DNA from: Paenibacillus sp. UNC451MF
Lineage (GTDB): Bacteria > Bacillota > Bacilli > Paenibacillales > NBRC-103111
Assembly (NCBI RefSeq): GCF_000686845.1
Contig: NZ_JMLS01000025.1
Coordinates: forward strand, 55,230-119,229
Length of the DNA stretch: 64,000 nucleotides
Direction of reading: 5' to 3'
The notes beneath the pieces were generated by a model. That model was not told where the DNA came from. It saw only the letters and a list, made by a program, of their open reading frames with translations, and did no database searches. This document shows, piece by piece, positions 1 through 64,000 of this stretch. Each line of letters starts with the position of its first letter. Position 1 is the stretch's first letter. Both the position numbers and the translations under genes were made by a program.

Positions 1-712
1 GTTGCAGCCGCTCTAGGTTCTGCTTCCATTCCATGAGCTCATCGCGGGAATAACGGTACAAATAACGGACCTCCCGCCAATCGGAGGCCCCTCCCTGATT
101 CCATCCTTCCATGTTGCGTCCATGAAATCTTACCATCGTCATGGAACGAACCGTAGGATGCAGTACCGTCGGGACAGACCCTGTGCCAGCTTGCGGCTCG
201 TCGCAAATACTATGCATCCAGCCTTCGTTTTCCATATAGGACAGCGTCTTTTCCTTCAGCTCAGGAGTAAACCAGCTTTGGTGCCGAAACTCCAGTGCAA
301 CCGGAATCTCTCCCATTCGCCGCTTCGTTTCGCGGAGCTTCTGTACATTAGCACGCGTGCAGTCGAACCAGGGCGGGTATTGGAACAAGACCGTCTTCAG
401 CTTGCCCGCAGCTTGTACGGGGCGTATAGAATCAACAAATGCCTGGAACATCGTGGATTCGTCGCTGAACGGACTTTTCCCCCGCAGATGTCCTGTCATG
501 CCTTGGTAAGCTTTAATAATGAAACCGAAGTCATCCGGCGTTTCATTAACCCATCTCTCATAGGTCGTTTCCGCCTGAACTGCATAGAAAGAGCTGTCCA
601 CTTCGACAATCGGAAAATGGCGGCTGTACACCTTCAATTTATCCCGGCTTGAGGTTCCCTCCCCATATAGGTCATCGTGATCCCCCCAACCAGCAAGTCC
701 AATTTGTATCAT
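1..712 (-). CDS. DUF72 family protein (3' end outside window)
   Basis: The reading frame starts at ATG 712 with a GGTGAGGT ribosome binding site and runs off the left edge, so about 237 residues are present and the C-terminus is missing. The translation begins MIQIGLAGWGDHD and contains VDSSFYAV, PDDFGFIIKAYQGMTGH, QYPPWF, VALEFRHQSWF and MVRFHGRN, the order of conserved blocks in DUF72 (YecE/YunF-like) proteins, which adopt a TIM-barrel-like fold. The biochemical role of this family is not established. It is divergent from nothing obvious in the window and reads towards the left edge. Confidence 0.9.
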   Translation of the reverse strand, partial: MIQIGLAGWGDHDDLYGEGTSSRDKLKVYSRHFPIVEVDSSFYAVQAETTYERWVNETPDDFGFIIKAYQGMTGHLRGKSPFSDESTMFQAFVDSIRPVQAAGKLKTVLFQYPPWFDCTRANVQKLRETKRRMGEIPVALEFRHQSWFTPELKEKTLSYMENEGWMHSICDEPQAGTGSVPTVLHPTVRSMTMVRFHGRNMEGWNQGGASDWREVRYLYRYSRDELMEWKQNLERLQ

Positions 713-769
713 AGGCACCTCACCATCATTGCCGCTCCTATTGTATACTGGAATCCTTTTCCTTTTCAA

Positions 770-2230
770 TTATAAAATTGGAGAAATCAACCTGGCCATC
801 GATTCTGCAGCACGGGTAAGCAGCGACCGCTTGTTGTAATTTTCCCAAGTAAGCAGCTGGCAGTAACGAATGTCCTGCTCGAATATATGCTCAAGACGGG
901 TCGCCACTTCGGGATCGAATAGAAACGCGTTGATCTCAAAATTGAGCTCTAGACTGCGCCGATCCATATTGGCCGTTCCTACCGACGCCGCCTGACCGTC
1001 GATCACCATCGTCTTTGCATGCAAAAAACCTTTGTCATACAAGTAGCAGCTAGCCCCAGCGCGCAGAAGTTCCACCAGATACGCGTAAGAAGCCAAGTGT
1101 ACGAGGCGATGGTCACCCTTGAGCGGAATCATGATGCGTACGTCGATCCCGGATAACGTGGCGATTTTTAACGCATTGAGTACGCTATCGTCCGGAATGA
1201 AATAAGGAGTTTGAATGTAAATCCTCTTCTGGGCTTCAAAAATAAACTTGATAAAGCCGTTCTTAATCCGCTGCGTCTCCGAGCTCGGCCCGCTGGTGAT
1301 GATTTGCACCGCCGTTTGGGCAGTATCGCGCATAACTGGAAAGAATGAGGGCTCCGATATCGAGCTTTCATTGGAGGCAACCCCCCAATCAAGCAAAAAC
1401 TGAACCTGCAGCCTATGAACGGCATCTCCCCTGAGCATCAAATGCGTATCGCGCCAATACCCGATATGACGATCCATCCCCAAATATTCATTGCCAATAT
1501 TAAAGCCTCCTATAAACCCGGTTCGGCCATCAATAACAACGATTTTGCGGTGATTACGGTAATTGAGGCGGAAGTTCAGGTAAGGAATTTTGGAAGGGAA
1601 GAAAGGAAGCGCCTGCCCGCCCGCGGCTATCAACCTCTGGAAAATCTTTTTTTTGATTCCCAAAGACCCTATATGGTCATACAGCAGACGTACCTTGACG
1701 CCCTCCTCCGCCTTCCGTGCCAGAGCCTCAATTAACCGTATTCCGGTTTCGTCGTTGCCTATTTTGTAATAAAGCAAATGAATGTGCCTCTCGGCACGGC
1801 TAATCTCCTCAAGCAGCGCTTCGAATTTCTCCACCCCGACAGTAAACAACGTCACTTCATTGTTCTGTGTCAGAGGGGAGTACCCGCTAATAAGGTTCAT
1901 ATAAATCAAACGCTGATAATCTCGGACCGAAGGATCATGAAACGGAAACGTATTATTATGCAAGCTCTGCGCCTGCCCCTTCATTTCCTCCCTAACCCTT
2001 CTCTCCAGCTTTGGACGATTGCGGTACACCTTTTGCCTTGCTAAATTTTGCCCAAGAAAAATATACAGAATAAATCCAACAACCGGCAGCAGCAGCAGCA
2101 CCATGAGCCACGCCCAAGTAACCCCTACATTGCGCCTTTCCAAAAAAATAATGGCCGCTGCAAATAACAAATTGATGACGGGAATCCAATCGTTCAGCGT
2201 CTTCCAAATGTTTATTGTCCAAAAATGCAT
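770..2230 (-). CDS. cls: cardiolipin synthase
   Basis: A 486-residue protein that should join two phosphatidylglycerol molecules into cardiolipin and glycerol at the membrane. Two N-terminal transmembrane segments (about residues 17-33 and 37-59) are followed by a PLDc_N-like region and two HKD phospholipase-D motifs: H227/K229/D234 in NHRKIVVIDG and H404/K406/D411 in FLHAKTMVIDG, with the GFIGGFNIGNEY and GTANMDRRS segments that normally follow each. Length is usual for bacterial ClsA-type enzymes. ATG 2230 has a GAGGTGAGGG ribosome binding site. It is divergent from the LysM-3D gene across a 254-bp intergenic region. Confidence 0.95.
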   Translation of the reverse strand: MHFWTINIWKTLNDWIPVINLLFAAAIIFLERRNVGVTWAWLMVLLLLPVVGFILYIFLGQNLARQKVYRNRPKLERRVREEMKGQAQSLHNNTFPFHDPSVRDYQRLIYMNLISGYSPLTQNNEVTLFTVGVEKFEALLEEISRAERHIHLLYYKIGNDETGIRLIEALARKAEEGVKVRLLYDHIGSLGIKKKIFQRLIAAGGQALPFFPSKIPYLNFRLNYRNHRKIVVIDGRTGFIGGFNIGNEYLGMDRHIGYWRDTHLMLRGDAVHRLQVQFLLDWGVASNESSISEPSFFPVMRDTAQTAVQIITSGPSSETQRIKNGFIKFIFEAQKRIYIQTPYFIPDDSVLNALKIATLSGIDVRIMIPLKGDHRLVHLASYAYLVELLRAGASCYLYDKGFLHAKTMVIDGQAASVGTANMDRRSLELNFEINAFLFDPEVATRLEHIFEQDIRYCQLLTWENYNKRSLLTRAAESMARLISPIL

Positions 2231-2484
2231 GATTCCCTCACCTCAGGATACGATCTCATCCAAACTATAATATCCAATTATTAGTGTCCGCGCTGTGTGC
2301 GGTCCAATCCTTCGCCGCATTAATTAACCAACATTTACTAATACCTTAACCATACACCATCGGTGAAAATATGCAAATCATTCAAATCAGAAAAAATGGG
2401 TAAGGTTTAGAATCTAGCAAATTCGGTAAATCTAGTTACTAGAAATCCATTCTATCGTTTTTCATCCAAAGGAGGATAAGATTC

Positions 2485-3186
2485 ATGTTCCGTAAAAGCT
2501 TGAGCATTACTCTGCTGCTCCCTATGGTGCTGCTGATAAACTTGACCTTGACCGCTAAGGTATACGCCTATCATGTACTGGACGATGGATCCGATATGAT
2601 TGAGGCTTATTCCGTACCCTATTACTATTCGTTGGCTTCGCCTGAGCCTGATACCCAGCCAGCAGTCCAGGAGCTATCCGCTCCCGAGCCTCTTTTCTAT
2701 CAGGTGAACTCGGGTGATACCTTGTATAAGATTGCCCGTGATTTTGGCACCACCATAACGTCTATAATGGTTGAAAACAATATTAGCGACCCCCATATTC
2801 TCTCTATTGGCCAAAAGCTGCAAATCCCTTCTACCGATTCGGTCCTTCCACTGCCAGACGGTCAACAAAAGGTGATTAAGCAGGTTCTGAGTTCCACCCT
2901 GACAGCGTACACAGCCGGAAAGGAATCAACCGGTAAAGAGCCTTCGAGCGCTTCTTACGGCATTACGTACAGTGGAAGCAAAGCCGAAGAAGGCAGGACC
3001 ATTGCAGTAGATCCTGCCGTCATCCCTATCGGATCCATGGTATTCATTGATGGAATTGGTATTCGTACGGCCGAGGACACCGGTTCTGCTGTCCGGGGAG
3101 CTAGAATCGACGTATTCATGGATGATTTGAAGCAAGCCGTTAATTTCGGCGTGAAAAAAAATGTAAAGGTTTATGTGCTATCCTGA
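2485..3186 (+). CDS. secreted LysM and 3D domain protein (cell-wall associated)
   Basis: 233 residues with a hydrophobic signal peptide (about 1-28), one LysM peptidoglycan-binding domain (about 73-116, YQVNSGDTLYKIARDFGTT) and a C-terminal 3D domain (about 135-233). The 3D domain shows the conserved aspartates in AEDTGSAVRGARIDVFMDD and resembles the catalytic double-psi barrel of YocH/YuiC/MltA-type lytic transglycosylases, so muralytic activity is likely but inferred. ATG 2485 follows a strong AAAGGAGGATAAG site. The gene ends before a clear terminator and is probably monocistronic. Confidence 0.88.
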   Translation: MFRKSLSITLLLPMVLLINLTLTAKVYAYHVLDDGSDMIEAYSVPYYYSLASPEPDTQPAVQELSAPEPLFYQVNSGDTLYKIARDFGTTITSIMVENNISDPHILSIGQKLQIPSTDSVLPLPDGQQKVIKQVLSSTLTAYTAGKESTGKEPSSASYGITYSGSKAEEGRTIAVDPAVIPIGSMVFIDGIGIRTAEDTGSAVRGARIDVFMDDLKQAVNFGVKKNVKVYVLS

Positions 3187-3234
3187 TTCATCTAATGTTT
3201 CGGCTGCAGTCGAAGAACGGCTGCCTTTAGGTTA

Positions 3235-3279
3235 AAAAATCCCTCCACCCGGCTTTTACCGCCAAAGGGAGGGATTTTT
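3235..3279. terminator. rho-independent terminator after the LysM-3D gene
   Basis: A 12-bp perfect stem, AAAAATCCCTCC (3235-3246) against GGAGGGATTTTT (3268-3279), gives an A-flanked and T-flanked hairpin that can stop transcription from either side. Confidence 0.85.
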
Positions 3280-3421
3280 GGCATTCAGCATCCTGTCAGG
3301 CGTTATTTCTTAGGAGGGCAAACTCCCAAAAAATCATAGTTTTAGAGGAAGACCATTATATTTCAACGCGATTTTGTGTATTATATTAAGATAAACTATT
3401 ACGCAAGAAAGGTTGATTCTG

Positions 3422-5074
3422 TTGGAGAACCCGTCTGCATCATCTAATTTTATTAAAAACATCGTTACGGAAGACTTGAAATCCGGCAAAGTCGACTACA
3501 TATTAACCCGTTTCCCTCCTGAACCGAACGGTTATTTGCACATCGGACATGCCAAGTCCATCTGTCTTAACTTTGAGCTCGCTGACGAGTTCAAGGGCAA
3601 GACCAACCTTCGTTTTGACGACACGAATCCGGTTAAAGAAGATACCGAATATGTCGAGGCCATCAAAGAGGACGTTGCTTGGCTCGGTTTTGAGTGGGAC
3701 AACTTGTTCTTTGCATCGGACTATTTCGAAGAAATGTACCGCCGCGCGGTACTGTTGATTAAGAAAGGGCTGGCGTTCGTAGACGACCAATCTGCGGATG
3801 AAATCCGTATTACCCGGGGCACCTTGACTCAGCCGGGACAAGATAGCCCGCATCGCGGCAGAACCGTCGAGGAAAATCTCGATCTGTTCGAGCGTATGCG
3901 TAACGGAGAATTCAAGGATGGCGAAAAGGTGCTGCGCGCCAAAATCGACATGAGCTCGCCGAACATTAATTTGCGTGACCCGGTCATTTACCGCATTGCC
4001 CACGTGACTCACCATAATACCGGTGACAAATGGTGCATCTACCCGATGTACGCCTTCGCGCACCCGCTGGAGGATGCTATCGAGGGAGTTACTCACTCGA
4101 TTTGTACGCTGGAGTTCGAGGATCAACGTCCATTCTACGATTGGGTTGTATCCGAATGCGAGATGGAGCACCAACCGAAGCAATACGAATTTGCTCGACT
4201 GAACATTACGAACACCGTAATGAGCAAGCGCTTCTTGAAGCAACTTGTAGACCAGCACATCGTTGACGGCTGGGACGACCCGCGGATGCCTACGATCAGC
4301 GGCCTGCGCCGTAAAGGCTTTACGCCGGAATCGATCCGCAGCTTCGTTCGCGAAACCGGCGTAGCCAAGAGCTACAGCGTAGCGGATGAGCGGATGCTGG
4401 AGCATTTTATCCGTGAAGACTTGAAGCTGAAGGCGCCTCGTACAATGGCCGTACTTCGTCCTCTGAAGGTCGTTATTACGAACTACCCTGAGGGCCGGGT
4501 CGAGATGCTCGACGCAGAGATTAACCCGGAGAATCCGGAAATGGGCACGCGCCAAATTCCGTTCTCCCGTGAAATTTATATTGAGCAAGACGACTTCATG
4601 GAGAACCCGCCTAACAAATATTTCCGTTTGTTCCCTGGCAATGAAGTACGTCTGAAGCATGCTTATTTCATCAAATGCAACGACTTCGTGAAGGATGCGG
4701 ACGGCAACGTGGTCGAAATCCATTGCACTTACGATCAAGAAACGAAGAGCGGCAGCGGCTTTACCGGCCGTAAAGTAAAAGGAACGATTCATTGGGTTGA
4801 TGCGGCTCATGCGCTTCCTGCTGAATTTCATTTGTTCGAACCGTTGATCTTGGATGAGGAAAAAGGCGATAGCGACAATTTCATGGAGCATATTAATCCG
4901 AATTCACTTGAGGTGGTTCAAGGATTCGTAGAGCCAAACATGAAAGACGCCAAGCCGCAGGACAAATTCCAAATTTTCCGCCATGGCTACTTTAATATTG
5001 ATCCTAAGCTGACCCAAGACGACAAGCTCGTCTATAACCGGATTGTATCGCTCAAAAGCTCCTTCGAGTTGTAA
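3422..5074 (+). CDS. glnS: glutaminyl-tRNA synthetase
   Basis: Class I aminoacyl-tRNA synthetase that charges tRNA-Gln directly. The protein has [16 protein letters not shown] (HIGH signature), [24 protein letters not shown]-like [18 protein letters not shown] and VMSKR (KMSKS signature), and the C-terminal anticodon-binding beta-barrels; about 550 residues, as in Escherichia coli GlnS. Start choice: TTG 3413 abuts the AAGAAAGG site (3405-3412), so TTG 3422 at 9-nt spacing is preferred and gives 550 residues starting MENPSASS. Most Bacillota lack this enzyme and use GatCAB amidation, so the gene points to past horizontal acquisition in this lineage. A long antisense frame here is only a shadow. 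Confidence 0.95.
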
Positions 5075-5110
5075 TACAGAGTCAGGTTATCGCAGCATTC
5101 ATAAAGACAG

Positions 5111-5150
5111 AGCAGTCCCAGCGTTTACGCGCAAGGGGCTGCTTTTTTTT
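5111..5150 (+). terminator. terminator of glnS
   Basis: Stem AGCAGTCCC (5111-5119) against GGGGCTGCT (5135-5143) followed by a run of eight T. Confidence 0.85.
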
Positions 5151-5255
5151 GCTTTCAGGAGACTTTCAGTTGTTGTTCAGTCCCATTTCATAAAAGAGTC
5201 TTATAATGCAAGCAGATCATCAAATGATAAAAATTTCAGAAAAGGTGAATTTCTT

Positions 5256-5741
5256 ATGAGGCGAACGAGGCAACTGCATTTATGGATTGGATTGATCTGT
5301 TCTATTTTTATTTTGATCGAATCGGTTACAGGGTTACTGTTATCCGAGCGGTGGTTGCTTGGATCAGAAAGCATGGAGATGAGGGCTCCTCAAGCCATTA
5401 CACAAACTGTGCCTGGCGGACAAGATGGAGTGCAATCCGGTCAAGCTGCTAGAGATGCGGGACAGACGGTACCCTCCCGCAATGCTGATACGGATGCTGC
5501 TGGCGCCTCGGGCAATAATAACCGGCAGGCCTTTAAAGGTGGAGAAAAAGGAGCAGGCAGCAGCGTTATGGGGATTATCAAAGGGCTTCATGAGGGCAGA
5601 ATCGGTCAAACCAATGTGAAATGGCTCGCTGACTTGACGGCTGTAGCCATGATCTTCCTTACTTTAACCGGCATTACACTATCCATCAAATCACTGCGGG
5701 CACAAAGCATCCGCAGGAAAAAACGGCATGCTGAAGCTTAA
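5256..5741 (+). CDS. PepSY-associated membrane protein
   Basis: 161 residues starting MRRTRQLHLWIGLICSIF, the typical first helix of PepSY-associated transmembrane proteins (PF03929), a Gly/Ala/Asn-rich extracytoplasmic linker (about residues 45-110) and a second helix near 120-145 ending in a basic tail. ATG 5256 is preceded by AAAGGTG at 8-nt spacing; earlier in-frame codons lie upstream inside the glnS end and terminator and were not used. A sensor or electron-transfer accessory role is possible but cannot be read from the sequence. Confidence 0.7.
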   Translation: MRRTRQLHLWIGLICSIFILIESVTGLLLSERWLLGSESMEMRAPQAITQTVPGGQDGVQSGQAARDAGQTVPSRNADTDAAGASGNNNRQAFKGGEKGAGSSVMGIIKGLHEGRIGQTNVKWLADLTAVAMIFLTLTGITLSIKSLRAQSIRRKKRHAEA

Positions 5742-5803
5742 GTAACCCCCTCTTGATCTGGCTGTCCTCCCCCCTTATTTACCATAAATTAACATGAATT
5801 TGT

Positions 5804-5831
5804 TTGTCCATTAACACTCGGCTGTTACAAT
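5804..5831 (+). promoter_or_regulatory. sigma-A-like promoter of the 5'-nucleotidase gene
   Basis: TTGTCC (5804-5809), 16-nt spacer, TACAAT (5826-5831), 40 nt upstream of the ATG. Confidence 0.5.
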
Positions 5832-5871
5832 GCGATGGACAAATTAATTAGGTAATCCAAGGAGGGCAAGT

Positions 5872-7611
5872 ATGAAAAAAAGCGCAGCATGGCTTTCGAT
5901 GATGTTGGCCTTATTCATGAGCACTTCATCCATGGTCCCGGCAGCAGCGGCAGACGTACCGAACGGGACGAAGACGATCACGATCCTGCATACGAATGAT
6001 ATTCACAGCCGAGTTGAAGAAAGCAAGGAAGGTATTGGCTATGCCAAGCTGGCAACGATGATCAAGCAGCAAAGAGCAGCCAATCCGAACACGCTGGTAC
6101 TGGATGCCGGAGATACGTTCCACGGTCAGACCATAGCAAATCTAGAGCGCGGTGAGAGCATCGTCAAGATCATGAACAGTATCGGCTTCGATGCCATGGA
6201 GCCAGGAAATCATGACTTCAACTATGGCAGCGATCGACTTGTGGAGCTAAGCGGAAAGGCTCAATTCCCCATCATCTCCGCCAATGTGAAAAAAGCCGAC
6301 GGTTCCCGTCTGCTAAAGCCTTATATCATCAAGGATGTAGCAGGAGTAAAAGTCGGTATATTCGGTCTGACTACACCGGAAACGGCTTATAAGACCCATC
6401 CGAATAATGTCAAAGGCATCACATTTGCCGATCCGGTAACGGAAGCCAAAGCGATGGTAGCCGAGCTTAAAGGCAAGGCCGACATTGTCATTGCCCTGGC
6501 TCATTTAGGAATAGATCAATCTAGCGTTGATACAAGTATCAAGGTGGCTGAGCAGGTGCCCGGTATTGACGTCATTATCGATGGACACAGTCACTCTACC
6601 TTGGAAAAGGGTATGACGGTCGGCGGCGCTCTTATCGCGCAAACCGGCGAGTACAGCAAAAATATCGGTAAAGTAGATATCGCACTGGATGGGACGAAAA
6701 TCAAAAGCAAATCGGCAAGCCTCATTATGAAGCCTGCCACCGATAATATTCAGGCTGACCCTGCCGTGGATAAGATTGTGAGCGATATTAAAAAAGGCCA
6801 GGATAGCATGTTATCCCAGGTTGTAGGCTCTACGGCGATGAAGCTGATAGGTGAGCGCGAGGTTGTCCGTGTTGGCGAATCCAATTTGGGCAATCTGATA
6901 ACGGATGCCATGCTGGATGAAACCGGCGCCGACATTGCCTTGACCAACGGCGGTGGAATCCGAGCATCAATCGAGGCCGGACCGATCACTAAAGGCCAAG
7001 TTATTACGGTGCTCCCTTTCGGCAACTACATCCAGACGAAAAAGGTCAAAGGCGCCGACATTGTCTCCGCGCTTGAGCTGGGAGTATCCTCCTATCCAGA
7101 GCCACTCGGAGGATTCCCGCATGTAGGCGGCATTACTTTCACACTCGACGCCGGGAAACCTTCCGGTAGTCGCGTTAGCAATGTCTTAGTAAAGGGTCAG
7201 CCTATCGACCTTGAGAAAACTTATATTCTGGCAACAAACGACTTCATGGCAGCCGGAGGAGATCAATATACAATGTTCAAAGACTATCAGCTAGCCAACG
7301 ATTTCTCTTCTCTTGAGGAATCTGTCATCGCTTACTTGCAGAAAATAGGCTCCGTGATGCCAAGCGCAGACAGCCGTATTAAAGTCATCTCTGCTGCTTC
7401 GGAGTCCGTCCCGTCCGGAGCGGCGCCAGCCCCTGCTGAAGCCCAAGCTGCACAGGCTGTTTCCGGAGTTTATATTGTAAAAGGCGGTGATTCCTTATGG
7501 AAAATTGCTCAGCAATATAACACTAGCTGGACCCTGCTTCAGGAATGGAACCAGCTCACCAACCCTAACCTGATCTTTCCAGGTCAGAAAATTATCGTTC
7601 CAGCCAGCTAA
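5872..7611 (+). CDS. secreted 5'-nucleotidase / metallophosphoesterase with C-terminal LysM
   Basis: 579 residues. A signal peptide (about 1-27) leads to a calcineurin-like metallophosphoesterase domain with TILHTNDIHSR, GDTFHG, GNHDFNYG and DGHSHS metal-binding motifs, then a 5'-nucleotidase C-terminal domain (NLGNLITDAM, TNGGGIRASI), then a Pro/Ala linker (about 515-535) and one LysM domain (VKGGDSLWKIAQQYNTSW). The enzyme should dephosphorylate extracellular nucleotides or cyclic phosphodiesters, supplying phosphate and nucleosides; the LysM would keep it on the peptidoglycan. Ribosome binding site AAGGAGGGCAAGT precedes ATG 5872. Confidence 0.9.
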   Translation: MKKSAAWLSMMLALFMSTSSMVPAAAADVPNGTKTITILHTNDIHSRVEESKEGIGYAKLATMIKQQRAANPNTLVLDAGDTFHGQTIANLERGESIVKIMNSIGFDAMEPGNHDFNYGSDRLVELSGKAQFPIISANVKKADGSRLLKPYIIKDVAGVKVGIFGLTTPETAYKTHPNNVKGITFADPVTEAKAMVAELKGKADIVIALAHLGIDQSSVDTSIKVAEQVPGIDVIIDGHSHSTLEKGMTVGGALIAQTGEYSKNIGKVDIALDGTKIKSKSASLIMKPATDNIQADPAVDKIVSDIKKGQDSMLSQVVGSTAMKLIGEREVVRVGESNLGNLITDAMLDETGADIALTNGGGIRASIEAGPITKGQVITVLPFGNYIQTKKVKGADIVSALELGVSSYPEPLGGFPHVGGITFTLDAGKPSGSRVSNVLVKGQPIDLEKTYILATNDFMAAGGDQYTMFKDYQLANDFSSLEESVIAYLQKIGSVMPSADSRIKVISAASESVPSGAAPAPAEAQAAQAVSGVYIVKGGDSLWKIAQQYNTSWTLLQEWNQLTNPNLIFPGQKIIVPAS

Positions 7612-7628
7612 ACGGCTGCTCTCATTAC

Positions 7629-7670
7629 AAACAACCTTGTTCCTGCCAGCAGGTCCAAGGTTGTTTCTTT
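7629..7670 (+). terminator. terminator of the 5'-nucleotidase gene
   Basis: Perfect 11-bp stem AAACAACCTTG (7629-7639) / CAAGGTTGTTT (7656-7666) followed by CTTT. Confidence 0.8.
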
Positions 7671-7767
7671 GTATATCGATTGGAATCCGCCCCATTCCGA
7701 TGTACACTGAATGTACAACAGCTGTGGCGGCAAGCCGAGCTGATCATTTTTTAGAATGAGGTATGAT

Positions 7768-8196
7768 ATGGAGCAGCATATGTCTTCTTTGCTCGGCTTT
7801 TGGATGAAACGGGCTTACCGTGATATTTGCAATTATCTGGACAGCCGTCTGGAGCCTTATGGACTGACCAATTCGCAATTGGGCGTACTGATGATGCTTT
7901 GGGAACAGGACGGGCTTACGCAAACCGATATTCAGAAGATGCTCGGCATCCAGCCCGCTTCTATGACACATTTAATCAAGGGGCTGGAGCATAAGCAGCT
8001 TGTTACGCGCAGCGGAGATCCGAATGACTCCCGGGTCAAACGTTTGTATGTCACTGAGCAGGGCAAGGCTCTGGAACAGCCGTGCATGGCTATTGTACTG
8101 GAGGGTGAGGATAAAATGCGCAGCGGCTTTTCTTCGGATGAGGCTATCATTATGCGAACTTGGATTCAAAAGGTCATGAGCAATTTGAACTCCTGA
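7768..8196 (+). CDS. MarR family transcriptional regulator
   Basis: 142 residues with the winged-helix fold of MarR proteins: LTNSQLGVLMMLWEQDGLTQ, the recognition helix region MLGIQPASMTHLIKGLE and the wing RSGDPNDSRVKRLYVTEQG. ATG 7768 has AATGAGGT at 5-nt spacing; ATG 7756 overlaps that site, and ATG 7780 remains possible. The stop codon lies in the loop of the first hairpin of a fold-back repeat (8187-8430). The gene upstream of the AhpD-like protein in the same orientation makes that gene a candidate target, because its promoter carries a MarR-type palindrome. Confidence 0.88.
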   Translation: MEQHMSSLLGFWMKRAYRDICNYLDSRLEPYGLTNSQLGVLMMLWEQDGLTQTDIQKMLGIQPASMTHLIKGLEHKQLVTRSGDPNDSRVKRLYVTEQGKALEQPCMAIVLEGEDKMRSGFSSDEAIIMRTWIQKVMSNLNS

Positions 8197-8430
8197 ATAG
8201 GAGTTCATTTATTTAGAAACCCGTGGACGATTAGAAGTGTGTGGTACTCCGGTGGGGTATCCCCTTCCGGTCGCTGTTGTTATAGGGAAATTTTTAATTT
8301 TATTTTTAGTGGTAATTTCCCGATAACAAAGGCGAACGCTTTCGCTCCTCCAGGGAATACCCCACCTCCACCTTTAACCCTCTTCTGAAAATAGGATTTC
8401 TTTAAAGACTGAACTCCTGAACAGGAGTTC
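8187..8430. repeat. fold-back repeat, copy A (structured, MITE-like)
   Basis: A 244-bp segment that can fold on itself almost end to end. The outermost parts are two hairpins of the same sequence type, GAACTCCT-GAAT-AGGAGTTC (8187-8206) and GAACTCCT-GAAC-AGGAGTTC (8411-8430), 224 bp apart. Inside lie an outer stem GGTGGGGTATCCCC (8251-8264) / GGGAATACCCCACC (8353-8366) and an inner stem GTTATAGGGAAATT (8279-8292) / AATTTCCCGATAAC (8314-8327) with one mismatch. Linkers hold CGCTGTTG and CAAAGGCGAACG, and the loop holds TTAGTGG; all three motifs recur in copy B at 30266-30513. No protein is encoded; a 63-codon minus-strand frame across it is fortuitous. Confidence 0.75.
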
Positions 8431-8437
8431 TTTTTAT
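8411..8437 (+). terminator. T-tailed terminator hairpin at the right end of repeat A
   Basis: GAACTCCT / AGGAGTTC stem with a GAAC loop followed by TTTTTATTT. It probably terminates the marR transcript if the first, T-poor copy at 8187-8206 is read through. Confidence 0.7.
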
Positions 8438-8524
8438 TTAGATATAGAAGCAATAAATTCAAGCTACTCATTTATTAAAGTAGGGATAAACCAAAATAAT
8501 ATAGGAAAATAAAGGATTATTTTC

Positions 8525-8579
8525 TTGATTTCCGGTCTTTCATCCATTACAATTTACTTAGGTATCTAAATAAATTGTA
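8525..8579 (+). promoter_or_regulatory. promoter with overlapping MarR-type operator
   Basis: TTGATT (8525-8530), 17-nt spacer, TACAAT (8548-8553). A 32-bp inverted repeat from 8548 to 8579 (half-sites TACAATTTACTTAGGT and ATCTAAATAAATTGTA, 14 of 16 positions symmetric) begins at the -10 box and covers the start of transcription. Its core is TTAG-N4-CTAA. Binding here would block RNA polymerase; the adjacent MarR protein and the one at 56287 are candidate repressors. Confidence 0.7.
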
Positions 8580-8598
8580 GAGATGAGGTTGATCCCCC

Positions 8599-8931
8599 AT
8601 GTCCGATGATGTTTTATATCGTAAATCGTATTTAGGACGTATTACGGAGTTGAGAAAAATGGCCGCTCCCGCCGCAGACAGCTATTTTCAATTCGAAAAA
8701 GAAGCTTTCGCGTCGGGTCAACTCCCTCGAAAGACGAAGGAGCTGATCGCCGTTGCAGCTGCACACATCACAGGCTGCCCCTACTGTATTGACGTTCATG
8801 TAGCAAAATACAAAAAGCTGGGTGGCACCATGGAAGAAATCGTGGAAGCCGTCATGGTAGCCTCTGCCGTCAATGCCGGTGCTGCACTGGCGCATTCCGT
8901 CAATGCATTGAACGCTTACGAGCACAATTGA
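8599..8931 (+). CDS. AhpD-like / carboxymuconolactone decarboxylase family protein
   Basis: 110 residues, all-helical CMD fold. The AhpD redox signature C-x-x-C-x-x-x-H is present as CPYCIDVH, preceded by TKELIAVAAAHITG and followed by VASAVNAGAALAHS. Such proteins act as alkylhydroperoxidase-like thiol peroxidases or related redox enzymes. Ribosome binding site GATGAGGTTGAT precedes ATG 8599. The palindrome on its promoter suggests induction by an oxidant or phenolic compound through a MarR protein. Confidence 0.88.
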   Translation: MSDDVLYRKSYLGRITELRKMAAPAADSYFQFEKEAFASGQLPRKTKELIAVAAAHITGCPYCIDVHVAKYKKLGGTMEEIVEAVMVASAVNAGAALAHSVNALNAYEHN

Positions 8932-9001
8932 CTTCCTCTCTTCCTATGTTCATACTACTTCACTACGATAACCCACACCTTCTTAATCCTAATTGAATGC
9001 A

Positions 9002-9045
9002 AACAGCCCGGTTTGTGCTAAGGCTTCAAACCGGACTGTTATATT
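9002..9045. terminator. bidirectional terminator between convergent genes
   Basis: AACAGCCCGGTTTG (9002-9015) pairs with CAAACCGGACTGTT (9027-9040) with one internal mismatch; it sits between the AhpD-like gene (+) and the 9088 gene (-). Confidence 0.75.
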
Positions 9046-9087
9046 TGTAATAGAGACAAGCTTATACCGGGAGAAAGCTTCGGCTCC

Positions 9088-9528
9088 TTATTGATCGTTC
9101 TTATTCATTGAACGAAGCGCATCACGAAATTGATTGTCTTTGGTTGTTTTAGAACTATCTTCCTCTGAATCATCCTTAGTCTTTTCGCTGCTCTCAAAAC
9201 TTCTTAATGCCTGCCGGTAATCATGGTCACCGCGACTGCTTTCCCTTCTAATTTTGGGATCAGGAGGTTCAGGCTCAGCCGTTGCAGGCGCTTCCTTGAC
9301 GGGCTCCGGTACAGCAGCCACCGCAGGTGGTGTGGCAGACGGCACGGCTTGGGGAGGGGCAGCCTCCACACTCACTACCGGCTCAGACGGGGCTTCAGGA
9401 ATCCGCTCTTGCGTTGGAGAGGACATTTCGCTCTCTCTTTTTTTTCGGTTGGACTCCACCTTCAAATTATAAACGATAAGAAACACAAGCCCGACAACGG
9501 CAATAATACCAAAAATGATATATTGCAT
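9088..9528 (-). CDS. hypothetical single-pass membrane protein
   Basis: 146 residues, not recognised. One N-terminal transmembrane helix (about 3-22), then a basic stretch RKKRE, a low-complexity Pro/Ala/Glu-rich region (about 40-95) and a charged C-terminal third. Two similar short segments, YRQALRSFES and FRDALRSMNK, suggest a duplicated peptide-binding or interaction motif in the tail. It starts 4 nt after the stop of the WrbA-like gene and is probably co-transcribed with it. Confidence 0.65.
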   Translation of the reverse strand: MQYIIFGIIAVVGLVFLIVYNLKVESNRKKRESEMSSPTQERIPEAPSEPVVSVEAAPPQAVPSATPPAVAAVPEPVKEAPATAEPEPPDPKIRRESSRGDHDYRQALRSFESSEKTKDDSEEDSSKTTKDNQFRDALRSMNKNDQ

Positions 9529-9532
9529 ATGG

Positions 9533-10081
9533 CTACACCCTGTCGTGCTTCATTTTTCCAGTAATTGTTGCAACCCGTTTACCTAATGCACGGCCTAAAG
9601 CAAGGTCTCTCTCCGTTGGCAAATTGGGCGGATCATTGCGCGATGCTTCAACAGGGCAGGTAACTCCAACCCCGTAATAGGAACCATACAAAGCATTCTC
9701 GGGAATGTTACCTGGCAGACCCACAATAATCATCCCCTGATGAAGCATCGGGGTAATCAAATTCAGCATGGTTGCCTCAATACCGCCGTGCACGGTAGCT
9801 GTAGTACAAAACACAGCACCGATTTTATCCATTAGCTTCCCTTGCGCCCACAGGTAACCTAACTGATCGATCCAGGTTTTCATCCCGGAGCTGATGGTCC
9901 CGAAGTGCCCAGGACACCCCCATATAATGGCATCCATATCCACCAGCTCGCTCGTGTCCGCTTCACTGACGTGGCGCAGCTTTACCGTTGACTGCGGATG
10001 GCTGTTAGCCCCCTCATAGATGGAGCGTGCCAACGCCTCCGTATGTCCGTTCTCGCTATCGTAAACCACTAAGATTTTCAT
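9533..10081 (-). CDS. WrbA-like NAD(P)H:quinone oxidoreductase / flavodoxin-fold protein
   Basis: 182 residues starting [18 protein letters not shown], the FMN phosphate-binding loop of flavodoxin-like proteins, followed by [24 protein letters not shown] and a segment [25 protein letters not shown] typical of WrbA-type quinone reductases. It should use FMN and NAD(P)H for two-electron quinone reduction. ATG 10081 fits the family N-terminus; GGGAGG lies 12 nt upstream. An in-frame ATG at 10117 has a weaker site. The 9088 gene follows directly. Confidence 0.8.
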
Positions 10082-10242
10082 GGTGTGTTCAATCCTCCCT
10101 ATCCTATGCTTCTCCATTCAATTTTCCCCATGAAGAGTTAAAGTATGAGCCTTAAATAATTTCCAACTCTCAGTGACTGCATAATTAAGGAACCAACAGG
10201 GGAAAATGTGTACAGAAAAATGGATGCATGGAGGAATGGAAG

Positions 10243-10881
10243 ATGAGTAAAGTAATTTTGATCAATATTTTGGTCTTGATCCTCATTTTGGGCGGCGCCG
10301 GTGCGGCGATCTACTATTACAACCGGTCCATAAACTACGTAACCACAGACAATGCGAAGTTCGAGGGTCAATCTGTAACAATAGCAGCCGTTGCTTCCGG
10401 ACAATTGACTGAATGGAACGGACAAGTTGGGAAGGCTTACCGTTCTGGCGATCGTGTGGGCAGCATACAACCGTCAGCAGGTACTGCTAAGGTTGATTTG
10501 ACTGTACCGATCGAAGCTACTATTGTTCAGCAAACCGCTGTTCCCAACTCTTTCGTCTCGGCAGGCTCTCCATTGGCCCGAGGCTTTGATCTAAACCATT
10601 TGTGGGTAACCGCCAATATTGAAGAAACGAAAATTAACAATATTAAAGCGGGACAAACCGTGGATGTGTATACGGATGCCTTTCCCGGGACTACGATTAC
10701 AGGTCACGTAGACAAAGTAGGATTGGCGACAGCGAGCTCCTTTTCTCTGCTGCCCTCCTCTAACAGCAATGCCAACTATACTAAAGTAACTCAAGTCATT
10801 CCTGTTACTATTACACTGGATAGCTATAACGGACTGGCAATCGTTCCGGGCATGAACGTATCCGTACGAATTCATATTTAG
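10243..10881 (+). CDS. membrane fusion protein (HlyD/EmrA-like), short form
   Basis: 212 residues: one N-terminal transmembrane helix (about 4-25), then a barrel-sandwich/lipoyl region containing VTTDNAKFEGQSVTIAAVASGQL and VDLTVPIEATIVQQ and a beta-barrel region with LWVTANIEETKINNIKAGQ and GMNVSVRIHI. It lacks the long coiled-coil hairpin of E. coli EmrA, as is usual for Gram-positive members that need no outer-membrane channel contact. ATG 10243 has GGAGG at 8-nt spacing. The DHA2 transporter starts 12 nt downstream, forming an EmrA/EmrB-type efflux pair. Confidence 0.85.
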   Translation: MSKVILINILVLILILGGAGAAIYYYNRSINYVTTDNAKFEGQSVTIAAVASGQLTEWNGQVGKAYRSGDRVGSIQPSAGTAKVDLTVPIEATIVQQTAVPNSFVSAGSPLARGFDLNHLWVTANIEETKINNIKAGQTVDVYTDAFPGTTITGHVDKVGLATASSFSLLPSSNSNANYTKVTQVIPVTITLDSYNGLAIVPGMNVSVRIHI

Positions 10882-10893
10882 CAGGGGGCCGTT

Positions 10894-12423
10894 ATGGAAA
10901 ATATCTCGATCGGCCGCACGCTGACCGTGTTAATGGCCGGGGCTTTCGTAGCCATCTTGAACCAAACGCTTATCAGTGTGGCAATCCCTCACATGATGAA
11001 CGACTTCAATGTCTCGGCCACTACAATACAATGGTTGACCACAGCTTACATGTTGGTCAATGGAGTGCTCATACCGATCACCGCATATTTGATTGAGACG
11101 TATGGAACCCGTGCTCTGTTTCTGTTCGCTATGGTTGCCTTTACGGTAGGCGCATTGATTTGTGCTATATCGCCCAATTTCACTATTATCCTCATTGGCC
11201 GAATCATTCAGGCGATAGGAGCCGGAGTACTCATGCCCCTGATCACGAATGTATTCCTCGCCGTTTTCCCTCCTGAGAAAAGGGGAGCAGCTATGGGTAC
11301 TATGGGGATTGTTATGATTTTCGCTCCTGCGATAGGGCCGACATTAGCAGGATGGGTCGTTCAGAACTACACTTGGCGCATTTTGTTCTACGTCATGATT
11401 CCATTAGGAGTTCTGGACATTTTGTTGGCACTCAAATGGCTCAAAAATGTAACTAAGCTTTCCTATCCACGTTTCGACACGGCTGGAGCGATTTATTCTA
11501 CTGTCGGCTTCGGGGCTTTACTCTACGGTTTCAGTGAAGCTGGAAGTAAAGGATGGACGAGCCTGCTTGTCTTAGCCAGTTTTTTTATCGGTATTATCTT
11601 CCTGCTCCTATTCATTTGGCGCGAGATAACCGCCGATACACCTTTACTTGATTTGCGCGTGTTCAAATATGATGTGTTCACTATGAGTACGGTCATAGGC
11701 GCGGCCGTTAATATGGCCATGCTAGGGGCGATGATTCTGCTTCCGATCTACCTGCAAAATATTCGTGGTTTTACACCGCTGCAATCGGGACTTCTGCTGC
11801 TTCCGGGAGCTTTGATCATGGGGGTCATGTCCCCTATTTCCGGGGCGCTGTTTGACCGGATGGGAGCCCGTCCGTTGGCTATTGTCGGCTTGATCATTAC
11901 CGCAATCACGACGCTTGAATTCAGTAAGCTGACCGATACATCGACCTACAATCACATCATGCTGCTGTACACGATTCGCATGTTCGGGATGTCGATGATT
12001 ATGATGACCGTGCAGACCGCTGGATTAAACCAGCTGCCAAGGCAGCTAGGCAGCCATGGAACAGCCATGTCCAACACGACACGACAAGTCGCAGGCTCCA
12101 TCGGCACCGCTCTATTAGTTACCGTCATGTCGAGCCGAACCACAGTTCATTTGGGCAATTATTCAAATGAGATCACAACGAGCAATCCCATTTTGACGGA
12201 AAATATTAATCAGTTCGGGCAGCAGCTCGCTCTGGCTTCGGGTCAGGCAGTCGAAGCAGGCAGTACCTTAGCGGTTCAGACGATCTACTCTCTGGCAGCG
12301 ACTCACTCGACCATCAGCGGGATTAATGACTCATTTCTGGTTGCGACTCTGATTACCGTCGTTGCCCTGTTCTTCTCTCTGTTCCTTCGCAGAGCTAAGC
12401 ATCCGGAAGTACCTCAGAAATAG
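10894..12423 (+). CDS. DHA2 family drug:H+ antiporter (EmrB/QacA type)
   Basis: 509 residues with about 14 predicted transmembrane helices. MFS motif A region, the motif C equivalent GTMGIVMIFAPAIGPTLAGW and an N-terminal NQTLISVAIPHMMNDF segment place it in the DHA2 (14-TM) group. It should export drugs or toxic organics using the proton gradient together with the membrane fusion protein upstream. ATG 10894 follows GCAGGGGGCC. The downstream XRE-cupin regulator may control the pair. Confidence 0.92.
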   Translation: MENISIGRTLTVLMAGAFVAILNQTLISVAIPHMMNDFNVSATTIQWLTTAYMLVNGVLIPITAYLIETYGTRALFLFAMVAFTVGALICAISPNFTIILIGRIIQAIGAGVLMPLITNVFLAVFPPEKRGAAMGTMGIVMIFAPAIGPTLAGWVVQNYTWRILFYVMIPLGVLDILLALKWLKNVTKLSYPRFDTAGAIYSTVGFGALLYGFSEAGSKGWTSLLVLASFFIGIIFLLLFIWREITADTPLLDLRVFKYDVFTMSTVIGAAVNMAMLGAMILLPIYLQNIRGFTPLQSGLLLLPGALIMGVMSPISGALFDRMGARPLAIVGLIITAITTLEFSKLTDTSTYNHIMLLYTIRMFGMSMIMMTVQTAGLNQLPRQLGSHGTAMSNTTRQVAGSIGTALLVTVMSSRTTVHLGNYSNEITTSNPILTENINQFGQQLALASGQAVEAGSTLAVQTIYSLAATHSTISGINDSFLVATLITVVALFFSLFLRRAKHPEVPQK

Positions 12424-12505
12424 TCCATGCTTTGCAAATCACCGCCCGATTCGCTAAGATGATAGCAGCAGCAAGCACATTAAGGTGAAAAATGGGGATG
12501 GAATC

Positions 12506-13048
12506 ATGGAGATTGGGGCGACGATTCGGGCGATACGTAAAAAAAGAGGCATTACGATCGGGCAATTGTGCGAAGCGACGGGACTCTCGCAAGGATTCAT
12601 GAGCCTGGTTGAGAATAACAAGACCTCTCCTTCGCTGGCAACCTTGGAATCTATCGCTGGAGTACTCAAAGTACCATTGGCGTTCCTGCTGCTGAAGCAG
12701 GAAGAACGGATGAAAGTCGTTCGTAAAGAGGATCGAACCTTCAGCTTCTACAAAGATCAATTAAAGGTGGAGCATTTGGGAGAGGAAGGCGGTCTGCGGC
12801 TTATCCTCATTGAAGTTCCGCCGGGGCTTCCAAGGACGGAGGAAACAAGCGTTCACGAAGGGGTCGAATGCCACCTTATATTAAAAGGCACCCTCCTCGT
12901 AACCCAAGGTGAGGATGAATTTGTTTTGAGCGAAGGGGACACTTTCACCTGGCAGGCATGCGTACCGCATAAAGTATCTAACATCGGGGACGATCAGGCC
13001 GTCATCTTGATAGCCAGCTACAACGAAAGCAGAGCAGGCCGCTCCTGA
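12506..13048 (+). CDS. XRE family regulator with cupin domain
   Basis: 180 residues. Residues 1-60 are an XRE helix-turn-helix (IGATIRAIRKKRGITIGQLC, GLSQGFMSLVENNKTSPSLA) and about 100-180 a cupin sensor domain (ECHLILKGTLLVTQGEDEFV, EGDTFTWQACVPHKVSNIGD). Proteins of this build bind small ligands with the cupin barrel and repress or activate neighbouring genes. ATG 12506 is chosen over GTG 12485 because the HTH begins directly after it and GGGGATGG precedes it. It lies 82 nt after the efflux gene on the same strand. Confidence 0.87.
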   Translation: MEIGATIRAIRKKRGITIGQLCEATGLSQGFMSLVENNKTSPSLATLESIAGVLKVPLAFLLLKQEERMKVVRKEDRTFSFYKDQLKVEHLGEEGGLRLILIEVPPGLPRTEETSVHEGVECHLILKGTLLVTQGEDEFVLSEGDTFTWQACVPHKVSNIGDDQAVILIASYNESRAGRS

Positions 13049-13061
13049 TCACATGAAAATA

Positions 13062-13095
13062 AGCCACGGCTTCCTATGAGGAGCGGTGGCTGTTT
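13062..13095. terminator. terminator between convergent genes
   Basis: AGCCACGGCTTCC (13062-13074) pairs with GAGCGGTGGCT (13080-13091), followed by GTTTG; it separates the XRE-cupin gene (+) from yesN-like gene (-). Confidence 0.7.
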
Positions 13096-13100
13096 GCTGT

Positions 13101-14273
13101 CTAGGAGCTGCAATCGAACTGCTTGCGGTATTCCGTAGGTGTAAGAGTCAGCTTCTTGCGAAATACCTGGGTGAAATGCCGCATATCCTGATAGCCGACC
13201 CGCTCCGCCACATCGGCGATTTTCAAATAAGGGTCCTGCAGCAGCTCCTTTGCCCGTTCTATGCGCAGCTGGATCACATATTCCTTGTAGCCCTGACCGG
13301 TTTTGTGCTTGAACAGCTGACTGAAATACACGGGGTTTAAAAAGACGACGGATGCTACCTTCTCCAATGACAAATCGGCGTCGTAATGCGCTCGAATGTA
13401 CTGCAAAGCGACGTCAATGGAGCTTTCCCCGCCCTTTTCAACCGGCTTCGCTGCTGGAATGGCACCGAACTGCTTGAGCTTCTTAACCTCCTCGGGAATT
13501 CGCCCGAAATCACTCAATGAACCACTCATCGATAGATGAAAAGGGATCTTCAAGCATTGATGAAGATGACTCTTCAGCTCGGCGGAGAATGTCTCTACCC
13601 CCACTCCCTCACGCATCGTAACCAAGCCGAGCAGGCTGTGGCTGTCCAGACTGACGACGAAGCCATGCCCTTGCTTATCCATTAATTCGGACAACACATT
13701 GTCTACAATAAAATGTTCCAAATGGATTCGGTTGGCGCTCTCGAGACGAACCATGACCAGATAAAACTGCGGATGCCGCTCCGTAAGATCCGTCATATCA
13801 AACCGTCCTATATCCAGACCGGACGCCCAGCGTTGAAAGACTGCCTCACGCAAGTATTTCAAATTCGATTTCAGCAGCTGGTTCTCCATCGTGAGCCGGC
13901 TGTCTCGCTTCAGCTCAGTTTCCAACGCAGCTATGAGTCCGATCAGCTTCTCCTTGCCTATAGGCTTGATCAGATAATCCCGCGCTCCAAGCCTCATTGC
14001 TTCTTGAGCGTAGGCAAATTCGGAATAAGCGGAGATAACAATCCATTTGACATGAGGATGCCTCCGGCGGGACAGCTTCATTAATTCCAGACCGGTCATG
14101 CCAGGCATCAAAATATCGGTAAATACCGCATCTACATGCTCACTCTGCAGCACCTCAATGGCTTCTTCCGGAGAAGCGGCCAAAAAGACACGGCATTCAG
14201 GATAACCGGCTTGAATAGCCCGCCTGACCCCTTCGCGAATGATCTTCTCATCATCGACCACCAGAATATTCAT
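13101..14273 (-). CDS. YesN-type response regulator, AraC output domain
   Basis: 390 residues. An N-terminal receiver domain (MNILVVDDEKIIREGVRRA; phospho-acceptor D53 in FTDILMPG; K near 104 in YLIKPIGKEK), a middle linker, and a C-terminal AraC/XylS double helix-turn-helix (about 290-388, SLEKVASVVFLNPVYFSQLF and IADVAERVGYQDMRHFTQVF). Its start overlaps the end of the sensor kinase gene by 23 bp, so the two are translated together. By position it should activate the sugar operon just upstream. Confidence 0.93.
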   Translation of the reverse strand: MNILVVDDEKIIREGVRRAIQAGYPECRVFLAASPEEAIEVLQSEHVDAVFTDILMPGMTGLELMKLSRRRHPHVKWIVISAYSEFAYAQEAMRLGARDYLIKPIGKEKLIGLIAALETELKRDSRLTMENQLLKSNLKYLREAVFQRWASGLDIGRFDMTDLTERHPQFYLVMVRLESANRIHLEHFIVDNVLSELMDKQGHGFVVSLDSHSLLGLVTMREGVGVETFSAELKSHLHQCLKIPFHLSMSGSLSDFGRIPEEVKKLKQFGAIPAAKPVEKGGESSIDVALQYIRAHYDADLSLEKVASVVFLNPVYFSQLFKHKTGQGYKEYVIQLRIERAKELLQDPYLKIADVAERVGYQDMRHFTQVFRKKLTLTPTEYRKQFDCSS

Positions 14274-16146
14274 GCAGGCTGCCCCTTTCTGCTTCCATAC
14301 GCTTTACTAGAGGAATCGTAATTGTAATCGTTGTCCCTTGCCCTATCCGGCTTCGGATAGCCAAACCATAAGGCTCGCCGAACATCAGCAGCAGGCGCTG
14401 GTGCACATTATGCAGACCGATACCTTGCCGAGTCTTTACTGCCGCCCCTTCAATGTGTGCAGCGGAGGGTACGGTATTGTACTCTTGTGTCGTACGTTCT
14501 CCGTTCGGCAAGCTTTCCCTAAGTGAGCTGTTGAGCCGTTCGAGAGCCTCTTCATCCATCCCCGGCCCATTATCTTCAATGTACAATCGTAGAAGCGAAT
14601 CCGTTGACTCTCCGTAGACCCGCAATACACCTGCCTCATGCATCGGCTCTAAGCCATGCTTCACGGCATTCTCTATGAGAGGCTGCAGCGTCATCTTGGG
14701 CAGCCGGATAGAATGCCAGTTCTCGGCTATACGAATGTCCGTACGCAGCCTGCCGTCAAGTCGCGTCTCAATAATCGTTAAGTAATGGCCGATCTGCTCC
14801 AATTCTTCACCTAAGGTGACGACCGAGTCTTCTTCCCAGTGGCTGCTGTAGCGGAACATGTGGGATAAGGACAAGACGACCCTTCCCAACCGGTCATTCT
14901 CCTGCTCGTCGAGCATCCAGTAAATCATATCTAAAGTGTTGTACAAAAAATGAGGATTGACCTGGGATTGCAGTGCAAGCAGCTGAGCGTTTTTCTCGCT
15001 TTCGGAAACCGCTCTAATGCGACCTATCAGCTCTTCCATACGACCGACCATCTGATTGAACGACGCGACTAATATATTGATTTCTTCATATGAATTTACG
15101 TTAAGAACTCCGTGAAAATTCCCTCTCTCGACCTGCTTCATTTGATGAATGAGCCGCTTCATAGGAGAAGCAAATGACTTGGAGACGAGCGTAGCCATTA
15201 CCGTCGCGACGACAACGAGAATGGACCCGACGAGCAGTAAATAATGCTTCATCTGATCGAGCTCGACGTTCAGGTCCTTGGAGGGGGTCAGACTAACGAA
15301 TTGCCAGTCAGCCAATGCCGGTCTGGATGCAACGACAAGAATGCCTGATTGCTCCGTCACCAGCACTTCATGCTCTTGTAGCGGATGGTCTCCCAGTGAT
15401 TTGAGCAGCTTGGAATCGGTCTCACTCGTACCGTTCGAACCCATCACTTTGCCTTCCTTGGACAGCATATACACCTCGCTGTGCGAGCCGAGACTTAAAT
15501 TCGATAAGGCGGAAAGGACCTGCTTCGGAGTCATTTCTACGAACAGAACCCCGATAGGCTGATGGGTATGAAAATCATACAGATGCCTTCCAAAGGCAAA
15601 GACGGACCGCTTTTCATTCTGGTCAATCATCGAACGTTCCTTCACACCGAACCAGACCAACTCGCCTGTCGATGCCTCGATTTCCTTATACCAGGACGCC
15701 GCGGCGAAATTGGGGTCAATCACGCTCATCATGCTGCCATAGCTGTATACAGCACCAGTATTGGATATAACGTGGATACCGACAATATCCTCGCGCGAAT
15801 TGTAGAAGCCTCCCAAAATATTGACGATCGTCCTTTCGTTAATCGCCTTCAAGGCAGGGTCCTTATGGCTATCATCCACTATCAGCCGCTGCATATCCAA
15901 ATTGCCTGCGATGGATTTGGACAGCGTATTGTACCCTTGCAGCAGCAAATCGAACAGTTCTACCGTCTGATACACATTTTTTTGCGCGATGTCGCTAAAT
16001 TTCTGATGAAACTGGTCTGTCCATCGTTTGTAGTACAATCCGCTCACGACCAGCAGCAGGCTAAGCATGCAGATGAGAAAAAGGAAAAATAACCGATTGT
16101 GGATCGAATGAAGCCCTCGCCGCACGAATGATGTCCCCTTTCGCAT
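14251..16146 (-). CDS. YesM-type sensor histidine kinase
   Basis: 631 residues. Two transmembrane helices (about 17-38 and 300-322) flank a large extracellular dCache-like sensor domain. A HAMP domain (about 322-375) leads to a His_kinase domain with the phospho-acceptor region LQSQVNPHFLYNTLDMIYW and a HATPase_c domain (LQPLIENAVKHGLEP, LYIEDNGPGMDEE, GIGLHNVHQRL). It likely senses a carbohydrate or loaded binding protein outside the cell and phosphorylates the YesN-type regulator. It follows the permease genes with an 82-nt gap. Confidence 0.93.
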   Translation of the reverse strand: MRKGTSFVRRGLHSIHNRLFFLFLICMLSLLLVVSGLYYKRWTDQFHQKFSDIAQKNVYQTVELFDLLLQGYNTLSKSIAGNLDMQRLIVDDSHKDPALKAINERTIVNILGGFYNSREDIVGIHVISNTGAVYSYGSMMSVIDPNFAAASWYKEIEASTGELVWFGVKERSMIDQNEKRSVFAFGRHLYDFHTHQPIGVLFVEMTPKQVLSALSNLSLGSHSEVYMLSKEGKVMGSNGTSETDSKLLKSLGDHPLQEHEVLVTEQSGILVVASRPALADWQFVSLTPSKDLNVELDQMKHYLLLVGSILVVVATVMATLVSKSFASPMKRLIHQMKQVERGNFHGVLNVNSYEEINILVASFNQMVGRMEELIGRIRAVSESEKNAQLLALQSQVNPHFLYNTLDMIYWMLDEQENDRLGRVVLSLSHMFRYSSHWEEDSVVTLGEELEQIGHYLTIIETRLDGRLRTDIRIAENWHSIRLPKMTLQPLIENAVKHGLEPMHEAGVLRVYGESTDSLLRLYIEDNGPGMDEEALERLNSSLRESLPNGERTTQEYNTVPSAAHIEGAAVKTRQGIGLHNVHQRLLLMFGEPYGLAIRSRIGQGTTITITIPLVKRMEAERGSLHEYSGGR

Positions 16147-16228
16147 AACAGCCTGCTTTAACTATACAACATGGTCCGGCTTTTGAGCAGATCTTCCAGC
16201 TGAATCTCGCAGGAAAAAGCGAGCAAAG

Positions 16229-17110
16229 TTATCCCTTGACCGCTCCGGCAACCATTCCCTTCGTAATTTTCTCCGATAGCAGGAAGTAGATGACGATAAC
16301 GGGTATAGCCCCCATGACAAGAAAGGCACCGATAGCACCATAGTTAACCGAATATTGGCTGACAAAGCTGTTGACGCCGAACGGCAGCGTCTTGAGGCTC
16401 TGGGATGAAATGAATGTCGCTGCCATAATATACTCATTCCACACCGAGATAAACGTTAATATACATACCGTCATAATAGGAGGGACAGAGATCGGCAGGA
16501 TGATGCTGCGGAACATGCGGGTGATGCTTGCACCGTCCATTATGGCGGATTCCTCGATTTCTACAGGAAGAGACCTCATAAATCCTGATAGAACAAATAC
16601 AGCAATCGGCGTTGAGAAGGAAATGTAGGGCAGAATTAAAGCCAGATAGGTGTTCAATATGCCCAGGTGCTTGAAAATAATCATATTGGGCAGCAGTGTA
16701 GCTTGCAGTGGGATCATTATCCCTACCAGAAAGACCAGCATAACTGCGTTACCATACCGGAACCGAAACCTGGTTATCGCATAGGCAACCATCGAGCACA
16801 GAACGATGACCACGAGCATGGTTACCACCGTAACGAAGAAGCTGTTGAATAGATACCTTAAATAAGTCCCAGATACATAGGCATCCTTATAATTGTGCCA
16901 CTGGGGGGATTGTGGAAGAGAGAAGAAGCTGCCGCTTAATATCTCTTCATTCGTCTTCAGGGAATAAAGCAGCAGCCAGACAAGCGGATAGATCTGCGTG
17001 ACGAACAGTACGGACAGCAGCGCCATGACAAGGCCTTTCCCCACTGAAAATCGGCTGCGGCGAGCTTTGACGGTACTCGAGGCGATGACTCTACCGGATA
17101 TGGAGCTCAT
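16229..17110 (-). CDS. sugar ABC transporter permease (MalG/LacG type)
   Basis: 293 residues with about six transmembrane helices and the cytoplasmic EAA loop EESAIMDGASITRMFRSI, which contacts the ATPase. The family (CUT1 permease 2) works as a heterodimer with the protein encoded just upstream. No ATPase gene is in the operon, so a shared MsmX/UgpC-type ATPase elsewhere is expected. ATG 17110 follows a GGAGAG site; the gap to the first permease is 18 nt. Confidence 0.92.
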   Translation of the reverse strand: MSSISGRVIASSTVKARRSRFSVGKGLVMALLSVLFVTQIYPLVWLLLYSLKTNEEILSGSFFSLPQSPQWHNYKDAYVSGTYLRYLFNSFFVTVVTMLVVIVLCSMVAYAITRFRFRYGNAVMLVFLVGIMIPLQATLLPNMIIFKHLGILNTYLALILPYISFSTPIAVFVLSGFMRSLPVEIEESAIMDGASITRMFRSIILPISVPPIMTVCILTFISVWNEYIMAATFISSQSLKTLPFGVNSFVSQYSVNYGAIGAFLVMGAIPVIVIYFLLSEKITKGMVAGAVKG

Positions 17111-17128
17111 GATCGGCTCTCCTTTCGA

Positions 17129-18019
17129 TTAAGCATACTTGTTCTCCAGCCAGCGGAAAACGACGTTTAATAGCACCGTCACGATCAGACACTCCACAAC
17201 GAGGAAGGTCGCCAAGGCGCTACCATAACCATATTTCATGGATAAAAAGGACATATTGTACATATGGGTGGAAATTACGTCCGTCGCATGAGCGGGACCA
17301 CCCGAGGTCATAACCATAATCATGTCGAAGGACTGCAAGGAACCTATGACAGAAAGCACAATCGATATTTTAAAAATCGGCAGCACCATCGGCAGCGTAA
17401 TGTACCGGTCCGCGGTCAGACCTTCTGCGCCGTCAATACGCGCCGCCTCATAAATATCCGCCGGAATGTTCTGTATGCCGGTAAACTGAATCAGCACATG
17501 GTAGCCGAGATACTGCCACAGAGCCACGAAGAACAGCGAGAAAATCGCAACCTTCGGGTCCGTCAGCCATGAGCGAGTCCAATGATCGAGACCGGCGGCT
17601 ATAAGAAGCTGATTCAGCATTCCGCCGAGCGATGCGGGATTGTAAATTGTTTTCCACAGCTGCCCTATAACTACAACCGACAGAATGACGGGTAAAAAGT
17701 AGCTTGATACCCAAAAGTTCGGCTTACGAACAAAGCGACTGATCAATATCGCCACGAATAAAGCGACTGGAATTTCTGCCATAGAAAACAAGGCGAACAG
17801 CAGCGTTCTTCCAACAGAGGGCCAAAAGACCGAATCCTGTGTAAAAATCTCCTTGAAGTTATCCAGTCCGATAAACTTGGATGTACCGATCCCATTCCAA
17901 TCCAGCATAGCGCTGTAAAAGGAAACAAGAATCGGTATAAAAACCAGCGCTACATACAATAGCAAACAAGGGAGCACGAACAAAGCAATCATCCGTTTGG
18001 GTACTCTTAACGCATTCAA
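17129..18019 (-). CDS. sugar ABC transporter permease (MalF/LacF type)
   Basis: 296 residues, six transmembrane helices, EAA loop YEAARIDGAEGLTADRYITLP. Start: TTG 18019 has a perfect AGGAGG (18034-18029) at 9-nt spacing and gives the usual short N-terminus NALRVPKRMIALF; a frame opening at TTG 18073 would add 18 residues encoded partly by that ribosome binding site, so it was rejected. Partner of the downstream permease in a CUT1 importer. Confidence 0.92.
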   Translation of the reverse strand: MNALRVPKRMIALFVLPCLLLYVALVFIPILVSFYSAMLDWNGIGTSKFIGLDNFKEIFTQDSVFWPSVGRTLLFALFSMAEIPVALFVAILISRFVRKPNFWVSSYFLPVILSVVVIGQLWKTIYNPASLGGMLNQLLIAAGLDHWTRSWLTDPKVAIFSLFFVALWQYLGYHVLIQFTGIQNIPADIYEAARIDGAEGLTADRYITLPMVLPIFKISIVLSVIGSLQSFDMIMVMTSGGPAHATDVISTHMYNMSFLSMKYGYGSALATFLVVECLIVTVLLNVVFRWLENKYA

Positions 18020-18071
18020 CTGTAACAGCCTCCTCTCAAGTTGTTCTGTTAAAACTTCCCTATGTGGTGAC

Positions 18072-18102
18072 AAAGGGAACCGTCTAAGTTCCCGGTTCCC
18101 TT
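18072..18102 (-). promoter_or_regulatory. hairpin between binding-protein and permease genes
   Basis: On the minus strand AAGGGAACC pairs with GGTTCCCTT around a 12-nt loop (18072-18102), right after the binding-protein stop and before the permease ribosome binding site. It is likely a partial terminator or an mRNA 3'-end stabiliser that lets the binding protein be made in excess. Confidence 0.55.
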
Positions 18103-18118
18103 CGCACCTAGCCTAACC

Positions 18119-19468
18119 TTATTTATTGTTCGCCTCGAAGGCTGCTTGATGCTCCTTCGCCACATCCTTAGGATCTTTTTTCTGGACGAACAGGTTTTGA
18201 ATGCTGGTCAAGTGAGCTTGTGCCGTTCCCGGGTTCATCGTGTTGTCGAAGGCCAAATCGCCACCCTGCACCGTTTTGAATAAATCAAGTACATCAATGG
18301 CTAGCTGCGAGTACCCTGCCGCTTTGAAATCACCGTCTACTTTTTGCGCCAAGCCTACCGCGTTTTTCATCTCGAACGATACTTTAGGGAAGTTGACCAT
18401 GAAGTAATTCATGAAATCTTTCGTTTCTTTCAGATGCTTGCTGTTGGCCGATACGGCAAAGCCGCTTCCTGGCGCCAGCATGTATTGGTCAGGATTTCCC
18501 TTACCATCCACAGTTGGGAACTTAAATACGCCGACCTTGCCTTTGACCGACGAATCATCGATACCTCCTGTTGCCCATGATCCCATGAAATACATCGCCG
18601 TTTTACCGGTTTTGAACAGGTTCTCTCCTGCATTGTAATCGAACGAAGTCGCACCTTCTTGGAATGCGCCCGCTTGGACCAAATCCTGGAGCTTCGAAAC
18701 TGCCAGTTCAAATGCCGGGTCATTGAACGTTTTCTTTTTATCCATAACATCCTTGAGGAAGTTCGGGCCGCCGTTAGTCCGCAGCACCATGTTCATGAAT
18801 AAGAAGGAGCCGGTCCACGTATCTTTCTCCGGTATTGCGATCGGTGTAATTCCCTTAGCCTTTAATTTCTTGGACACCTCGATCATTTCCTCGAACGTCT
18901 TCGGAATCTCTACCCCCGCCTGGGCGAATAACTCCTTGTTGTAGTACACCACCGCAATATTGTTGCCGTCAGGAAGCGCATACACATTATTGTTGAAAGT
19001 GTAATAGTCGAGGATGCCTTTCTGGAATGAGTCCTTTAACCCGTTTTTGTCCAAAATATCATTAAGGGGAGCCAGTAATCCGGCATCTACAAACGGTTTC
19101 ATTTGCGCGCTTGGATTGACGATCGTAATGTCTGGAACTTCTTTAGACGCTGCTTGGGTTTTGAGCTTCAGCTTTTGCTGGTCGGTGTTCAAAGAATCAA
19201 GCTCGATCTTTATATTCGGGTTCGCCGCCGTGTAATCGGCTACAATCTTCCTTACTATCTTATATGTTGGGGTCGTCGGATCCGGGTATATGTTTTGAAA
19301 TGTGATTGTTACTGCACTTTGCTTATCTTTATCTTTGGTCGCGTCACCGGAGCTGCCTCCCTGACTCGCTTGACCAGGTGCCGGGCTGCCTCCGCCTCCA
19401 CATGCTGCAAGACTTAATACCAGCGTTCCGGTCAAAGCCAGATGGACCTTACGCATTTTTTTCATCAC
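18119..19468 (-). CDS. sugar ABC transporter substrate-binding lipoprotein
   Basis: 449 residues. Lipoprotein signal peptide ending LSLAACGGG, with Cys as the lipidation site, a Gly/Ser/Lys linker, then an extracellular solute-binding family 1 fold (VTITFQNIYPDPT, YYNKELFAQAGVEIPKTFEE, TAMYFMGSWATGG). It should bind an oligosaccharide or sugar outside the cell for the two permeases downstream. ATG 19468 has GAGGGGGAG at about 7-nt spacing. First gene of a minus-strand operon that ends with its YesM/YesN pair. Confidence 0.93.
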   Translation of the reverse strand: MMKKMRKVHLALTGTLVLSLAACGGGGSPAPGQASQGGSSGDATKDKDKQSAVTITFQNIYPDPTTPTYKIVRKIVADYTAANPNIKIELDSLNTDQQKLKLKTQAASKEVPDITIVNPSAQMKPFVDAGLLAPLNDILDKNGLKDSFQKGILDYYTFNNNVYALPDGNNIAVVYYNKELFAQAGVEIPKTFEEMIEVSKKLKAKGITPIAIPEKDTWTGSFLFMNMVLRTNGGPNFLKDVMDKKKTFNDPAFELAVSKLQDLVQAGAFQEGATSFDYNAGENLFKTGKTAMYFMGSWATGGIDDSSVKGKVGVFKFPTVDGKGNPDQYMLAPGSGFAVSANSKHLKETKDFMNYFMVNFPKVSFEMKNAVGLAQKVDGDFKAAGYSQLAIDVLDLFKTVQGGDLAFDNTMNPGTAQAHLTSIQNLFVQKKDPKDVAKEHQAAFEANNK

Positions 19469-19505
19469 TGCTCCCCCTCACATCGATTCTCCTTGCTACA
19501 TGCTT

Positions 19506-19535
19506 ATTATTGCATTCGGGAGAGCTATTCAACAA
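19506..19535 (-). promoter_or_regulatory. possible promoter of the sugar operon
   Basis: On the minus strand TTGTTG (19535-19530), 18-nt spacer, AATAAT (19511-19506), about 38 nt before the binding-protein ATG. AraC-type sites were not identified. Confidence 0.35.
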
Positions 19536-19665
19536 TGAACAAACTTAAGAGGTTAGGTTTGTTTTTTATAGTGGGGGCATAGGCGGAATTGGACAGCGGA
19601 CCGCTCAGGCGCATGATTTTTTATTAATAATATAAATATTATATTTGTATGAGAAATATTTCTTC

Positions 19666-19732
19666 TTGACGCTCTGCTGTTAGTTATGATAACTTTTATT
19701 TAAAGTAATCAGCTTACAAAACTATAGTTATA
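19666..19732 (+). promoter_or_regulatory. candidate promoter/operator of the doxX operon
   Basis: TTGACG (19666-19671) precedes a perfect palindrome AGTTATGATAACT (19682-19694). A second half-like copy, ATAGTTATAAGG, lies beside the ribosome binding site at about 19722. The layout suggests repressor binding over the promoter; the -10 box is not clear. Confidence 0.4.
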
Positions 19733-19745
19733 AGGAGAGGATCTA

Positions 19746-20156
19746 GTGTCTAAAGGAAGTATTATTCATACTGTAGTACGCATCCTATTCGGAGTGATAT
19801 TCATGGCTCATGGTATAGCAAAACTGCAAATGGGGTTAAGCAACGTAGCGGGCTGGTTTAACAGCATCGGTATACCGGGCCAACTCGGTTATGTAGTTGC
19901 CTTCTTGGAATTGATCGGAGGCGTGCTTCTCATTGCAGGCTTAGCTACCCGTTATATATCGATTGCTTATATTTTGCTGATGGCAGGAGCCATAATTAGT
20001 ACGAAGCTGCCACTAGGTTTACTTGGAGACGGTAAAGCACCAGGGTTCGAGCTTGAGCTGGCCTATATGCTGATTGCCCTGTTCTTAACAGTAGAACCGA
20101 AAAAAGGCTGGGGTCTAGACCGTTTATTCGGACGCACTGCAAATCCAACCAATTAA
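19746..20156 (+). CDS. DoxX family membrane protein
   Basis: 136 residues with four transmembrane helices. It begins IIHTVVRILFGVIFMAHGIAKL and has LGYVVAFLELIGGVLLIAGL, the typical DoxX signature. These proteins are linked to thiol or quinone stress and are often next to dioxygenases or glyoxalases. GTG 19746 follows AAGGAGAGG. The dioxygenase gene starts 21 nt later, so the two form an operon. Confidence 0.88.
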   Translation: MSKGSIIHTVVRILFGVIFMAHGIAKLQMGLSNVAGWFNSIGIPGQLGYVVAFLELIGGVLLIAGLATRYISIAYILLMAGAIISTKLPLGLLGDGKAPGFELELAYMLIALFLTVEPKKGWGLDRLFGRTANPTN

Positions 20157-20177
20157 TAATTTGAGGAGGCTGCGATA

Positions 20178-20954
20178 ATGGGAACATCATTTTTTATCGG
20201 TCACGGATCCCCTATGCTCGCGATTCAGGATCTCCCTTATACTCGGGAGCTGCGCCAGCTGGGAGATCAACTAGGCAAGCCGGAGGCGGTTATCTTATTC
20301 TCCGCCCACTGGGTAAGCCGCCAGCAAGAGCTTACGTATTCGGATAACGTCTACGAAACGATTTATGATTTTGGCGGTTTCCCGGATGAACTGTTCCGAG
20401 TCGTATACCCGGCACGGGGATCGGTTACCATCGCCGACGAGCTTCATGGATTGTTTGAAGCGGCTGGTATTCCGACAAGCCGCAATACTGCCCGCGGACT
20501 CGATCATGGTTCCTGGGTCGTGCTGCGGCACATGTATCCGGAGGCCGATGTTCCGGTTATCGCCCTCTCCGTTAATCCGCTGCTTCCGCCGGAGCAGCAG
20601 TATCGCATTGGGCAAGCCTTGGCGGAGCTTAGTGATCGCAGAAACGTTGTCATCATCGGCAGCGGCGCAACCGTGCATAACTTCCGCGCAATGGACTTCG
20701 GCAAGCCGGAACAGGCCGATAGCTGGGCCAAAGAATTCGACGATTGGCTCATCGGCCGCATGAAGGAATGGGACACTGCCTCCCTATTCGATTATTTGCA
20801 GCAAGGACCTTATGCCAAGGTCGCGACGCCGGATTACGAGCATTTCCTGCCGATATTTATCGCCATGGGTGCAGGCGATACTCGGAAGAAAGCCGAGCTG
20901 CTGCACCAAAGCTATCAATACGGCTCGCTCAGTCATTTGATTGTGAAGTTTTAA
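20178..20954 (+). CDS. DODA-type extradiol aromatic ring-opening dioxygenase
   Basis: 258 residues matching the class III extradiol dioxygenase (LigB/YgiD, 4,5-DOPA-dioxygenase) family: FFIGHGSPMLAI with metal-ligand His, FSAHWVSR, RGLDHGSWVVLRHMYPEADVPV and IIGSGATVHNFR carry the conserved His residues. It should cleave catechol rings using Fe or Zn. Ribosome binding site GAGGAGGCTGCG. With DoxX it suggests a catechol/quinone detoxification unit. Confidence 0.9.
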   Translation: MGTSFFIGHGSPMLAIQDLPYTRELRQLGDQLGKPEAVILFSAHWVSRQQELTYSDNVYETIYDFGGFPDELFRVVYPARGSVTIADELHGLFEAAGIPTSRNTARGLDHGSWVVLRHMYPEADVPVIALSVNPLLPPEQQYRIGQALAELSDRRNVVIIGSGATVHNFRAMDFGKPEQADSWAKEFDDWLIGRMKEWDTASLFDYLQQGPYAKVATPDYEHFLPIFIAMGAGDTRKKAELLHQSYQYGSLSHLIVKF

Positions 20955-20959
20955 TTATT

Positions 20960-20994
20960 GGGCAGCTGCTCCAGGACGGGGCAGCTGCCTTTTT
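20960..20994 (+). terminator. terminator of the doxX-dioxygenase operon
   Basis: GGCAGCTGC (20961-20969) / GCAGCTGCC (20981-20989) perfect stem followed by TTTTT. Confidence 0.85.
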
Positions 20995-21044
20995 GCATTA
21001 CGCAAGGATTGAAACTTACATTTGATGGTAACAATAATTAACAA

Positions 21045-21056
21045 GAAAACGTTTTC
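21045..21056 (+). promoter_or_regulatory. cre-like palindrome
   Basis: GAAAACGTTTTC is a perfect 12-bp palindrome that resembles the CcpA cre core. It lies 15 nt before the ATG of the small gene at 21071, so binding there would act as a roadblock. No other support. Confidence 0.3.
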
Positions 21057-21070
21057 GAGGAGAGATGCGA

Positions 21071-21238
21071 ATGCAGTATAACCTCACGACTAAGAATGAT
21101 ATGAAAGAAATTATTCTATCGGCCATCGAACAAGAGAAATGGAATGCAGCCATTAAATTGATTCAAACCGTACAAGAGATGGAGCGCAACGGCAGAGAAA
21201 GCATCCTCATTGAGATTAAACAGCATCCCTCCGGCTAA
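21071..21238 (+). CDS. small hypothetical protein (55 aa)
   Basis: Starts ATG 21071 after GAGGAGAGATGCGA and encodes 55 residues, beginning MQYNLTTKNDMKEIIL. The product is soluble, helical and charged (AIEQEKWNAAIKLIQTVQEM), with no known domain recognised. A good ribosome binding site and clean codon usage support that it is a gene. It precedes the LSm-like gene at 21349 by 110 nt on the same strand; no function can be given. Confidence 0.65.
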   Translation: MQYNLTTKNDMKEIILSAIEQEKWNAAIKLIQTVQEMERNGRESILIEIKQHPSG

Positions 21239-21348
21239 CGAACGTTTCTTGCTATCTACCCTTCTCACTTACACTCTTCACCTACTCACTAGGCAAGTCA
21301 CCATTGCTGCCACCCCTTCATACAGTAAACTACGGAGGGGATTCAATC

Positions 21349-21600
21349 ATGTCTTGGCATCAAAGCATCCATTATTTAATAGGCAAGCCGGTCGGCGTCT
21401 CTTTAACGAACGGCCAAGGGGTATCCGGAGTTTTGTGCAGCGTGAACGCAGGGGAGATTTACCTGCTCGAATATTTGTACCATACACAGTTCGCGACGAA
21501 GCATTATCCACTCAGCCAAATTCAAAATATTCTTCCTTACCCTGCCTGCTACACCGCTCAGCCCGCTCAGCCGCCATCACAGCAAAGGCCTTATTATTGA
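21349..21600 (+). CDS. small protein with LSm/SH3-like beta-barrel features
   Basis: 83 residues from ATG 21349, which follows GGAGGGGATTCAATC. An upstream in-frame ATG at 21304 lacks a site and was rejected. The sequence YLIGKPVGVSLTNGQGVSGV then GEIYLLEYLYHTQF, ending in a Pro/Gln/Tyr-rich tail PAQPPSQQRPYY, alternates like a small five-strand barrel (LSm-like). Similar short proteins occur in spore formers, some coat-associated; that link is inference. A strong terminator follows. Confidence 0.65.
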   Translation: MSWHQSIHYLIGKPVGVSLTNGQGVSGVLCSVNAGEIYLLEYLYHTQFATKHYPLSQIQNILPYPACYTAQPAQPPSQQRPYY

Positions 21601-21641
21601 CATACCTGTTGACCATATCCAAATACGTATCTTCTGCAAAG

Positions 21642-21674
21642 ACTGTCCTCCAGTGGTTGGACAGTTTTTTTTTT
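21642..21674 (+). terminator. terminator of the 21349 gene
   Basis: ACTGTCC (21642-21648) / GGACAGT (21659-21665) followed by ten T. Confidence 0.85.
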
Positions 21675-21780
21675 GCGTTTTTTGGCACAAACTTGGCTTC
21701 GATAACCACCGTTTATATTCCGTTTAAAAAAGTATCGTATGCTGCTCTTACCAAGGTAGAAAAAAGGAGCGAATGCGAGC

Positions 21781-21879
21781 ATGTCGAATCCAAAACCAAA
21801 CATGAATCTGATTTTAACCGGGCTGCTGTTAGCTTCACTCGATCAATCGGAAGCCTATCCTGAAGCGGAACTCGTATAA
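21781..21879 (+). CDS. possible 32-residue peptide
   Basis: ATG 21781 with AAAAAGGAG about 11 nt upstream; the product contains NLILTGLLLASLDQSEAYPE and ends before the two-component operon. It could be a short leader or an unannotated small protein, or chance. No homologue recognised. Confidence 0.3.
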   Translation: MSNPKPNMNLILTGLLLASLDQSEAYPEAELV

Positions 21880-21970
21880 AAAGAGGAACTGGTATATGAT
21901 AATCCCAACAAGATTTCTTATTCCATTCGAACCGTTGGAATTTATTATAGAAAGAAGGATGACAAGTACA

Positions 21971-22645
21971 ATGACTAAAATCATGATAGTCGATGACGAT
22001 TCACATATCCGTGAATTGGTACGGGTTTTTCTAACGAACGAGGGCTTCGAGGTCGTCGAAGCCCCGGACGGTGTAGAGGCGCTCGCACTGCTCGGGTCGG
22101 TCACCGTAGATATGGTCATTCTCGATATTATGATGCCAAATATGGATGGCTGGGAGCTGTGCCGCGAGCTGCGGGAGCATTACGAGCTCCCCCTCCTCAT
22201 GCTGACAGCCAAAGGAGAAACGGCTCAAAAGGTCAAAGGCTTCGAGCTCGGTACGGACGATTATCTGGTGAAGCCGTTCGATCCTCTGGAGCTGGTCGTC
22301 CGGGTGAAGGCACTGCTCAAGCGGTACCGCATTGCCTCCTCCCAGACGATTCAATTCGGCAAACTGTCGATGAACCGCAAAACATATGAGCTCAATGCGA
22401 ACGGCGAAAGCTTGACGCTTCCTTTAAAAGAATTCGAGCTGCTATTCAAGCTCGGCAGCTATCCAGGCAAAACGTTCTCTCGCGAGCAGCTCATAGAGCA
22501 ATTATGGGGCTATGATTTCGAGGGTAATGAGCGGACAGTCGATGTCCACATAAATCGGCTTCGCGAACGGTTTCCGGAGGATCCGTACGGGTTCAAGATC
22601 AATACGATTCGGGGGCTCGGTTACCGGCTGGAGATTCTCTCATGA
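21971..22645 (+). CDS. OmpR/PhoB-type response regulator
   Basis: 224 residues: a receiver domain (IMIVDDDSHIRELVRVF, phospho-acceptor D52 in LDIMMPNMDGW, GTDDYLVKPFDPLEL) and a winged-helix output domain (LPLKEFELLFKLGSYPGKTF, ERTVDVHINRLRERF). ATG 21971 has AAGGATG upstream; an ATG four codons earlier overlaps that site. Its last codon overlaps the ATG of the kinase gene (ATGA), so translation is coupled. Confidence 0.92.
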   Translation: MTKIMIVDDDSHIRELVRVFLTNEGFEVVEAPDGVEALALLGSVTVDMVILDIMMPNMDGWELCRELREHYELPLLMLTAKGETAQKVKGFELGTDDYLVKPFDPLELVVRVKALLKRYRIASSQTIQFGKLSMNRKTYELNANGESLTLPLKEFELLFKLGSYPGKTFSREQLIEQLWGYDFEGNERTVDVHINRLRERFPEDPYGFKINTIRGLGYRLEILS

Positions 22646-24060
22646 AACGGGATAATTTCGTCCTCAGCGCTGCTTTTGGAATTGGCCTGTTTTTAACCGT
22701 ATCCATTGTGCTATGGACTGTAGCTTCCTTACTGACCGCTTACTACTACGATTGGCGCGGCCAGGAGGCCAGATGGAACGAAATGCTCGGCAATGGTAAG
22801 ACGATTGCCGTCCTTACGGACAACAATGCCGGTAATATTGACGGCCTGATGAAGCAGTTGGCGCTTCTGAAACAGGAAAGGCTTGTTCTCATCGATGGAA
22901 CGGGGAACAAGCTTGCATTCGGTGGAGATCAGGCCATATCGTTCGCCTCAACCATCGATCAGGCTGAGATTGATCAAGTCCTAACCGGTACGGAGATTAA
23001 GAAAGTGAAGCGCGGCAACGTATTCCAGCCCGGGCTTGCGACCACCGGTCAGGCCATATCGATAGCCGGCCGTCCTTATGCTTTGTTCATTCAAGCGGAT
23101 ACGGAAAGCCTGTTCCACGATTACGGCAAACAGCTCGTCACTGTGATTGTCAATCTGCTCCTATTTCTCCTGCTCGGCTTGCTTGCATCGCCTAAGAGAA
23201 AAAAACAGGTGCTCTACTTGAAACGAATGATCGATGCGATCCGCAAAATGGCCAAAGGAGATTTCAACGTTACCTTCGAAACGCGCAAGGAGCACGGCCC
23301 TTGGGGAGAATTGGCGGAAAACCTGAACCATATGGCGGTCGAACTGAATCAAATAGAGCAGATGCGGCAGGAATTCATCTCGAACGTCTCGCACGAGATT
23401 CAATCTCCCCTTACTTCAATCAACGGATTCGCCCGTGCCCTCCATAATGAACAGCTAAGCGGCGAGGAGCGTAAGCACTATCTTGAAATCATCGAGACGG
23501 AAAGCACACGCCTGTCCAAGCTGAGCGACAACCTGCTGAAGCTAACCTCTTTGGAGTCACAGCATCACCCGTTCGATCCCAAGCCCTACCGGCTGGACAA
23601 ACAGCTGCGCAGGCTGGTTCTTGCATGCGAGCCTCAATGGCTGGGCAAGAACATCGAGATGGACGTGTCATTAGATGAGCTGACCTTAGAAGCGGACGAG
23701 GATATGATGAGTCAAGTATGGGTCAACCTGCTTAACAACAGCATCAAATTCACTCCTGTGGATGGTACGATCGGAATTCACGTGAACCATCAAGACGGTC
23801 AAGCCATCGTCCGCATTTCGGATACGGGCATCGGTATTTCCGCTGAAGACCAGCGGCATATATTCGAGCGCTTCTACAAAGCAGATAAGTCACGTCATCG
23901 TTCCGGCGGAGGCAGTGGACTTGGACTTTCCATCGTCCATAATATCATCGAGCGGCACCGAGGCTCCATCACCGTGCAAAGCCGGACCGGTGAAGGTACG
24001 ACCTTCACCATCAACCTTCCGCTCAAAGCAAGCAAATACGACAAAAACGCTCTTTCCTGA
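22642..24060 (+). CDS. HAMP-containing sensor histidine kinase
   Basis: 472 residues. Two transmembrane helices (about 8-30 and 165-185) enclose a ~130-residue extracellular sensor. A HAMP domain is followed by HisKA with FISNVSHEIQSPLTSINGF (phospho-acceptor His) and HATPase_c with MSQVWVNLLNNSIKFTP (N box), ISDTGIGIS and GGGSGLGLSIVHNI (G boxes). Partner of the OmpR-type regulator that precedes it. The signal sensed cannot be deduced; neighbours do not point to a target. Confidence 0.92.
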   Translation: MKRDNFVLSAAFGIGLFLTVSIVLWTVASLLTAYYYDWRGQEARWNEMLGNGKTIAVLTDNNAGNIDGLMKQLALLKQERLVLIDGTGNKLAFGGDQAISFASTIDQAEIDQVLTGTEIKKVKRGNVFQPGLATTGQAISIAGRPYALFIQADTESLFHDYGKQLVTVIVNLLLFLLLGLLASPKRKKQVLYLKRMIDAIRKMAKGDFNVTFETRKEHGPWGELAENLNHMAVELNQIEQMRQEFISNVSHEIQSPLTSINGFARALHNEQLSGEERKHYLEIIETESTRLSKLSDNLLKLTSLESQHHPFDPKPYRLDKQLRRLVLACEPQWLGKNIEMDVSLDELTLEADEDMMSQVWVNLLNNSIKFTPVDGTIGIHVNHQDGQAIVRISDTGIGISAEDQRHIFERFYKADKSRHRSGGGSGLGLSIVHNIIERHRGSITVQSRTGEGTTFTINLPLKASKYDKNALS

Positions 24061-24080
24061 AACCAGGAAGGAGCGTTTTT
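24043..24080. terminator. bidirectional terminator
   Basis: AAAAACGCTCTTTCCTG (24043-24059) pairs with CAGGAAGGAGCGTTTTT (24064-24080), one mismatch. It overlaps the kinase stop codon and separates it from the convergent sugar operon. Confidence 0.88.
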
Positions 24081-24091
24081 GCGATACTATC

Positions 24092-24973
24092 TTAACCTTT
24101 CAAAGAACCTGCGGACATTTGCATAAACGATTTATTCGCTAATGCGTAAACTACGAGAATCGGCAGGATTGATAGACAAGCACCTGCCAGCATTAGGTTA
24201 AGCTGTGCAGCATCGCCTGTGCCGTAACGAAGATTCGCCAGACCAACGGTCAACGGCTGCAGCTTCGGCGAGCTCATCGTGAAGACGAGCGGCAAAATAT
24301 ATTCGTTCCAGCCGTGACGGAAGGCAAACAGTGCCGATACGCCAATACCTGGAGCAACGAGTGGCAGTACGATACGCCAGTAGATGCGGAAGTATCCGCA
24401 GCCGTCCAGCATCGCCGCTTCATCCAGCTCCTTCGGAATCCCTTGGAAGAAGCCGAGCAAAATGAAGAAGGTCGAGGCGTGAGCCGCAATAAGGATAATA
24501 ACAACGCCCCACAGCGTTTTATTCAAGCCGAGAGAGACCATGATATCGTATTGCGGACGAAGCACAACCGCACCGATAGAGATAAACATCGTTGCCGATT
24601 GGATGAACACAAACAGCTTTTTACCTGGAAAAGGAAGCCGGTTCGCCGCGAAAGCCGCCATGGAAGCGACGATTAGCGTACCAATTGTGGACACGATACT
24701 GATAAACAAACTGTTCCACGTAAAGGTGCTGAAATTCCCTTTTTGCCAAGCGTTTAAGTAGTTGCTGAATTGCCATGACTTAGGTAAAAACGTATCGCCC
24801 AAGTTAATTTCGATATTGGTTTTAAACGAGTTGATAATCGCCATAATGACTGGAAACACGGTAACGACAAGGACAACCAGCAAAAATGCCCAAAGTACGA
24901 TGAGGCCTGTATATTTGCTAGCCTTGGAACGGCTTTTTTTCCCCGCGTGTACGGTTGCAGGCGCGCTATTCAT
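24092..24973 (-). CDS. sugar ABC transporter permease (MalG type)
   Basis: 293 residues, six transmembrane helices, EAA loop DEAAMLDGCGYFRIYWRI. Last gene of the second sugar operon and partner of the permease encoded upstream, 21 nt away. As in the first operon, no ATPase gene is present, so a shared MsmX-like ATPase is presumed. ATG 24973 has AAGGGAGCG upstream. Confidence 0.92.
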   Translation of the reverse strand: MNSAPATVHAGKKSRSKASKYTGLIVLWAFLLVVLVVTVFPVIMAIINSFKTNIEINLGDTFLPKSWQFSNYLNAWQKGNFSTFTWNSLFISIVSTIGTLIVASMAAFAANRLPFPGKKLFVFIQSATMFISIGAVVLRPQYDIMVSLGLNKTLWGVVIILIAAHASTFFILLGFFQGIPKELDEAAMLDGCGYFRIYWRIVLPLVAPGIGVSALFAFRHGWNEYILPLVFTMSSPKLQPLTVGLANLRYGTGDAAQLNLMLAGACLSILPILVVYALANKSFMQMSAGSLKG

Positions 24974-24994
24974 AGTAATCGCTCCCTTCCCCTA

Positions 24995-25894
24995 TTAATA
25001 AACCTTGTTAAGGCGTTTGGAAATGTAGAAGTATGCCGCTGTAATAAGACCGACGATCAAAGCAGTAACGAAACCTACCGCACTGCCGTATCCGAATTGA
25101 GGCTGTACGCCGGAACCAGTAGAAACCGGGAAGAACAGCTTGTACACGTACAAGAACATAACTTCCGTCTTGCCGACCGGGCCGCCCTCGGTAAGTACCA
25201 TGATACTTTCATAGCCCTTAAGCGAGTTGATGATGGCATACATAATAATGATTTGCAGTACAGGTCCAAGCATAGGAATCGTAATGTACCAGAACTTTTG
25301 AGCTTCGTTGGCTCCATCCAATGAAGCACTTTCGTAGACGTCATTCGGGATGCTTTGCAAGCCTGCAATAAACAGGAGCATATAGTTCCCGAAGGCACCC
25401 CACGCCGCGATCAAAATAACGGTAAGCATCGCATGCTTCTGCCCGAGCCAATCAATAGGCTGCCCGATGATGTGAAGGTTCAGCAGCATTTTATTCAAAA
25501 TACCGTTGTAGGAGTTAAAGACGATAAAGAAGACAACCGCCATAACCGCGGAACTGATTACCGTAGGCATGAAATAAACAGCCCGTAAAAATTGGCGCCC
25601 GCGAATCGCCCGGTTCAAAATAACCGCGAGAATCAATGACAGCGGCAGCGTGATGAGCAGCTTGCCCCCCGCATAAATAAATGTGTTCCATACTGAATCC
25701 CAATACATTTGGTCATGCAGCAGCTGTTTGAAATTATCGAGCCCGATAAAAACTTCTTTCCCGTAGCCTTTATAATCGTAAAACATATACCGGATAGCCC
25801 AGCCGATTGGATATACGGAGAAAATGAGCGTAAGGAGCAGACTCGGGAGTACGAATACTGATGAAACTCCTAACAGCCTGGATTTTTTTATCAT
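24995..25894 (-). CDS. sugar ABC transporter permease (MalF type)
   Basis: 299 residues, six transmembrane helices, EAA loop YESASLDGANEAQKFWYITIP. It starts LGVSSVFVLPSLLLTLIFSVYPI, a usual CUT1 permease N-terminus. AGGGAGGGAAC lies before ATG 25894. It forms the importer core with the 24092 product. Confidence 0.92.
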   Translation of the reverse strand: MIKKSRLLGVSSVFVLPSLLLTLIFSVYPIGWAIRYMFYDYKGYGKEVFIGLDNFKQLLHDQMYWDSVWNTFIYAGGKLLITLPLSLILAVILNRAIRGRQFLRAVYFMPTVISSAVMAVVFFIVFNSYNGILNKMLLNLHIIGQPIDWLGQKHAMLTVILIAAWGAFGNYMLLFIAGLQSIPNDVYESASLDGANEAQKFWYITIPMLGPVLQIIIMYAIINSLKGYESIMVLTEGGPVGKTEVMFLYVYKLFFPVSTGSGVQPQFGYGSAVGFVTALIVGLITAAYFYISKRLNKVY

Positions 25895-25910
25895 AATGTT
25901 CCCTCCTTAG

Positions 25911-25931
25911 AGTTTCACCGTAGGTGAAACT
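25911..25931. promoter_or_regulatory. perfect 9-bp hairpin before the permease gene
   Basis: AGTTTCACC-GTA-GGTGAAACT lies just upstream of the permease ribosome binding site, where it can affect mRNA stability or translation. Confidence 0.45.
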
Positions 25932-25972
25932 TACTTCGTAAGCATCTTTTCATAGTTCTTTGGCAAAAAGAA

Positions 25973-25997
25973 GGGGACCTATCAACATAAGGTCCCG
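25973..25997 (-). terminator. intra-operon terminator/attenuator after the binding-protein gene
   Basis: On the minus strand GGGACCT pairs with AGGTCCC around a nine-base loop, followed by CTTCTTTTTG. It lies 33 nt after the binding-protein stop and should make only part of the transcript continue to the permeases. Confidence 0.65.
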
Positions 25998-26029
25998 CCT
26001 CTGAACAAATTACTGCGCAACAACCTGTA

Positions 26030-27388
26030 TTACTTCAATTTCATTGGATCAAAGTTCGGATCCGGAGTTACCTTCACATCGCCGGCTTTGACTGCTTTAT
26101 CAAGCGCATCGTTGTAACGTTTGCTCAAATCAGCAATGATGCTATCCAAGTCGCCGCTGCCGTCCAAAACATATTTCCAGAACGCATCCGCATATTTCAA
26201 GCCTTGCAAAGAGCTATCTACGTTCGGTTTAATAGGCCAAATAGCATCGGATTTGTTAGGCACAAATTCTTTGTAACCATAAATGTCCGGAGCTTTCATT
26301 TTTTCTGCAACGGATTGAAGAACTGGCATACCCAGACCTGTTTCCGCATATTTCACAAGGTTTTCTTCGCTATACATGTAGTTCATGAACTTCCATGCCG
26401 CTTCTTTATTTTTGGAGCTGCTGCTAATGGACAGCCATTGTGCACCGTTCATCCCGTTTAGACCTTTGATATTGCCGTCAATGGATGGTACATCGGCTGC
26501 AGCCCATTTGATTTTCGTAGGGAATTGGGTTTGGTAAACGCCGATTTCCGCAGAGTAGGACAAGTACATCCCGATTTTACCTGCAGCGAATTGTGCGCGT
26601 AGCGGGTCAATATCCATCGATTCCACGCCTGGCAGCATGCTGCCGTTATCTTTCATTTGTTTAAGCGCAGTGATCACTTCTTTGTAGCCTGCGAAGTCGT
26701 ATTTACCGGTTTTGAAGTTATAGCCGTCTACGCCGTAGCCGCTCACTTGCAGAATGTTACGAACGGAACGCTCCATAGCGCCTGTAGGATTCTTAAAGTT
26801 CTCAGCAAAGCCGTAGATGCCGTCTTTTTTACCCATATCGGTAATCTTTTTGGCTGCATCCACCATTTCTTGAAGCGTTTTTGGAGGATTAGCTATGCCC
26901 GCTTTTTCGAACAATTCTTGGTTATACACTAAGCGAATCGTTGTACCATAGTTCGGCAATGTATAGATCTTGCCATCGTACGTATTCGCACTGTCTCTCA
27001 ATGTACTTTCAAAGCGTTTTTTCATATCGTCCTTCATGAACGGATCAAGCGGCTCAAAATAACCTTTACGAGCCATGTTCACGAAATCGAATTTAGCATT
27101 AAGAATGTCCGGAGCTTGTCCGCTGGCATAAGCAAGATCGACGGATTGAACGTAGTTCTCGGACATAACGCTCATTTCCACTTCGATATCTTGGTTATCC
27201 GCATTGAATTTCTCTACAAGACCTTTAATATAATCAGCATCATGACGGTCAGCCGTCCAGAACGTCAGCTTGGTTTTACCACCGCTGCTCGCTCCGCCTG
27301 AATTAGCGCCGTCCTCTTTATTCCCACAGGCCGCAGCCGTAAAAGCTAAAGACAAGCAAAGCAATGCTGCCATTGATTTTTTTACCAT
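26030..27388 (-). CDS. sugar ABC transporter substrate-binding lipoprotein
   Basis: 452 residues starting MVKKSMAALLCLSLAFTAAA with the lipobox before C (AAACGNK), then an extracellular solute-binding family 1 fold (TKLTFWTADRHDADYIKGLV, LVYNQELFEKAGIANPPKTL). ATG 27388 has AGGAGGGG upstream; an open frame continues to 27556 but that part is not signal-peptide-like and was left out. First gene of the operon with the two permeases. Sugar specificity is unknown. Confidence 0.92.
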   Translation of the reverse strand: MVKKSMAALLCLSLAFTAAACGNKEDGANSGGASSGGKTKLTFWTADRHDADYIKGLVEKFNADNQDIEVEMSVMSENYVQSVDLAYASGQAPDILNAKFDFVNMARKGYFEPLDPFMKDDMKKRFESTLRDSANTYDGKIYTLPNYGTTIRLVYNQELFEKAGIANPPKTLQEMVDAAKKITDMGKKDGIYGFAENFKNPTGAMERSVRNILQVSGYGVDGYNFKTGKYDFAGYKEVITALKQMKDNGSMLPGVESMDIDPLRAQFAAGKIGMYLSYSAEIGVYQTQFPTKIKWAAADVPSIDGNIKGLNGMNGAQWLSISSSSKNKEAAWKFMNYMYSEENLVKYAETGLGMPVLQSVAEKMKAPDIYGYKEFVPNKSDAIWPIKPNVDSSLQGLKYADAFWKYVLDGSGDLDSIIADLSKRYNDALDKAVKAGDVKVTPDPNFDPMKLK

Positions 27389-27695
27389 AATGTAACCCCT
27401 CCTGTTCAAATCATAGGTTTCTCTTATGTATATAGGATATGCGATTTTTGTCGAAAATGGAGTGTGGTGAAACGACGACAAAGGGATAAAATCCGACGAT
27501 GGACCTAAAAACGATAATTCCCCCCTCCCATTGGACTCAAAAATCCAGAGCTGCATCTAGCTCTTTCAAGCTCTGTGATAACCGAAAGCCATCAAGGGCA
27601 TTCTATAGAAAGACCACCTTCACTAACGCAAAAAAAAGATGCTATAGTATGAGGAATACATAATGTATGAATAAATATTTGGGAGGTACTGCTTG
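27389..27695. promoter_or_regulatory. intergenic region between divergent genes
   Basis: 307 bp between the binding-protein (-) and hemoglobin (+) genes. Minus-strand TCGACA (27454-27449), 16-nt spacer and TATACA (27432-27427) are a weak promoter candidate for the sugar operon. A small inverted repeat AGAGCT-N6-AGCTCT lies near 27545. No gene or riboswitch was recognised. Confidence 0.35.
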
Positions 27696-28055
27696 GTGAC
27701 AGCTACACTTTACGAGCAATTAGGCGGAGAAGAAGCCATTTCCAAAGTCGTCGATGAATTCTACAAACGTATATTGGCCGATGATTCCATTAATTTTTTC
27801 TTTTCAAAGACAGATATGGAGAAGCAGCGGAGGCATCAGGCGAAATTTATAAGCTTTGCTTTAGGAGGGCCCCATCAATATTCAGGAAAGTCTATGGAAA
27901 AGGCCCATGAAGGTATGAACCTTCAGCCGGAGCATTTTAATGCTGTAGCTACTCAACTTCATGATGCGCTTTCCCATTTTGGAGTTGGCGAAGATAAGAT
28001 CGGTGAGGTATTAGCACATGTATCCACTTTAAAGGACAGCATTCTTTATAAATAA
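27696..28055 (+). CDS. truncated hemoglobin (2/2 globin)
   Basis: 119 residues: TLYEQLGGEEAISKVVDEFY at the N-terminus, F near the B helix, KFISFALGGPHQYSGKSM and a proximal-His-containing KAHEGMNLQPEHFNAV, all typical of truncated hemoglobins. It should bind O2 or NO with heme. GGGAGG (27681-27686) gives 9-nt spacing to GTG 27696 and 6 to TTG 27693, so the first residue is uncertain by one codon. Monocistronic, with a terminator after it. Confidence 0.92.
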   Translation: MTATLYEQLGGEEAISKVVDEFYKRILADDSINFFFSKTDMEKQRRHQAKFISFALGGPHQYSGKSMEKAHEGMNLQPEHFNAVATQLHDALSHFGVGEDKIGEVLAHVSTLKDSILYK

Positions 28056-28056
28056 A

Positions 28057-28110
28057 AAAAGCCTTGTTTGCCCTCCTCACAACAGGAAAGGCATATCAGG
28101 GCTTTTTCTA
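28057..28110. terminator. terminator between hemoglobin and racemase genes
   Basis: AAAAAAGCCTTG near 28057-28070 can pair with CAGGGCTTTTT near 28096-28106, with an inner GCCCTCC region; T-run on both strands. Serves convergent genes. Confidence 0.55.
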
Positions 28111-28151
28111 TACTCGCAAACCATATCTGTAATACCTGCTGCTCTTATCGA

Positions 28152-28928
28152 CTACAGCATCTCCAGCAGCCGATGATATTTAGACAATGCTCCCTCATCT
28201 TCCACCTTTACGCCAGATGTATAGAAGGTTACTTGCCCTGTGCCCTCGTTCGTCCGATTCGATGCTTCAAGCACTCGCTTCAAATTTTTCACCGTTCCCA
28301 CGCTACCGTCCATCAACAGGACATCGTCTGCAAACAGCTTCCGGAGACTTCCTTTAAAGAACGGAAAATGCGTACAGCCCAAAACAACGGTCCCGTACTG
28401 TTTCAGGTCAAACGGAGACAGCTGGTCCTCCAAATACCCGATAACCGCGTCCTCGTTGAATTGAAATCTCTCCGCGAACTGCACCAGATTAGGCAGGGGA
28501 AGCTTATCTACGATAGCATGACTGTCGATGCGATCGACCAGGTCATGAAATTTCTTCTCTTTCAGCGTTAACGAGGTCGCCAGCACCAGCACTCTTTTCC
28601 CCAATGCTTCGCTGATTTGCACAGCCGGTTTGACTGCCGGCTCGATCCCGAGAACAGGGAAGGAGTACTTAGCGCGTAAATCCTCCACTGCCACACTTGT
28701 CGCTGTATTGCACGCAATAACGACGGCTTTTACCCCTTGACGCGCAATAAAGTCAACGGCTTCAAAAATATATTGTTTGACTGCTTCCTTCGACTTCTCT
28801 CCATACGGTACGTTCATGGTATCTGCATAATAAATGTAATCTTCATTAGGCAATAGCTTTAATGCCTGGTGAAGTACGGTTATCCCGCCGATGCCTGAGT
28901 CAAAAATGCCGATTTTCAAGACATTCAC
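28152..28928 (-). CDS. murI: glutamate racemase
   Basis: 258 residues. It contains IGIFDSGIGGITVL, ADTMNVPYGEKS, VIACNTATSVA (first catalytic Cys) and VLGCTHFPFF (second catalytic Cys), the full signature of glutamate racemase. It makes D-glutamate for peptidoglycan from L-glutamate in the cytoplasm. Bacillus-type genomes can carry two (RacE and YrpC); which one this is cannot be told. It is divergent from the RodA-type gene. Confidence 0.92.
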   Translation of the reverse strand: MNVLKIGIFDSGIGGITVLHQALKLLPNEDYIYYADTMNVPYGEKSKEAVKQYIFEAVDFIARQGVKAVVIACNTATSVAVEDLRAKYSFPVLGIEPAVKPAVQISEALGKRVLVLATSLTLKEKKFHDLVDRIDSHAIVDKLPLPNLVQFAERFQFNEDAVIGYLEDQLSPFDLKQYGTVVLGCTHFPFFKGSLRKLFADDVLLMDGSVGTVKNLKRVLEASNRTNEGTGQVTFYTSGVKVEDEGALSKYHRLLEML

Positions 28929-29094
28929 TCTTTTCTATCATGTATGTTCTTTTTTTGTTTCCTTATTGTTTATTATTTTACTTGCTCGTTCCAGCCCGCA
29001 GGCCAAGTCGCGCAAAAATGTATAATCGCTCTATAATATGTTACACTGATTAAACCGCTCCATGCTAATATATCCCTTTATAAGGAGGTTGCTG

Positions 29095-29130
29095 GTGAAT
29101 AGCAAGACGCACAAAGGAGATCTGCTGTAA
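29095..29130 (+). CDS. short leader ORF before the rodA-type gene
   Basis: GTG 29095 preceded by AAGGAGG at about 8-nt spacing opens a frame of 11 codons (MNSKTHKGDLL) that stops at 29130, two nt before the ATG of the next gene. The downstream gene's own AAAGGAG lies inside this frame, 13 nt from its ATG. The layout suggests translational coupling rather than an independent peptide. Confidence 0.45.
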   Translation: MNSKTHKGDLL

Positions 29131-29132
29131 CA

Positions 29133-30260
29133 ATGATTCGAAATATAAAAAAATTGGACTATAACGTACTAATCCTCCTGTTTTTGTTCATGATCATTAG
29201 TACCTTATTAATAAAGAGTGCTACCACCTATGATGAACAGTACCACAATCTATACTTAAAAAACATGATTAATTATGGCATAGGCTTTTTTGTTCTAGTG
29301 ATGACAGCCCTTTGGGATTACCGATTGATCGTTAAAATCTCTTACTACCTATATGGTGCAGCTCTTCTTCTATTAATTGCTGTTTATATGTTTGGCAGTG
29401 AATATCACGGTGCCAAAGGGTGGTTCGAGCTCCCTTTCGGATTTACTTTCCAGCCTGCCGAATTTATGAAAATCGTTCTGATCTTAGCTATTGTAAAGCT
29501 GCTTGAGCAAAAAAACTATGACCCTTTAAGAATTATACGTGATGTTGCCCCCATGGTCTTCATGACTCTTGTCCCTTTTATTCTTGTGTTGAAGCAACCG
29601 GATTTGGGAAATGCCATCATCTATCTTGTTATCCTCTTCGCCATGCTGTGGATGGGGAACTTGAAATACAAGCATATGTTTCTTCTGGTCACCCTCATAG
29701 CGGCTTCCTTAACTGCGTTCGTTTATAGCTATGTTCATTATCATGAACCGATAGAGCAATTTTTGCTAGACAAAAAGCTCGGACATTGGTCAGAGCGTAT
29801 CGATACGTTTTTAATGCCGGACCAAGCTTCGGACGATGCCACTTATCATGTCAAAAAAACGATAACGGCTATCGGTTCCGGGCAGTTGAGCGGCGACGGC
29901 TTCATGCAAGGCAGCTCCAAAAATCGGGGGCGTATCCCCTTCGCTTATTCCGACTCTATCTTCGCAGTCATAGGGGAAGAGTTCGGCTTTATCGGGTGCT
30001 CGCTTTTGATCGCCCTCTATTTAATTCTGCTAAGCAAGCTGCTGTTTATGAATTCCGGCGCTTCCTACGCGGCAGGCTTTATTGCGGTCGGAGTATCGGC
30101 CGTGATGCTGTTCCAGATCTTCGAAAATATCGGAATGCTTATGGGCCTTATGCCGCTGACCGGGATTACACTGCCCTTCATCAGCTATGGAGGAACCTCC
30201 ATTATGATCAATATGTTCTCTATCGGCCTTATTCTCAGTGCTCAGATTCATCGCGATTGA
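29133..30260 (+). CDS. FtsW/RodA/SpoVE family glycosyltransferase (RodA-type)
   Basis: 375 residues with about ten transmembrane helices. It has GAKGWFELPFGFTFQPAEFM, the PEDS motif with the catalytic Asp region LKQPDLGNAIIY, IGSGQLSGDGFMQGSS, FAVIGEEFGFIG and the C-terminal LTGITLPFISYGGTS. SEDS proteins polymerise lipid II into glycan strands with a class B PBP. The small size and motif variant fit RodA-like paralogues common in Bacillota. A fold-back repeat follows the stop. Confidence 0.9.
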   Translation: MIRNIKKLDYNVLILLFLFMIISTLLIKSATTYDEQYHNLYLKNMINYGIGFFVLVMTALWDYRLIVKISYYLYGAALLLLIAVYMFGSEYHGAKGWFELPFGFTFQPAEFMKIVLILAIVKLLEQKNYDPLRIIRDVAPMVFMTLVPFILVLKQPDLGNAIIYLVILFAMLWMGNLKYKHMFLLVTLIAASLTAFVYSYVHYHEPIEQFLLDKKLGHWSERIDTFLMPDQASDDATYHVKKTITAIGSGQLSGDGFMQGSSKNRGRIPFAYSDSIFAVIGEEFGFIGCSLLIALYLILLSKLLFMNSGASYAAGFIAVGVSAVMLFQIFENIGMLMGLMPLTGITLPFISYGGTSIMINMFSIGLILSAQIHRD

Positions 30261-30265
30261 ATGAG

Positions 30266-30513
30266 AGCCCTTTAATCGTTTAGAGGGTGAGTCTGTATGG
30301 AATCCACAAGCTTGAAATATTGTTAGTATAGTCCGGTAGAATGTGCCCCTCCAGCCGCTGTTGAAACCCGTGAATTTGATTAGAATTAGTGGGATTTTCA
30401 CGGCTTTCAAAGGCGGACGTAAACTCCTCTGAGGCACATTCCACCTACCTATAGCACAATTTCACGCATAACCGGCTTCTCTATACCGAAGCCCTCTAAA
30501 TGATTAGAGGGCT
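30266..30513. repeat. fold-back repeat, copy B (structured, MITE-like)
   Basis: About 248 bp that is an imperfect inverted repeat from end to end. The first hairpin (30266-30288) and the reverse complement of the last (30490-30513) agree at 20 of 23 positions. The outer stem is GGTAGAATGTGCCCC (30335-30349) / GAGGCACATTCCACC (30431-30445); the inner stem is TTGAAACCCGTGAA (30361-30374) / TTCACGGCTTTCAA (30397-30410). Stem sequences differ from copy A (8187-8430) yet pair as well, while CGCTGTTG, TTAGTGG and CAAAGGCGGACG are shared. The starts of the two end hairpins are 224 bp apart, as in copy A. Confidence 0.75.
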
Positions 30514-30518
30514 TTTTA
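30490..30518. terminator. terminator at the right end of repeat B
   Basis: AGCCCTCTAA-ATGA-TTAGAGGGCT perfect 10-bp stem followed by TTTTA, which holds the stop codon of the convergent yesN-type gene. Confidence 0.82.
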
Positions 30519-32138
30519 TGCTTCAGAAAGTCCCGCGCTCTGGCGGAATTCCGACGGCGTCATCCCCGTCACTTTCTTGAATACATCGCTGAAGTACCGC
30601 CGCTCCTCATAGCCCAGCGCCGAGGCGACCTCCTGAATCTGCTTGTTCTGAAGCAGCATTTCCTTGGCCTTGTCCATCCGCATGGCGGTAACATACTGGT
30701 TGAAGCTCATACCTGTCACTTTCTTGAACAGATTGGCGAAGTAGCTGCCGCTCAAATGGACCTGTGAAGCGCAGTGCGCCACGGTAAGCTCTGCTGCCAG
30801 ATGCTGCTTGATGTATGCGATAGCCTGCTCAATGACCAAGTGTGCTTGCGAAGCGCTCCGCTCCTCCACGATGCTGCAGCCCTGCTCGCAGATTTGCTTC
30901 AGCAGCCCGTATATATCATGAACGGTACGACCGCTGCTTGCCTCCATCTCTTGCAGCAGCTCCTCGAGCGGCTCTATATCTTCATAAGATAGCTTCTCCA
31001 GCAGCACACGCACAAGCATATTCGCAAAACCATGCAGCAGCAAAGCAAGGTAGCGCGGCTGAGGACGCGGCTGAAAGTTGACCAGCTCCTCGTATACCTC
31101 TTCAAGGATTACAAGCGTCCTCTCCCGGTTCCCTGATTGCAGAGCGAAGGCAATATCCTGTACCCGATCTGCAGGATATTTAGGCAGCTGTTGGTTATCC
31201 TCTATGACATCCCCATAGCATACGACTCCATTACCCCCCGTATAAAAATGGTAGGACATGGCTGTTTCTGCTTGCTGGTAGGACAGCGGCAGCTCATGAA
31301 CTTTGCCTGCGCGATTACCTACACCAATGGACACAGTGTACTTGGCATAACGTGAGATATGATCACAGCAGCGCTCCGCAAGTGCCGACGGGGTTTCTCC
31401 CTCATATTCGTTATATATGATAACGAACCTACCGTCTGAATCCCGGAAGATGACGCCCTTCGTATGATTATGAATCGTTTCCTCCAAAATATTTTGCAGC
31501 GTAAACCGCAGCAGCTCGATTTCGCTGACCGGCCAGTCCTTACTTAACTCTTGAAACCGGTCAATTTCGAGGACCATCACGACGAAGTTTTCCCGGTCCA
31601 ATCCGAGCTGGAGAAAGTCCCATCTCTCGCGTATTTTGTTCTCATTGGCCTTGTGATGGATAAGCAAATTGAAAAATTCTTGCCGAAGCACAGGCAAGCT
31701 TTCCTTCACGCGACGCTCCATCTCCCGAATATTCGACTGCTGCCGCTTCGTTTCCAGTACGGCCAGCCGAGCTTTTTGCACCGTGGAGGTGATGTCCTCC
31801 AGCGAGAATGGCTTCGTGACGAAATCAAAAGCCCCGAGCCGAACGGCTTCCTGTGCATATTCGAAGTCGCTGAAACCACTGATCAAAATAATTTTACAAT
31901 GAGGCAGCGCTTGAACAACAGAACGCGTCATTGTCAGTCCATCCATTTTCGGCATGCGAATATCGGTAACGATAATATCCGGCTGCTCCTTCAAAGCAAG
32001 CTTTAAGCCATCTTCTCCGTTCAGGCATGCGCCTGCAATGGCGATGCCGTATTGCTCCCACGAAATTCCGTTAACAAGCCCATCCACAACGTCTTTAATA
32101 TCATCAATGACGATCATTCTGATCATCGTCGAGTCCAT
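30516..32138 (-). CDS. YesN-type response regulator, AraC output domain
   Basis: 540 residues: receiver domain (MIVIDDIKDVVDGLV, phospho-acceptor D59 in VTDIRMPKMDG, DFVTKPFSLEDI), a long central region (about 130-430, with a diguanylate-cyclase-like degenerate segment) and a C-terminal AraC double helix-turn-helix (LTVAHCASQVHLSGSYFANL, IQEVASALGYEERRYFSDVF). ATG 32138 has AAAGGAGGGG upstream and overlaps the kinase gene by 35 bp. No transporter operon is directly attached, so its target is not obvious. Confidence 0.92.
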   Translation of the reverse strand: MDSTMIRMIVIDDIKDVVDGLVNGISWEQYGIAIAGACLNGEDGLKLALKEQPDIIVTDIRMPKMDGLTMTRSVVQALPHCKIILISGFSDFEYAQEAVRLGAFDFVTKPFSLEDITSTVQKARLAVLETKRQQSNIREMERRVKESLPVLRQEFFNLLIHHKANENKIRERWDFLQLGLDRENFVVMVLEIDRFQELSKDWPVSEIELLRFTLQNILEETIHNHTKGVIFRDSDGRFVIIYNEYEGETPSALAERCCDHISRYAKYTVSIGVGNRAGKVHELPLSYQQAETAMSYHFYTGGNGVVCYGDVIEDNQQLPKYPADRVQDIAFALQSGNRERTLVILEEVYEELVNFQPRPQPRYLALLLHGFANMLVRVLLEKLSYEDIEPLEELLQEMEASSGRTVHDIYGLLKQICEQGCSIVEERSASQAHLVIEQAIAYIKQHLAAELTVAHCASQVHLSGSYFANLFKKVTGMSFNQYVTAMRMDKAKEMLLQNKQIQEVASALGYEERRYFSDVFKKVTGMTPSEFRQSAGLSEA

Positions 32139-33960
32139 CCTCTTCCCCTCCTTTGCTCCAAGGTATCGTCACCGTAACGGTCGTACCTAACCCTAGGGCA
32201 CTTTCAATGGTCATACTGGCTTGGTTCTCATAGTACAACCGCAGTCGTTCAACAATATTGTGAAGCGCATAACTATCCGACGACTCCGCGGCTTGGCGAA
32301 TGGTTTGAAGCGTGTCCTGATCCATCCCATGACCGTTATCCCGTATAGTAAATACCAAATGATCTCCCAAGGGCTCCAACTTCACAATAATGACGCCCCC
32401 ATCCTGCTTGTCCTTGAATCCATGCAGAATAGCGTTCTCTACCAACGGCTGCAGCAGCACCTTCAATATCGAATGCTGTTGAATCTCCTCGTCCTGCGGA
32501 GCCTCAATCCGAAATTCAAACAAATTCTCGTAGCATCTCTGCTGAAGCGACAAATATTGCTCCACGTGCAACAATTCTTTCTTGATTGTTGTCAGTTCTT
32601 TGCCGTTATTAAGACCGAGCTGGAACATTCGTGACAGCGACATCACCATCTGACCGACCTCGTCAGACTTCTTGAGCTGCGTTTTCCAATAGATCGTGTT
32701 TAATGTATTGTATAGAAAATGCGGGTCGATCTGCGCCTGCAACGCCTTGATCTCCGCCTTGTGCTTGTCCTTTTCCACACGTTGGTTCATCTCGATCAGC
32801 TGAGCAATCTGCTCCAGCATCCGGTTGAACTGCTTGCCCACTTGGGCAACCTCGTCATTGCCTCCGCTTTCGAATCGGACACCCAAGTCATTGTCCCCTG
32901 CGCGACGCATAAGCTTCTGAAGCTTCGTCAACGGATTGGCTAACAGCGTGCTAAGCCCGTTAGATACGAGGAATCCGATTACAATACAGATGACCATCAC
33001 CAGCAGTGTAGCCCATTTGATTCCGTTCGCCTGGCTCATAAGCTCATCGGTCGGCTTGACGCTGAGGTAAGTCCAGCTGTTGTCGACAGTAGATTTGACG
33101 AAGTTCACCAAGTACGTATCGCCTTGGAAGTCAAAATCGAATGCCCCTTGCGATTGTGATCGAATTCGCTCCTGGAACCGGGGCTCCTTCAGCATGTCAT
33201 CGTACTTATACGGCCTTTGCACAAAGACCGGCGTTCCATCATCCTTCATAATGGTGACACCCTCACGCCACTCGCTAATATTATCCGTTAAAAAGTGCAG
33301 TAAGCCTTCTTCCCTCAGATTCACAATGATATAGGAATCCGGGACGGCAAAGCCGGCAATCGCATTAATAACTAAAGACATTACAGGAACATCACCCGAG
33401 AAAAAGCTGTCCTTATGCCCTTCAATCCAGATCGCGTGCCGCTCCTCCCGGATTCTCTCGTACATCGGTGTATCTTTAAAATTATTCCGAATCTGTCTTG
33501 GCGCATCCGCAGGGTAAAAATCCCCAATAGGCGTAGTAAGCAAAACAGCTTGAAGCAGCGGCTCGTTCAGCTTCAGCTGCATAAACGGTGTTTGCAGCGC
33601 AGCATAATGGGCAAAATAGCTCGATCGGTCCCCCGTTACAACGTCCTTCATCGCCTGCTCGTAAGAGTTGCTGATGACCAGTGTCATCAACGACAGGGCT
33701 ACATGGTTCAACTTCTCGTCAAAAGCTTGTGAAGATTTATTCAATGCATCCTGGCTAAGCTTCAGTGCATTGTCCTGCACCACCTTGGCCGAAATGTAGT
33801 ACGTTGTCCAGCCGACTGTCAGGACGGACAAAATAATCATCAAGGCAAAGGCAATACGAAGCCGGTGCTTGAACGGATATTTATGTAGAAAATAACGGAT
33901 CAATCCTGCTCGTTCCCTTCTTACGGCCGTACCAGTCTCACACGACTTTTCATGAGACAA
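32104..33960 (-). CDS. YesM-type sensor histidine kinase
   Basis: 618 residues. Two transmembrane helices (about 34-56 and 310-332) enclose an extracellular sensor; a HAMP domain and coiled linker lead to the His_kinase region LQAQIDPHFLYNTLNTIYWK and HATPase_c motifs LLQPLVENAILHGFKD and IRDNGHGMDQD. It is translated with the YesN-type regulator. It likely senses an extracellular carbohydrate or a wall-derived ligand; this is inference from the family. Confidence 0.92.
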   Translation of the reverse strand: MSHEKSCETGTAVRRERAGLIRYFLHKYPFKHRLRIAFALMIILSVLTVGWTTYYISAKVVQDNALKLSQDALNKSSQAFDEKLNHVALSLMTLVISNSYEQAMKDVVTGDRSSYFAHYAALQTPFMQLKLNEPLLQAVLLTTPIGDFYPADAPRQIRNNFKDTPMYERIREERHAIWIEGHKDSFFSGDVPVMSLVINAIAGFAVPDSYIIVNLREEGLLHFLTDNISEWREGVTIMKDDGTPVFVQRPYKYDDMLKEPRFQERIRSQSQGAFDFDFQGDTYLVNFVKSTVDNSWTYLSVKPTDELMSQANGIKWATLLVMVICIVIGFLVSNGLSTLLANPLTKLQKLMRRAGDNDLGVRFESGGNDEVAQVGKQFNRMLEQIAQLIEMNQRVEKDKHKAEIKALQAQIDPHFLYNTLNTIYWKTQLKKSDEVGQMVMSLSRMFQLGLNNGKELTTIKKELLHVEQYLSLQQRCYENLFEFRIEAPQDEEIQQHSILKVLLQPLVENAILHGFKDKQDGGVIIVKLEPLGDHLVFTIRDNGHGMDQDTLQTIRQAAESSDSYALHNIVERLRLYYENQASMTIESALGLGTTVTVTIPWSKGGEEDGLDDDQNDRH

Positions 33961-34094
33961 GTTATGCTATAAATCATACCACGCTCGTGTCCGAATGCAA
34001 AAAAACGACGAAGTCGCCCCACTCGTCGAGCCTTTGTGTATTATGAACAACTCCGCATATCTCTTTCATAATTATGCCATATTAAACATTATTA

Positions 34095-35663
34095 ATGTTG
34101 GATCGGAATGGGATGACTATGAGCTTTCTTCGCTGGTTTAAATGGACAACGCATCAATCCGCACCTCAGCTTCAGCAAGCACCTGAGAAGCTGTCCGGTG
34201 CGATTAACGCTTCGCTTGCAGCTAACATAGCGGAAATAAGCACTCTCTTCAGTCAGGCCCCCGATCTTGTCATTCGGCACCTGGTCATCCAACCCACAGG
34301 ACGCGAGGCTGCACTCGTGTACCTGAATGGTCTGAGCGACAAGAACTCTGTCAATAACAACGTACTTCGCCCGCTTCAGGATGGTACTTCGAACGGTAGC
34401 TCGAGCTCAGCTCCTTCCATAACCATTGGACATATTACAAAGCTAAACCAATGGGAGGATGTCGAGTTGTCTATCTTCCAAGGCTACAGCATTCTGTTCA
34501 TAGAAGGCCAGCCCGAGGTTCAAACCTTTGACACTCAGGGTTGGCCGCAGCGGGCCATCGAAGATCCGCAGATCGAGTCTTCCTTGAAGGGAGCCCATCA
34601 AGGGTTTGTAGAGACAGGGACCCAAAATATCGCCATGATTCGCAGGTATATCCCGAACCGCGAGCTCAAAATGAGGGAGATTACCGTAGGCCGAAGGGGC
34701 AAGACAACCGTTTCCATCCTTTATTTGAGAGATGTCGCTCATCCGGACGTCTTGAAGGAGCTCGAGGACCGCATCCGCCGGTTGGACGTAGACGCAATCT
34801 TGAACACAGGGGAGCTGGAAGGATTCATTGAAGACAATCCCTATTCTCCTTTCCCCCAATTTTTGTCGACGGAGCGTCCTGACGCTGCGGCATCGCAAAT
34901 TTTGCAAGGGAGGTTCGCTGTCGTTGTCGACCGCTCTCCCAGTGTTCTGATTGGTCCAGCTACGTTTACGTCATTTTTTCAGAGTCTGGACGACTATAGT
35001 ACACGTTGGCTCATTGCCACGTTCATCCGAATGCTGCGTTTTGTCGGCTTCATCGTCGCCGCCTTTCTTCCAGCCCTCTATATTGCGGCTATATCCTTTA
35101 ATTATGAGGTGATCCCGATCAAGCTGATTTTATCGATCGGAGAATCGAGGGAACGCGTGCCCTTCCCTCCTATAGTTGAGGCCCTCCTGATGGAAATTAC
35201 TTTGGAGATGCTGCGCGAGGCTGGTATTCGCCTTCCAACCCCGATCGGACAAACCGTGGGTATTGTGGGAGGTATCGTTATAGGCCAAGCGGCGGTACAG
35301 GCAGGCATCGTGAGCAATGTGATGGTTATCGTGGTAGCGGCCACCGCGATCGCTTCCTTTATTATTCCTAACTACGATATGGCCTCTGCTATCCGTCTTA
35401 TTCGCTTTCCTATGATGATTATCGCTTCTATGTTCGGAATCGTAGGAATTGTTATCGGGCTAATGACCCTGATCGCTCATCTTATTTCACTCGAATCGCT
35501 CGGTACGCCTTATGGCAGTCCGGTAGCACCGATGCGTTTTGCCGATTGGAAAGACACGTTCATCCGGCTGCCGATATGGAAAATGAACAAGCGTCCTGTC
35601 AGTGCAAGACCTTTGCAAGGTAAAAGGCAAGGTCCCAATCATCCGAAGGGTGACGGCAAATGA
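34095..35663 (+). CDS. spore germinant receptor A subunit (GerA/GerKA family)
   Basis: 522 residues of the GerA family. An N-terminal cytoplasmic domain (about 1-280, with FLRWFKWTT and IEDNPYSPFPQFLSTERPD) leads to about five to six transmembrane helices, including ALYIAAISFNYEVIPIKLIL and VGIVGGIVIGQAAVQAGIVS. It assembles with B and C subunits in the spore inner membrane to detect germinants. The ribosome binding site is weak, so starts at ATG 34095 or ATG 34119 are both possible. First gene of the five-gene operon. Confidence 0.92.
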   Translation: MLDRNGMTMSFLRWFKWTTHQSAPQLQQAPEKLSGAINASLAANIAEISTLFSQAPDLVIRHLVIQPTGREAALVYLNGLSDKNSVNNNVLRPLQDGTSNGSSSSAPSITIGHITKLNQWEDVELSIFQGYSILFIEGQPEVQTFDTQGWPQRAIEDPQIESSLKGAHQGFVETGTQNIAMIRRYIPNRELKMREITVGRRGKTTVSILYLRDVAHPDVLKELEDRIRRLDVDAILNTGELEGFIEDNPYSPFPQFLSTERPDAAASQILQGRFAVVVDRSPSVLIGPATFTSFFQSLDDYSTRWLIATFIRMLRFVGFIVAAFLPALYIAAISFNYEVIPIKLILSIGESRERVPFPPIVEALLMEITLEMLREAGIRLPTPIGQTVGIVGGIVIGQAAVQAGIVSNVMVIVVAATAIASFIIPNYDMASAIRLIRFPMMIIASMFGIVGIVIGLMTLIAHLISLESLGTPYGSPVAPMRFADWKDTFIRLPIWKMNKRPVSARPLQGKRQGPNHPKGDGK

Positions 35664-36760
35664 AGAAGTACCAGTATAACGAAATCACTCTCATGCAGTA
35701 TATTTTCCTCATTCACGGTTCACAGCTTGGGATAGGGCAGTTAGCCCTCCCCCGCCAGCTGGTGGAAAGTGCCGGGGTCAGCGGATGGATATCGCTCCTG
35801 CTGGGCTGGGCTGGCTCCCTAGCGGCAAGCCTCTTCATCATCTCGGTTATGAAGAGATATCCGGGTGGAACGCTGCCCGACTTACTTGTTCATTACTTTG
35901 GCAAAACGATCGGTAGAGTCGGAGCTGCTCTGATGGCATTGTTTTATGCTTTTTCAAGTATGACGTGCATTATAGCTACCGGATTAATGATTCAGGAATG
36001 GCTGCTTCCACAAACGCCGTTGTACATTTTAATGATTTTGTTCTCGATTCCGACTTATCTCATTACCCGTAACGGGCTTCGGATTATAGGCAGGTATAAC
36101 GAACTCGTCTTTTTCTTGACGATTCCTATGGCTGTCTTCTTGCTGGTTCCATTGAAGGATGGACACCCGCTGCACCTGCTGCCGCTTCTCGGAGAAGGAT
36201 GGAGTCCCTTGTTCCAGGCTACCTTGGTAACCGTATATTCCTTTCTTGGCTTTGACTCCGCACTGATTTTGTATCCGTTTTTGAAAAAAAAGCAGTCAGC
36301 CGTCTTAGGCATTACGATTGCCAATACCCTGACGATGCTTCTTTTTTTAATGACGGCGCTAGCCTGTTTTACCTTTTTCAGCCCTGATGAAATTACCCAG
36401 TATTATCAGCCCACCTTGGACCTGCTGAAGGTCATTGAATTCCATTTCGTAGAGCGGCTGGAGCTTGTTTTTTTGTCAGGCTATCTATTCGTTATTTCCG
36501 CTACATGGGTCATTCTGATGTACAATACGGTCTTTTGCACAAGCTGGCTCCTCGGAAAACAGGATCATCAAAACCACGTACTGCTCCTGTTAGGATGTAT
36601 TGTGGTAATCGCTTATTTCTTGGATCCTTCAGCGCATCAGTTAGATGATTGGTTCCATTGGCTGACAGGGGCCGGCCTGTTGTATGCCTTTGCGATGCCG
36701 GTCGTTTTATGGTTGTACATGCGAGGTGATGAACTTATTCGTGGGAGGAGTCGCACATGA
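35660..36760 (+). CDS. spore germinant receptor B subunit (GerB/GerKB family)
   Basis: 366 residues with ten predicted transmembrane helices and an amino-acid/polyamine/cation transporter-like fold. It begins MKKYQYNEITLMQYIFLIHG and contains RQLVESAGVSGWISLLLGWA. The start overlaps the A subunit stop (ATGA). The GerB subunit is thought to bind the germinant. A paralogue follows two genes downstream at 37906. Confidence 0.92.
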   Translation: MKKYQYNEITLMQYIFLIHGSQLGIGQLALPRQLVESAGVSGWISLLLGWAGSLAASLFIISVMKRYPGGTLPDLLVHYFGKTIGRVGAALMALFYAFSSMTCIIATGLMIQEWLLPQTPLYILMILFSIPTYLITRNGLRIIGRYNELVFFLTIPMAVFLLVPLKDGHPLHLLPLLGEGWSPLFQATLVTVYSFLGFDSALILYPFLKKKQSAVLGITIANTLTMLLFLMTALACFTFFSPDEITQYYQPTLDLLKVIEFHFVERLELVFLSGYLFVISATWVILMYNTVFCTSWLLGKQDHQNHVLLLLGCIVVIAYFLDPSAHQLDDWFHWLTGAGLLYAFAMPVVLWLYMRGDELIRGRSRT

Positions 36761-37875
36761 TGAAGCGCGCACAGATTCTAATAGGGGTCATCTTGCTGGC
36801 GCTCCTTCTTGCCGGCTGCAGAGATCGGCATAACCTGGAGGATTTGACGGTAGTGCTCATCCTTGGAATCGATGTAGACCGCGACAACAATCTGGTGTTC
36901 TATGAATCGAGTCCTGTATTCAACAAAGAAGCCAAGGATAAAGAAGAGGAGTTCGGGGTAAAAGCCTCCACGTTTCATGAAGCCAGAGAAGTGTTCGACG
37001 CCATGGTGACTGCCTTAAGCGTAGAAGGGAAAGTACAGCTCATTTTGCTCAGCCATCGCCTTCTGCAAAGAGGGGATTGGTTCCCTCTGTTCGATACGTT
37101 TTACCGAGATGCCAAAAATAGCTTGGCGCCGAAAATAGTCGCCGTAGACGGCTCCGTCTCGGACATTATCCATTTTGCCCCCAAGGACAAGCCCTTGCTT
37201 CCAGTCCATATTACACGGCTTATCGAGGAGAACCACCGACGCAATATTACGGTCAGCACGGACTTATTGGAGCTGCACCGGCAAATGACCGACAAGGGAG
37301 TAACTCCTTACATCTCAGAAATAAAAAAAGATAGTGAGATACAACTCATAGGGACAACGCTGCTGCAGGAAAATGGTAAATATGCCGATTCTCTCAATCT
37401 CCAGCAGACGACGCTGCTGCATATTCTGCAAGAGCACAAGGAAGGAGAGCAGTCCTTAACCCTCTCTGTTCCAGTAGGTGAAAAAAAGACTTATTTTGAT
37501 AAAAACAAACTGAGCTTCATCATTCAGCACCTCTCCACCAAAACGAAAACGGCTTATGATCAGGGGAGATTTCGATTTCGGACCCATGTGGATATGACCA
37601 TTACGTTGAAAGAGCGATTGTTTCCTTATGACATGAAAACAAAAAGCCGCCAAATGGAGCAAATGATTCAAGAACAGCTGCAAACCCAGCTGCAAACGCT
37701 GATCAAAAACATGCAAAAGCATAAGGCCGATCCCGTGGGATACGGCTCATGGGCGAGAGCTTACCAATATAAAGCATGGTCTGAGGTTAAAAGCCAATGG
37801 AGCGAGGCTTGGTCCAAGGCCGATGTTAACGTCACGGTTAGAGTGAAGATCAAAAGTGTCGGTCCCATTAAATAA
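36757..37875 (+). CDS. spore germinant receptor C subunit lipoprotein (GerC/GerKC family)
   Basis: 372 residues with a lipoprotein signal (LLALLLAGCRDRHNLEDLTV; Cys lipidation site), followed by the Ger_C N-terminal region (GIDVDRDNNLVFYESSPVFN) and a C-terminal domain near 220-370. It overlaps the B gene by 4 nt. The lipoprotein stands on the outer face of the spore inner membrane as part of the receptor complex. A paralogue lies at 39003. Confidence 0.92.
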   Translation: MMKRAQILIGVILLALLLAGCRDRHNLEDLTVVLILGIDVDRDNNLVFYESSPVFNKEAKDKEEEFGVKASTFHEAREVFDAMVTALSVEGKVQLILLSHRLLQRGDWFPLFDTFYRDAKNSLAPKIVAVDGSVSDIIHFAPKDKPLLPVHITRLIEENHRRNITVSTDLLELHRQMTDKGVTPYISEIKKDSEIQLIGTTLLQENGKYADSLNLQQTTLLHILQEHKEGEQSLTLSVPVGEKKTYFDKNKLSFIIQHLSTKTKTAYDQGRFRFRTHVDMTITLKERLFPYDMKTKSRQMEQMIQEQLQTQLQTLIKNMQKHKADPVGYGSWARAYQYKAWSEVKSQWSEAWSKADVNVTVRVKIKSVGPIK

Positions 37876-37905
37876 TGGCCCTCACAGAACGGGAGGCGGC
37901 TAGGA

Positions 37906-39006
37906 GTGAAAAAGTATGCCTATAACGAAATTACGTTCATGCAATACACCCTATTCATCCACGGTTCCCAGGTCGGAATAGGCATTCTTCAGCTGCCTCA
38001 CCAACTGGCCGAATACGCGGGTACCGACGGTTGGATATCCATCATCATAGGATGGGTCTTATCCGTCATAGCCAGCCTATTTCTCGTTCAGGTGATGAAG
38101 AAACACCCTGAAGATACATTAATCGACTTACTGCCAAGATATTTCGGTGTATGGGCTGGAAAAGCCTTTACCTTGTTTCTTGCACTCTATTTCGGATTTT
38201 TGGCTTATACGGTCATATGCCGTGCCATTCTGTTTATCAGCTCGTGGATCCTGCCTCAGACGGCAGACTATATGCTCATGATTCTTTTCTGCGTCCCCTC
38301 TTATCTCGTTGTTCGAAATGGTCTTCGCATTCAGGGCAGATATTCTGAGCTTGTATTCTTCATCTCTCTGTGGATGCCCCTATTTTATCTGGTTCCGTTG
38401 AAAGATGCTCACTGGCACTATCTGCTGCCGCTGGTAAAGGACGGTTGGGGACCAGTCCTACATACCGCTTCTTTTACGATCTATTCTTTTCTAGGGTTTG
38501 AGACTGCCTTTTTTCTATATCCATTTCTGCAGAAAAAAGAATCTGCCACTCTAGGGATCGTGATTGCTAACACCATGTCTATGCTCGTATTCCTGTTCGT
38601 AACGATCTCATGCTTCGTCTTTTTCAGTCCTGAGGGCATTCTGCAATTCAATGAACCTACGCTCAATATATTGAAGGTTGTTGAATTAAGCTTTCTGGAA
38701 CGGCTGGAGATCGTCTATCTGGCTTTTTACTTATTCATCATTTCAACTACCTGGATGCCTTATATGTTCTGGGCTGTATTCTGCAGCAGTCAGCTGCTTG
38801 GCAAACAGAATCACCATCGTCATCTTGTTGTGTTCCTGCTTCTATCTATTGCGGGAACAATAGGGTTCAAGCTAACGTTTGATAAGAATGACAAGTGGCA
38901 GCAGCTGCTCGGTAATGTGGGATTACTGATTGCCTTTGCGCTTCCCGTCGCTTTATGGCTATACACCGGTGGGTACAGACTGCTCAAGAGGAGGAGAAAC
39001 TATTGA
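37906..39006 (+). CDS. second germinant receptor B subunit
   Basis: 366 residues, the same length and architecture as the first B subunit; the N-termini align as MKKYAYNEITFMQYTLFIHG against MKKYQYNEITLMQYIFLIHG. GTG 37906 has GGAGG upstream. It probably arose from a tandem duplication of the B-C gene pair and may give the receptor a second germinant specificity. Confidence 0.92.
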   Translation: MKKYAYNEITFMQYTLFIHGSQVGIGILQLPHQLAEYAGTDGWISIIIGWVLSVIASLFLVQVMKKHPEDTLIDLLPRYFGVWAGKAFTLFLALYFGFLAYTVICRAILFISSWILPQTADYMLMILFCVPSYLVVRNGLRIQGRYSELVFFISLWMPLFYLVPLKDAHWHYLLPLVKDGWGPVLHTASFTIYSFLGFETAFFLYPFLQKKESATLGIVIANTMSMLVFLFVTISCFVFFSPEGILQFNEPTLNILKVVELSFLERLEIVYLAFYLFIISTTWMPYMFWAVFCSSQLLGKQNHHRHLVVFLLLSIAGTIGFKLTFDKNDKWQQLLGNVGLLIAFALPVALWLYTGGYRLLKRRRNY

Positions 39007-40112
39007 AGCTGCTCCTCTGTCTGCTGATTACCATGCTGGCACTCCTTCCGGGATGCAACGATCGTCTGGATCTTGAGGATATGTCGATAGGACTCTTGAT
39101 GGGGATCGACTTGGATGAGAATGATCGTCTGGTCTATTATTTGTCGAGCCCTGTTTTTAATAAAGAAGCGAAGAAACGTCAAGAGGAGAGTGGGGTCATC
39201 TCATCGACCATGGTCCAATCCGAGAAAAAAATGGACGGACTGACCACCGCATTGACTGTCCGCGGAAAGGTACAAGTACTGCTGCTTGGCAAACGCTTGC
39301 TGAAGCAATCGAACTGGTTCCCTCTACTGGATGTAGCATTTCGCGATACCAAATTCACGGTTAACGCAAGAATCGTTGCGGTGGATGGGCCCATCTCGGA
39401 GGTTATTCGTTTCCAACCCAAAGACAAGCCGAGTCTGCCAGAGCACTTGTCCAAGCTTATTGATACGGCTAACGAAAGAAACATCACCGTCAAGACAACG
39501 CTGCAGGAGCTGCACCGTCAAATGTACGAAAAAGGAACGACTCCGTCTATTTCAGAAATCAAGAAGATGAATGATATTGAAGTCCAGGGTACTGCGCTGC
39601 TTAACGAGCAGGGGAAATATGTATCGTTAATTACAAGGCAGGAGAATACACTGCTGCAAATTTTACAGCGCAAAACCAAGGAGGATCTATCCCTTACGGT
39701 AAGTGTTCCTCAAAAGCAGCCGGATGGCGGTATGATAAAAAAGAAGCTGAGCATTTTACCTGAGCAGTTGAAGCTCCGTATCGACAGTGCATTCAACGAA
39801 GGCAGATTCGAGTTCGATATTATCGTTCGGATCAGCTTTAGTCTTGTCGAGAAACAGTTTCCGCGGTTTATGAATCTGCAATCCCAGAAACTGGAGCATA
39901 TCATTAACGAAGAGCTGCAAAAGGAATGCAGGACCCTAATTAAGAAATTCCAGGAAGCCGAGATCGACCCGATCGGGCTCGGATTACACGCAAGAGCTTA
40001 TCACAATACTCAGTGGAAAGAAGTGCAAGACCACTGGGGTGAGGCTTTAGCCCGTTCTATTATTCGAGTGACCTTCCAGACGGAAATAACGAAGTTAGGA
40101 CCTGTTCGGTAG
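39003..40112 (+). CDS. second germinant receptor C subunit lipoprotein
   Basis: 369 residues. TTG 39003 has GAGGAGGAG 6-8 nt upstream and overlaps the B stop; it gives the lipoprotein signal LKLLLCLLITMLALLPGCND. An earlier frame opening inside the B gene would bury the signal and was rejected. It matches the first C subunit in the SSPVFNKEAK and ELHRQM segments. Last gene of the germination operon, followed by a terminator. Confidence 0.9.
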   Translation: MKLLLCLLITMLALLPGCNDRLDLEDMSIGLLMGIDLDENDRLVYYLSSPVFNKEAKKRQEESGVISSTMVQSEKKMDGLTTALTVRGKVQVLLLGKRLLKQSNWFPLLDVAFRDTKFTVNARIVAVDGPISEVIRFQPKDKPSLPEHLSKLIDTANERNITVKTTLQELHRQMYEKGTTPSISEIKKMNDIEVQGTALLNEQGKYVSLITRQENTLLQILQRKTKEDLSLTVSVPQKQPDGGMIKKKLSILPEQLKLRIDSAFNEGRFEFDIIVRISFSLVEKQFPRFMNLQSQKLEHIINEELQKECRTLIKKFQEAEIDPIGLGLHARAYHNTQWKEVQDHWGEALARSIIRVTFQTEITKLGPVR

Positions 40113-40130
40113 TCTCTCACGACTTGAAAA

Positions 40131-40166
40131 AAGACAGCTCCAGACGGTTCGTCCTGGCTGTCTTCT
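40131..40166. terminator. terminator after the germination operon
   Basis: AAGACAGCTCCAG (40131-40143) pairs with CCTGGCTGTCTT with one bulge, then CTT; shared with the convergent peroxidase gene. Confidence 0.75.
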
Positions 40167-40186
40167 TATCATCGTGATATTAGCTT

Positions 40187-40732
40187 TTACAATAGAGCTT
40201 CAATCGCTGACTCCATATCCATAGGCTCTACAGCCGGCTCGAATCGTCCTACTACGTTGCCGTTGCGATCAACTAGGAATTTGGTGAAGTTCCATTTGAT
40301 CTCGTCGCCTACAAGCAATTCAGGCTGTTTCTCCTGCAAGAAGGCATGCAGCAGCCGACCGCTTGCATCGCTCAGGTCAAACCCTTCAAATGGCGCCTGT
40401 TCCGTCAAATAGCGGAATACAGGATGGGCGTCACGGCCACGTACATCCGTTTTTTCAAACAATTGAAATTGTACGCCATAATTGACTTGGCAAAACGACT
40501 GTACCTCTTCACTGTTGCCAGGCTCCTGTTCATTAAATTGATTACACGGGAAGCCTAGAATTTCCAAGCCTTGTGAACTGTATCGCTCATGAAGCTTTTG
40601 CAGGTCAGTATATTGAGGCGTAAAGCCGCATTTGCTAGCCGTGTTGACAATGAGCAGTACTTTACCCTTGTATTGATCCAGCTGTACCTGTTTACCTTGA
40701 ATTGTTTCTGCAGAAATATCGTAAATAGACAT
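40187..40732 (-). CDS. glutathione peroxidase family thiol peroxidase
   Basis: 181 residues of the GPx/BsaA family: NTASKCGFTPQYTDLQKLHE with the peroxidatic Cys (not selenocysteine), LGFPCNQFNEQEPG and EIKWNFTKFLVDRNG. In Bacillota such enzymes reduce hydroperoxides, probably with thioredoxin or bacillithiol rather than glutathione. ATG 40732 has GGAGG at 8-nt spacing and lies 3 nt after the stop of ohrR, so the two form an operon. Confidence 0.92.
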   Translation of the reverse strand: MSIYDISAETIQGKQVQLDQYKGKVLLIVNTASKCGFTPQYTDLQKLHERYSSQGLEILGFPCNQFNEQEPGNSEEVQSFCQVNYGVQFQLFEKTDVRGRDAHPVFRYLTEQAPFEGFDLSDASGRLLHAFLQEKQPELLVGDEIKWNFTKFLVDRNGNVVGRFEPAVEPMDMESAIEALL

Positions 40733-40735
40733 CGT

Positions 40736-41185
40736 TCATTCCTCCGTTTTCATTTGATGGATTGTATGCAAAAGTGCCGTTAATTTCTCACGCCATTCAG
40801 CCGCTTCTTCCTTCTCCATACCCATTTGGCAAAATAACCGGTTAGGGATATCGTAAGCCTGCTCCTTCAGCTTCACTCCCTGTTCCGTCAGGCAGATCCT
40901 CACCTGTCGTTCATCCTTGCTATCGCGAACCCGACGGATAAGGTCCATCTGCTCCAGCCGCTTCAACAGCGGCGTCAAGGTGCCGGAATCCAAGTAAAGA
41001 CGGCTGCCCAGTTCCTTCACAGTAATGTCATCCGCCTCCCATAGAGCTAGCAGTGTTACATACTGCGTATACGTTAGACCAAGTTCATCCAATAGGGGGC
41101 GGTACAACCTCGTAATTTCTTTGGAGCATGCATATACAGCAAAGCACAGTTGATTATCCAGCTTCAACCACTCGTCCTTCTTCAT
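40736..41185 (-). CDS. ohrR: organic hydroperoxide regulator OhrR (MarR family)
   Basis: 149 residues from ATG 41185 (GGAGG at 5-nt spacing; GTG 41189 overlaps the site and was rejected). LKLDNQLCFAVYACSKE carries the conserved N-terminal redox-sensing Cys14 (Cys15 in Bacillus subtilis OhrR), and YLDSGTLTPLLKRLE is the DNA-recognition helix of this subfamily. Oxidation of that Cys by organic peroxides should release the repressor from the operator directly upstream, inducing itself and the peroxidase. Confidence 0.92.
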   Translation of the reverse strand: MKKDEWLKLDNQLCFAVYACSKEITRLYRPLLDELGLTYTQYVTLLALWEADDITVKELGSRLYLDSGTLTPLLKRLEQMDLIRRVRDSKDERQVRICLTEQGVKLKEQAYDIPNRLFCQMGMEKEEAAEWREKLTALLHTIHQMKTEE

Positions 41186-41208
41186 CCGCACCTCCGATTG
41201 ATTTTTCG

Positions 41209-41234
41209 TAATTTAATTGTACACAATTAAATTA
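41209..41234 (-). promoter_or_regulatory. OhrR operator
   Basis: A 26-bp near-perfect palindrome (halves TAATTTAATTGTA and CACAATTAAATTA) whose inner CAATTAAATT matches known OhrR sites of Bacillus. It lies right after the -10 box of the ohrR promoter, where bound repressor would block initiation. Confidence 0.8.
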
Positions 41235-41239
41235 CTCAC

Positions 41240-41268
41240 AATTTAACACACTCTTTCGTTTTGGTCAA
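41240..41268 (-). promoter_or_regulatory. ohrR promoter
   Basis: Minus strand TTGACC (41268-41263), 17-nt spacer, TAAATT (41245-41240), 6 nt before the operator. Confidence 0.75.
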
Positions 41269-41299
41269 TCCCTGGCCTCTACCAAAATGTGACCTTTAT

Positions 41300-41330
41300 A
41301 AAAAAGTCCGACACCCTAAGATGTCGGACT
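41300..41330 (-). terminator. terminator downstream of the SLH remnant
   Basis: Minus strand AGTCCGACA / TGTCGGACT perfect 9-bp stem with TTTTTTATAAAG tail (41330-41290). It lies 10 nt after the stop of an S-layer-homology gene fragment and now serves the aldo/keto reductase transcript. Confidence 0.8.
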
Positions 41331-41340
41331 ATAAAAACGA

Positions 41341-41415
41341 TTATTGGATATCCATCCAACGAAGCAGCACCGTGATCGCTTCGGCGCGAGTCGTTAGTCG
41401 AGCGATGCAAGCAAA
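41341..41415 (-). pseudogene. 3' remnant of an S-layer-homology (SLH) domain gene
   Basis: In one minus-strand frame ending at TAA 41343-41341, the translation is ARLTTRAEAITVLLRWMDIQ, the pattern that ends SLH domains (TRAEAVTVLLR). No start or further SLH sequence follows upstream, where the aldo/keto reductase ends at 41438. The original gene's terminator (41300-41330) is still in place. This looks like the tail of a deleted surface-protein gene. Confidence 0.6.
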
Positions 41416-41437
41416 AGTTGAAGGGCACTTTCGACTG

Positions 41438-42412
41438 TTAAGGCAGTCGATAAAAAGCGAACGGAGCTCCATATCGAAACGATTCGCTGATGGAATTCAT
41501 CTCCTTAAGATGGTCTGAATCCATACTTACCGACAGGCTCAGCATATTTTCTTCAACCTGTTCCACTCGTGTCGCCCCTACGATGACAGTCGATACGACC
41601 GGCTGCTGAATGAGCCAGGCAAGCGATAGCACGCTCGGTGAGCAGCCTGCCACCGCAGCCAGCTCGCCTACCCTTTTGCCAAGTGCTATTTTTTCCTCAC
41701 TGAGAAAACGGCTGAAGTTCGGATCTGTATCTGCGCGTGATCCTGCAGGGGCAGCATCAGGAGAACTGTATTTCCCGGTGAGAATGCCTCCTGCCAAAGG
41801 AAAATAGGGGATAATCCCAACCCCCTGATCCAAGCAGAGAGGAACAAGCTCCTGCTCCGGCGTTCGGTCAGCTAATGAATAGCTGATTTGTGTAGAGACA
41901 AATCGGTTCAGTCCCAGCCGCTCACTGATGCCGAGAGCCTTCATAAGCTCCCAAGCCGCATAGTTGGAAGCGCCGATATAACGGACCTTCCCTGAGCGAA
42001 CCATATCGTCCAGAGCCCGGAGCGTCTCCTCGAGAGGCGTGTCCGGATCAAACGTATGGATTTGGTACAAATCCACGTAATCCGTCTTGAGTCGGCGCAA
42101 GCTATCCTCCAATTCCTGCTGCAGATGATAGCGCGACGAGCCGCGCTCATTAGGTCCCGGTCCACGGACCAGGCCTGCCTTTGTTGCCAGAACAACTTCA
42201 TGACGCTTGCCTGCCAGGGCCAGTCCGATAATCCTTTCCGACTCAGACTGGGCGTAAATATTGGCCGTGTCGATGAAATTGATCCCTTTATCCAACGCAT
42301 GATGAATGATTTGCATCGAGGTTTCTTGATCGGCACGTTTGCCGAAGGCATTAGTCCCTAACCCCAGAGCAGAAACTTTCAAACCGCTATTTCCTAAACG
42401 TCGAAATTGCAT
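41438..42412 (-). CDS. aldo/keto reductase
   Basis: 324 residues from ATG 42412, which has AAGGAGAAC at a good distance (an earlier ATG at 42436 overlaps the site). It shows the (beta/alpha)8 reductase motifs GLGTNAFG, INFIDTANIYAQSESERIIG (catalytic Asp and Tyr), VLATKAG (Lys) and VDLYQIHTFDPD (His), and a C-terminal IVGATRVEQVEEN NADPH-phosphate site. It resembles YhdN/IolS-type general-stress reductases. A palindrome covers its presumed promoter. Confidence 0.9.
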   Translation of the reverse strand: MQFRRLGNSGLKVSALGLGTNAFGKRADQETSMQIIHHALDKGINFIDTANIYAQSESERIIGLALAGKRHEVVLATKAGLVRGPGPNERGSSRYHLQQELEDSLRRLKTDYVDLYQIHTFDPDTPLEETLRALDDMVRSGKVRYIGASNYAAWELMKALGISERLGLNRFVSTQISYSLADRTPEQELVPLCLDQGVGIIPYFPLAGGILTGKYSSPDAAPAGSRADTDPNFSRFLSEEKIALGKRVGELAAVAGCSPSVLSLAWLIQQPVVSTVIVGATRVEQVEENMLSLSVSMDSDHLKEMNSISESFRYGAPFAFYRLP

Positions 42413-42520
42413 GTCATGTTCTCCTTTTCTCAACATAAGAATAAGTTGTCGCTTGCCCTGTACGGCTCTCCCGAATCTAGATCGTTGTTCCTCAGCTTGA
42501 AGGCTTAGTCCGGTAACCGT

Positions 42521-42543
42521 GTTATCTAATAGATAACATTATA
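42521..42543 (-). promoter_or_regulatory. -10 box and operator before the aldo/keto reductase
   Basis: A 17-bp palindrome GTTATCTA-A-TAGATAAC (42521-42537) lies immediately downstream of a minus-strand TATAAT (42543-42538). The -35 region is poor. The layout suggests repressor control of the reductase; the palindrome is also 78 nt upstream of the divergent sulfatase gene. Confidence 0.5.
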
Positions 42544-42615
42544 CCATTGTGCGAACGATGAGTTCGAATGGCCATTCTTTGATAGAAGTGCAATCAAACG
42601 ATGGGAGTGGTTTGC

Positions 42616-44442
42616 ATGGCTGCGCCAAATGAAAAACCAATACGCCAACATCCATTCAAAAACAAGCCTAACATTCTTATCGTTATCGTAGATCAAGAAC
42701 GGTACCCTACCGTATATGATAACGAAGAACTGCGAGCCTGGCGCAAAAACAATCTGATCGCACAAGGACTCCTTCGTGAGAACTCACTTGAATTCAAGCA
42801 CCATTATATCGGCAGCACCGCATGCTCCCCCAGCAGAGCGACCTTGTTTACCGGCCAGTATCCCTCCCTGCATGGCGTTAGCCAAACCCCGGGCATTGCC
42901 AAGGGTGATTTTGATGCAGACACATTCTGGCTGGACCCGAACACCGTCCCGACGATAGGCGATTACTTTCAAGAGCTGGGATACCGTACGTATTTAAAAG
43001 GAAAATGGCATGTATCCCAAGCCGACTTGATCATTCCTGGTACGAAAACTTCGCTTGCAAGTTATTTCGAGAGCAATGGAATCCCCGATCCGCAAAAGGT
43101 CGATGACTATCTTGGAGCAGACCGGCTGGCAGGCTTCGGCTTTCAAGGCTGGGTCGGACCCGAGCCGGCTCCTATTCATCCGCACAATTCAGGATCATCG
43201 GCGGCATTCGGTGTGAGCGGTCGAGATCCTATTTATGCACAGGAATCCGTTGAGCTCATTCAGGCGCTTGATGCCGAGCGCACTATGCACCCTCAGGATA
43301 CACCAACTCCGTGGCTTATTGTGTCGTCCTTCGTCAATCCTCATGACATTAGTCTATATGGGGAACTCTCACAGCTCATTCCGCAATTTAACTTTGATGC
43401 CGATCCGACCGTTCCTTACGTGCCCCCTGCTCCGACAGCGGATGAGTCGCTGGATACAAAGCCCAGAGCCCAGCGCAGCTATAAGGAAGTATATCAGCAA
43501 GCTTTCCAGCCTACCAAGGACACGACCCACTACCGACGTCTATACTATTCCTTGCAAAAGAAAGCGGATCAGGAAATGCTCAAAGTATTGCAGGCCCTTC
43601 GTGCATCCTCCTTCTATGAAGAGACGATTGTCATCTTTACCTCTGACCACGGAGATATGCTCGGAGCCCACGGAGGATTGTTTCAAAAATGGTATCAAGC
43701 CTACGAGGAAACGGTGCATGTTCCTTTCCTTATTCATAGCCCTCGACTGTTTGATAAGCATTATTCCGTCGACATGCTCACGAGTCATGTAGATGTGCTG
43801 CCCACTCTGCTGGGACTCGCAGGAGCCGACGCAGTAAGCCTGCAGAAGCGGCTAAAGGAAACACATATTGAAGTGCATCCTCTCGTGGGCCGAGACCTGT
43901 CCGCACTCGTTCTCGGTACCGGTGTTCCGGCGCGAAGCGGTGAGCCGGTCTATTACATGACGGACGACGATGTGACTCGCGGGCTTAATCAGCACAATGT
44001 TTTTGGGGTACCCTACAGCTCAGTCGTTCAGCCGAATCATGTAGAGTCCATCATCACCGTCTTGGCAAACGGGACGCGCAAGGAGCTATGGAAATATTCC
44101 CGTTACTTCGATAATCCGCAATTTTGGAGCGATCCGGGCAGCAAAGATGTGACGACCACCTGCGGTAGACCGCATCCCGCCCCCGGATTGCCAATGACCC
44201 CTGACTCCGTCACAAGCTCGAGCTGTGTTACGGCTACCAAAACGTCACCTGTGCAGGACGAGTTTGAACTATACAACTTGTCCTCCGACCCTTTGGAGCA
44301 ACGAAATTTAGCCAGCTCCGCCTATGCTACGGACGAAATCCGGAGGATTCAGCATATTCTCTCGCTCATGCTTGCGGAGCAATGCGCAGCTAAACGATTG
44401 GCTCCAAGCAGCGGCCCGGTCCCTGGTATGCCGGGCTGCTAA
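42616..44442 (+). CDS. sulfatase family protein (Cys-type)
   Basis: 608 residues from ATG 42616 (GGGAGTGG at 5-nt spacing; ATG 42601 has no site). No signal peptide is visible, so it is probably cytoplasmic. C70-S-P-S-R74 in STACSPSRATLFTGQYPSLHG is the formylglycine sulfatase signature, and TSDHGDMLGAHGGLFQKWY gives metal and substrate residues. The Cys form needs maturation by FGE or a radical-SAM enzyme, and neither is in the window. The substrate may be a sulfate ester or a phosphonate/phosphate ester relative. Confidence 0.9.
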   Translation: MAAPNEKPIRQHPFKNKPNILIVIVDQERYPTVYDNEELRAWRKNNLIAQGLLRENSLEFKHHYIGSTACSPSRATLFTGQYPSLHGVSQTPGIAKGDFDADTFWLDPNTVPTIGDYFQELGYRTYLKGKWHVSQADLIIPGTKTSLASYFESNGIPDPQKVDDYLGADRLAGFGFQGWVGPEPAPIHPHNSGSSAAFGVSGRDPIYAQESVELIQALDAERTMHPQDTPTPWLIVSSFVNPHDISLYGELSQLIPQFNFDADPTVPYVPPAPTADESLDTKPRAQRSYKEVYQQAFQPTKDTTHYRRLYYSLQKKADQEMLKVLQALRASSFYEETIVIFTSDHGDMLGAHGGLFQKWYQAYEETVHVPFLIHSPRLFDKHYSVDMLTSHVDVLPTLLGLAGADAVSLQKRLKETHIEVHPLVGRDLSALVLGTGVPARSGEPVYYMTDDDVTRGLNQHNVFGVPYSSVVQPNHVESIITVLANGTRKELWKYSRYFDNPQFWSDPGSKDVTTTCGRPHPAPGLPMTPDSVTSSSCVTATKTSPVQDEFELYNLSSDPLEQRNLASSAYATDEIRRIQHILSLMLAEQCAAKRLAPSSGPVPGMPGC

Positions 44443-44561
44443 AGGGATTAATAAGGGGCCCTTTCGGCAAACATGCCGTGAGCTCCAGCACGTAATCCAA
44501 GCGCCCCTCCCCCTTTTCTGATATAATAGGAGCAATATGTTCTGGAAGGGGACGCATTCCA

Positions 44562-45461
44562 TTGAACGAACAAGACTGGACTCTACTGGAGTCCATTTAC
44601 GAGGAACAAAACATAACAAAAGCTGCCGAACGGCTTTTCATCTCACAGCCAGCCTTAACTTATCGTCTTCAGCAGATTGAACAGGAATTCGGCATCAAGG
44701 TGTTCACACGGAGCGGTAAGAAGATCCAGTTCACTGCTGAGGGCGAGCATCTGGTCCATTATGCCAAAAAGATGCAGCTCGAGCTGCGCAAAACAAAGGA
44801 GCTGCTCGCCAATCTGCAGGATATTGATGTCAGAGGCTCCTTAAAAATCGGTGCCTCTAGCAATTTTGCCCTTTATAAGCTTCCTTCGATTATGAAGCGT
44901 TTTGTCGATTTACATCCGCATGTGCAGGTGAATCTTCGCACCGGACTGAGCTCCGATATTTTTCAGCTGCTGCAGGATGACGATGTCCACCTCGCCATCA
45001 TACGCGGCGATTATCATTGGATCGAGCAGAAGTTCCTTATCAATGAAGAGCCGATTTGTATTATTTCCAATCACCCTATTGAAATCGACAAGCTCCCGCT
45101 GCTCCCGCGAATCCATTATCAGCTCGGAGCCAAAAAGGATAAGATTAAATATAAAACGGACTCATTTCTCAGCAAGTCCATCGAAAATTGGTGGCAGGAT
45201 CGGTTCACTGTCCCGCCCATTATCACGATGCAGGTCGATAGCTTCGAGACATGCAAGGAGCTAGTCAAGCACGGGCTTGGCTATGCGATTATTCCCCGCA
45301 TTTGCTTGACTGAGGATGATGAGTTCTACACTATGGACTTGGTGAAGCAGAACGGAGAGCTGCTGCTTAGGAAGACTTGGATGATCTACCGTGAGTCAGC
45401 TATGGATTTGTCGTCTGTGAACAAATTTGTTCACTATGTGCGGTCGGTGTATCAGGAGTAG
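44562..45461 (+). CDS. LysR family transcriptional regulator
   Basis: 299 residues. HTH_1 domain at the N-terminus (LLESIYEEQNITKAAERLFI, SQPALTYRLQQIEQEFG) and a LysR substrate-binding domain with GASSNFALYKLPSIMKRFVD and VKHGLGYAIIPRI. TTG 44562 follows AAGGGGA at about 10-nt spacing; TATAAT at 44522-44527 is a possible -10. It lies 119 nt after the sulfatase on the same strand and points away from the amidohydrolase operon, either of which it could regulate. Confidence 0.9.
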   Translation: MNEQDWTLLESIYEEQNITKAAERLFISQPALTYRLQQIEQEFGIKVFTRSGKKIQFTAEGEHLVHYAKKMQLELRKTKELLANLQDIDVRGSLKIGASSNFALYKLPSIMKRFVDLHPHVQVNLRTGLSSDIFQLLQDDDVHLAIIRGDYHWIEQKFLINEEPICIISNHPIEIDKLPLLPRIHYQLGAKKDKIKYKTDSFLSKSIENWWQDRFTVPPIITMQVDSFETCKELVKHGLGYAIIPRICLTEDDEFYTMDLVKQNGELLLRKTWMIYRESAMDLSSVNKFVHYVRSVYQE

Positions 45462-45591
45462 GAGCATACTCGCCTAGAGAGGGATAATGGATTGGACACA
45501 CCGTTGTGGTAGATCGGCTCGTTTAACGCGGTTTTTCAGCGTTAATCAAACGCTTAAGCCCGACACAAGCCCATAAACCCCAATAACAAAC

Positions 45592-45640
45592 AAGAAGACC
45601 GAAGGAACGCTGCCACAAGCCGTTCCTTCGGTCTTCTTTT
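45592..45640. terminator. strong bidirectional terminator
   Basis: An 18-bp perfect stem, AAGAAGACCGAAGGAACG (45592-45609) / CGTTCCTTCGGTCTTCTT (45621-45638), between the LysR gene (+) and the amidohydrolase gene (-). A second small stem TTAACGC / GCGTTAA lies at 45523-45545. Confidence 0.92.
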
Positions 45641-45646
45641 GCAACT

Positions 45647-46849
45647 CTAGCTGGAAGCCGCAACCCGGCTGCCCGCTGTTTCTTTATTTCTCGCAAACTC
45701 GTCCTTCACCTGTCTCAACAGCTCAGGCTGTGTGATCAGGTCATAAGCGGTTGCGGCAACGGTTTTCGCTGCCGTGACGATAGCCGCATGGCCCTCCGGG
45801 CTCGTGCCGGCTTGGACCCATTCCTTCGTATGGCTCGACGTCCCGAATGGTACGAACCATACTCGTACGCAGGCTCCTGGGACTCGATACGTCACGGTGC
45901 TGAAATCCGTCGATCCCGTATTGATACGAGGCGGCGTGATGTTACTCGCTCCTGCCTCCGCTGCGTTGTCCAGCATGATCCGGTTCAAGCTGTCGACGTT
46001 AATCTTGTTATCGAGCAGCTTGAGCTCGTTGATCGTCAGCTCGGCTCCGGTCGCCAGTGCCGCTCCGCGGGCCACATTGTACACCCGTTCGACCACGGTG
46101 TCGAGATAAGGACGATCCGCAGCGCGGATGTAGAACTGCGCCGTTGCCCGGTCCGGCACTACGTTCGCCGCCTTGCCCCCATCGGTGATAACGCCGTGGA
46201 TGCGTACATCGGAACGTACATGCTCACGCAAATATTCGATGCCGTTGAACGTCATCAGTACCGCATCCAGGGCACTAATGCCCTGCTCAGGCGCTACGGC
46301 GGCATGAGCCGATTTGCCTTGGAATATGAAGTCCACCATATTCAATGCCAGCGATTTGCCGTCTACTGTCGTGCGGTCGCCTCCGTGCATCATCAAGGCG
46401 ACATCCAGGTCGTCGAAAAGCCCTTCTTTCGCCATGGGAAGCTTGGCGCTGGTCGTTTCCTCCGCCGGGGTGCCGTAGACCCTAATGGTCGCAGGCGCAT
46501 CGCCCAAATGCTTTGACAGTGCTACAGCAGCTCCTACAATAGACGGTCCCTGAAGATTATGTCCACAGGCGTGACCCAGGCCTTCCAGCGCATCATATTC
46601 GCACAGCAGGCCGATAATCGGGCCTCCCGGTTTATTTTCATAGGTTGCGATAAATGCTGTTGCCAGACCGAGAATAGGGGTTTCAATAGTGAATCCGTTC
46701 TCCTTCAAGGTGCGGATTAACAGCTCCGACGCCTTAAATTCCACGTTCCCCAGCTCAGGGTTATCATGTATGAAATCATTCATCGAAATCATTGTTTCAC
46801 GAAAAGATTCGACCTCTTCATAAAGGGCTTGCTTTCCTGTTTGCGCCAT
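45647..46849 (-). CDS. M20 family amidohydrolase (AbgB/aminoacylase type)
   Basis: 400 residues from ATG 46849, which has AGGAGG at 8-nt spacing (ATG 46867 overlaps it). Metal-binding motif HACGHNLQGP and the catalytic-domain segment VYGTPAEETTSAKLPM match M20D peptidases such as AbgB and N-acyl-amino-acid hydrolases; a dimerisation lid (about 180-290) is inserted. Two metal ions would hydrolyse an amide bond of an imported compound. It is last in the same direction as the peptide ABC operon, about 290 nt after oppF. Confidence 0.9.
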   Translation of the reverse strand: MAQTGKQALYEEVESFRETMISMNDFIHDNPELGNVEFKASELLIRTLKENGFTIETPILGLATAFIATYENKPGGPIIGLLCEYDALEGLGHACGHNLQGPSIVGAAVALSKHLGDAPATIRVYGTPAEETTSAKLPMAKEGLFDDLDVALMMHGGDRTTVDGKSLALNMVDFIFQGKSAHAAVAPEQGISALDAVLMTFNGIEYLREHVRSDVRIHGVITDGGKAANVVPDRATAQFYIRAADRPYLDTVVERVYNVARGAALATGAELTINELKLLDNKINVDSLNRIMLDNAAEAGASNITPPRINTGSTDFSTVTYRVPGACVRVWFVPFGTSSHTKEWVQAGTSPEGHAAIVTAAKTVAATAYDLITQPELLRQVKDEFARNKETAGSRVAASS

Positions 46850-46899
46850 GCTCTCTACCTCCTGCATTTCTACCCTGTATAGCCTTGTATAGCTTCGTA

Positions 46900-47105
46900 T
46901 TACCGGTAGAGGTGTTTAGTTTGCAGCCAATGCTGAATCACATAGGCCGCTTCGACATTATTGTCATCCATCATAATATGGGAGTAGCCTATAAATGCCG
47001 AGCTTCATCCATTCAATAACCTGTAAGGAACGCAGCTTGGGTCGATATTTCACCAACATGTGATGTTTCGACCGCCGAAGTGAATGAACCCCTTTTCCAA
47101 GATGC
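46900..47105 (-). pseudogene. possible gene remnant between oppF and the amidohydrolase
   Basis: In this 287-bp gap the minus strand codes in one frame for GYSHIMMDDNNVEAAYVIQHWLQ up to a stop at 46902-46900, and in another frame for YRPKLRSLQVIEWMKLGIYR just upstream. Joined by a frameshift they resemble the end of an alpha/beta hydrolase around the catalytic His. It may instead be chance; no other gene, riboswitch or repeat was seen in the gap. Confidence 0.25.
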
Positions 47106-47136
47106 ATCACGAGCTTCCCTTACGCCCCAAACCCAA

Positions 47137-48102
47137 TTATTTATATAAATGACATGCGACATAGTGGCCGTCTATATTATGCATTGCAGGTCGCTCCGTA
47201 CGGCAAATGTCCATGCATGCGCTGCATCTTGGATGGAATGTGCAGCCCTGTGGCGGATTAGCCGGGCTTGGCACATCGCCCTGCAGCACGATTCGCTCCC
47301 GTTTCTCTAACGGGTTAGAGCTTGGTACCGCGGACAGAAGCGCCTGTGTGTACGGATGCAGCGGATTGGCGTACAGCTCATTTTTATCCGCAAGCTCCAC
47401 CATTCTACCCAAATACATGACGCCTACCCGGTCGCTGATATGCTTCACTACACTCAAATCATGGGCGATGAACAGGTACGTCAGTTGGAACTGCTCCTGC
47501 AAATCCTGCATCAGGTTAATAACCTGCGATTGGATCGATACGTCAAGCGCAGATACCGGCTCATCGGCCACAATCAGCTTCGGATTAAGGGCCAAGGCCC
47601 GGGCTATCCCGATCCGCTGACGCTGCCCACCGCTGAATTCATGCGCGTAGCGCTTAGCATGGTAACTGTTTAACCCGACTACATTCAACAGCTCGTCGAT
47701 CCGCTTTTCTTTTTCCCTGCCTTGGTACAACTGATGAATCTCCAATGGCTCAGCAATAATATCGCCTACGGTGAGCCGGGGATCGAGCGATGCGTAAGGA
47801 TCTTGGAAAATAATTTGCAGGTCTCGGCGATGCTTACGAAGCTCGCTAGGTTTCATCCCGACCAGATTCGTTCCTTCATATATCACTTCTCCAGAGGTTG
47901 GCTCCAGCAGTTGGAGCAAGGTTCTGCCTGTAGTCGACTTGCCGCAGCCGCTCTCACCCACAAGGCCGAGCGTCTCGCCTTTATACAGGGTAAAGCTGAC
48001 ACCGTCAACGGCTTTGACTTGATTTACGGTCCGGCCCAGCAGCCCTTTTTTGATCGGAAAATATTTCGTGAGGTTCTTAACCTCAATGAGCGGCTTTTTC
48101 AT
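47137..48102 (-). CDS. oligopeptide/dipeptide ABC transporter ATP-binding protein (OppF/DppF type)
   Basis: 321 residues from ATG 48102 (GGAGGGAGCTGC upstream; GTG 48120 overlaps it). Walker [13 protein letters not shown], signature [16 protein letters not shown], Walker [13 protein letters not shown] and the C-terminal oligopeptide domain with CTFHPRC...CMDIC cysteine clusters typical of OppF. It overlaps the oppD gene end by 20 nt. Confidence 0.93.
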
Positions 48103-49081
48103 GTGCAGCTCCCTCCTCACCGGACTGATAGAGCCAGCAGCGGCTGAAATGCCCCTCTTCGACCTGAATCAGCTCAGGTACGCTAACCTTGCATTGCTCT
48201 GTAACAAAATCGCACCGTGGAGCAAACGTACAGCCGCCGCGCAAGCTGCCAGGAATCGGCACGTTGCCGCGAATGGAATACAATCGCTTCTCTTCAGAAT
48301 CCAGACGCGGTACGGATTTCATCAAGCCCTGCGTATACGGATGCAGCGGCTTGGTGAATAAGGTAACGACATCCGCTTCCTCCACCACTTTGCCTGCATA
48401 CATAACAATGACTCTATCGCACATCTCGGCTACGACACCCAAGTCATGGGTAATCATCATAATGGCCGTGTTATGCTTGGCCTTCAGATCGCGCATCAGA
48501 TCAAGAATTTGCGCCTGTATCGTCACGTCCAGCGCCGTTGTCGGTTCATCGGCAATAAGCAGCTTAGGGTTGCACGCCATCGCCATGGCGATCATCACAC
48601 GCTGCCTCATACCGCCGGACAACTGATGCGGGTATTCGTCCACGATCTGCTCCGGACGCGGAATGCCTACCAGCTTGAGCATCTCAACTGCTCTTGCTTT
48701 GGCTGCCTTGCGGTCGAGCTTTTGATGAATTTCCACCGCTTCGCCGATCTGTTGACCCACCGTAAACACCGGATTGAGCGACGTCATCGGCTCCTGAAAA
48801 ATCATCGCCATCTCATTGCCGCGAATCTCACGCATTTGCTGATCGTTCATGGCCAGCAAATCTTTGCCGTCAAAGGTAATGGAGCCTTCGACGATTTTTC
48901 CGGGAGTCAATCGCATCGCTGTAAGCGAGGTCACGCTTTTGCCGCAGCCCGATTCTCCGACGATACCAACCGTTTCACCTTCATGTACCGTTATATCAAC
49001 CCCGTCTACCGCGGGAACGACGCCTTCTTCGGTGTAAAAATAAGTTTTGAGCCCTTTAATTTCAAACAATGTGCTCTTCAA
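48083..49081 (-). CDS. oligopeptide/dipeptide ABC transporter ATP-binding protein (OppD/DppD type)
   Basis: 332 residues. Walker [13 protein letters not shown], signature [16 protein letters not shown], Walker [13 protein letters not shown] and the C-terminal C-x4-C region ([14 protein letters not shown]). Together with OppF it forms the ATPase pair of the importer. It starts 42 nt after oppC. Confidence 0.93.
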
Positions 49082-49123
49082 TGCTCTCCCTCCCCGTTTG
49101 CGGATGCAGGTCTTTGTATTTCA

Positions 49124-50026
49124 TTACAGCTTCATCTTCGGATCCAGCGCATCACGCAGGCCGTCTCCCAGCATGTTAAACCCAAGCACCATGAACATGA
49201 TCGCTAACCCGGGCACGGTGCTGACGTGCGGTGCGGTACGCAAATACTCTCTTCCCGAGCTGAGCATAGCGCCCCATTCAGGTGTCGGAGGCTGTGCGCC
49301 CATTCCCAGAAAGCTCAGTCCCGATGCGGTCAAAATCGCCGTAGCCATCCGCAGCGTGGACAACACGATAATCGGTGCGATACTGTTCGGTATAATGTGT
49401 TTGAAAATGATGCGGGCGTTCGTCCCGCCCATTGCTTTGGTGGCTTCTACAAATTCCTTGTGCTTTATGGAGATAACGGCACTTCGGGAAATACGGGCAA
49501 AGGTCGGGACGGAGAATATCCCGATCGCGATCATCACGTTCACCATGCCCGGCCCGAGCACGCTGACAATGGCAAGAGCCAACAGGAAGCTTGGAAACGC
49601 CATGAAAATATCCATAATCCTCATGATCGCCGAGTCCAGCCAGCCACCGAAATAACCAGCGATCGTACCTAGTGCTACGCCGAAAATAACAGCGATGAAC
49701 ACCCCAACGATCCCGATCATCAACGAGATTTGCGCTCCATAAATAATGCGGGACAACAAATCCCGGCCAAATTCGTCGGTGCCAAACCAATGATGAGCGT
49801 TTGGACTTTCCAGCATCACCTGCATATCTTGTTTAAAAGGATCGTAAGGGGCTATCCATGGCGCAAACAAGGCGACCACGATAAAAATAACCACCATGCC
49901 AAGCCCGACTAAAGCCCGTTTATTTTTCTTAAACCGACCGAGCATCATTTTCCACGGAGAACGATACGTGTAGGACGCTTCCGGCGCTTTTTCTTCTAAC
50001 GTTTGAATCGCAGCTTTTGCCTGCAT
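49124..50026 (-). CDS. peptide ABC transporter permease (OppC/DppC type)
   Basis: 300 residues with six transmembrane helices after an N-terminal OppC_N domain (MLGRFKKNKRALVGLGMVVI). EAA-type loop VEATKAMGGTNARIIFKHI and C-terminal GLNMLGDGLRDALDPKM-like end. It pairs with OppB. The gap to oppB holds an inverted-repeat element. Confidence 0.93.
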   Translation of the reverse strand: MQAKAAIQTLEEKAPEASYTYRSPWKMMLGRFKKNKRALVGLGMVVIFIVVALFAPWIAPYDPFKQDMQVMLESPNAHHWFGTDEFGRDLLSRIIYGAQISLMIGIVGVFIAVIFGVALGTIAGYFGGWLDSAIMRIMDIFMAFPSFLLALAIVSVLGPGMVNVMIAIGIFSVPTFARISRSAVISIKHKEFVEATKAMGGTNARIIFKHIIPNSIAPIIVLSTLRMATAILTASGLSFLGMGAQPPTPEWGAMLSSGREYLRTAPHVSTVPGLAIMFMVLGFNMLGDGLRDALDPKMKL

Positions 50027-50060
50027 CTGATTAGGCTCCTTTCTAAGAAGTCTGTTTGTA

Positions 50061-50163
50061 GAGGATGTTTTAAAAACTCACTTTACTAGGAAGTTATGAA
50101 CCGAATTGCAGTTGGGAGCTCGACTTGAAATCACGCATTCAAGCGAGTTTTTAAAACCTTCTC
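50061..50163. repeat. 103-bp inverted-repeat element inside the peptide operon
   Basis: Terminal inverted repeats of 23 bp (50061-50083 and 50141-50163) match at 20 positions; shared core GTTTTAAAAACTC. The ~57-bp interior holds a small stem CTTGAA / TTCAAG. The element ends 2 bp before the oppB stop codon and fills most of the oppB-oppC gap. It carries no gene. It may be a MITE or a processing and stability hairpin in the opp mRNA. Confidence 0.65.
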
Positions 50164-50165
50164 GT

Positions 50166-51086
50166 TTACTCGTATTTCACTCTAGGATCAATAAGTCCGT
50201 AGGACAGGTCGACAATCAAGTTCACGATAACGAAAATCGCTGCAACGAACAGAACACTGCCCTGGATGGCAGGATAATCACGGAATTGGATTGATTGGAT
50301 AATAAACCGTCCGAGGCCATTCATCGAGAACACCGTTTCCGTTAACACCGCTCCGCCCAGCAAATGGCCAAATTCCAAACCGACAATTGTAACGACAGGA
50401 ATCAACGCATTTTTCAGAGCATGCTTATAAATAACAAATTTCTCCTTAACCCCTTTGGCGCGAGCCGTGCGGACAAAGTCTTGATTAATGACTTCCAGCA
50501 TGCTTGAACGGGTCAAACGAGCCAGAATGGCCGAAGACGATAAACCAAGCGCGAGGGCAGGAAGGATGAAATATTTGAAGCTGTCGTTACCTCCGGACGG
50601 AAGCCAGTGTAAATAATAGGAAAATATTAAGATCAGCATAATACCCAGCCAAAACACCGGCATCGAAATCCCAAAAAGCGAGATCATCATCGTCGTGTTA
50701 TCTACTGTGCTGTTAGGCTTGGTAGCAGAGACGATTCCCGCGAATAATCCAATGACCACCATAATAACAACAGCCATAACCGTCAGCATGATGGTTGTAG
50801 GAAACCGTGTCATAATTTCCTCCAGGACGGGACGACTGGAGCGAAGCGACGTACCCAAATCTCCTTTGAGCAGGTTGCCCACATAGGAGCCATACTGCAC
50901 ATACAAAGGCTGATCCAATCCAAGACGCTCGCGAATTACCTGCACATCCTCTTCCGAGGCTTCGTGACCGGCTATCATTTGGGCCGGGTCCCCTGGGACT
51001 GCATGGATCAGAATGAAAGCGATGATTGATACGCCAATAAGCGTCGGTATCATTTGCAGCACACGTTTGACAATATAACTAACCAC
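50166..51086 (-). CDS. peptide ABC transporter permease (OppB/DppB type)
   Basis: 306 residues, six transmembrane helices, with the family start YIVKRVLQMIPTLIGVSIIA and EAA loop VRTARAKGVKEKFVIYKHAL. The length is usual. It follows the binding-protein gene by 142 nt. Confidence 0.93.
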   Translation of the reverse strand: MVSYIVKRVLQMIPTLIGVSIIAFILIHAVPGDPAQMIAGHEASEEDVQVIRERLGLDQPLYVQYGSYVGNLLKGDLGTSLRSSRPVLEEIMTRFPTTIMLTVMAVVIMVVIGLFAGIVSATKPNSTVDNTTMMISLFGISMPVFWLGIMLILIFSYYLHWLPSGGNDSFKYFILPALALGLSSSAILARLTRSSMLEVINQDFVRTARAKGVKEKFVIYKHALKNALIPVVTIVGLEFGHLLGGAVLTETVFSMNGLGRFIIQSIQFRDYPAIQGSVLFVAAIFVIVNLIVDLSYGLIDPRVKYE

Positions 51087-51228
51087 TTGGCGCCTCCTGA
51101 CTAAGATAACCCCACAAAGTGATGCCTTGGCTTCGTTGCTAATTCAGCTACTTTGCGGGGAGCCCCGAAATTTTTACTTTCTATTATGTTTAGAAAGGGG
51201 ATGGACGCGCCATCCCCAGCCTTGTTTC

Positions 51229-52773
51229 TTATTTTTTTACAGCGTGACGCAAATCGACCAACTCAGTATTCAGGCTCACTACGCCTTCGACGTTTTTACG
51301 TACGCCGACCGGCTGTTTCATTTCCATCAAGAAAATCCATGGAGCTTGCTCTTTGATGTTTTTCAATGCATCGGCATATATTTTTTTGCGCTCGTCAGCA
51401 TTGACGGTTTTCATTCCTTTATCCAACAGCTCATCGATCTTAGGATCGGACAACAGCGTGTAGTTGTTAGCACCTTTAGTTTGGAACAATGGTCTTAAGC
51501 CTGCATCCGCATCATTGCTCGGTACGGCCCAGCTCACTAGGAACAGGTCGAAGCCCGATTTCGGATCACGGTAAGCTTGGGTATAAGCGCCCCATTCCCA
51601 TTTGCGGAATTCCACTTTAAAGCCGATAGCTTCCAGGTTCGCTTGAACGAACTCGGCAATTTGACGGTCCATCAAGTAGCGGCCCTCCGGAGTCCACAGC
51701 TTGATGGTCGTGCCCGGCTGAACGCCAGCTTCCGCCAACAGCTTTTTCGCTTTTTCCGGATCGTACGGATAAGCCCCTGCTGGGGAGTAACCCCAAGTCA
51801 GCTCAGAGATCGCAGCTTGCGACACTTGCGCTTGACCTAGCAAAATTTTCTTAACGATCGTTTCTTTATCGACGGCATAGTTAAGCGCTTGACGTACTTT
51901 TACATCTTGGAACGGCGCTTTTTGCGTATTCATACCGATATACAGATTCCGGTTGCTCGGGTATACGGTTACATTGACTTTATCGTTGCCTTTAAGACGC
52001 TCGATATCGGTCGCAGGTACAGGTGCGATAACATCGGCTTCGCCGGTTTCCAACATCAAAGCACGCGCAGCGTTTTCTTTAATTGGCTTGATCGTTATGG
52101 ATTTCAGCTTCGGCTTCTCGCCCCAATATTCGTTATTCGGTACCAGCACCAGCTTGTCGCCGGATACCCACTCTTTCAATTGGTATGGACCAGAGCCTAC
52201 AGGCTGCTTGTTGAAGTTTTTGCCTTTTTCCTGCACACCTTTCATGCTTACGATCGCACCGGACGGATGCGCAAAGGTGGATAATGCAGGGGCGTAAGGG
52301 AATTTCAGCTGAAACGATACTTGATATTCGCTGTCCGCCGCTACTTTATCTACGAATTCGGCAAACAACGAATAGCGCGCTAGCTTGTTATCCTTGTTCA
52401 AAATACGCTCGAAGCTTGCTTTTACCGCTTCCGCATTGACCGGAGTTCCATCCTGGAACTTCGCGCCCTGCTGCAGCTTGAACGTCATTTTCTTACCGTC
52501 GTCCGACGTCGTCCATTCTTTAGCCAGCTGCGGCACCAGCTTCATGTCTTTATCAAAAGTAACCAGTTTATCATAAATTAACTCCGTAGCATCGTATGAG
52601 ATGCCGTCTGTTGCATCCTGCGGATCCAGACTCACCGGCTCGGAACCTAGTGCAAGCACCAAATCTTTGGGTTCTGAGCTTCCTCCTGCCGCAGCCTGCT
52701 CGGTCTTCCCGCCGCTACAGGCGGATAAAATAAGCAGTAATGACGCCATGATGACTAAAGATACCTTCTTCAT
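51229..52773 (-). CDS. peptide ABC transporter substrate-binding lipoprotein (SBP family 5)
   Basis: 514 residues. Lipoprotein signal LLLILSACSGGKTEQ, then the SBP_bac_5 (DppA/OppA/GsiB) fold with LVLALGSEPVSLDPQDATDG, WTTSDDGKKMTFKLQQGAKF and RQALNYAVDKETIVKK. It should capture a short peptide or glutathione-like compound for the OppBCDF importer. Start has AAAGGGGGAG upstream. First gene of the operon that ends with the M20 amidohydrolase. Confidence 0.93.
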   Translation of the reverse strand: MKKVSLVIMASLLLILSACSGGKTEQAAAGGSSEPKDLVLALGSEPVSLDPQDATDGISYDATELIYDKLVTFDKDMKLVPQLAKEWTTSDDGKKMTFKLQQGAKFQDGTPVNAEAVKASFERILNKDNKLARYSLFAEFVDKVAADSEYQVSFQLKFPYAPALSTFAHPSGAIVSMKGVQEKGKNFNKQPVGSGPYQLKEWVSGDKLVLVPNNEYWGEKPKLKSITIKPIKENAARALMLETGEADVIAPVPATDIERLKGNDKVNVTVYPSNRNLYIGMNTQKAPFQDVKVRQALNYAVDKETIVKKILLGQAQVSQAAISELTWGYSPAGAYPYDPEKAKKLLAEAGVQPGTTIKLWTPEGRYLMDRQIAEFVQANLEAIGFKVEFRKWEWGAYTQAYRDPKSGFDLFLVSWAVPSNDADAGLRPLFQTKGANNYTLLSDPKIDELLDKGMKTVNADERKKIYADALKNIKEQAPWIFLMEMKQPVGVRKNVEGVVSLNTELVDLRHAVKK

Positions 52774-52847
52774 TAAACGAACTCCCCCTTTGTCTGTTCT
52801 AACCTGCTAGATACTGCTCTAATGCTCGCCATACCCTTTGATACAGC

Positions 52848-52867
52848 AAAAGATAGCGCTATCTTTT
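52848..52867. promoter_or_regulatory. perfect 20-bp palindrome upstream of the peptide operon
   Basis: AAAAGATAGC-GCTATCTTTT, 75 bp upstream of the binding-protein ATG. It has no loop, so it is more likely a dimeric-repressor operator than a terminator. The regulator is unknown. Confidence 0.5.
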
Positions 52868-53021
52868 TGGTGCCTGTTGGGGTACATATGTCCTTGAGAG
52901 ACGCTGTAACCTATTATCCTTGGGCTTTATTCTACCAGCGCATTCATCGTATTGTACAATTTATAAATTTTATTGTTATCTTCAAATAATTCTATGATGG
53001 GCGGTTTCGGTCACGACAAAT

Positions 53022-53042
53022 AGGCAGAGTAGCCGCTCTGCC
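53022..53042 (-). terminator. hairpin after the 53057 gene
   Basis: AGGCAGAG (53022-53029) pairs with CTCTGCCT (53035-53042); the T-run on the minus strand is weak, so termination is likely but not sure. Confidence 0.5.
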
Positions 53043-53056
53043 TTGGTGATTTGACG

Positions 53057-53377
53057 TCATTTGGGATGAAATAACCCTTGCTTCACAATAGCGTCTGCCA
53101 GCTCTGCGTCTTTCATGTTGATATCCATATCCGGGATCTTGACGACAAAACGGCGTTTGTCCGCATCATAGCATACCCCTCCAACCGGATAAATCTCATA
53201 TAGAGGCATTTGATTGGAGGGTATTTTTTTCATTTGCTGAATGACAGAGAATACCTCACCCCAGAAGGGCAAATCGGCATCTTGGCTGCATTCGAAAATC
53301 GTTTGCTTCAATTGTTCTCGGAGTTCTTCTTTGATGACTGACAATAGCATCTCTTCTTTCCGGCTTTGTAGATTCAT
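53057..53377 (-). CDS. hypothetical protein (106 aa)
   Basis: 106 residues, cytoplasmic, not recognised. The N-terminal half is helical and charged (RKEEMLLSVIKEELREQLKQ) and the C-terminal half is mixed (YEIYPVGGVCYDADKRRFVV). AGGATGTGG precedes ATG 53377. It lies 15 nt after the stop of the monooxygenase gene and is probably co-transcribed with it. Confidence 0.7.
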   Translation of the reverse strand: MNLQSRKEEMLLSVIKEELREQLKQTIFECSQDADLPFWGEVFSVIQQMKKIPSNQMPLYEIYPVGGVCYDADKRRFVVKIPDMDINMKDAELADAIVKQGLFHPK

Positions 53378-53392
53378 GCGGCCACATCCTAT

Positions 53393-54406
53393 TCAGAGGC
53401 GGGGCTGAAGGTCAAAAGCTTCTGCAAGAAGCCGGTACGACCGCAGCCTGGCTTCAAAATCGTAGGTGATCGTCACGATCATTAGCTCTTCAGACCGATA
53501 CTGCTCGGCCAAAAGCAGCAGCTTCGCCTTCACCTGTTCCGGCGTACCTACAATCATCCGCTTCCGATTATCCTCGATCCGGTTCAGATCATAGGGAGTA
53601 TACGGATAACGCTGCGCTTTTTCGACGGATGGCGTTCCAATCACGGAGCTGCGCCCTTTCTCAAACAACAGCAGCCTTAAATCCAGGCTGGAAGCCGTCT
53701 TGTTGGCTTCCTCTTCCGTTTCCGCACAAATGACGAAAACCGCCAACAGCGATTTTGGCTTATCTCCGAGCACGGACGGTTGAAACTGCCGCTGGTAGCC
53801 CCGCATCTCATCGGCTCCGCCGTAGCCGTTAATAAATTGCGCGAAAGCGAACCCAGCTCCATATTGGGCCGCCAATCGGGCGCTCTCTCCACTCGAGCCG
53901 AGAAGCCACAGCTCGGGGGACGTGTCCACAACCGGCGTAGCCCGCAAGCCCGCGTATGCATGTGTGTCCGGAAGCGAATCGTGAAGATAGTCGATCAGAT
54001 CCTTAATTTGCTCCGGATATTTGTCCAATGCAGAAGCCTTGCCTTCCTGCAGCGCTCTGGTGGACAGAGGCATGCCCCCGGGCGCACGCCCGATTCCAAG
54101 ATCAATGCGACCGGGATATAACGCTTCCAACAGGCGGAAATTTTCCGCTACCTTGTAGGCACTATAGTGTGGCAGCATGACCCCGCCCGAGCCTATACGC
54201 ATCGTTGAGGTCCGGGCCGCCAAATGGCTGATGAGCACTTCGGGGCTAGAGCCAGCCAGGCTCATCGTAAAATGATGCTCCGATACCCAAAACCTGTAAT
54301 ACCCAAGCTTCTCAGTCTCCTGTGCCAGCCTCACCGTGAGAGCCAAGGCTTCGGAAGCGCTGCTGCCTTCCGCAATGGGGGACTGGTCCAATACGCTTAA
54401 CCGCAC
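53393..54406 (-). CDS. luciferase-like flavin monooxygenase (LLM class)
   Basis: 337 residues, bacterial-luciferase TIM barrel of the MsnO8 type: LSVLDQSPIAEGSSASEALA, YRFWVSEHHFTMSLAGSSPE, RIGSGGVMLPHYSAYKVAEN, GRIDLGIGRAPGG and the C-terminal VGTPEQVKAKLL. It should use FMNH2 supplied by a separate reductase to oxidise an unknown substrate. It is divergent from the GNAT gene across a palindrome-containing 192-bp region. Confidence 0.9.
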   Translation of the reverse strand: MRLSVLDQSPIAEGSSASEALALTVRLAQETEKLGYYRFWVSEHHFTMSLAGSSPEVLISHLAARTSTMRIGSGGVMLPHYSAYKVAENFRLLEALYPGRIDLGIGRAPGGMPLSTRALQEGKASALDKYPEQIKDLIDYLHDSLPDTHAYAGLRATPVVDTSPELWLLGSSGESARLAAQYGAGFAFAQFINGYGGADEMRGYQRQFQPSVLGDKPKSLLAVFVICAETEEEANKTASSLDLRLLLFEKGRSSVIGTPSVEKAQRYPYTPYDLNRIEDNRKRMIVGTPEQVKAKLLLLAEQYRSEELMIVTITYDFEARLRSYRLLAEAFDLQPRL

Positions 54407-54497
54407 TAATTTCCCTCCTTCGATAGTAAGCTAGTCTGTTAACAGGCAATTCTTCGCTTAAACTGCATGTAGCTTTGCCTTCATTTCCGATATTTTC

Positions 54498-54517
54498 TTT
54501 TATAGTATACAATAAAA
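54498..54517. promoter_or_regulatory. palindrome between divergent monooxygenase and GNAT genes
   Basis: TTTTATAGTATACAATAAAA is symmetric at 18 of 20 positions and contains -10-like boxes (TATAGT, TACAAT). It may be overlapping divergent promoters or an operator. Confidence 0.4.
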
Positions 54518-54598
54518 GTAGCCTTTAAAAGGTGGATTAAGAAGCTATATTTCTATGGGATATTCTTACAAACTACATAACAAACCGGAGGCATGAAA

Positions 54599-55156
54599 AT
54601 GATACGACTCGCTCAACCGGCAGACGCTCCTGCAGCCGTAAAACTAATATACCAGGCCATTAAGGACATAGGATTTCAATTAACAGGAGCAGAAACAGAA
54701 CAAGAAGTGCTGGAACGATTAACGCGATTTTTTCAAACGGAAGGGAACCGGTTTAGCTACACCAACCTTTTGGTTAAAGTTGTGGACAGTGAAGTCGCCG
54801 GTATGATTTTGTGCTACCACGGCTCGCAAGCAGAAGAGATAGACAGCCCGATACTCGAGCAGCTGCGCCTCATTAAGAAGGATCCGGGCTTGACTCTCGA
54901 TAAGGAAGCGGATGATGATGAATATTACATCGACGCACTTGCTGTATTCCCCGAATGGGGAGGCCGCGGGTTCGGGACAGAGCTGATCCACGCGGCAGAA
55001 GAGCATGGACGGCAGCTCGGCTACGATAAGATCGCCTTGAATGTCGAGCAGTATAACGAGAAAGCTTGCGCATTATATAAGAAGCTGGGGTATGCTGCAG
55101 ACAAAGAAACAGAGATTAACAAGCATACTTATTTTCATATGATCAAGAAGCTTTAA
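54599..55156 (+). CDS. GNAT family N-acetyltransferase
   Basis: 185 residues from ATG 54599, 7 nt after GGAGG (ATG 54593 is too close). Acetyl-CoA-binding motif A is visible in YYIDALAVFPEWGGRGFGTE (R/Q-x-x-G-x-G/A) and motif B in NEKACALYKKLGY. The acceptor substrate is unknown. Confidence 0.88.
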   Translation: MIRLAQPADAPAAVKLIYQAIKDIGFQLTGAETEQEVLERLTRFFQTEGNRFSYTNLLVKVVDSEVAGMILCYHGSQAEEIDSPILEQLRLIKKDPGLTLDKEADDDEYYIDALAVFPEWGGRGFGTELIHAAEEHGRQLGYDKIALNVEQYNEKACALYKKLGYAADKETEINKHTYFHMIKKL

Positions 55157-55199
55157 GCGATTTGCATAGTCACACACGTACATTCTGCACACGCTGTTT

Positions 55200-55236
55200 A
55201 ACCCGGTCCCCTATTAGTGGGATCGGGTTTTCTTTT
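55200..55236. terminator. terminator between GNAT gene and 55214 gene
   Basis: AACCCGGTCCC (55200-55210) / GGGATCGGGTT (55219-55229) followed by TTCTTTTG; it overlaps the stop codon of the convergent gene. Confidence 0.8.
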
Positions 55237-55525
55237 GTTGCATATGAAGCATGACAGCACTTAATAGGAGAAGAAAGGGGGCTGCTCCGACGAACCTATA
55301 TTCACTGGAGCTTAGTAACATTAATAGAGGTGAAGCAAGCAGAAATGCGATGTACAAAAAAATCGGCGTCATAGCCAATGCCCCGATGAGACCTGCAACG
55401 ATACATGGAACAAGAATAGGGATCAATAGTCCGTTCCCTTCTTTATTCATAGGCAATAAACTGATGACCGCTAGTATACCTGCTACAACAAAACATAACC
55501 GACTAAGGTGATGAAGATTCTTCAT
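55214..55525 (-). CDS. small hypothetical membrane protein
   Basis: 103 residues with three to four transmembrane helices (VVAGILAVISLLPM, LLIPILVPCIVAGLIGALAM, PIFLYIAFLLASPLLMLL, AAPFLLLLSAVML) and a short basic tail. No family recognised. It lies 33 nt before the Rrf2 gene ends in the opposite order, on the same strand, so the two may share a transcript. Confidence 0.65.
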   Translation of the reverse strand: MKNLHHLSRLCFVVAGILAVISLLPMNKEGNGLLIPILVPCIVAGLIGALAMTPIFLYIAFLLASPLLMLLSSSEYRFVGAAPFLLLLSAVMLHMQQKKTRSH

Positions 55526-55558
55526 TTACCCTCCATGATATAGGTAGCCTCCGGCTTC

Positions 55559-55984
55559 CTACGGTTTTTCTGTCATCTGATGCACGATTTGCATTAAGGT
55601 TACTTTACTCAGCTCATCCTCCATCGCCTTTTGCGCTTGCGAGAACGTGGTCTCCAGAGCTCCTTGAATATTGCGGCCCACCGCACATTGAGGATTCGGA
55701 TTCTCATGCACCGAGAACAACTCCTCCTGATGGTCGGCTTGAACGGCGCGATACACTTCCAGCAAAGTAATCTGATCCATCGGCCGAGCTAACACCGCAC
55801 CAGCAACACCCGGATTAGTAATAACAAGCCCTGCCTTATTCAGCATACTCATAATTCGCCTAATAACTACGGGATTCGTATTCACGCTGCCGGCAATAAA
55901 GTCGGATGTGTTCCGTCCTTCTTTGTTGATTTCCAGTAAAGATAATATGTGTATGGCAACAGCAAATCGGCTGCTTATGGTCAT
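55559..55984 (-). CDS. Rrf2 family transcriptional regulator (YwnA-like)
   Basis: 141 residues with the Rrf2 winged helix: ISSRFAVAIHILSLLEINKE, SDFIAGSVNTNPVVIRRIMS and NKAGLVITNPGVAGAVLARP. Only one Cys (PQCAVG) is present where Fe-S members such as IscR or NsrR have three, so it is more like YwnA and may not carry a cluster. Target unknown. Confidence 0.9.
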   Translation of the reverse strand: MTISSRFAVAIHILSLLEINKEGRNTSDFIAGSVNTNPVVIRRIMSMLNKAGLVITNPGVAGAVLARPMDQITLLEVYRAVQADHQEELFSVHENPNPQCAVGRNIQGALETTFSQAQKAMEDELSKVTLMQIVHQMTEKP

Positions 55985-56286
55985 TAGGACTCACCTCTTC
56001 TATGCTTCACTATCACAACAAGGGCTTCAAACCCCTGGTAGCTTTATTTTATCATATGTTTCGTCTTTCTTTAACCTGTAATTATTGTAGTTACATTTAT
56101 AATTCACCTAAATCTTCTACTATATTCAAAATGGGCTATCGCCGAATCTCCCTTATATTACATGACGAGCTTTGAACTGCAATAGTTTGCAGCCAATCCA
56201 TATTAAGCATATTTTCAGTTGACGCGCTTCTTCCACTGTTTTACAATTTATATTAGTCGCCTAAATAATAAAAAGGAGGGTTCGCC
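55985..56286. promoter_or_regulatory. intergenic region before the MarR-ABC operon
   Basis: 302 bp between the Rrf2 gene (-) and marR (+). It holds the promoter and operator listed at 56219-56269; the rest is AT-rich with no other recognised element. Confidence 0.6.
56219..56269 (+). promoter_or_regulatory. promoter and MarR-type operator of the ABC exporter operon
   Basis: TTGACG (56219-56224), 17-nt spacer, TACAAT (56242-56247). Directly after lies an imperfect palindrome with core TTAG-TCGC-CTAA (56253-56264). The same arrangement, TACAATTTA then TTAG-N4-CTAAATAA, occurs at 8548-8574. It suggests autoregulation by the MarR protein. Confidence 0.7.
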
Positions 56287-56736
56287 TTGCATCCCCACCC
56301 GTCTGAATCTCTCACTCATATGATGTCCCACGTGATGAGGCTGCATCGCCACACCTTGCATCTACTGCTTCAGGAGCAAGGGATCGAAGTGTACCCAGGG
56401 CAACCTCCCCTTCTGTTTCGTCTATCGGAAGAAGACGGACAAAGCCAGAAGGAACTTGCCAAGAAGCTGCGGATCCAACCTGCGACCCTGACTGTTATGC
56501 TGACTCGCATGGAAAAGACCGGGCTTGTGCAGCGCAGGCCGGATGATCGGGACCAGCGCATCTCCAGAGTGTTTCTTACAGAAGAAGGAAGGCAAGCCAT
56601 CCAAGCGGTTAAAGATACGATGCAGTCCTTAGAGGTCTGCTCGTTTGAGGATTTCACCCCGGAAGAGAAGCTTCTGCTCCGCCGCTTTCTGCTGCATATG
56701 CAGGATAACTTAAAAAAACTGGAGAAAAACGTTTAG
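56287..56736 (+). CDS. MarR family transcriptional regulator of the ABC exporter
   Basis: 149 residues. TTG 56287 has AAAAAGGAGGG at 9-nt spacing. Winged-helix MarR features: PPLLFRLSEEDGQSQKELAK, LRIQPATLTVMLTRMEKTGL and RRPDDRDQRISRVFLTEEGR. It is 29 nt upstream of two ABC exporter genes, a common MarR-ABC-ABC arrangement in Bacillota, so it probably represses the operon until an exported drug or peptide binds. Confidence 0.9.
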   Translation: MHPHPSESLTHMMSHVMRLHRHTLHLLLQEQGIEVYPGQPPLLFRLSEEDGQSQKELAKKLRIQPATLTVMLTRMEKTGLVQRRPDDRDQRISRVFLTEEGRQAIQAVKDTMQSLEVCSFEDFTPEEKLLLRRFLLHMQDNLKKLEKNV

Positions 56737-56765
56737 TCGACAAAACAATAGCGAGGTGCAACTTT

Positions 56766-58532
56766 GTGTGGAAATTATTTCGGTTTTTAAAGCCTTACTG
56801 GAAGTCAGCCTTATTAGCCCCCCTCTTAATGCTCGTTGAGGTGTACATGGATTTGCTCCAGCCGAAGCTTATGGCGAGCATCGTGAATGAAGGCGTCCTG
56901 CAGAAGGATTTGCTCCACATTCAAAAAACGGGGGCTCTAATGATCGGCTTCACCCTGATCGGTCTGATCGGTGGACTTGGGTGTACGCTCTTTTCAAGCC
57001 TTGCTTCCCAGAATTTCGGCGCCGATGTGCGCAATGAGCTGTTTCAAAAAGTGCAATCGTTTTCTTTTCGCAATCTGGATCAGTTTAAAGCCGGCTCGCT
57101 CGTGACTCGGTTAACGAACGATGTGGTGCAAATGCAAAATCTGGTGCAGATGACACTGCGAATTTTGGTAAGGGCTCCGTTCCTGGCTATCGGCAGCTTG
57201 ATCATGGCCGTTACGATCAGCTACCGCTTGGCTGCCATTTTGGCCGTCGTCATTCCCGTTCTATTCCTAGTACTGTATCTGCTGATTCGCTTCGCCTTCC
57301 CTCTGTTCTCCAAGGTACAAAGCAAGCTCGATTCCGTGAACAACGTACTGCAGGAGAATCTCGCAGGTATTCGCGTTGTCAAGGCGTTCGTCCGTTCCGA
57401 TTATGAGAACAAGCGCTTCCGCACCGCCAACAATGATTACACTGAGATTGCTATGAAAGCTACCCGCATCGTGGCGTTGAATATGCCCGTTATGACCTTG
57501 ATCTTGAACGCAAGCATCGTTGCGGTTCTCTGGTACGGGGGGAATCTCACCTGGGAAGGCTCTCTTCCAGTCGGCGATTTAATCGCCTTTGTCAACTATG
57601 TGACGCAGGTGTTGTTCTCACTGCTTATGGTAGGGATGATGCTGATGTTCGTTTCACGGGCCAAAGCGTCCGCAGACCGCATTAACGAAGTGATGGAGGT
57701 TCAATCTGAAATCACGGAAGACGGTCATGCCGTAAGCCGTTCCGTACGGGCGGGCGAGGTTACATTCGAACATGTGTCCTTCGCTTACAATGGTGAGGAG
57801 TCCACTCATATGGATTCCATTTCCGAGCAGAGGGATCTGGTGCTCAAGGACATTCACTTTACGGCTGAACCGGGACAGACCGTGGCAATTCTTGGTGCGA
57901 CTGGGTCCGGCAAATCGACGCTGGTGAACCTGATCCCCCGGTTGTACGATACAACAAAGGGCAATGTGCTAATTGACGGCATCGACATTCGCCAGATGTC
58001 GCTCGATCATCTTCGCAACCAAGTCGGTATGGTGCTGCAGCAGGCCATTCTATTCACCGGGACGATCCGCGACAACATTCGTTTTGGTAAACCTGATGCT
58101 TCGCAAGAGGAAGTCGAGGAGGCAGCCAAAGCGGCCCAGGCACACGATTTTATTATGAGTATGCCAGAAGGGTATGACACCGAGCTCGGTCAAAGAGGGG
58201 TCAATCTGTCAGGCGGACAAAAGCAGCGGATTTCCATCGCACGGGCCTTGTTGGTTCGACCGGCCGTTCTGATTCTGGACGATAGTACCAGTGCGGTTGA
58301 CCTCGGTACCGAATCCCGCATTCAAGCGGCAATCAAATCACTGATGCGGGAGAGCACCTGCTTCGTCATTGCTCAACGCATTTCATCTGTACTCGATGCG
58401 GATAAAATTCTCGTGCTCGATGAAGGACGTATTGTTGCCGAGGGTACCCATCAAGAACTGATCCAGACCAGTCCCGAATATCAGGACATCTATAACTCCC
58501 AAATAGGAAAGGGGGCCGTTGCGCATGGCTGA
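56766..58532 (+). CDS. heterodimeric ABC exporter subunit 1 (degenerate catalytic site)
   Basis: 588 residues: six transmembrane helices (about 15-300) and one nucleotide-binding domain with Walker A ILGATGSGKSTLV, signature NLSGGQKQRISIARALL and Walker B VLILDDSTSAVD. The catalytic Glu after Walker B is Asp, as in the degenerate half of heterodimeric exporters such as TM287/288 or BmrCD. GTG start 56766. Partner: 58525 product, whose gene overlaps by 8 nt. Confidence 0.92.
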   Translation: MWKLFRFLKPYWKSALLAPLLMLVEVYMDLLQPKLMASIVNEGVLQKDLLHIQKTGALMIGFTLIGLIGGLGCTLFSSLASQNFGADVRNELFQKVQSFSFRNLDQFKAGSLVTRLTNDVVQMQNLVQMTLRILVRAPFLAIGSLIMAVTISYRLAAILAVVIPVLFLVLYLLIRFAFPLFSKVQSKLDSVNNVLQENLAGIRVVKAFVRSDYENKRFRTANNDYTEIAMKATRIVALNMPVMTLILNASIVAVLWYGGNLTWEGSLPVGDLIAFVNYVTQVLFSLLMVGMMLMFVSRAKASADRINEVMEVQSEITEDGHAVSRSVRAGEVTFEHVSFAYNGEESTHMDSISEQRDLVLKDIHFTAEPGQTVAILGATGSGKSTLVNLIPRLYDTTKGNVLIDGIDIRQMSLDHLRNQVGMVLQQAILFTGTIRDNIRFGKPDASQEEVEEAAKAAQAHDFIMSMPEGYDTELGQRGVNLSGGQKQRISIARALLVRPAVLILDDSTSAVDLGTESRIQAAIKSLMRESTCFVIAQRISSVLDADKILVLDEGRIVAEGTHQELIQTSPEYQDIYNSQIGKGAVAHG

Positions 58533-60399
58533 ACCTAATCGCAGCGAGCAGCATGAACGTAATAACGGCGGGATGAGACCTATGGGCCCTCCTATGGGCA
58601 TGGGGGGTCCTATGGGCGGTGGCCCGGGCGGACCGAGGGGAATGATGGCCAAGGTACGCCCCAAAAACACCAGGGCTACCCTGAAAAGAATGTGGCAATA
58701 TTTGAGTCGACAGCGCGCAGGGTTAATCTCTGTATTTATACTAACTGCACTCAGCTCCGGCTTGGCGTTAATAGGCCCTTATTTGATCGGCTTATCGATC
58801 GACGAATATATTATTCCGCGCAATTACAGCGGCCTTATATGGTTGTGTATGGCTCTTCTTGGAGCCTACGTATTCAGTGCCATTATGTCCTGGATTCAGG
58901 CTTATGTCATGACAGGAGTATCCCAACGCACAGTGCGGGAAATGCGGGAAGATATGTTTAGTCGAATTCAGAAGCTGCCGCTCCAGTTTTTTGATAGCAA
59001 AACCCACGGGGAGCTTATGAGCCGAACCACCAACGATATAGAGAACGTGTCCAACACGCTAAACCAGAGTGTGACACAGCTCATTTCAAGTGTCATCACT
59101 GTCATCGGTGCCTTGCTTTTTATGTTAAAGCTGAATATTTGGCTTACTCTGCTTAGCCTGATCACCATTCCTCTGGTCATGCTCATTACCGGTAAAATTT
59201 CCAAGTATACCCGTAACCATTTTTCCGGGCAGCAAAAATATCTTGGTGAAATCAACGGGTTTATTGAGGAAACGATATCTGGGCAAAAGGTCGTTAAAGC
59301 GTTTCGCCGGGAAGAAAAGGCGATCCAGGATTTTAACGTTATCAATGCGAAGCTTCGGAACGCAGGTTCCAAGGCTCAAATTTTTAGCGGGATGATCGGA
59401 CCTGTTATGAACGTACTCAACAACATCAGCTTCGCTTTGTTAGCTGCGGTAGGCGGATGGATGGCACTGAACGATATGACGACGATCGGGATTATCGTGA
59501 GCTTCCTGAACTATTCCAAGCAGTTCGGCAGACCGATTAACGAATTGGCTAACCAATTCAACATGATTCAATCCGGTGTGGCCGGCGCCGAGCGTGTATT
59601 TGAAATTATGGATACCAAGACGGAATACGAAGAACGGTCGAGCCGCAAGGAGCTGAAGCATGTCAAAGGCGAGGTCATCCTGAACGATGTATCTTTCCGC
59701 TATAAGGAAGATGTGCCTGTCCTTAAGCATGTGTCGCTAACCGCCAAGCCAGGGGACACGGTAGCCCTCGTAGGCCCCACCGGAGCAGGTAAAACAACGA
59801 TCATTAATCTGCTGACCCGCTTCTATGACATTCAGGAAGGTACCATTACGATAGACGGGGAAACGATACGCAGTTTCGACAAAGATCAGCTGCGCCAACA
59901 GCTCGGTATCGTCCTTCAGGATGCGTACCTGTTCTCCGACACGATTCGTGAGAACATTCGTTATGGGAAGCTGGATGCCACCAACGAAGAGATTGAATCG
60001 GCCGCCAAGCTGGCGAATGCAGATACCTTTATTCGTAAACTGCCGCAAGGCTATGACACTGTGCTATCAGCAGAAGGCAGCAACTTGAGTCAAGGACAGC
60101 GGCAGCTCATTACGATTGCTAGAGCCATTCTAGCTGACCCGGCGATTCTGATTCTTGACGAAGCAACCAGTAGTGTCGATACCCGTACTGAAATGCACAT
60201 CCAAGAGGCGATGAACTCTCTTATGAAAGGCCGTACCAGTTTCGTGATTGCGCATCGGTTAAGTACGATCCGTGAGGCCGATCAAATTCTCGTCATCAAC
60301 GGAGGAGAAATTATTGAACGGGGTACCCACCAGCAGTTACTGGATCAGAAGGGCTTCTATTGCGACCTGTACAACAGCCAATTTAAACGGGTAGGCTAA
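58525..60399 (+). CDS. heterodimeric ABC exporter subunit 2 (canonical catalytic Glu)
   Basis: 624 residues from ATG 58525 (AAAGGGGG at 9-nt spacing; TTG 58519 rejected). A Met/Gly/Pro-rich N-terminal extension (about 12-45) is followed by six transmembrane helices and an ATPase domain with LVGPTGAGKTT, LSQGQRQLITIARAIL and ILILDEATSSVD. The signature has LSQGQ rather than LSGGQ, as expected for the subunit that completes the degenerate site. It should export drugs or peptides with subunit 1. Confidence 0.92.
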   Translation: MAEPNRSEQHERNNGGMRPMGPPMGMGGPMGGGPGGPRGMMAKVRPKNTRATLKRMWQYLSRQRAGLISVFILTALSSGLALIGPYLIGLSIDEYIIPRNYSGLIWLCMALLGAYVFSAIMSWIQAYVMTGVSQRTVREMREDMFSRIQKLPLQFFDSKTHGELMSRTTNDIENVSNTLNQSVTQLISSVITVIGALLFMLKLNIWLTLLSLITIPLVMLITGKISKYTRNHFSGQQKYLGEINGFIEETISGQKVVKAFRREEKAIQDFNVINAKLRNAGSKAQIFSGMIGPVMNVLNNISFALLAAVGGWMALNDMTTIGIIVSFLNYSKQFGRPINELANQFNMIQSGVAGAERVFEIMDTKTEYEERSSRKELKHVKGEVILNDVSFRYKEDVPVLKHVSLTAKPGDTVALVGPTGAGKTTIINLLTRFYDIQEGTITIDGETIRSFDKDQLRQQLGIVLQDAYLFSDTIRENIRYGKLDATNEEIESAAKLANADTFIRKLPQGYDTVLSAEGSNLSQGQRQLITIARAILADPAILILDEATSSVDTRTEMHIQEAMNSLMKGRTSFVIAHRLSTIREADQILVINGGEIIERGTHQQLLDQKGFYCDLYNSQFKRVG

Positions 60400-60540
60400 C
60401 AATGAAAATCAAAGATAATGCGTCATGTTTCCGTTTTCACAACGGCTGCCTAGCCAAAATCGATTTTAAAACCATTTAGCCGCATTTTACTTTCAAAGCT
60501 CATCGGCGTATGATACGGATCAACAACCTCATACGCCTTA

Positions 60541-60700
60541 CAAAATCGCTTAATTTCCGTTATGGAAAGCGGGGGAACCATTGAATTCATCTCTCCGGTC
60601 CAGTGGCCGGTAGGATGGTTCGCGGGGTGAATCCTGAAACCTTCAGGTAGGGCGCTCTCAAGCCCGAATCCGACAGCTAACCTCGTCTGCGTTTTGAGAG
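60541..60700 (+). ncRNA. c-di-AMP riboswitch (ydaO/yuaA type)
   Basis: The conserved ydaO/yuaA core is present in order: GCGGGGGAACC (60569-60579), GCGGGGTGAATCC (60622-60634), AGGTAGGGC (60645-60653), AGCCCGAATCCGACAGCTAA (60661-60680) and CCTCGTCTGCGT (60681-60692). This matches the B. subtilis ydaO leader closely. A terminator hairpin follows at 60752-60792 and then a gene, so ligand binding should lower expression of the downstream gene. Aptamer edges are approximate. A 103-codon minus-strand frame across it is fortuitous. Confidence 0.92.
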
Positions 60701-60751
60701 AATACCGCGTTTCGTGCTGCCATCTGACGGGTAATGACCCCCAATGGCTCG

Positions 60752-60792
60752 AGAAGCCCATGAGTAGAGTCTCTCTATTCGGGGCTTTTTTT
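60752..60792 (+). terminator. riboswitch expression-platform terminator
   Basis: AAGCCCATGAGTAGAG (60754-60769) pairs with CTCTATTCGGGGCTT with one mismatch pair, followed by seven T. It has no upstream gene to terminate other than the leader itself. Confidence 0.85.
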
Positions 60793-60844
60793 AATAGTTA
60801 GACCGTATCTCTATTACTAGAACAAAAAGGAGTGTATTTCGTTT

Positions 60845-61312
60845 ATGCCCTATCCTGCCGATACTGAAGTCGATCTGAGCAGCGCTCAAATCGTTAGTTC
60901 CCAAATCGTATCCATTGAACTGTTCCAGCTTGACCTGCTTGCATGTCAAACGATTCAAGGGCACGCCTCCATTCATGATGCCGCCTCCTGCCTGCTGAAA
61001 GTTTCGAGCACCGGAAAAAACGGCTGGGGAGTGTGTATGCTGCCTGCTGGAGAGCCAAGGTTTGATTTTATTAAGTGGGCTGCGGTGTTTGGCAAATTAA
61101 AAGGCGTTACGGTTCCCTCTGCCCTCCAACTCGTTCAGCAGCACCACACGGATTGGGGCACGGAACGATATACATTAGGCAAAGCAACACTGACTGACCT
61201 AGTCTCTCAATGTCAAAGAGGCTGCTGCCTCTCTCGGCAAAGCGAAGTATGTAACGGGCTCGAGCGCTCCTTTCTGATCGATCATTCCGATCGTTATTTT
61301 TCCTTTCTATAA
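60845..61312 (+). CDS. uncharacterised protein under c-di-AMP riboswitch control
   Basis: 155 residues, not confidently recognised. ATG 60845 has GGAG 12 nt upstream. The central part (LLKVSSTGKNGWGVCMLPAG) weakly resembles the N-terminal capping domain of enolase-superfamily (muconate-lactonising/mandelate racemase-like) proteins, but no barrel follows. Three to five Cys, no signal peptide or membrane helix. Known ydaO targets are K+ transporters, osmolyte uptake and wall hydrolases; this gene fits none of them. Confidence 0.7.
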   Translation: MPYPADTEVDLSSAQIVSSQIVSIELFQLDLLACQTIQGHASIHDAASCLLKVSSTGKNGWGVCMLPAGEPRFDFIKWAAVFGKLKGVTVPSALQLVQQHHTDWGTERYTLGKATLTDLVSQCQRGCCLSRQSEVCNGLERSFLIDHSDRYFSFL

Positions 61313-61351
61313 TCTACACTAACCTTAATTATAAAAAATAGAAGCACGACG

Positions 61352-61385
61352 AAGACATCGGATACTATTCCAGATGTCTTTTTAG
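61352..61385. terminator. terminator between 60845 gene and the surface-protein cluster
   Basis: AAGACATC (61352-61359) / GATGTCTT (61373-61380) followed by TTTAGT; shared by convergent genes. Confidence 0.75.
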
Positions 61386-61395
61386 TATTTTGTGA

Positions 61396-61977
61396 TTAAG
61401 CCTCCCACCAGCTGATATTGGCGCTGGACGTGATGGTTAATCCAACGGATGAGCTGGACGATGTGACGCTTACCGTTATCGAATTGCCCGGCGGGACGAT
61501 AATCGATCCGGTGTATTCTTGGGTTAGTCCCCCAGGTGCTAACTGCACCGCGTTAAATGTCGTGCCTCCAGTTGGGGCTGCGGTTGACGACTGAGCAGTC
61601 ATAACACTGACGGCGCTGCTGTTGAAATTATTATTGGTAGGCGTCAGCGTAGTTGGAGAGCTCAGAGTGCCTCCCTTCTGAAAGCTGGCACTTCCGGACA
61701 GTGCGGACAACAAGGAAGAACCGCCGATACTGATACCGATTCGGGAAACATACACCGTTTTCCCGCTGCCTCCAGGATTGGTTACCTTGAGCGTAATGAC
61801 CGCCGAAATGAGGCTAAGGACGACTAGTGCAGAAGCGGAGCCTGTGATTGAAAACAAGCTGCCGGCTCGGCTAGCTCCGTTTTCTGGCGGAGAGACGATG
61901 CCGGGGTCTGTATAAGTATTGGTTGAGTGAGTGAACACAGGATTATGGAAGGAATTAAACACATGGTTGTTCGGCAT
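61396..61977 (-). CDS. Ser/Thr/Gly-rich beta-structured protein, possible surface or spore protein
   Basis: 193 residues from ATG 61977 (GGAGGGG upstream; ATG 62019 rejected). It begins MPNNHVFNSFHNPVFTHS and ends SANISWWEA. The body alternates beta-strand-like Ser/Thr/Gly/Val segments (KVTNPGGSGKTVYVSRIGIS, GSIIVPPGNSITVSVTSSS) with no Cys, signal peptide or membrane helix. It is paralogous to the frameshifted gene at 61997-62528. Family not recognised. Confidence 0.75.
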   Translation of the reverse strand: MPNNHVFNSFHNPVFTHSTNTYTDPGIVSPPENGASRAGSLFSITGSASALVVLSLISAVITLKVTNPGGSGKTVYVSRIGISIGGSSLLSALSGSASFQKGGTLSSPTTLTPTNNNFNSSAVSVMTAQSSTAAPTGGTTFNAVQLAPGGLTQEYTGSIIVPPGNSITVSVTSSSSSVGLTITSSANISWWEA

Positions 61978-61996
61978 TAAGCTATCCCCTCCTCTC

Positions 61997-62528
61997 TTAG
62001 TACTCCCACCAGCTAACATTGGCGGATGCCGTTGCTGCGCCCGTTCCGACAGTTATCGTCAAAGCACTTCCGGGTGGTACGAGAATACTCCCTGTAAAAG
62101 AAATCATAAACGGCCCCGCAGGCAATATCAGGGTTACAAAGGGTACAGGACTTCCGGTGACCGTACCGGTTGCACTTCGTACCGTCATTACACTTGTATT
62201 GGCGCTGCCAAAATTAAGATTGAGCGGCGTTACGGTTGATCCGGTGACCGTACCATTCTTTAGGAGCGTAGCAGTCGCTCCAGCAATCGAAGCGCTCCCG
62301 GCAACACGGGAGATATACATCGTTCTACCACTGCCTTCCCGGATTGGACGCTTGGAGGATTAAATTTTGCCCGGCCGTAATACTTGACGAAAAGTTGGCT
62401 ATATACAATACGCCCGCCATGCTGGCGCTACCTTCCGGAGAAGATTCGATACCCGGTGCTATATAAGGATTTACCTGTTGAGTAAAAAGCGGATTGTTCG
62501 TCTGGTCAAAAACATAATAGTTTGGCAT
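61997..62528 (-). pseudogene. frameshifted paralogue of the 61396 gene
   Basis: ATG 62528 (AGGGGGG at 8-nt spacing) opens MPNYYVFDQTNNPLFTQQ and reads to LILQASNPG, then hits a stop. The other frame continues SGRTMYISRVAGSAS to SANVSWWEY and TAA at 61997. The paralogue has TNPGGSGKTVYVSR here, so one extra base, a T of the TT at 62336-62337 (A on the coding strand), breaks the frame. It may be a true pseudogene, a sequencing error or phase variation; the run is too short for obvious slippage. Confidence 0.8.
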
Positions 62529-62822
62529 AATTGCAGCCCCCCTGTCAGCCATCTTCTCCCTCATTCATCCCACACTTCTCTGATTCCACCAGAGTACGCA
62601 TACTCCAACATATGCTTCCTTGTCCTAATGTTGATAGGAACTATGATGATCTTCATTACTTTAAAGCCTATCAGGTATTTGTCCAAGCAACGCGGTATTA
62701 CTCTAAATATACTTATAGAGACGTCATTGCATTCGTAACCAGAAAATAGTTAGGCTCGTTTTTTCATGATTTAAGATTGGTCGGAAATGACACATTTTCG
62801 GGGGAGAGGGGGTGAGCATTCG

Positions 62823-63482
62823 ATGTTAGCCCAAAAAACAGAGCTTCATGGCTGTAAGAAAAAAAAATCTGTCCCCAGGCTAAAGAAAACCCGCTGTTCT
62901 TCTAAAAAAAAATGCTGTAAAAAAGCGAAGTTGAGGCGCCACCGTTGTGTACCCAAAAAACGGCACTCTCGCTGTCACCGCAGTATAACCGTACGCAAGA
63001 TTGAGAAACCGGTCACGGTGATTGCCGATCAATTGGATACTCGAGATTTATCAGCTAAAAAGGATAGCGTGCAAATTTTCGGGACGGACAGCACGCAAAT
63101 TATCCCGATTCTCACAGACAAAGAGGGACGGATTATAGTAAGCTCCAACACTTCTAATATTGTGTTCGAAGAAGAATCCTACTTGAATTTGCAGGTTTCC
63201 AACCGATCTATGAATCTTCCTCCACAGGACACAACGACGAAGTTGGTCATGTCGTATGCGGTCATCAATCGCGGGACATCCCCTGTTGTGGTGCGCACGG
63301 AAATCAGTCCGAATTCTAGCGACTTCTCGCTGGATCAACAAGAGGTTGTTCGGCCAAATTCTGTACGGGTTTTCGTCCCTAATAGGTTCCTAAAATGGAC
63401 GCGTTTATCCATTTCAACCGAACAAGGAACGGAACCCACGCAAGTCGATGTTTATTTTCAATCTCAAACCATTGGAAGTTAA
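62823..63482 (+). CDS. Cys/Lys-rich protein with C-terminal DUF6385-like domain
   Basis: 219 residues from ATG 62823 (GGGGGTG at 9-nt spacing; an earlier start at 62787 rejected). Residues 1-55 are very basic with eight or so Cys (GCKKKKSVPRL, CSSKKKCCKKAKL, CVPKKRHSRCHRS), like spore-coat basic domains. The rest holds a beta-rich domain ending VRPNSVRVFVPNRFLKWTRL that fits DUF6385 proteins of Paenibacillus. Function unknown; crosslinking or DNA/peptidoglycan contact through the basic tail is possible. Confidence 0.75.
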   Translation: MLAQKTELHGCKKKKSVPRLKKTRCSSKKKCCKKAKLRRHRCVPKKRHSRCHRSITVRKIEKPVTVIADQLDTRDLSAKKDSVQIFGTDSTQIIPILTDKEGRIIVSSNTSNIVFEEESYLNLQVSNRSMNLPPQDTTTKLVMSYAVINRGTSPVVVRTEISPNSSDFSLDQQEVVRPNSVRVFVPNRFLKWTRLSISTEQGTEPTQVDVYFQSQTIGS

Positions 63483-63506
63483 TCTATTTCTAAAGAGGTG
63501 ATCACA

Positions 63507-64000
63507 TGCCCAACTATACCGTATTCCAGAGCGATCCGGATAATCTGCGAACACTTATCTTCGGTAGAGACAATACGGCCACAGACCGTGTCATCTCTAC
63601 TGATACAAGCGGCAATCTGACTCCGGTCATACTCGACGGTACCATCTCCAGCGTACTCGGTACTACCATCACTGCCGGTACCCTGACTTCAGCCGGAACT
63701 ATCACCAATATTTTGAACGGTACCATTACCAGCGTGCTCGGCACTACCATCACTGCCGGTACCCTGACTTCCGCAGGAACCATCACTAACATTTTGAACG
63801 GTACCATAACTAGCGTGCTCGGCACTACTATTACTGCCGGTACCTTGAGCTCCGCAGGGACCATCACCAACATTCTGGATGGTACGATCACCAACGTACT
63901 GGGAGCTACCATCACTGCCGGTACCTTGAGCTCAGCCGGTACCATCACTAACATTCTGAACGGTACCATTACCAGCGTGCTCGGCACTACCATCACTGCC
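63507..64000 (+). CDS. tandem-repeat protein, 3' end outside window
   Basis: ATG 63507 after AAAGAGGTGATC opens MPNYTVFQSDPDNLRTLIFG, then a Thr/Gly-rich repeat region with unit GTITSVLGTTITAGTLTSAG plus TITNILN (27 residues), at least four full copies and part of a fifth before the right edge. The regular GT-hxh pattern suggests a beta-solenoid or fibre. It follows the DUF6385-like gene by 24 nt and is probably co-transcribed. Related proteins often end in a DUF6385 domain, which would lie outside the window. Confidence 0.8.
63638..64000 (+). repeat. 81-bp tandem repeats inside the 63507 gene
   Basis: Units begin at 63638, 63719, 63800, 63881 and 63962, each starting GGTACCAT or GGTACGAT and coding for 27 residues. 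Sequence differs mostly at third positions. The array continues past the right edge. Confidence 0.9.

What the first reader, a model, noticed from the sequence alone, without database searches (positions are those of the whole stretch)
8187..8430. Fold-back repeat with covarying stems and conserved unpaired motifs (copy A against copy B)
Copies A and B are both built from an outer stem of 14-15 bp and an inner stem of 14 bp. The inner stems share little sequence (GTTATAGGGAAATT against TTGAAACCCGTGAA), yet each pairs with its own partner, and each has a single mismatch about midway. The linkers and loop are conserved instead: CGCTGTTG, TTAGTGG and CAAAGGCG-A/G-ACG. Such covariation is what selection on an RNA or single-stranded DNA structure would leave. 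I do not know a named family for it.
Basis: seen in the sequence. Interest (0 to 1): 0.8.

Follow-up and report, generated by a model that had tools for sequence, protein, structure and literature searches.

The report
Terminator-splitting mobile repeat with folded core
This roughly 200-letter repeat, present in dozens of copies in a Paenibacillus-like genome, sits between two copies of a hairpin that likely ends transcription, is likely moved by an IS1182-type enzyme, and carries a folded core whose base pairs changed together across species, likely because the fold helps the element spread.

Summary
Copies A (8187-8430) and B (30266-30511) belong to a dispersed family: 43 copies extracted here, two partial; 76 covariance-model matches. 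The hairpins at 8187-8206 and 8411-8430 are two copies of a terminator-like target. Of 43 copies, 34 could be scored; 27 of these have flanking duplications above the 99th percentile of mismatched flanks. Relatives hold empty sites with one hairpin. The end repeats resemble those of IS1182 fragments in this genome, which also abut hairpins, so this reads as an IS1182-type miniature transposon.

The core covaries: 91.3% of cells pair, against 38.7-47.0% when slid. The same core lies in a miniature transposon with unrelated ends and in the leader of an IS1182 element of a relative. No Rfam match. What the core does, and whether as RNA or DNA, is unresolved; G-U against A-C counts favour neither strand.

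The parts
8187..8206 (+). left copy of the duplicated hairpin (GAACTCCTGAATAGGAGTTC); followed by the broken T-run TTTATTTAGA of the degenerate end repeat; overlaps the MarR stop codon
8207..8222 (+). degenerate left terminal inverted repeat (family consensus GAGTCTGTCGAGAAACC)
8247..8367 (+). structured core, copy A (covariance model R1 match, 114.8 bits)
8251..8265 (+). P1 outer stem, 5' arm (pairs with 8352-8366)
8272..8292 (+). P2 inner stem, 5' arm, starting with the conserved CGCTGTTG (pairs with 8314-8334)
8314..8334 (+). P2 inner stem, 3' arm, ending with the conserved CAAAGGCG
8334..8348 (+). P4 small hairpin in the 3' linker (GC/GC stem; GT/AC in B-type copies)
8352..8366 (+). P1 outer stem, 3' arm
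8394..8410 (+). degenerate right terminal inverted repeat (family consensus GGTTTCTCGACAGACTC)
8411..8430 (+). right copy of the hairpin (GAACTCCTGAACAGGAGTTC), followed by a T-run at 8431-8435
30266..30287 (+). copy B: left copy of its hairpin (AGCCCTTTAATCGTTTAGAGGG); not terminator-like in the scan
30288..30305 (+). copy B: left terminal inverted repeat
30331..30446 (+). copy B: structured core (R1 match, 81.0 bits)
30473..30489 (+). copy B: right terminal inverted repeat
30490..30511 (+). copy B: right copy of the hairpin (AGCCCTCTAAATGATTAGAGGG), T-run follows; terminator-like in the scan

Best explanation
The fold-back at 8187-8430 is one of dozens of copies of a short repeat without a gene of its own that sits between two copies of the local terminator-like hairpin and is likely moved in trans by an IS1182-family transposase. 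Shown: the family's end repeats resemble those of IS1182 fragments in the same genome, copies lie in terminator-like hairpins, the hairpin (about 16-31 bp as aligned) is doubled around most scored copies, and empty sites with one hairpin exist in relatives. Inferred: the transposase recognises the hairpin (probably as a cruciform) and joins the element at the 5' foot of the hairpin on each strand, so that gap repair doubles it; the right copy keeps its T-run, so the gene upstream still ends there and the insertion is nearly harmless, while in most copies the left one has no T-run and the element would become part of the 3' end of the transcript (in copy A the left tail is still T-rich). Shown: the core keeps its pairing by compensatory changes and is shared by transposon backbones with unrelated ends. 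Inferred, and the weakest step (about 0.4): the folded core is a cis signal that helps the carrying element spread, at the level of a DNA hairpin or of an RNA.
For: Own-genome family: 43 match rows, 43 copies extracted, two partial, 76 R1 matches. Duplications: 27 of 34 scored copies above the 99th percentile of mismatched flank pairs; 9 of 43 not scored for want of a recognisable end repeat. Hairpins outside the ends: stems of 8 or more in 16 of 34 left and 20 of 34 right flanks against 13 of 1000 random 42-mers. Empty sites: 5 of 12 sites tested give a single match across the join in at least one of 6 relatives, 4 of them at 75-89% identity, the fifth at 70%; the L045 site has one 26-bp hairpin in two relatives and two here. 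IS1182 ends: GGGTTTCTCTACAATCTGA right, CAGGCTGTCGAGAAAG left (compared by eye), and the string GAGTAGCCTTCTAATTGAAGGCTACTC at a left end on one contig and a right end on another. No ORF of 80 aa or more inside. Covariation. Core in other backbones. Hairpin targeting is known for IS1182-family IS1272 (PMC4923244, PMC5678879, passages read).
Against: No movement was observed. The own genome shows only partial IS1182 matches, none over the NCBIfam cut-off, six of seven at or near contig ends, so an active source is not proven. IS1272, the studied relative, deletes the stem-loop and makes no duplication. Seven of 34 scored copies show no clear duplication. Copy A has degenerate ends and no clean empty site: the orthologous site of one relative holds a B-type copy and that of another is diverged. 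Several tested sites are split in relatives by about 180-280 bp and were not opened. Type II carriers have other ends and no transposase was found for them.
Confidence: 0.72

Rival explanations
1. The core is a functional RNA of the host or of the element (an unnamed structured RNA in 3' untranslated regions), and the transposon only spreads it.
For: Three-way-junction-like fold with conserved unpaired motifs and covarying stems. The reverse-complement strand folds better as RNA in 83 of 91 type II and 44 of 66 type I copies and is codirectional with flanking frames in type II (22 v 7 in G423, 28 v 6 in the G216 subset).
Against: Sporadic G-U does not exceed A-C on either strand. Type I copies in this genome show no orientation preference (++ 10, -- 8, +- 20, -+ 2, three undetermined). 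No Rfam match. No transcript data.
Confidence: 0.25
2. The core is a DNA or single-strand signal tied to replication (for instance it enters or is kept on one template strand at forks).
For: In G423, 42 of 43 listed matches fit one replichore orientation, the switch points lie near those of the GC skew, and 6 of 7 copies between ++ frames still fit.
Against: Weaker in G216 (49 of 59 listed; 30 of 41 in a subset that took all ten discordant ones, where 4 of 6 ++ copies do not fit) and G335 (35 of 48); G033 11 of 13 is not significant (307 of 2000 permutations); absent in type I genomes G011 (47 of 75, 444 of 2000) and G010 (10 of 17, 1995 of 2000). Lists are capped and some copies are local clusters, so not independent. 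Gene direction is a confounder. No Y1 transposase match in G423, G216, G000 or G011.
Confidence: 0.2
3. The paired changes come from template-switch correction of imperfect palindromes, without selection on structure.
For: Long imperfect palindromes are known to be corrected this way (recalled, not from a call); sporadic mismatches are strand-symmetric.
Against: Such correction would erase mismatches, yet the same T-G and G-A positions are kept (T-G in 68, G-A in 60 of 69 type I rows; G in 100 and A in 99 of 102 type II rows), and the linkers are among the most conserved columns.
Confidence: 0.15
4. The flanking hairpins are part of the repeat itself, as a built-in terminator pair, and not duplicated target.
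For: Strong hairpins lie outside the ends of many copies.
Against: The hairpin sequence differs from copy to copy and matches its own partner; empty sites hold one hairpin.
Confidence: 0.02

Closest known systems
IS1272 / TnSha1 (IS1182 family)
   Same: IS1182 family; inserts into hairpins, often terminators, without sequence consensus (PMC4923244, PMC5678879: abstract and passages read)
   Different: IS1272 removes the stem-loop and leaves no duplication; here the hairpin is duplicated, an outcome drawn as an alternative path in Fig 13 of PMC5678879 (legend read)
Miniature inverted-repeat transposable elements of bacteria
   Same: short, no transposase gene, terminal inverted repeats like those of a full IS, many intergenic copies
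   Different: carries a covarying core that is shared by elements with unrelated ends
ERIC, YPAL and bcr1 intergenic repeats
   Same: fold-back intergenic repeats of about 100-170 bp in tens to hundreds of copies (family tables in PMC2267715, passages read)
   Different: other hosts; no terminator duplication described in the passages read; no sequence comparison was made here
REP/REPIN elements with RAYT (Y1) transposases
   Same: small palindromic intergenic mobile repeats; TIR-flanked Y1 genes are described in PMC3733652 (passages read)
   Different: no Y1 transposase match in four element-bearing genomes

Membership tests
IS1182-derived miniature transposon | terminal inverted repeats shared with an IS1182-family element | tested here: met
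   ends of IS fragments against repeats, compared by eye, not scored; degenerate in copy A itself (3 and 4 mismatches in 12)
IS1182-derived miniature transposon | no transposase gene inside | tested here: met
   no ORF of 80 aa or more between 8196 and 8599
IS1182-derived miniature transposon | inserts in palindromes or terminators like the IS | tested here: met
   IS ends also abut hairpins
IS1182-derived miniature transposon | intact IS1182 transposase available in the same genome | tested here: inconclusive
   7 partial matches, 6 of them at or near contig ends, none over the cut-off; draft assembly
IS1182-derived miniature transposon | moved by that transposase | not testable with these tools
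   needs a transposition assay
IS1272-type stem-loop replacement | target hairpin deleted, no duplication | tested here: not met
   hairpin duplicated
Any Rfam family | match at gathering score | tested here: not met
   one match in the window, a riboswitch elsewhere; 0 in 15 loci; lax scans, give only scores far below gathering
RAYT/IS200-type mobilisation | Y1 transposase gene in genomes that bear the element | tested here: not met
   no match in 4 of 6 genomes (G000, G011, G423, G216); 8 matches in G335 and one with stops in G040
RNA structure on one strand | excess of G-U over A-C at paired positions | tested here: inconclusive
   31 of 33 pairs used in each alignment: 37 v 48 (p 0.28) and 65 v 75 (p 0.45), no excess on either strand; decay after insertion may mask it
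ERIC / bcr1 | sequence similarity to those repeats | not tested
   no reference sequence was fetched

The most novel reading that the evidence does not exclude
The core is an undescribed structure-dependent module that has captured several unrelated transposons: it rides in IS1182-type miniature elements, in miniature elements with TATATARATTGAACTT ends, and in the leader of a full-length IS1182, keeps its fold by compensatory change across Paenibacillales, and in one backbone is laid down almost only in one replication orientation, so it acts on single-stranded DNA or RNA at replication forks to promote the spread of whatever carries it.
Probability: 0.25. Interest if true: 0.85.

Novelty: new variant of a known kind. 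Interest (0 to 1): 0.62.

Why it matters
It gives a natural series of hairpin-targeted insertions with duplication and empty sites, which makes the proposed cruciform-foot model of IS1182 transposition directly testable. It also shows a covarying structural module shared by transposons with unrelated ends in one bacterial order, a kind of cargo that sequence-based repeat searches miss because the stems share little sequence. If the replication orientation of type II holds, it would point to a fork-linked step in the spread of miniature elements.

Tried and rejected
Known RNA family: no match. Y1/RAYT mobilisation: no Y1 match in four of six genomes searched. Autonomous partner of type II: all-against-all of 283 open frames next to 30 end-repeat sites showed no recurrent long frame beyond the repeat itself or one place seen from both ends; two weak matches (50% over 70 aa, 32% over 79 aa) were not identified and no frame was annotated. 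Strand choice by G-U counts: no result; by folding energy: leans to the reverse complement, not decisive. Alternative pairing of CCGCT with the loop motif AGCGG was looked at and not modelled. Clean empty site for copy A: not found. Literature: nine searches listed no paper on this repeat in Paenibacillus; the library holds open-licence papers only. ISfinder was not available; that IS1182 duplications can be 0-60 bp is recalled only.

Rows dropped or capped: of 167 copies, two over 7 mismatches and those 86% or more alike to a kept one were left out (45 kept), one weak place (L024 second) was removed by hand and seven were added by hand, giving the 51 of A1. One search left out three copies over 6 mismatches. 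Nine of 43 copies were not scored. The orientation counts use listed matches only: G216 59 of 91, G423 43 of 62, G335 48 of 79, G011 75 of 110, G010 17 of 59, G033 13 of 19. One search chose all 10 discordant G216 matches on purpose; 38 of the 40 regions gave the 41 copies.

Full report
1. Is it there? Yes. The stems, linkers and loop motifs read as described, and copy A folds far better than shuffles. Both pass a lax terminator scan; the second has TTTTT behind it, the first TTTATTTAGA. Copy B has the same layout with a quite different hairpin (30266-30287 and 30490-30511), where only the right one passes the scan.

2. A family. BLAST of copy A in its own genome gives 43 match rows. Iterated profile searches of the fetched loci gave 43 copies, two of them partial (92 and 99 nt), and model R1, built from 51 diverse copies, finds 76 in the genome (at most 150 candidates scored). 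The window lies in a 7.49-Mb draft of 73 contigs; one relative has the same length as the named record of Paenibacillus sp. H1-7. Many copies have terminal inverted repeats close to GAGTCTGTCGAGAAACC / GGTTTCTCGACAGACTC just inside the hairpins.

3. Target duplication. I aligned the 55 bases outside each end of the same copy. Of 43 copies, 34 had both end repeats at 4 mismatches or fewer; their mean score was 14.3 against 6.0 for flanks of different copies, and 27 of 34 exceeded the 99th percentile. The duplicated stretch is the hairpin itself, about 16-31 bp as aligned, with different sequence at each site. Four or more T between left hairpin and end repeat were seen in 1 of 34, while 26 of 34 have such a run on the right. 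One terminator (L008) holds two elements of different subfamilies and three hairpins.

4. Empty sites. Twelve sites were rebuilt without element and second hairpin and sought in 6 relatives. Five sites match across the join in at least one relative: L045 in three (89, 88, 78%), L032 and L013 in G011 (88, 82%), L035 in G009 (75%), L017 in G002 (70%). Other matches stop at the join or are split by about 180-280 bp, as an element would split them (for example L027, L035 and L017 in G011, L045 in G010, G001 and G008); those were not opened. Alignment of L045 shows GAGGGCGTCTGAATAAACAGACGCCC once in G011, once with one change in G009, and twice here; L032 and L035 were aligned too. Copy A gave no clean empty site: G011 has a B-type element there, G009 is diverged.

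5. The likely mover. A profile of IS1182 transposases finds 7 partial matches in this genome, six at or near contig ends, none over the cut-off. Their element ends read GGGTTTCTCTACAATCTGA and CAGGCTGTCGAGAAAG and abut hairpins; the 27-base GAGTAGCCTTCTAATTGAAGGCTACTC lies beside a left end on one contig and overlaps a right end by two bases on another, as one insertion split by the assembly would look. That IS1182-family elements insert in hairpins is published for IS1272, which deletes the stem-loop (PMC4923244, PMC5678879; abstract and passages read). [quoted passage not shown] The present family fits that path. That the IS1182 transposase moves this element is inference.

6. The core. Alignment A1 (51 copies): 21 of 27 predicted pairs have both-sided changes. 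On a named structure with P1, P2, a loop hairpin P3 and a small hairpin P4, 91.3% of cells pair against 71.0% in shuffles and 38.7-47.0% slid, with 362 both-sided cells against 138.5 and 64-141. The structure was drawn from this consensus, which favours it over slid versions, and the shuffles do not keep relatedness. Type I copies alone give 92.7% (slid 41.6-55.9%) and 164 both-sided cells against 40.2, on an alignment fitted to the model. P4 is small (2 pairs) and changes together in B-type copies. P3 is the weakest (76.7% and 79.3%). Conserved in sequence instead: TTCCGGCCGCTGTTG and CAAAGGCGGACGCTNNCGCTCCTNCA, including a kept T-G and G-A, which argues against simple palindrome correction.

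7. Distribution. The 26-base motif is in 17 of 398 Bacilli genomes, all 17 among the 38 of the same order and none among the other 360; the reversed motif in none. Two viral contigs carry it. An exact motif misses diverged copies.

8. Several backbones. In P. jilunlii the core lies in elements of 215-220 bp with ends TATATARATTGAACTT: 61 such ends at one mismatch or fewer, 0 in the reversed control; among the 30 opened, elements of 99, 149, about 259 and about 290 bp with the same ends show no core motif. In G423 three IS1182 copies with quite other ends carry an identical 117-base core-like match of 69.8 bits between left end and transposase. A third outer context occurs in G004, G012 and others. 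So the core is a module, or entered each backbone separately; which came first is unknown.

9. Strand. The reverse complement folds better as RNA in 83 of 91 type II and 44 of 66 type I copies, but G-U and A-C cells do not differ. Orientation against replichore, listed matches only: G423 42 of 43, G216 49 of 59, G335 35 of 48 (permutations as good: 0, 0 and 38 of 2000); G033 11 of 13 (307), type I G011 47 of 75 (444), G010 10 of 17 (1995). In G423 the switch points lie near those of the GC skew, sampled in 20 windows, where about 70% of frame bases lie on the leading strand. So gene direction is a confounder: 6 of 7 copies between ++ frames still follow the replichore in G423, but only 2 of 6 in the G216 subset. 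In G423, two of the three copies that do not fit are the IS1182 leader copies. I report this as a lead.

10. Verdict. A new IS1182-type miniature transposon family with whole-hairpin duplication, and a covarying core whose role is open. New variant of a known kind; the core is the novel part.

Noticed in passing
window 60537-60705: c-di-AMP (ydaO/yuaA) riboswitch, 87.8 bits, the only Rfam match in the window at gathering score.
   Followed up: no
L008 (G000:C43, about 16.4-16.8 kb): Two elements of different subfamilies inserted in the same terminator, giving three hairpins in a row.
   Followed up: partly
L321 (G011:C1:7705058-7706224): Site orthologous to copy A holds a B-type element: same flanks, other stems; independent insertion or gene conversion between copies.
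   Followed up: partly
L304-L307 (G423:C1 near 429 kb, 825 kb, 6060 kb): Three IS1182 copies carry a core-like structure in the leader before the transposase gene, identical in all three.
   Followed up: partly
G423, G216, G335: Replichore-biased orientation of type II copies, strongest in G423 (42 of 43 listed), not seen in type I genomes G011 and G010.
   Followed up: partly
L205-L234 (P. jilunlii, G040): Large family of elements with ends TATATARATTGAACTT, some without the core motif; no transposase recognised beside them.
   Followed up: partly
L067, L069, L078, L079, L087, L105: Third outer context of the core (close to GGTGTACAATCTACGTTTGTGCG), beside an ACGCC-type hairpin in several copies.
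   Followed up: no
L109:5307-5468, L203:543-703, L086:1883-2042: Core variants about 40 bases longer than usual, found by the model at 47-55 bits.
   Followed up: no
L090, L091 (viral contigs): Core copies in two contigs of the viral collection, of 19.6 and 17.5 kb.
   Followed up: no
window 8334-8347, minus strand: The P4 hairpin read on the minus strand (GCGAAAGC, a GNRA-like loop; loop class recalled) is picked up by the terminator scan with a weak tail.
   Followed up: no
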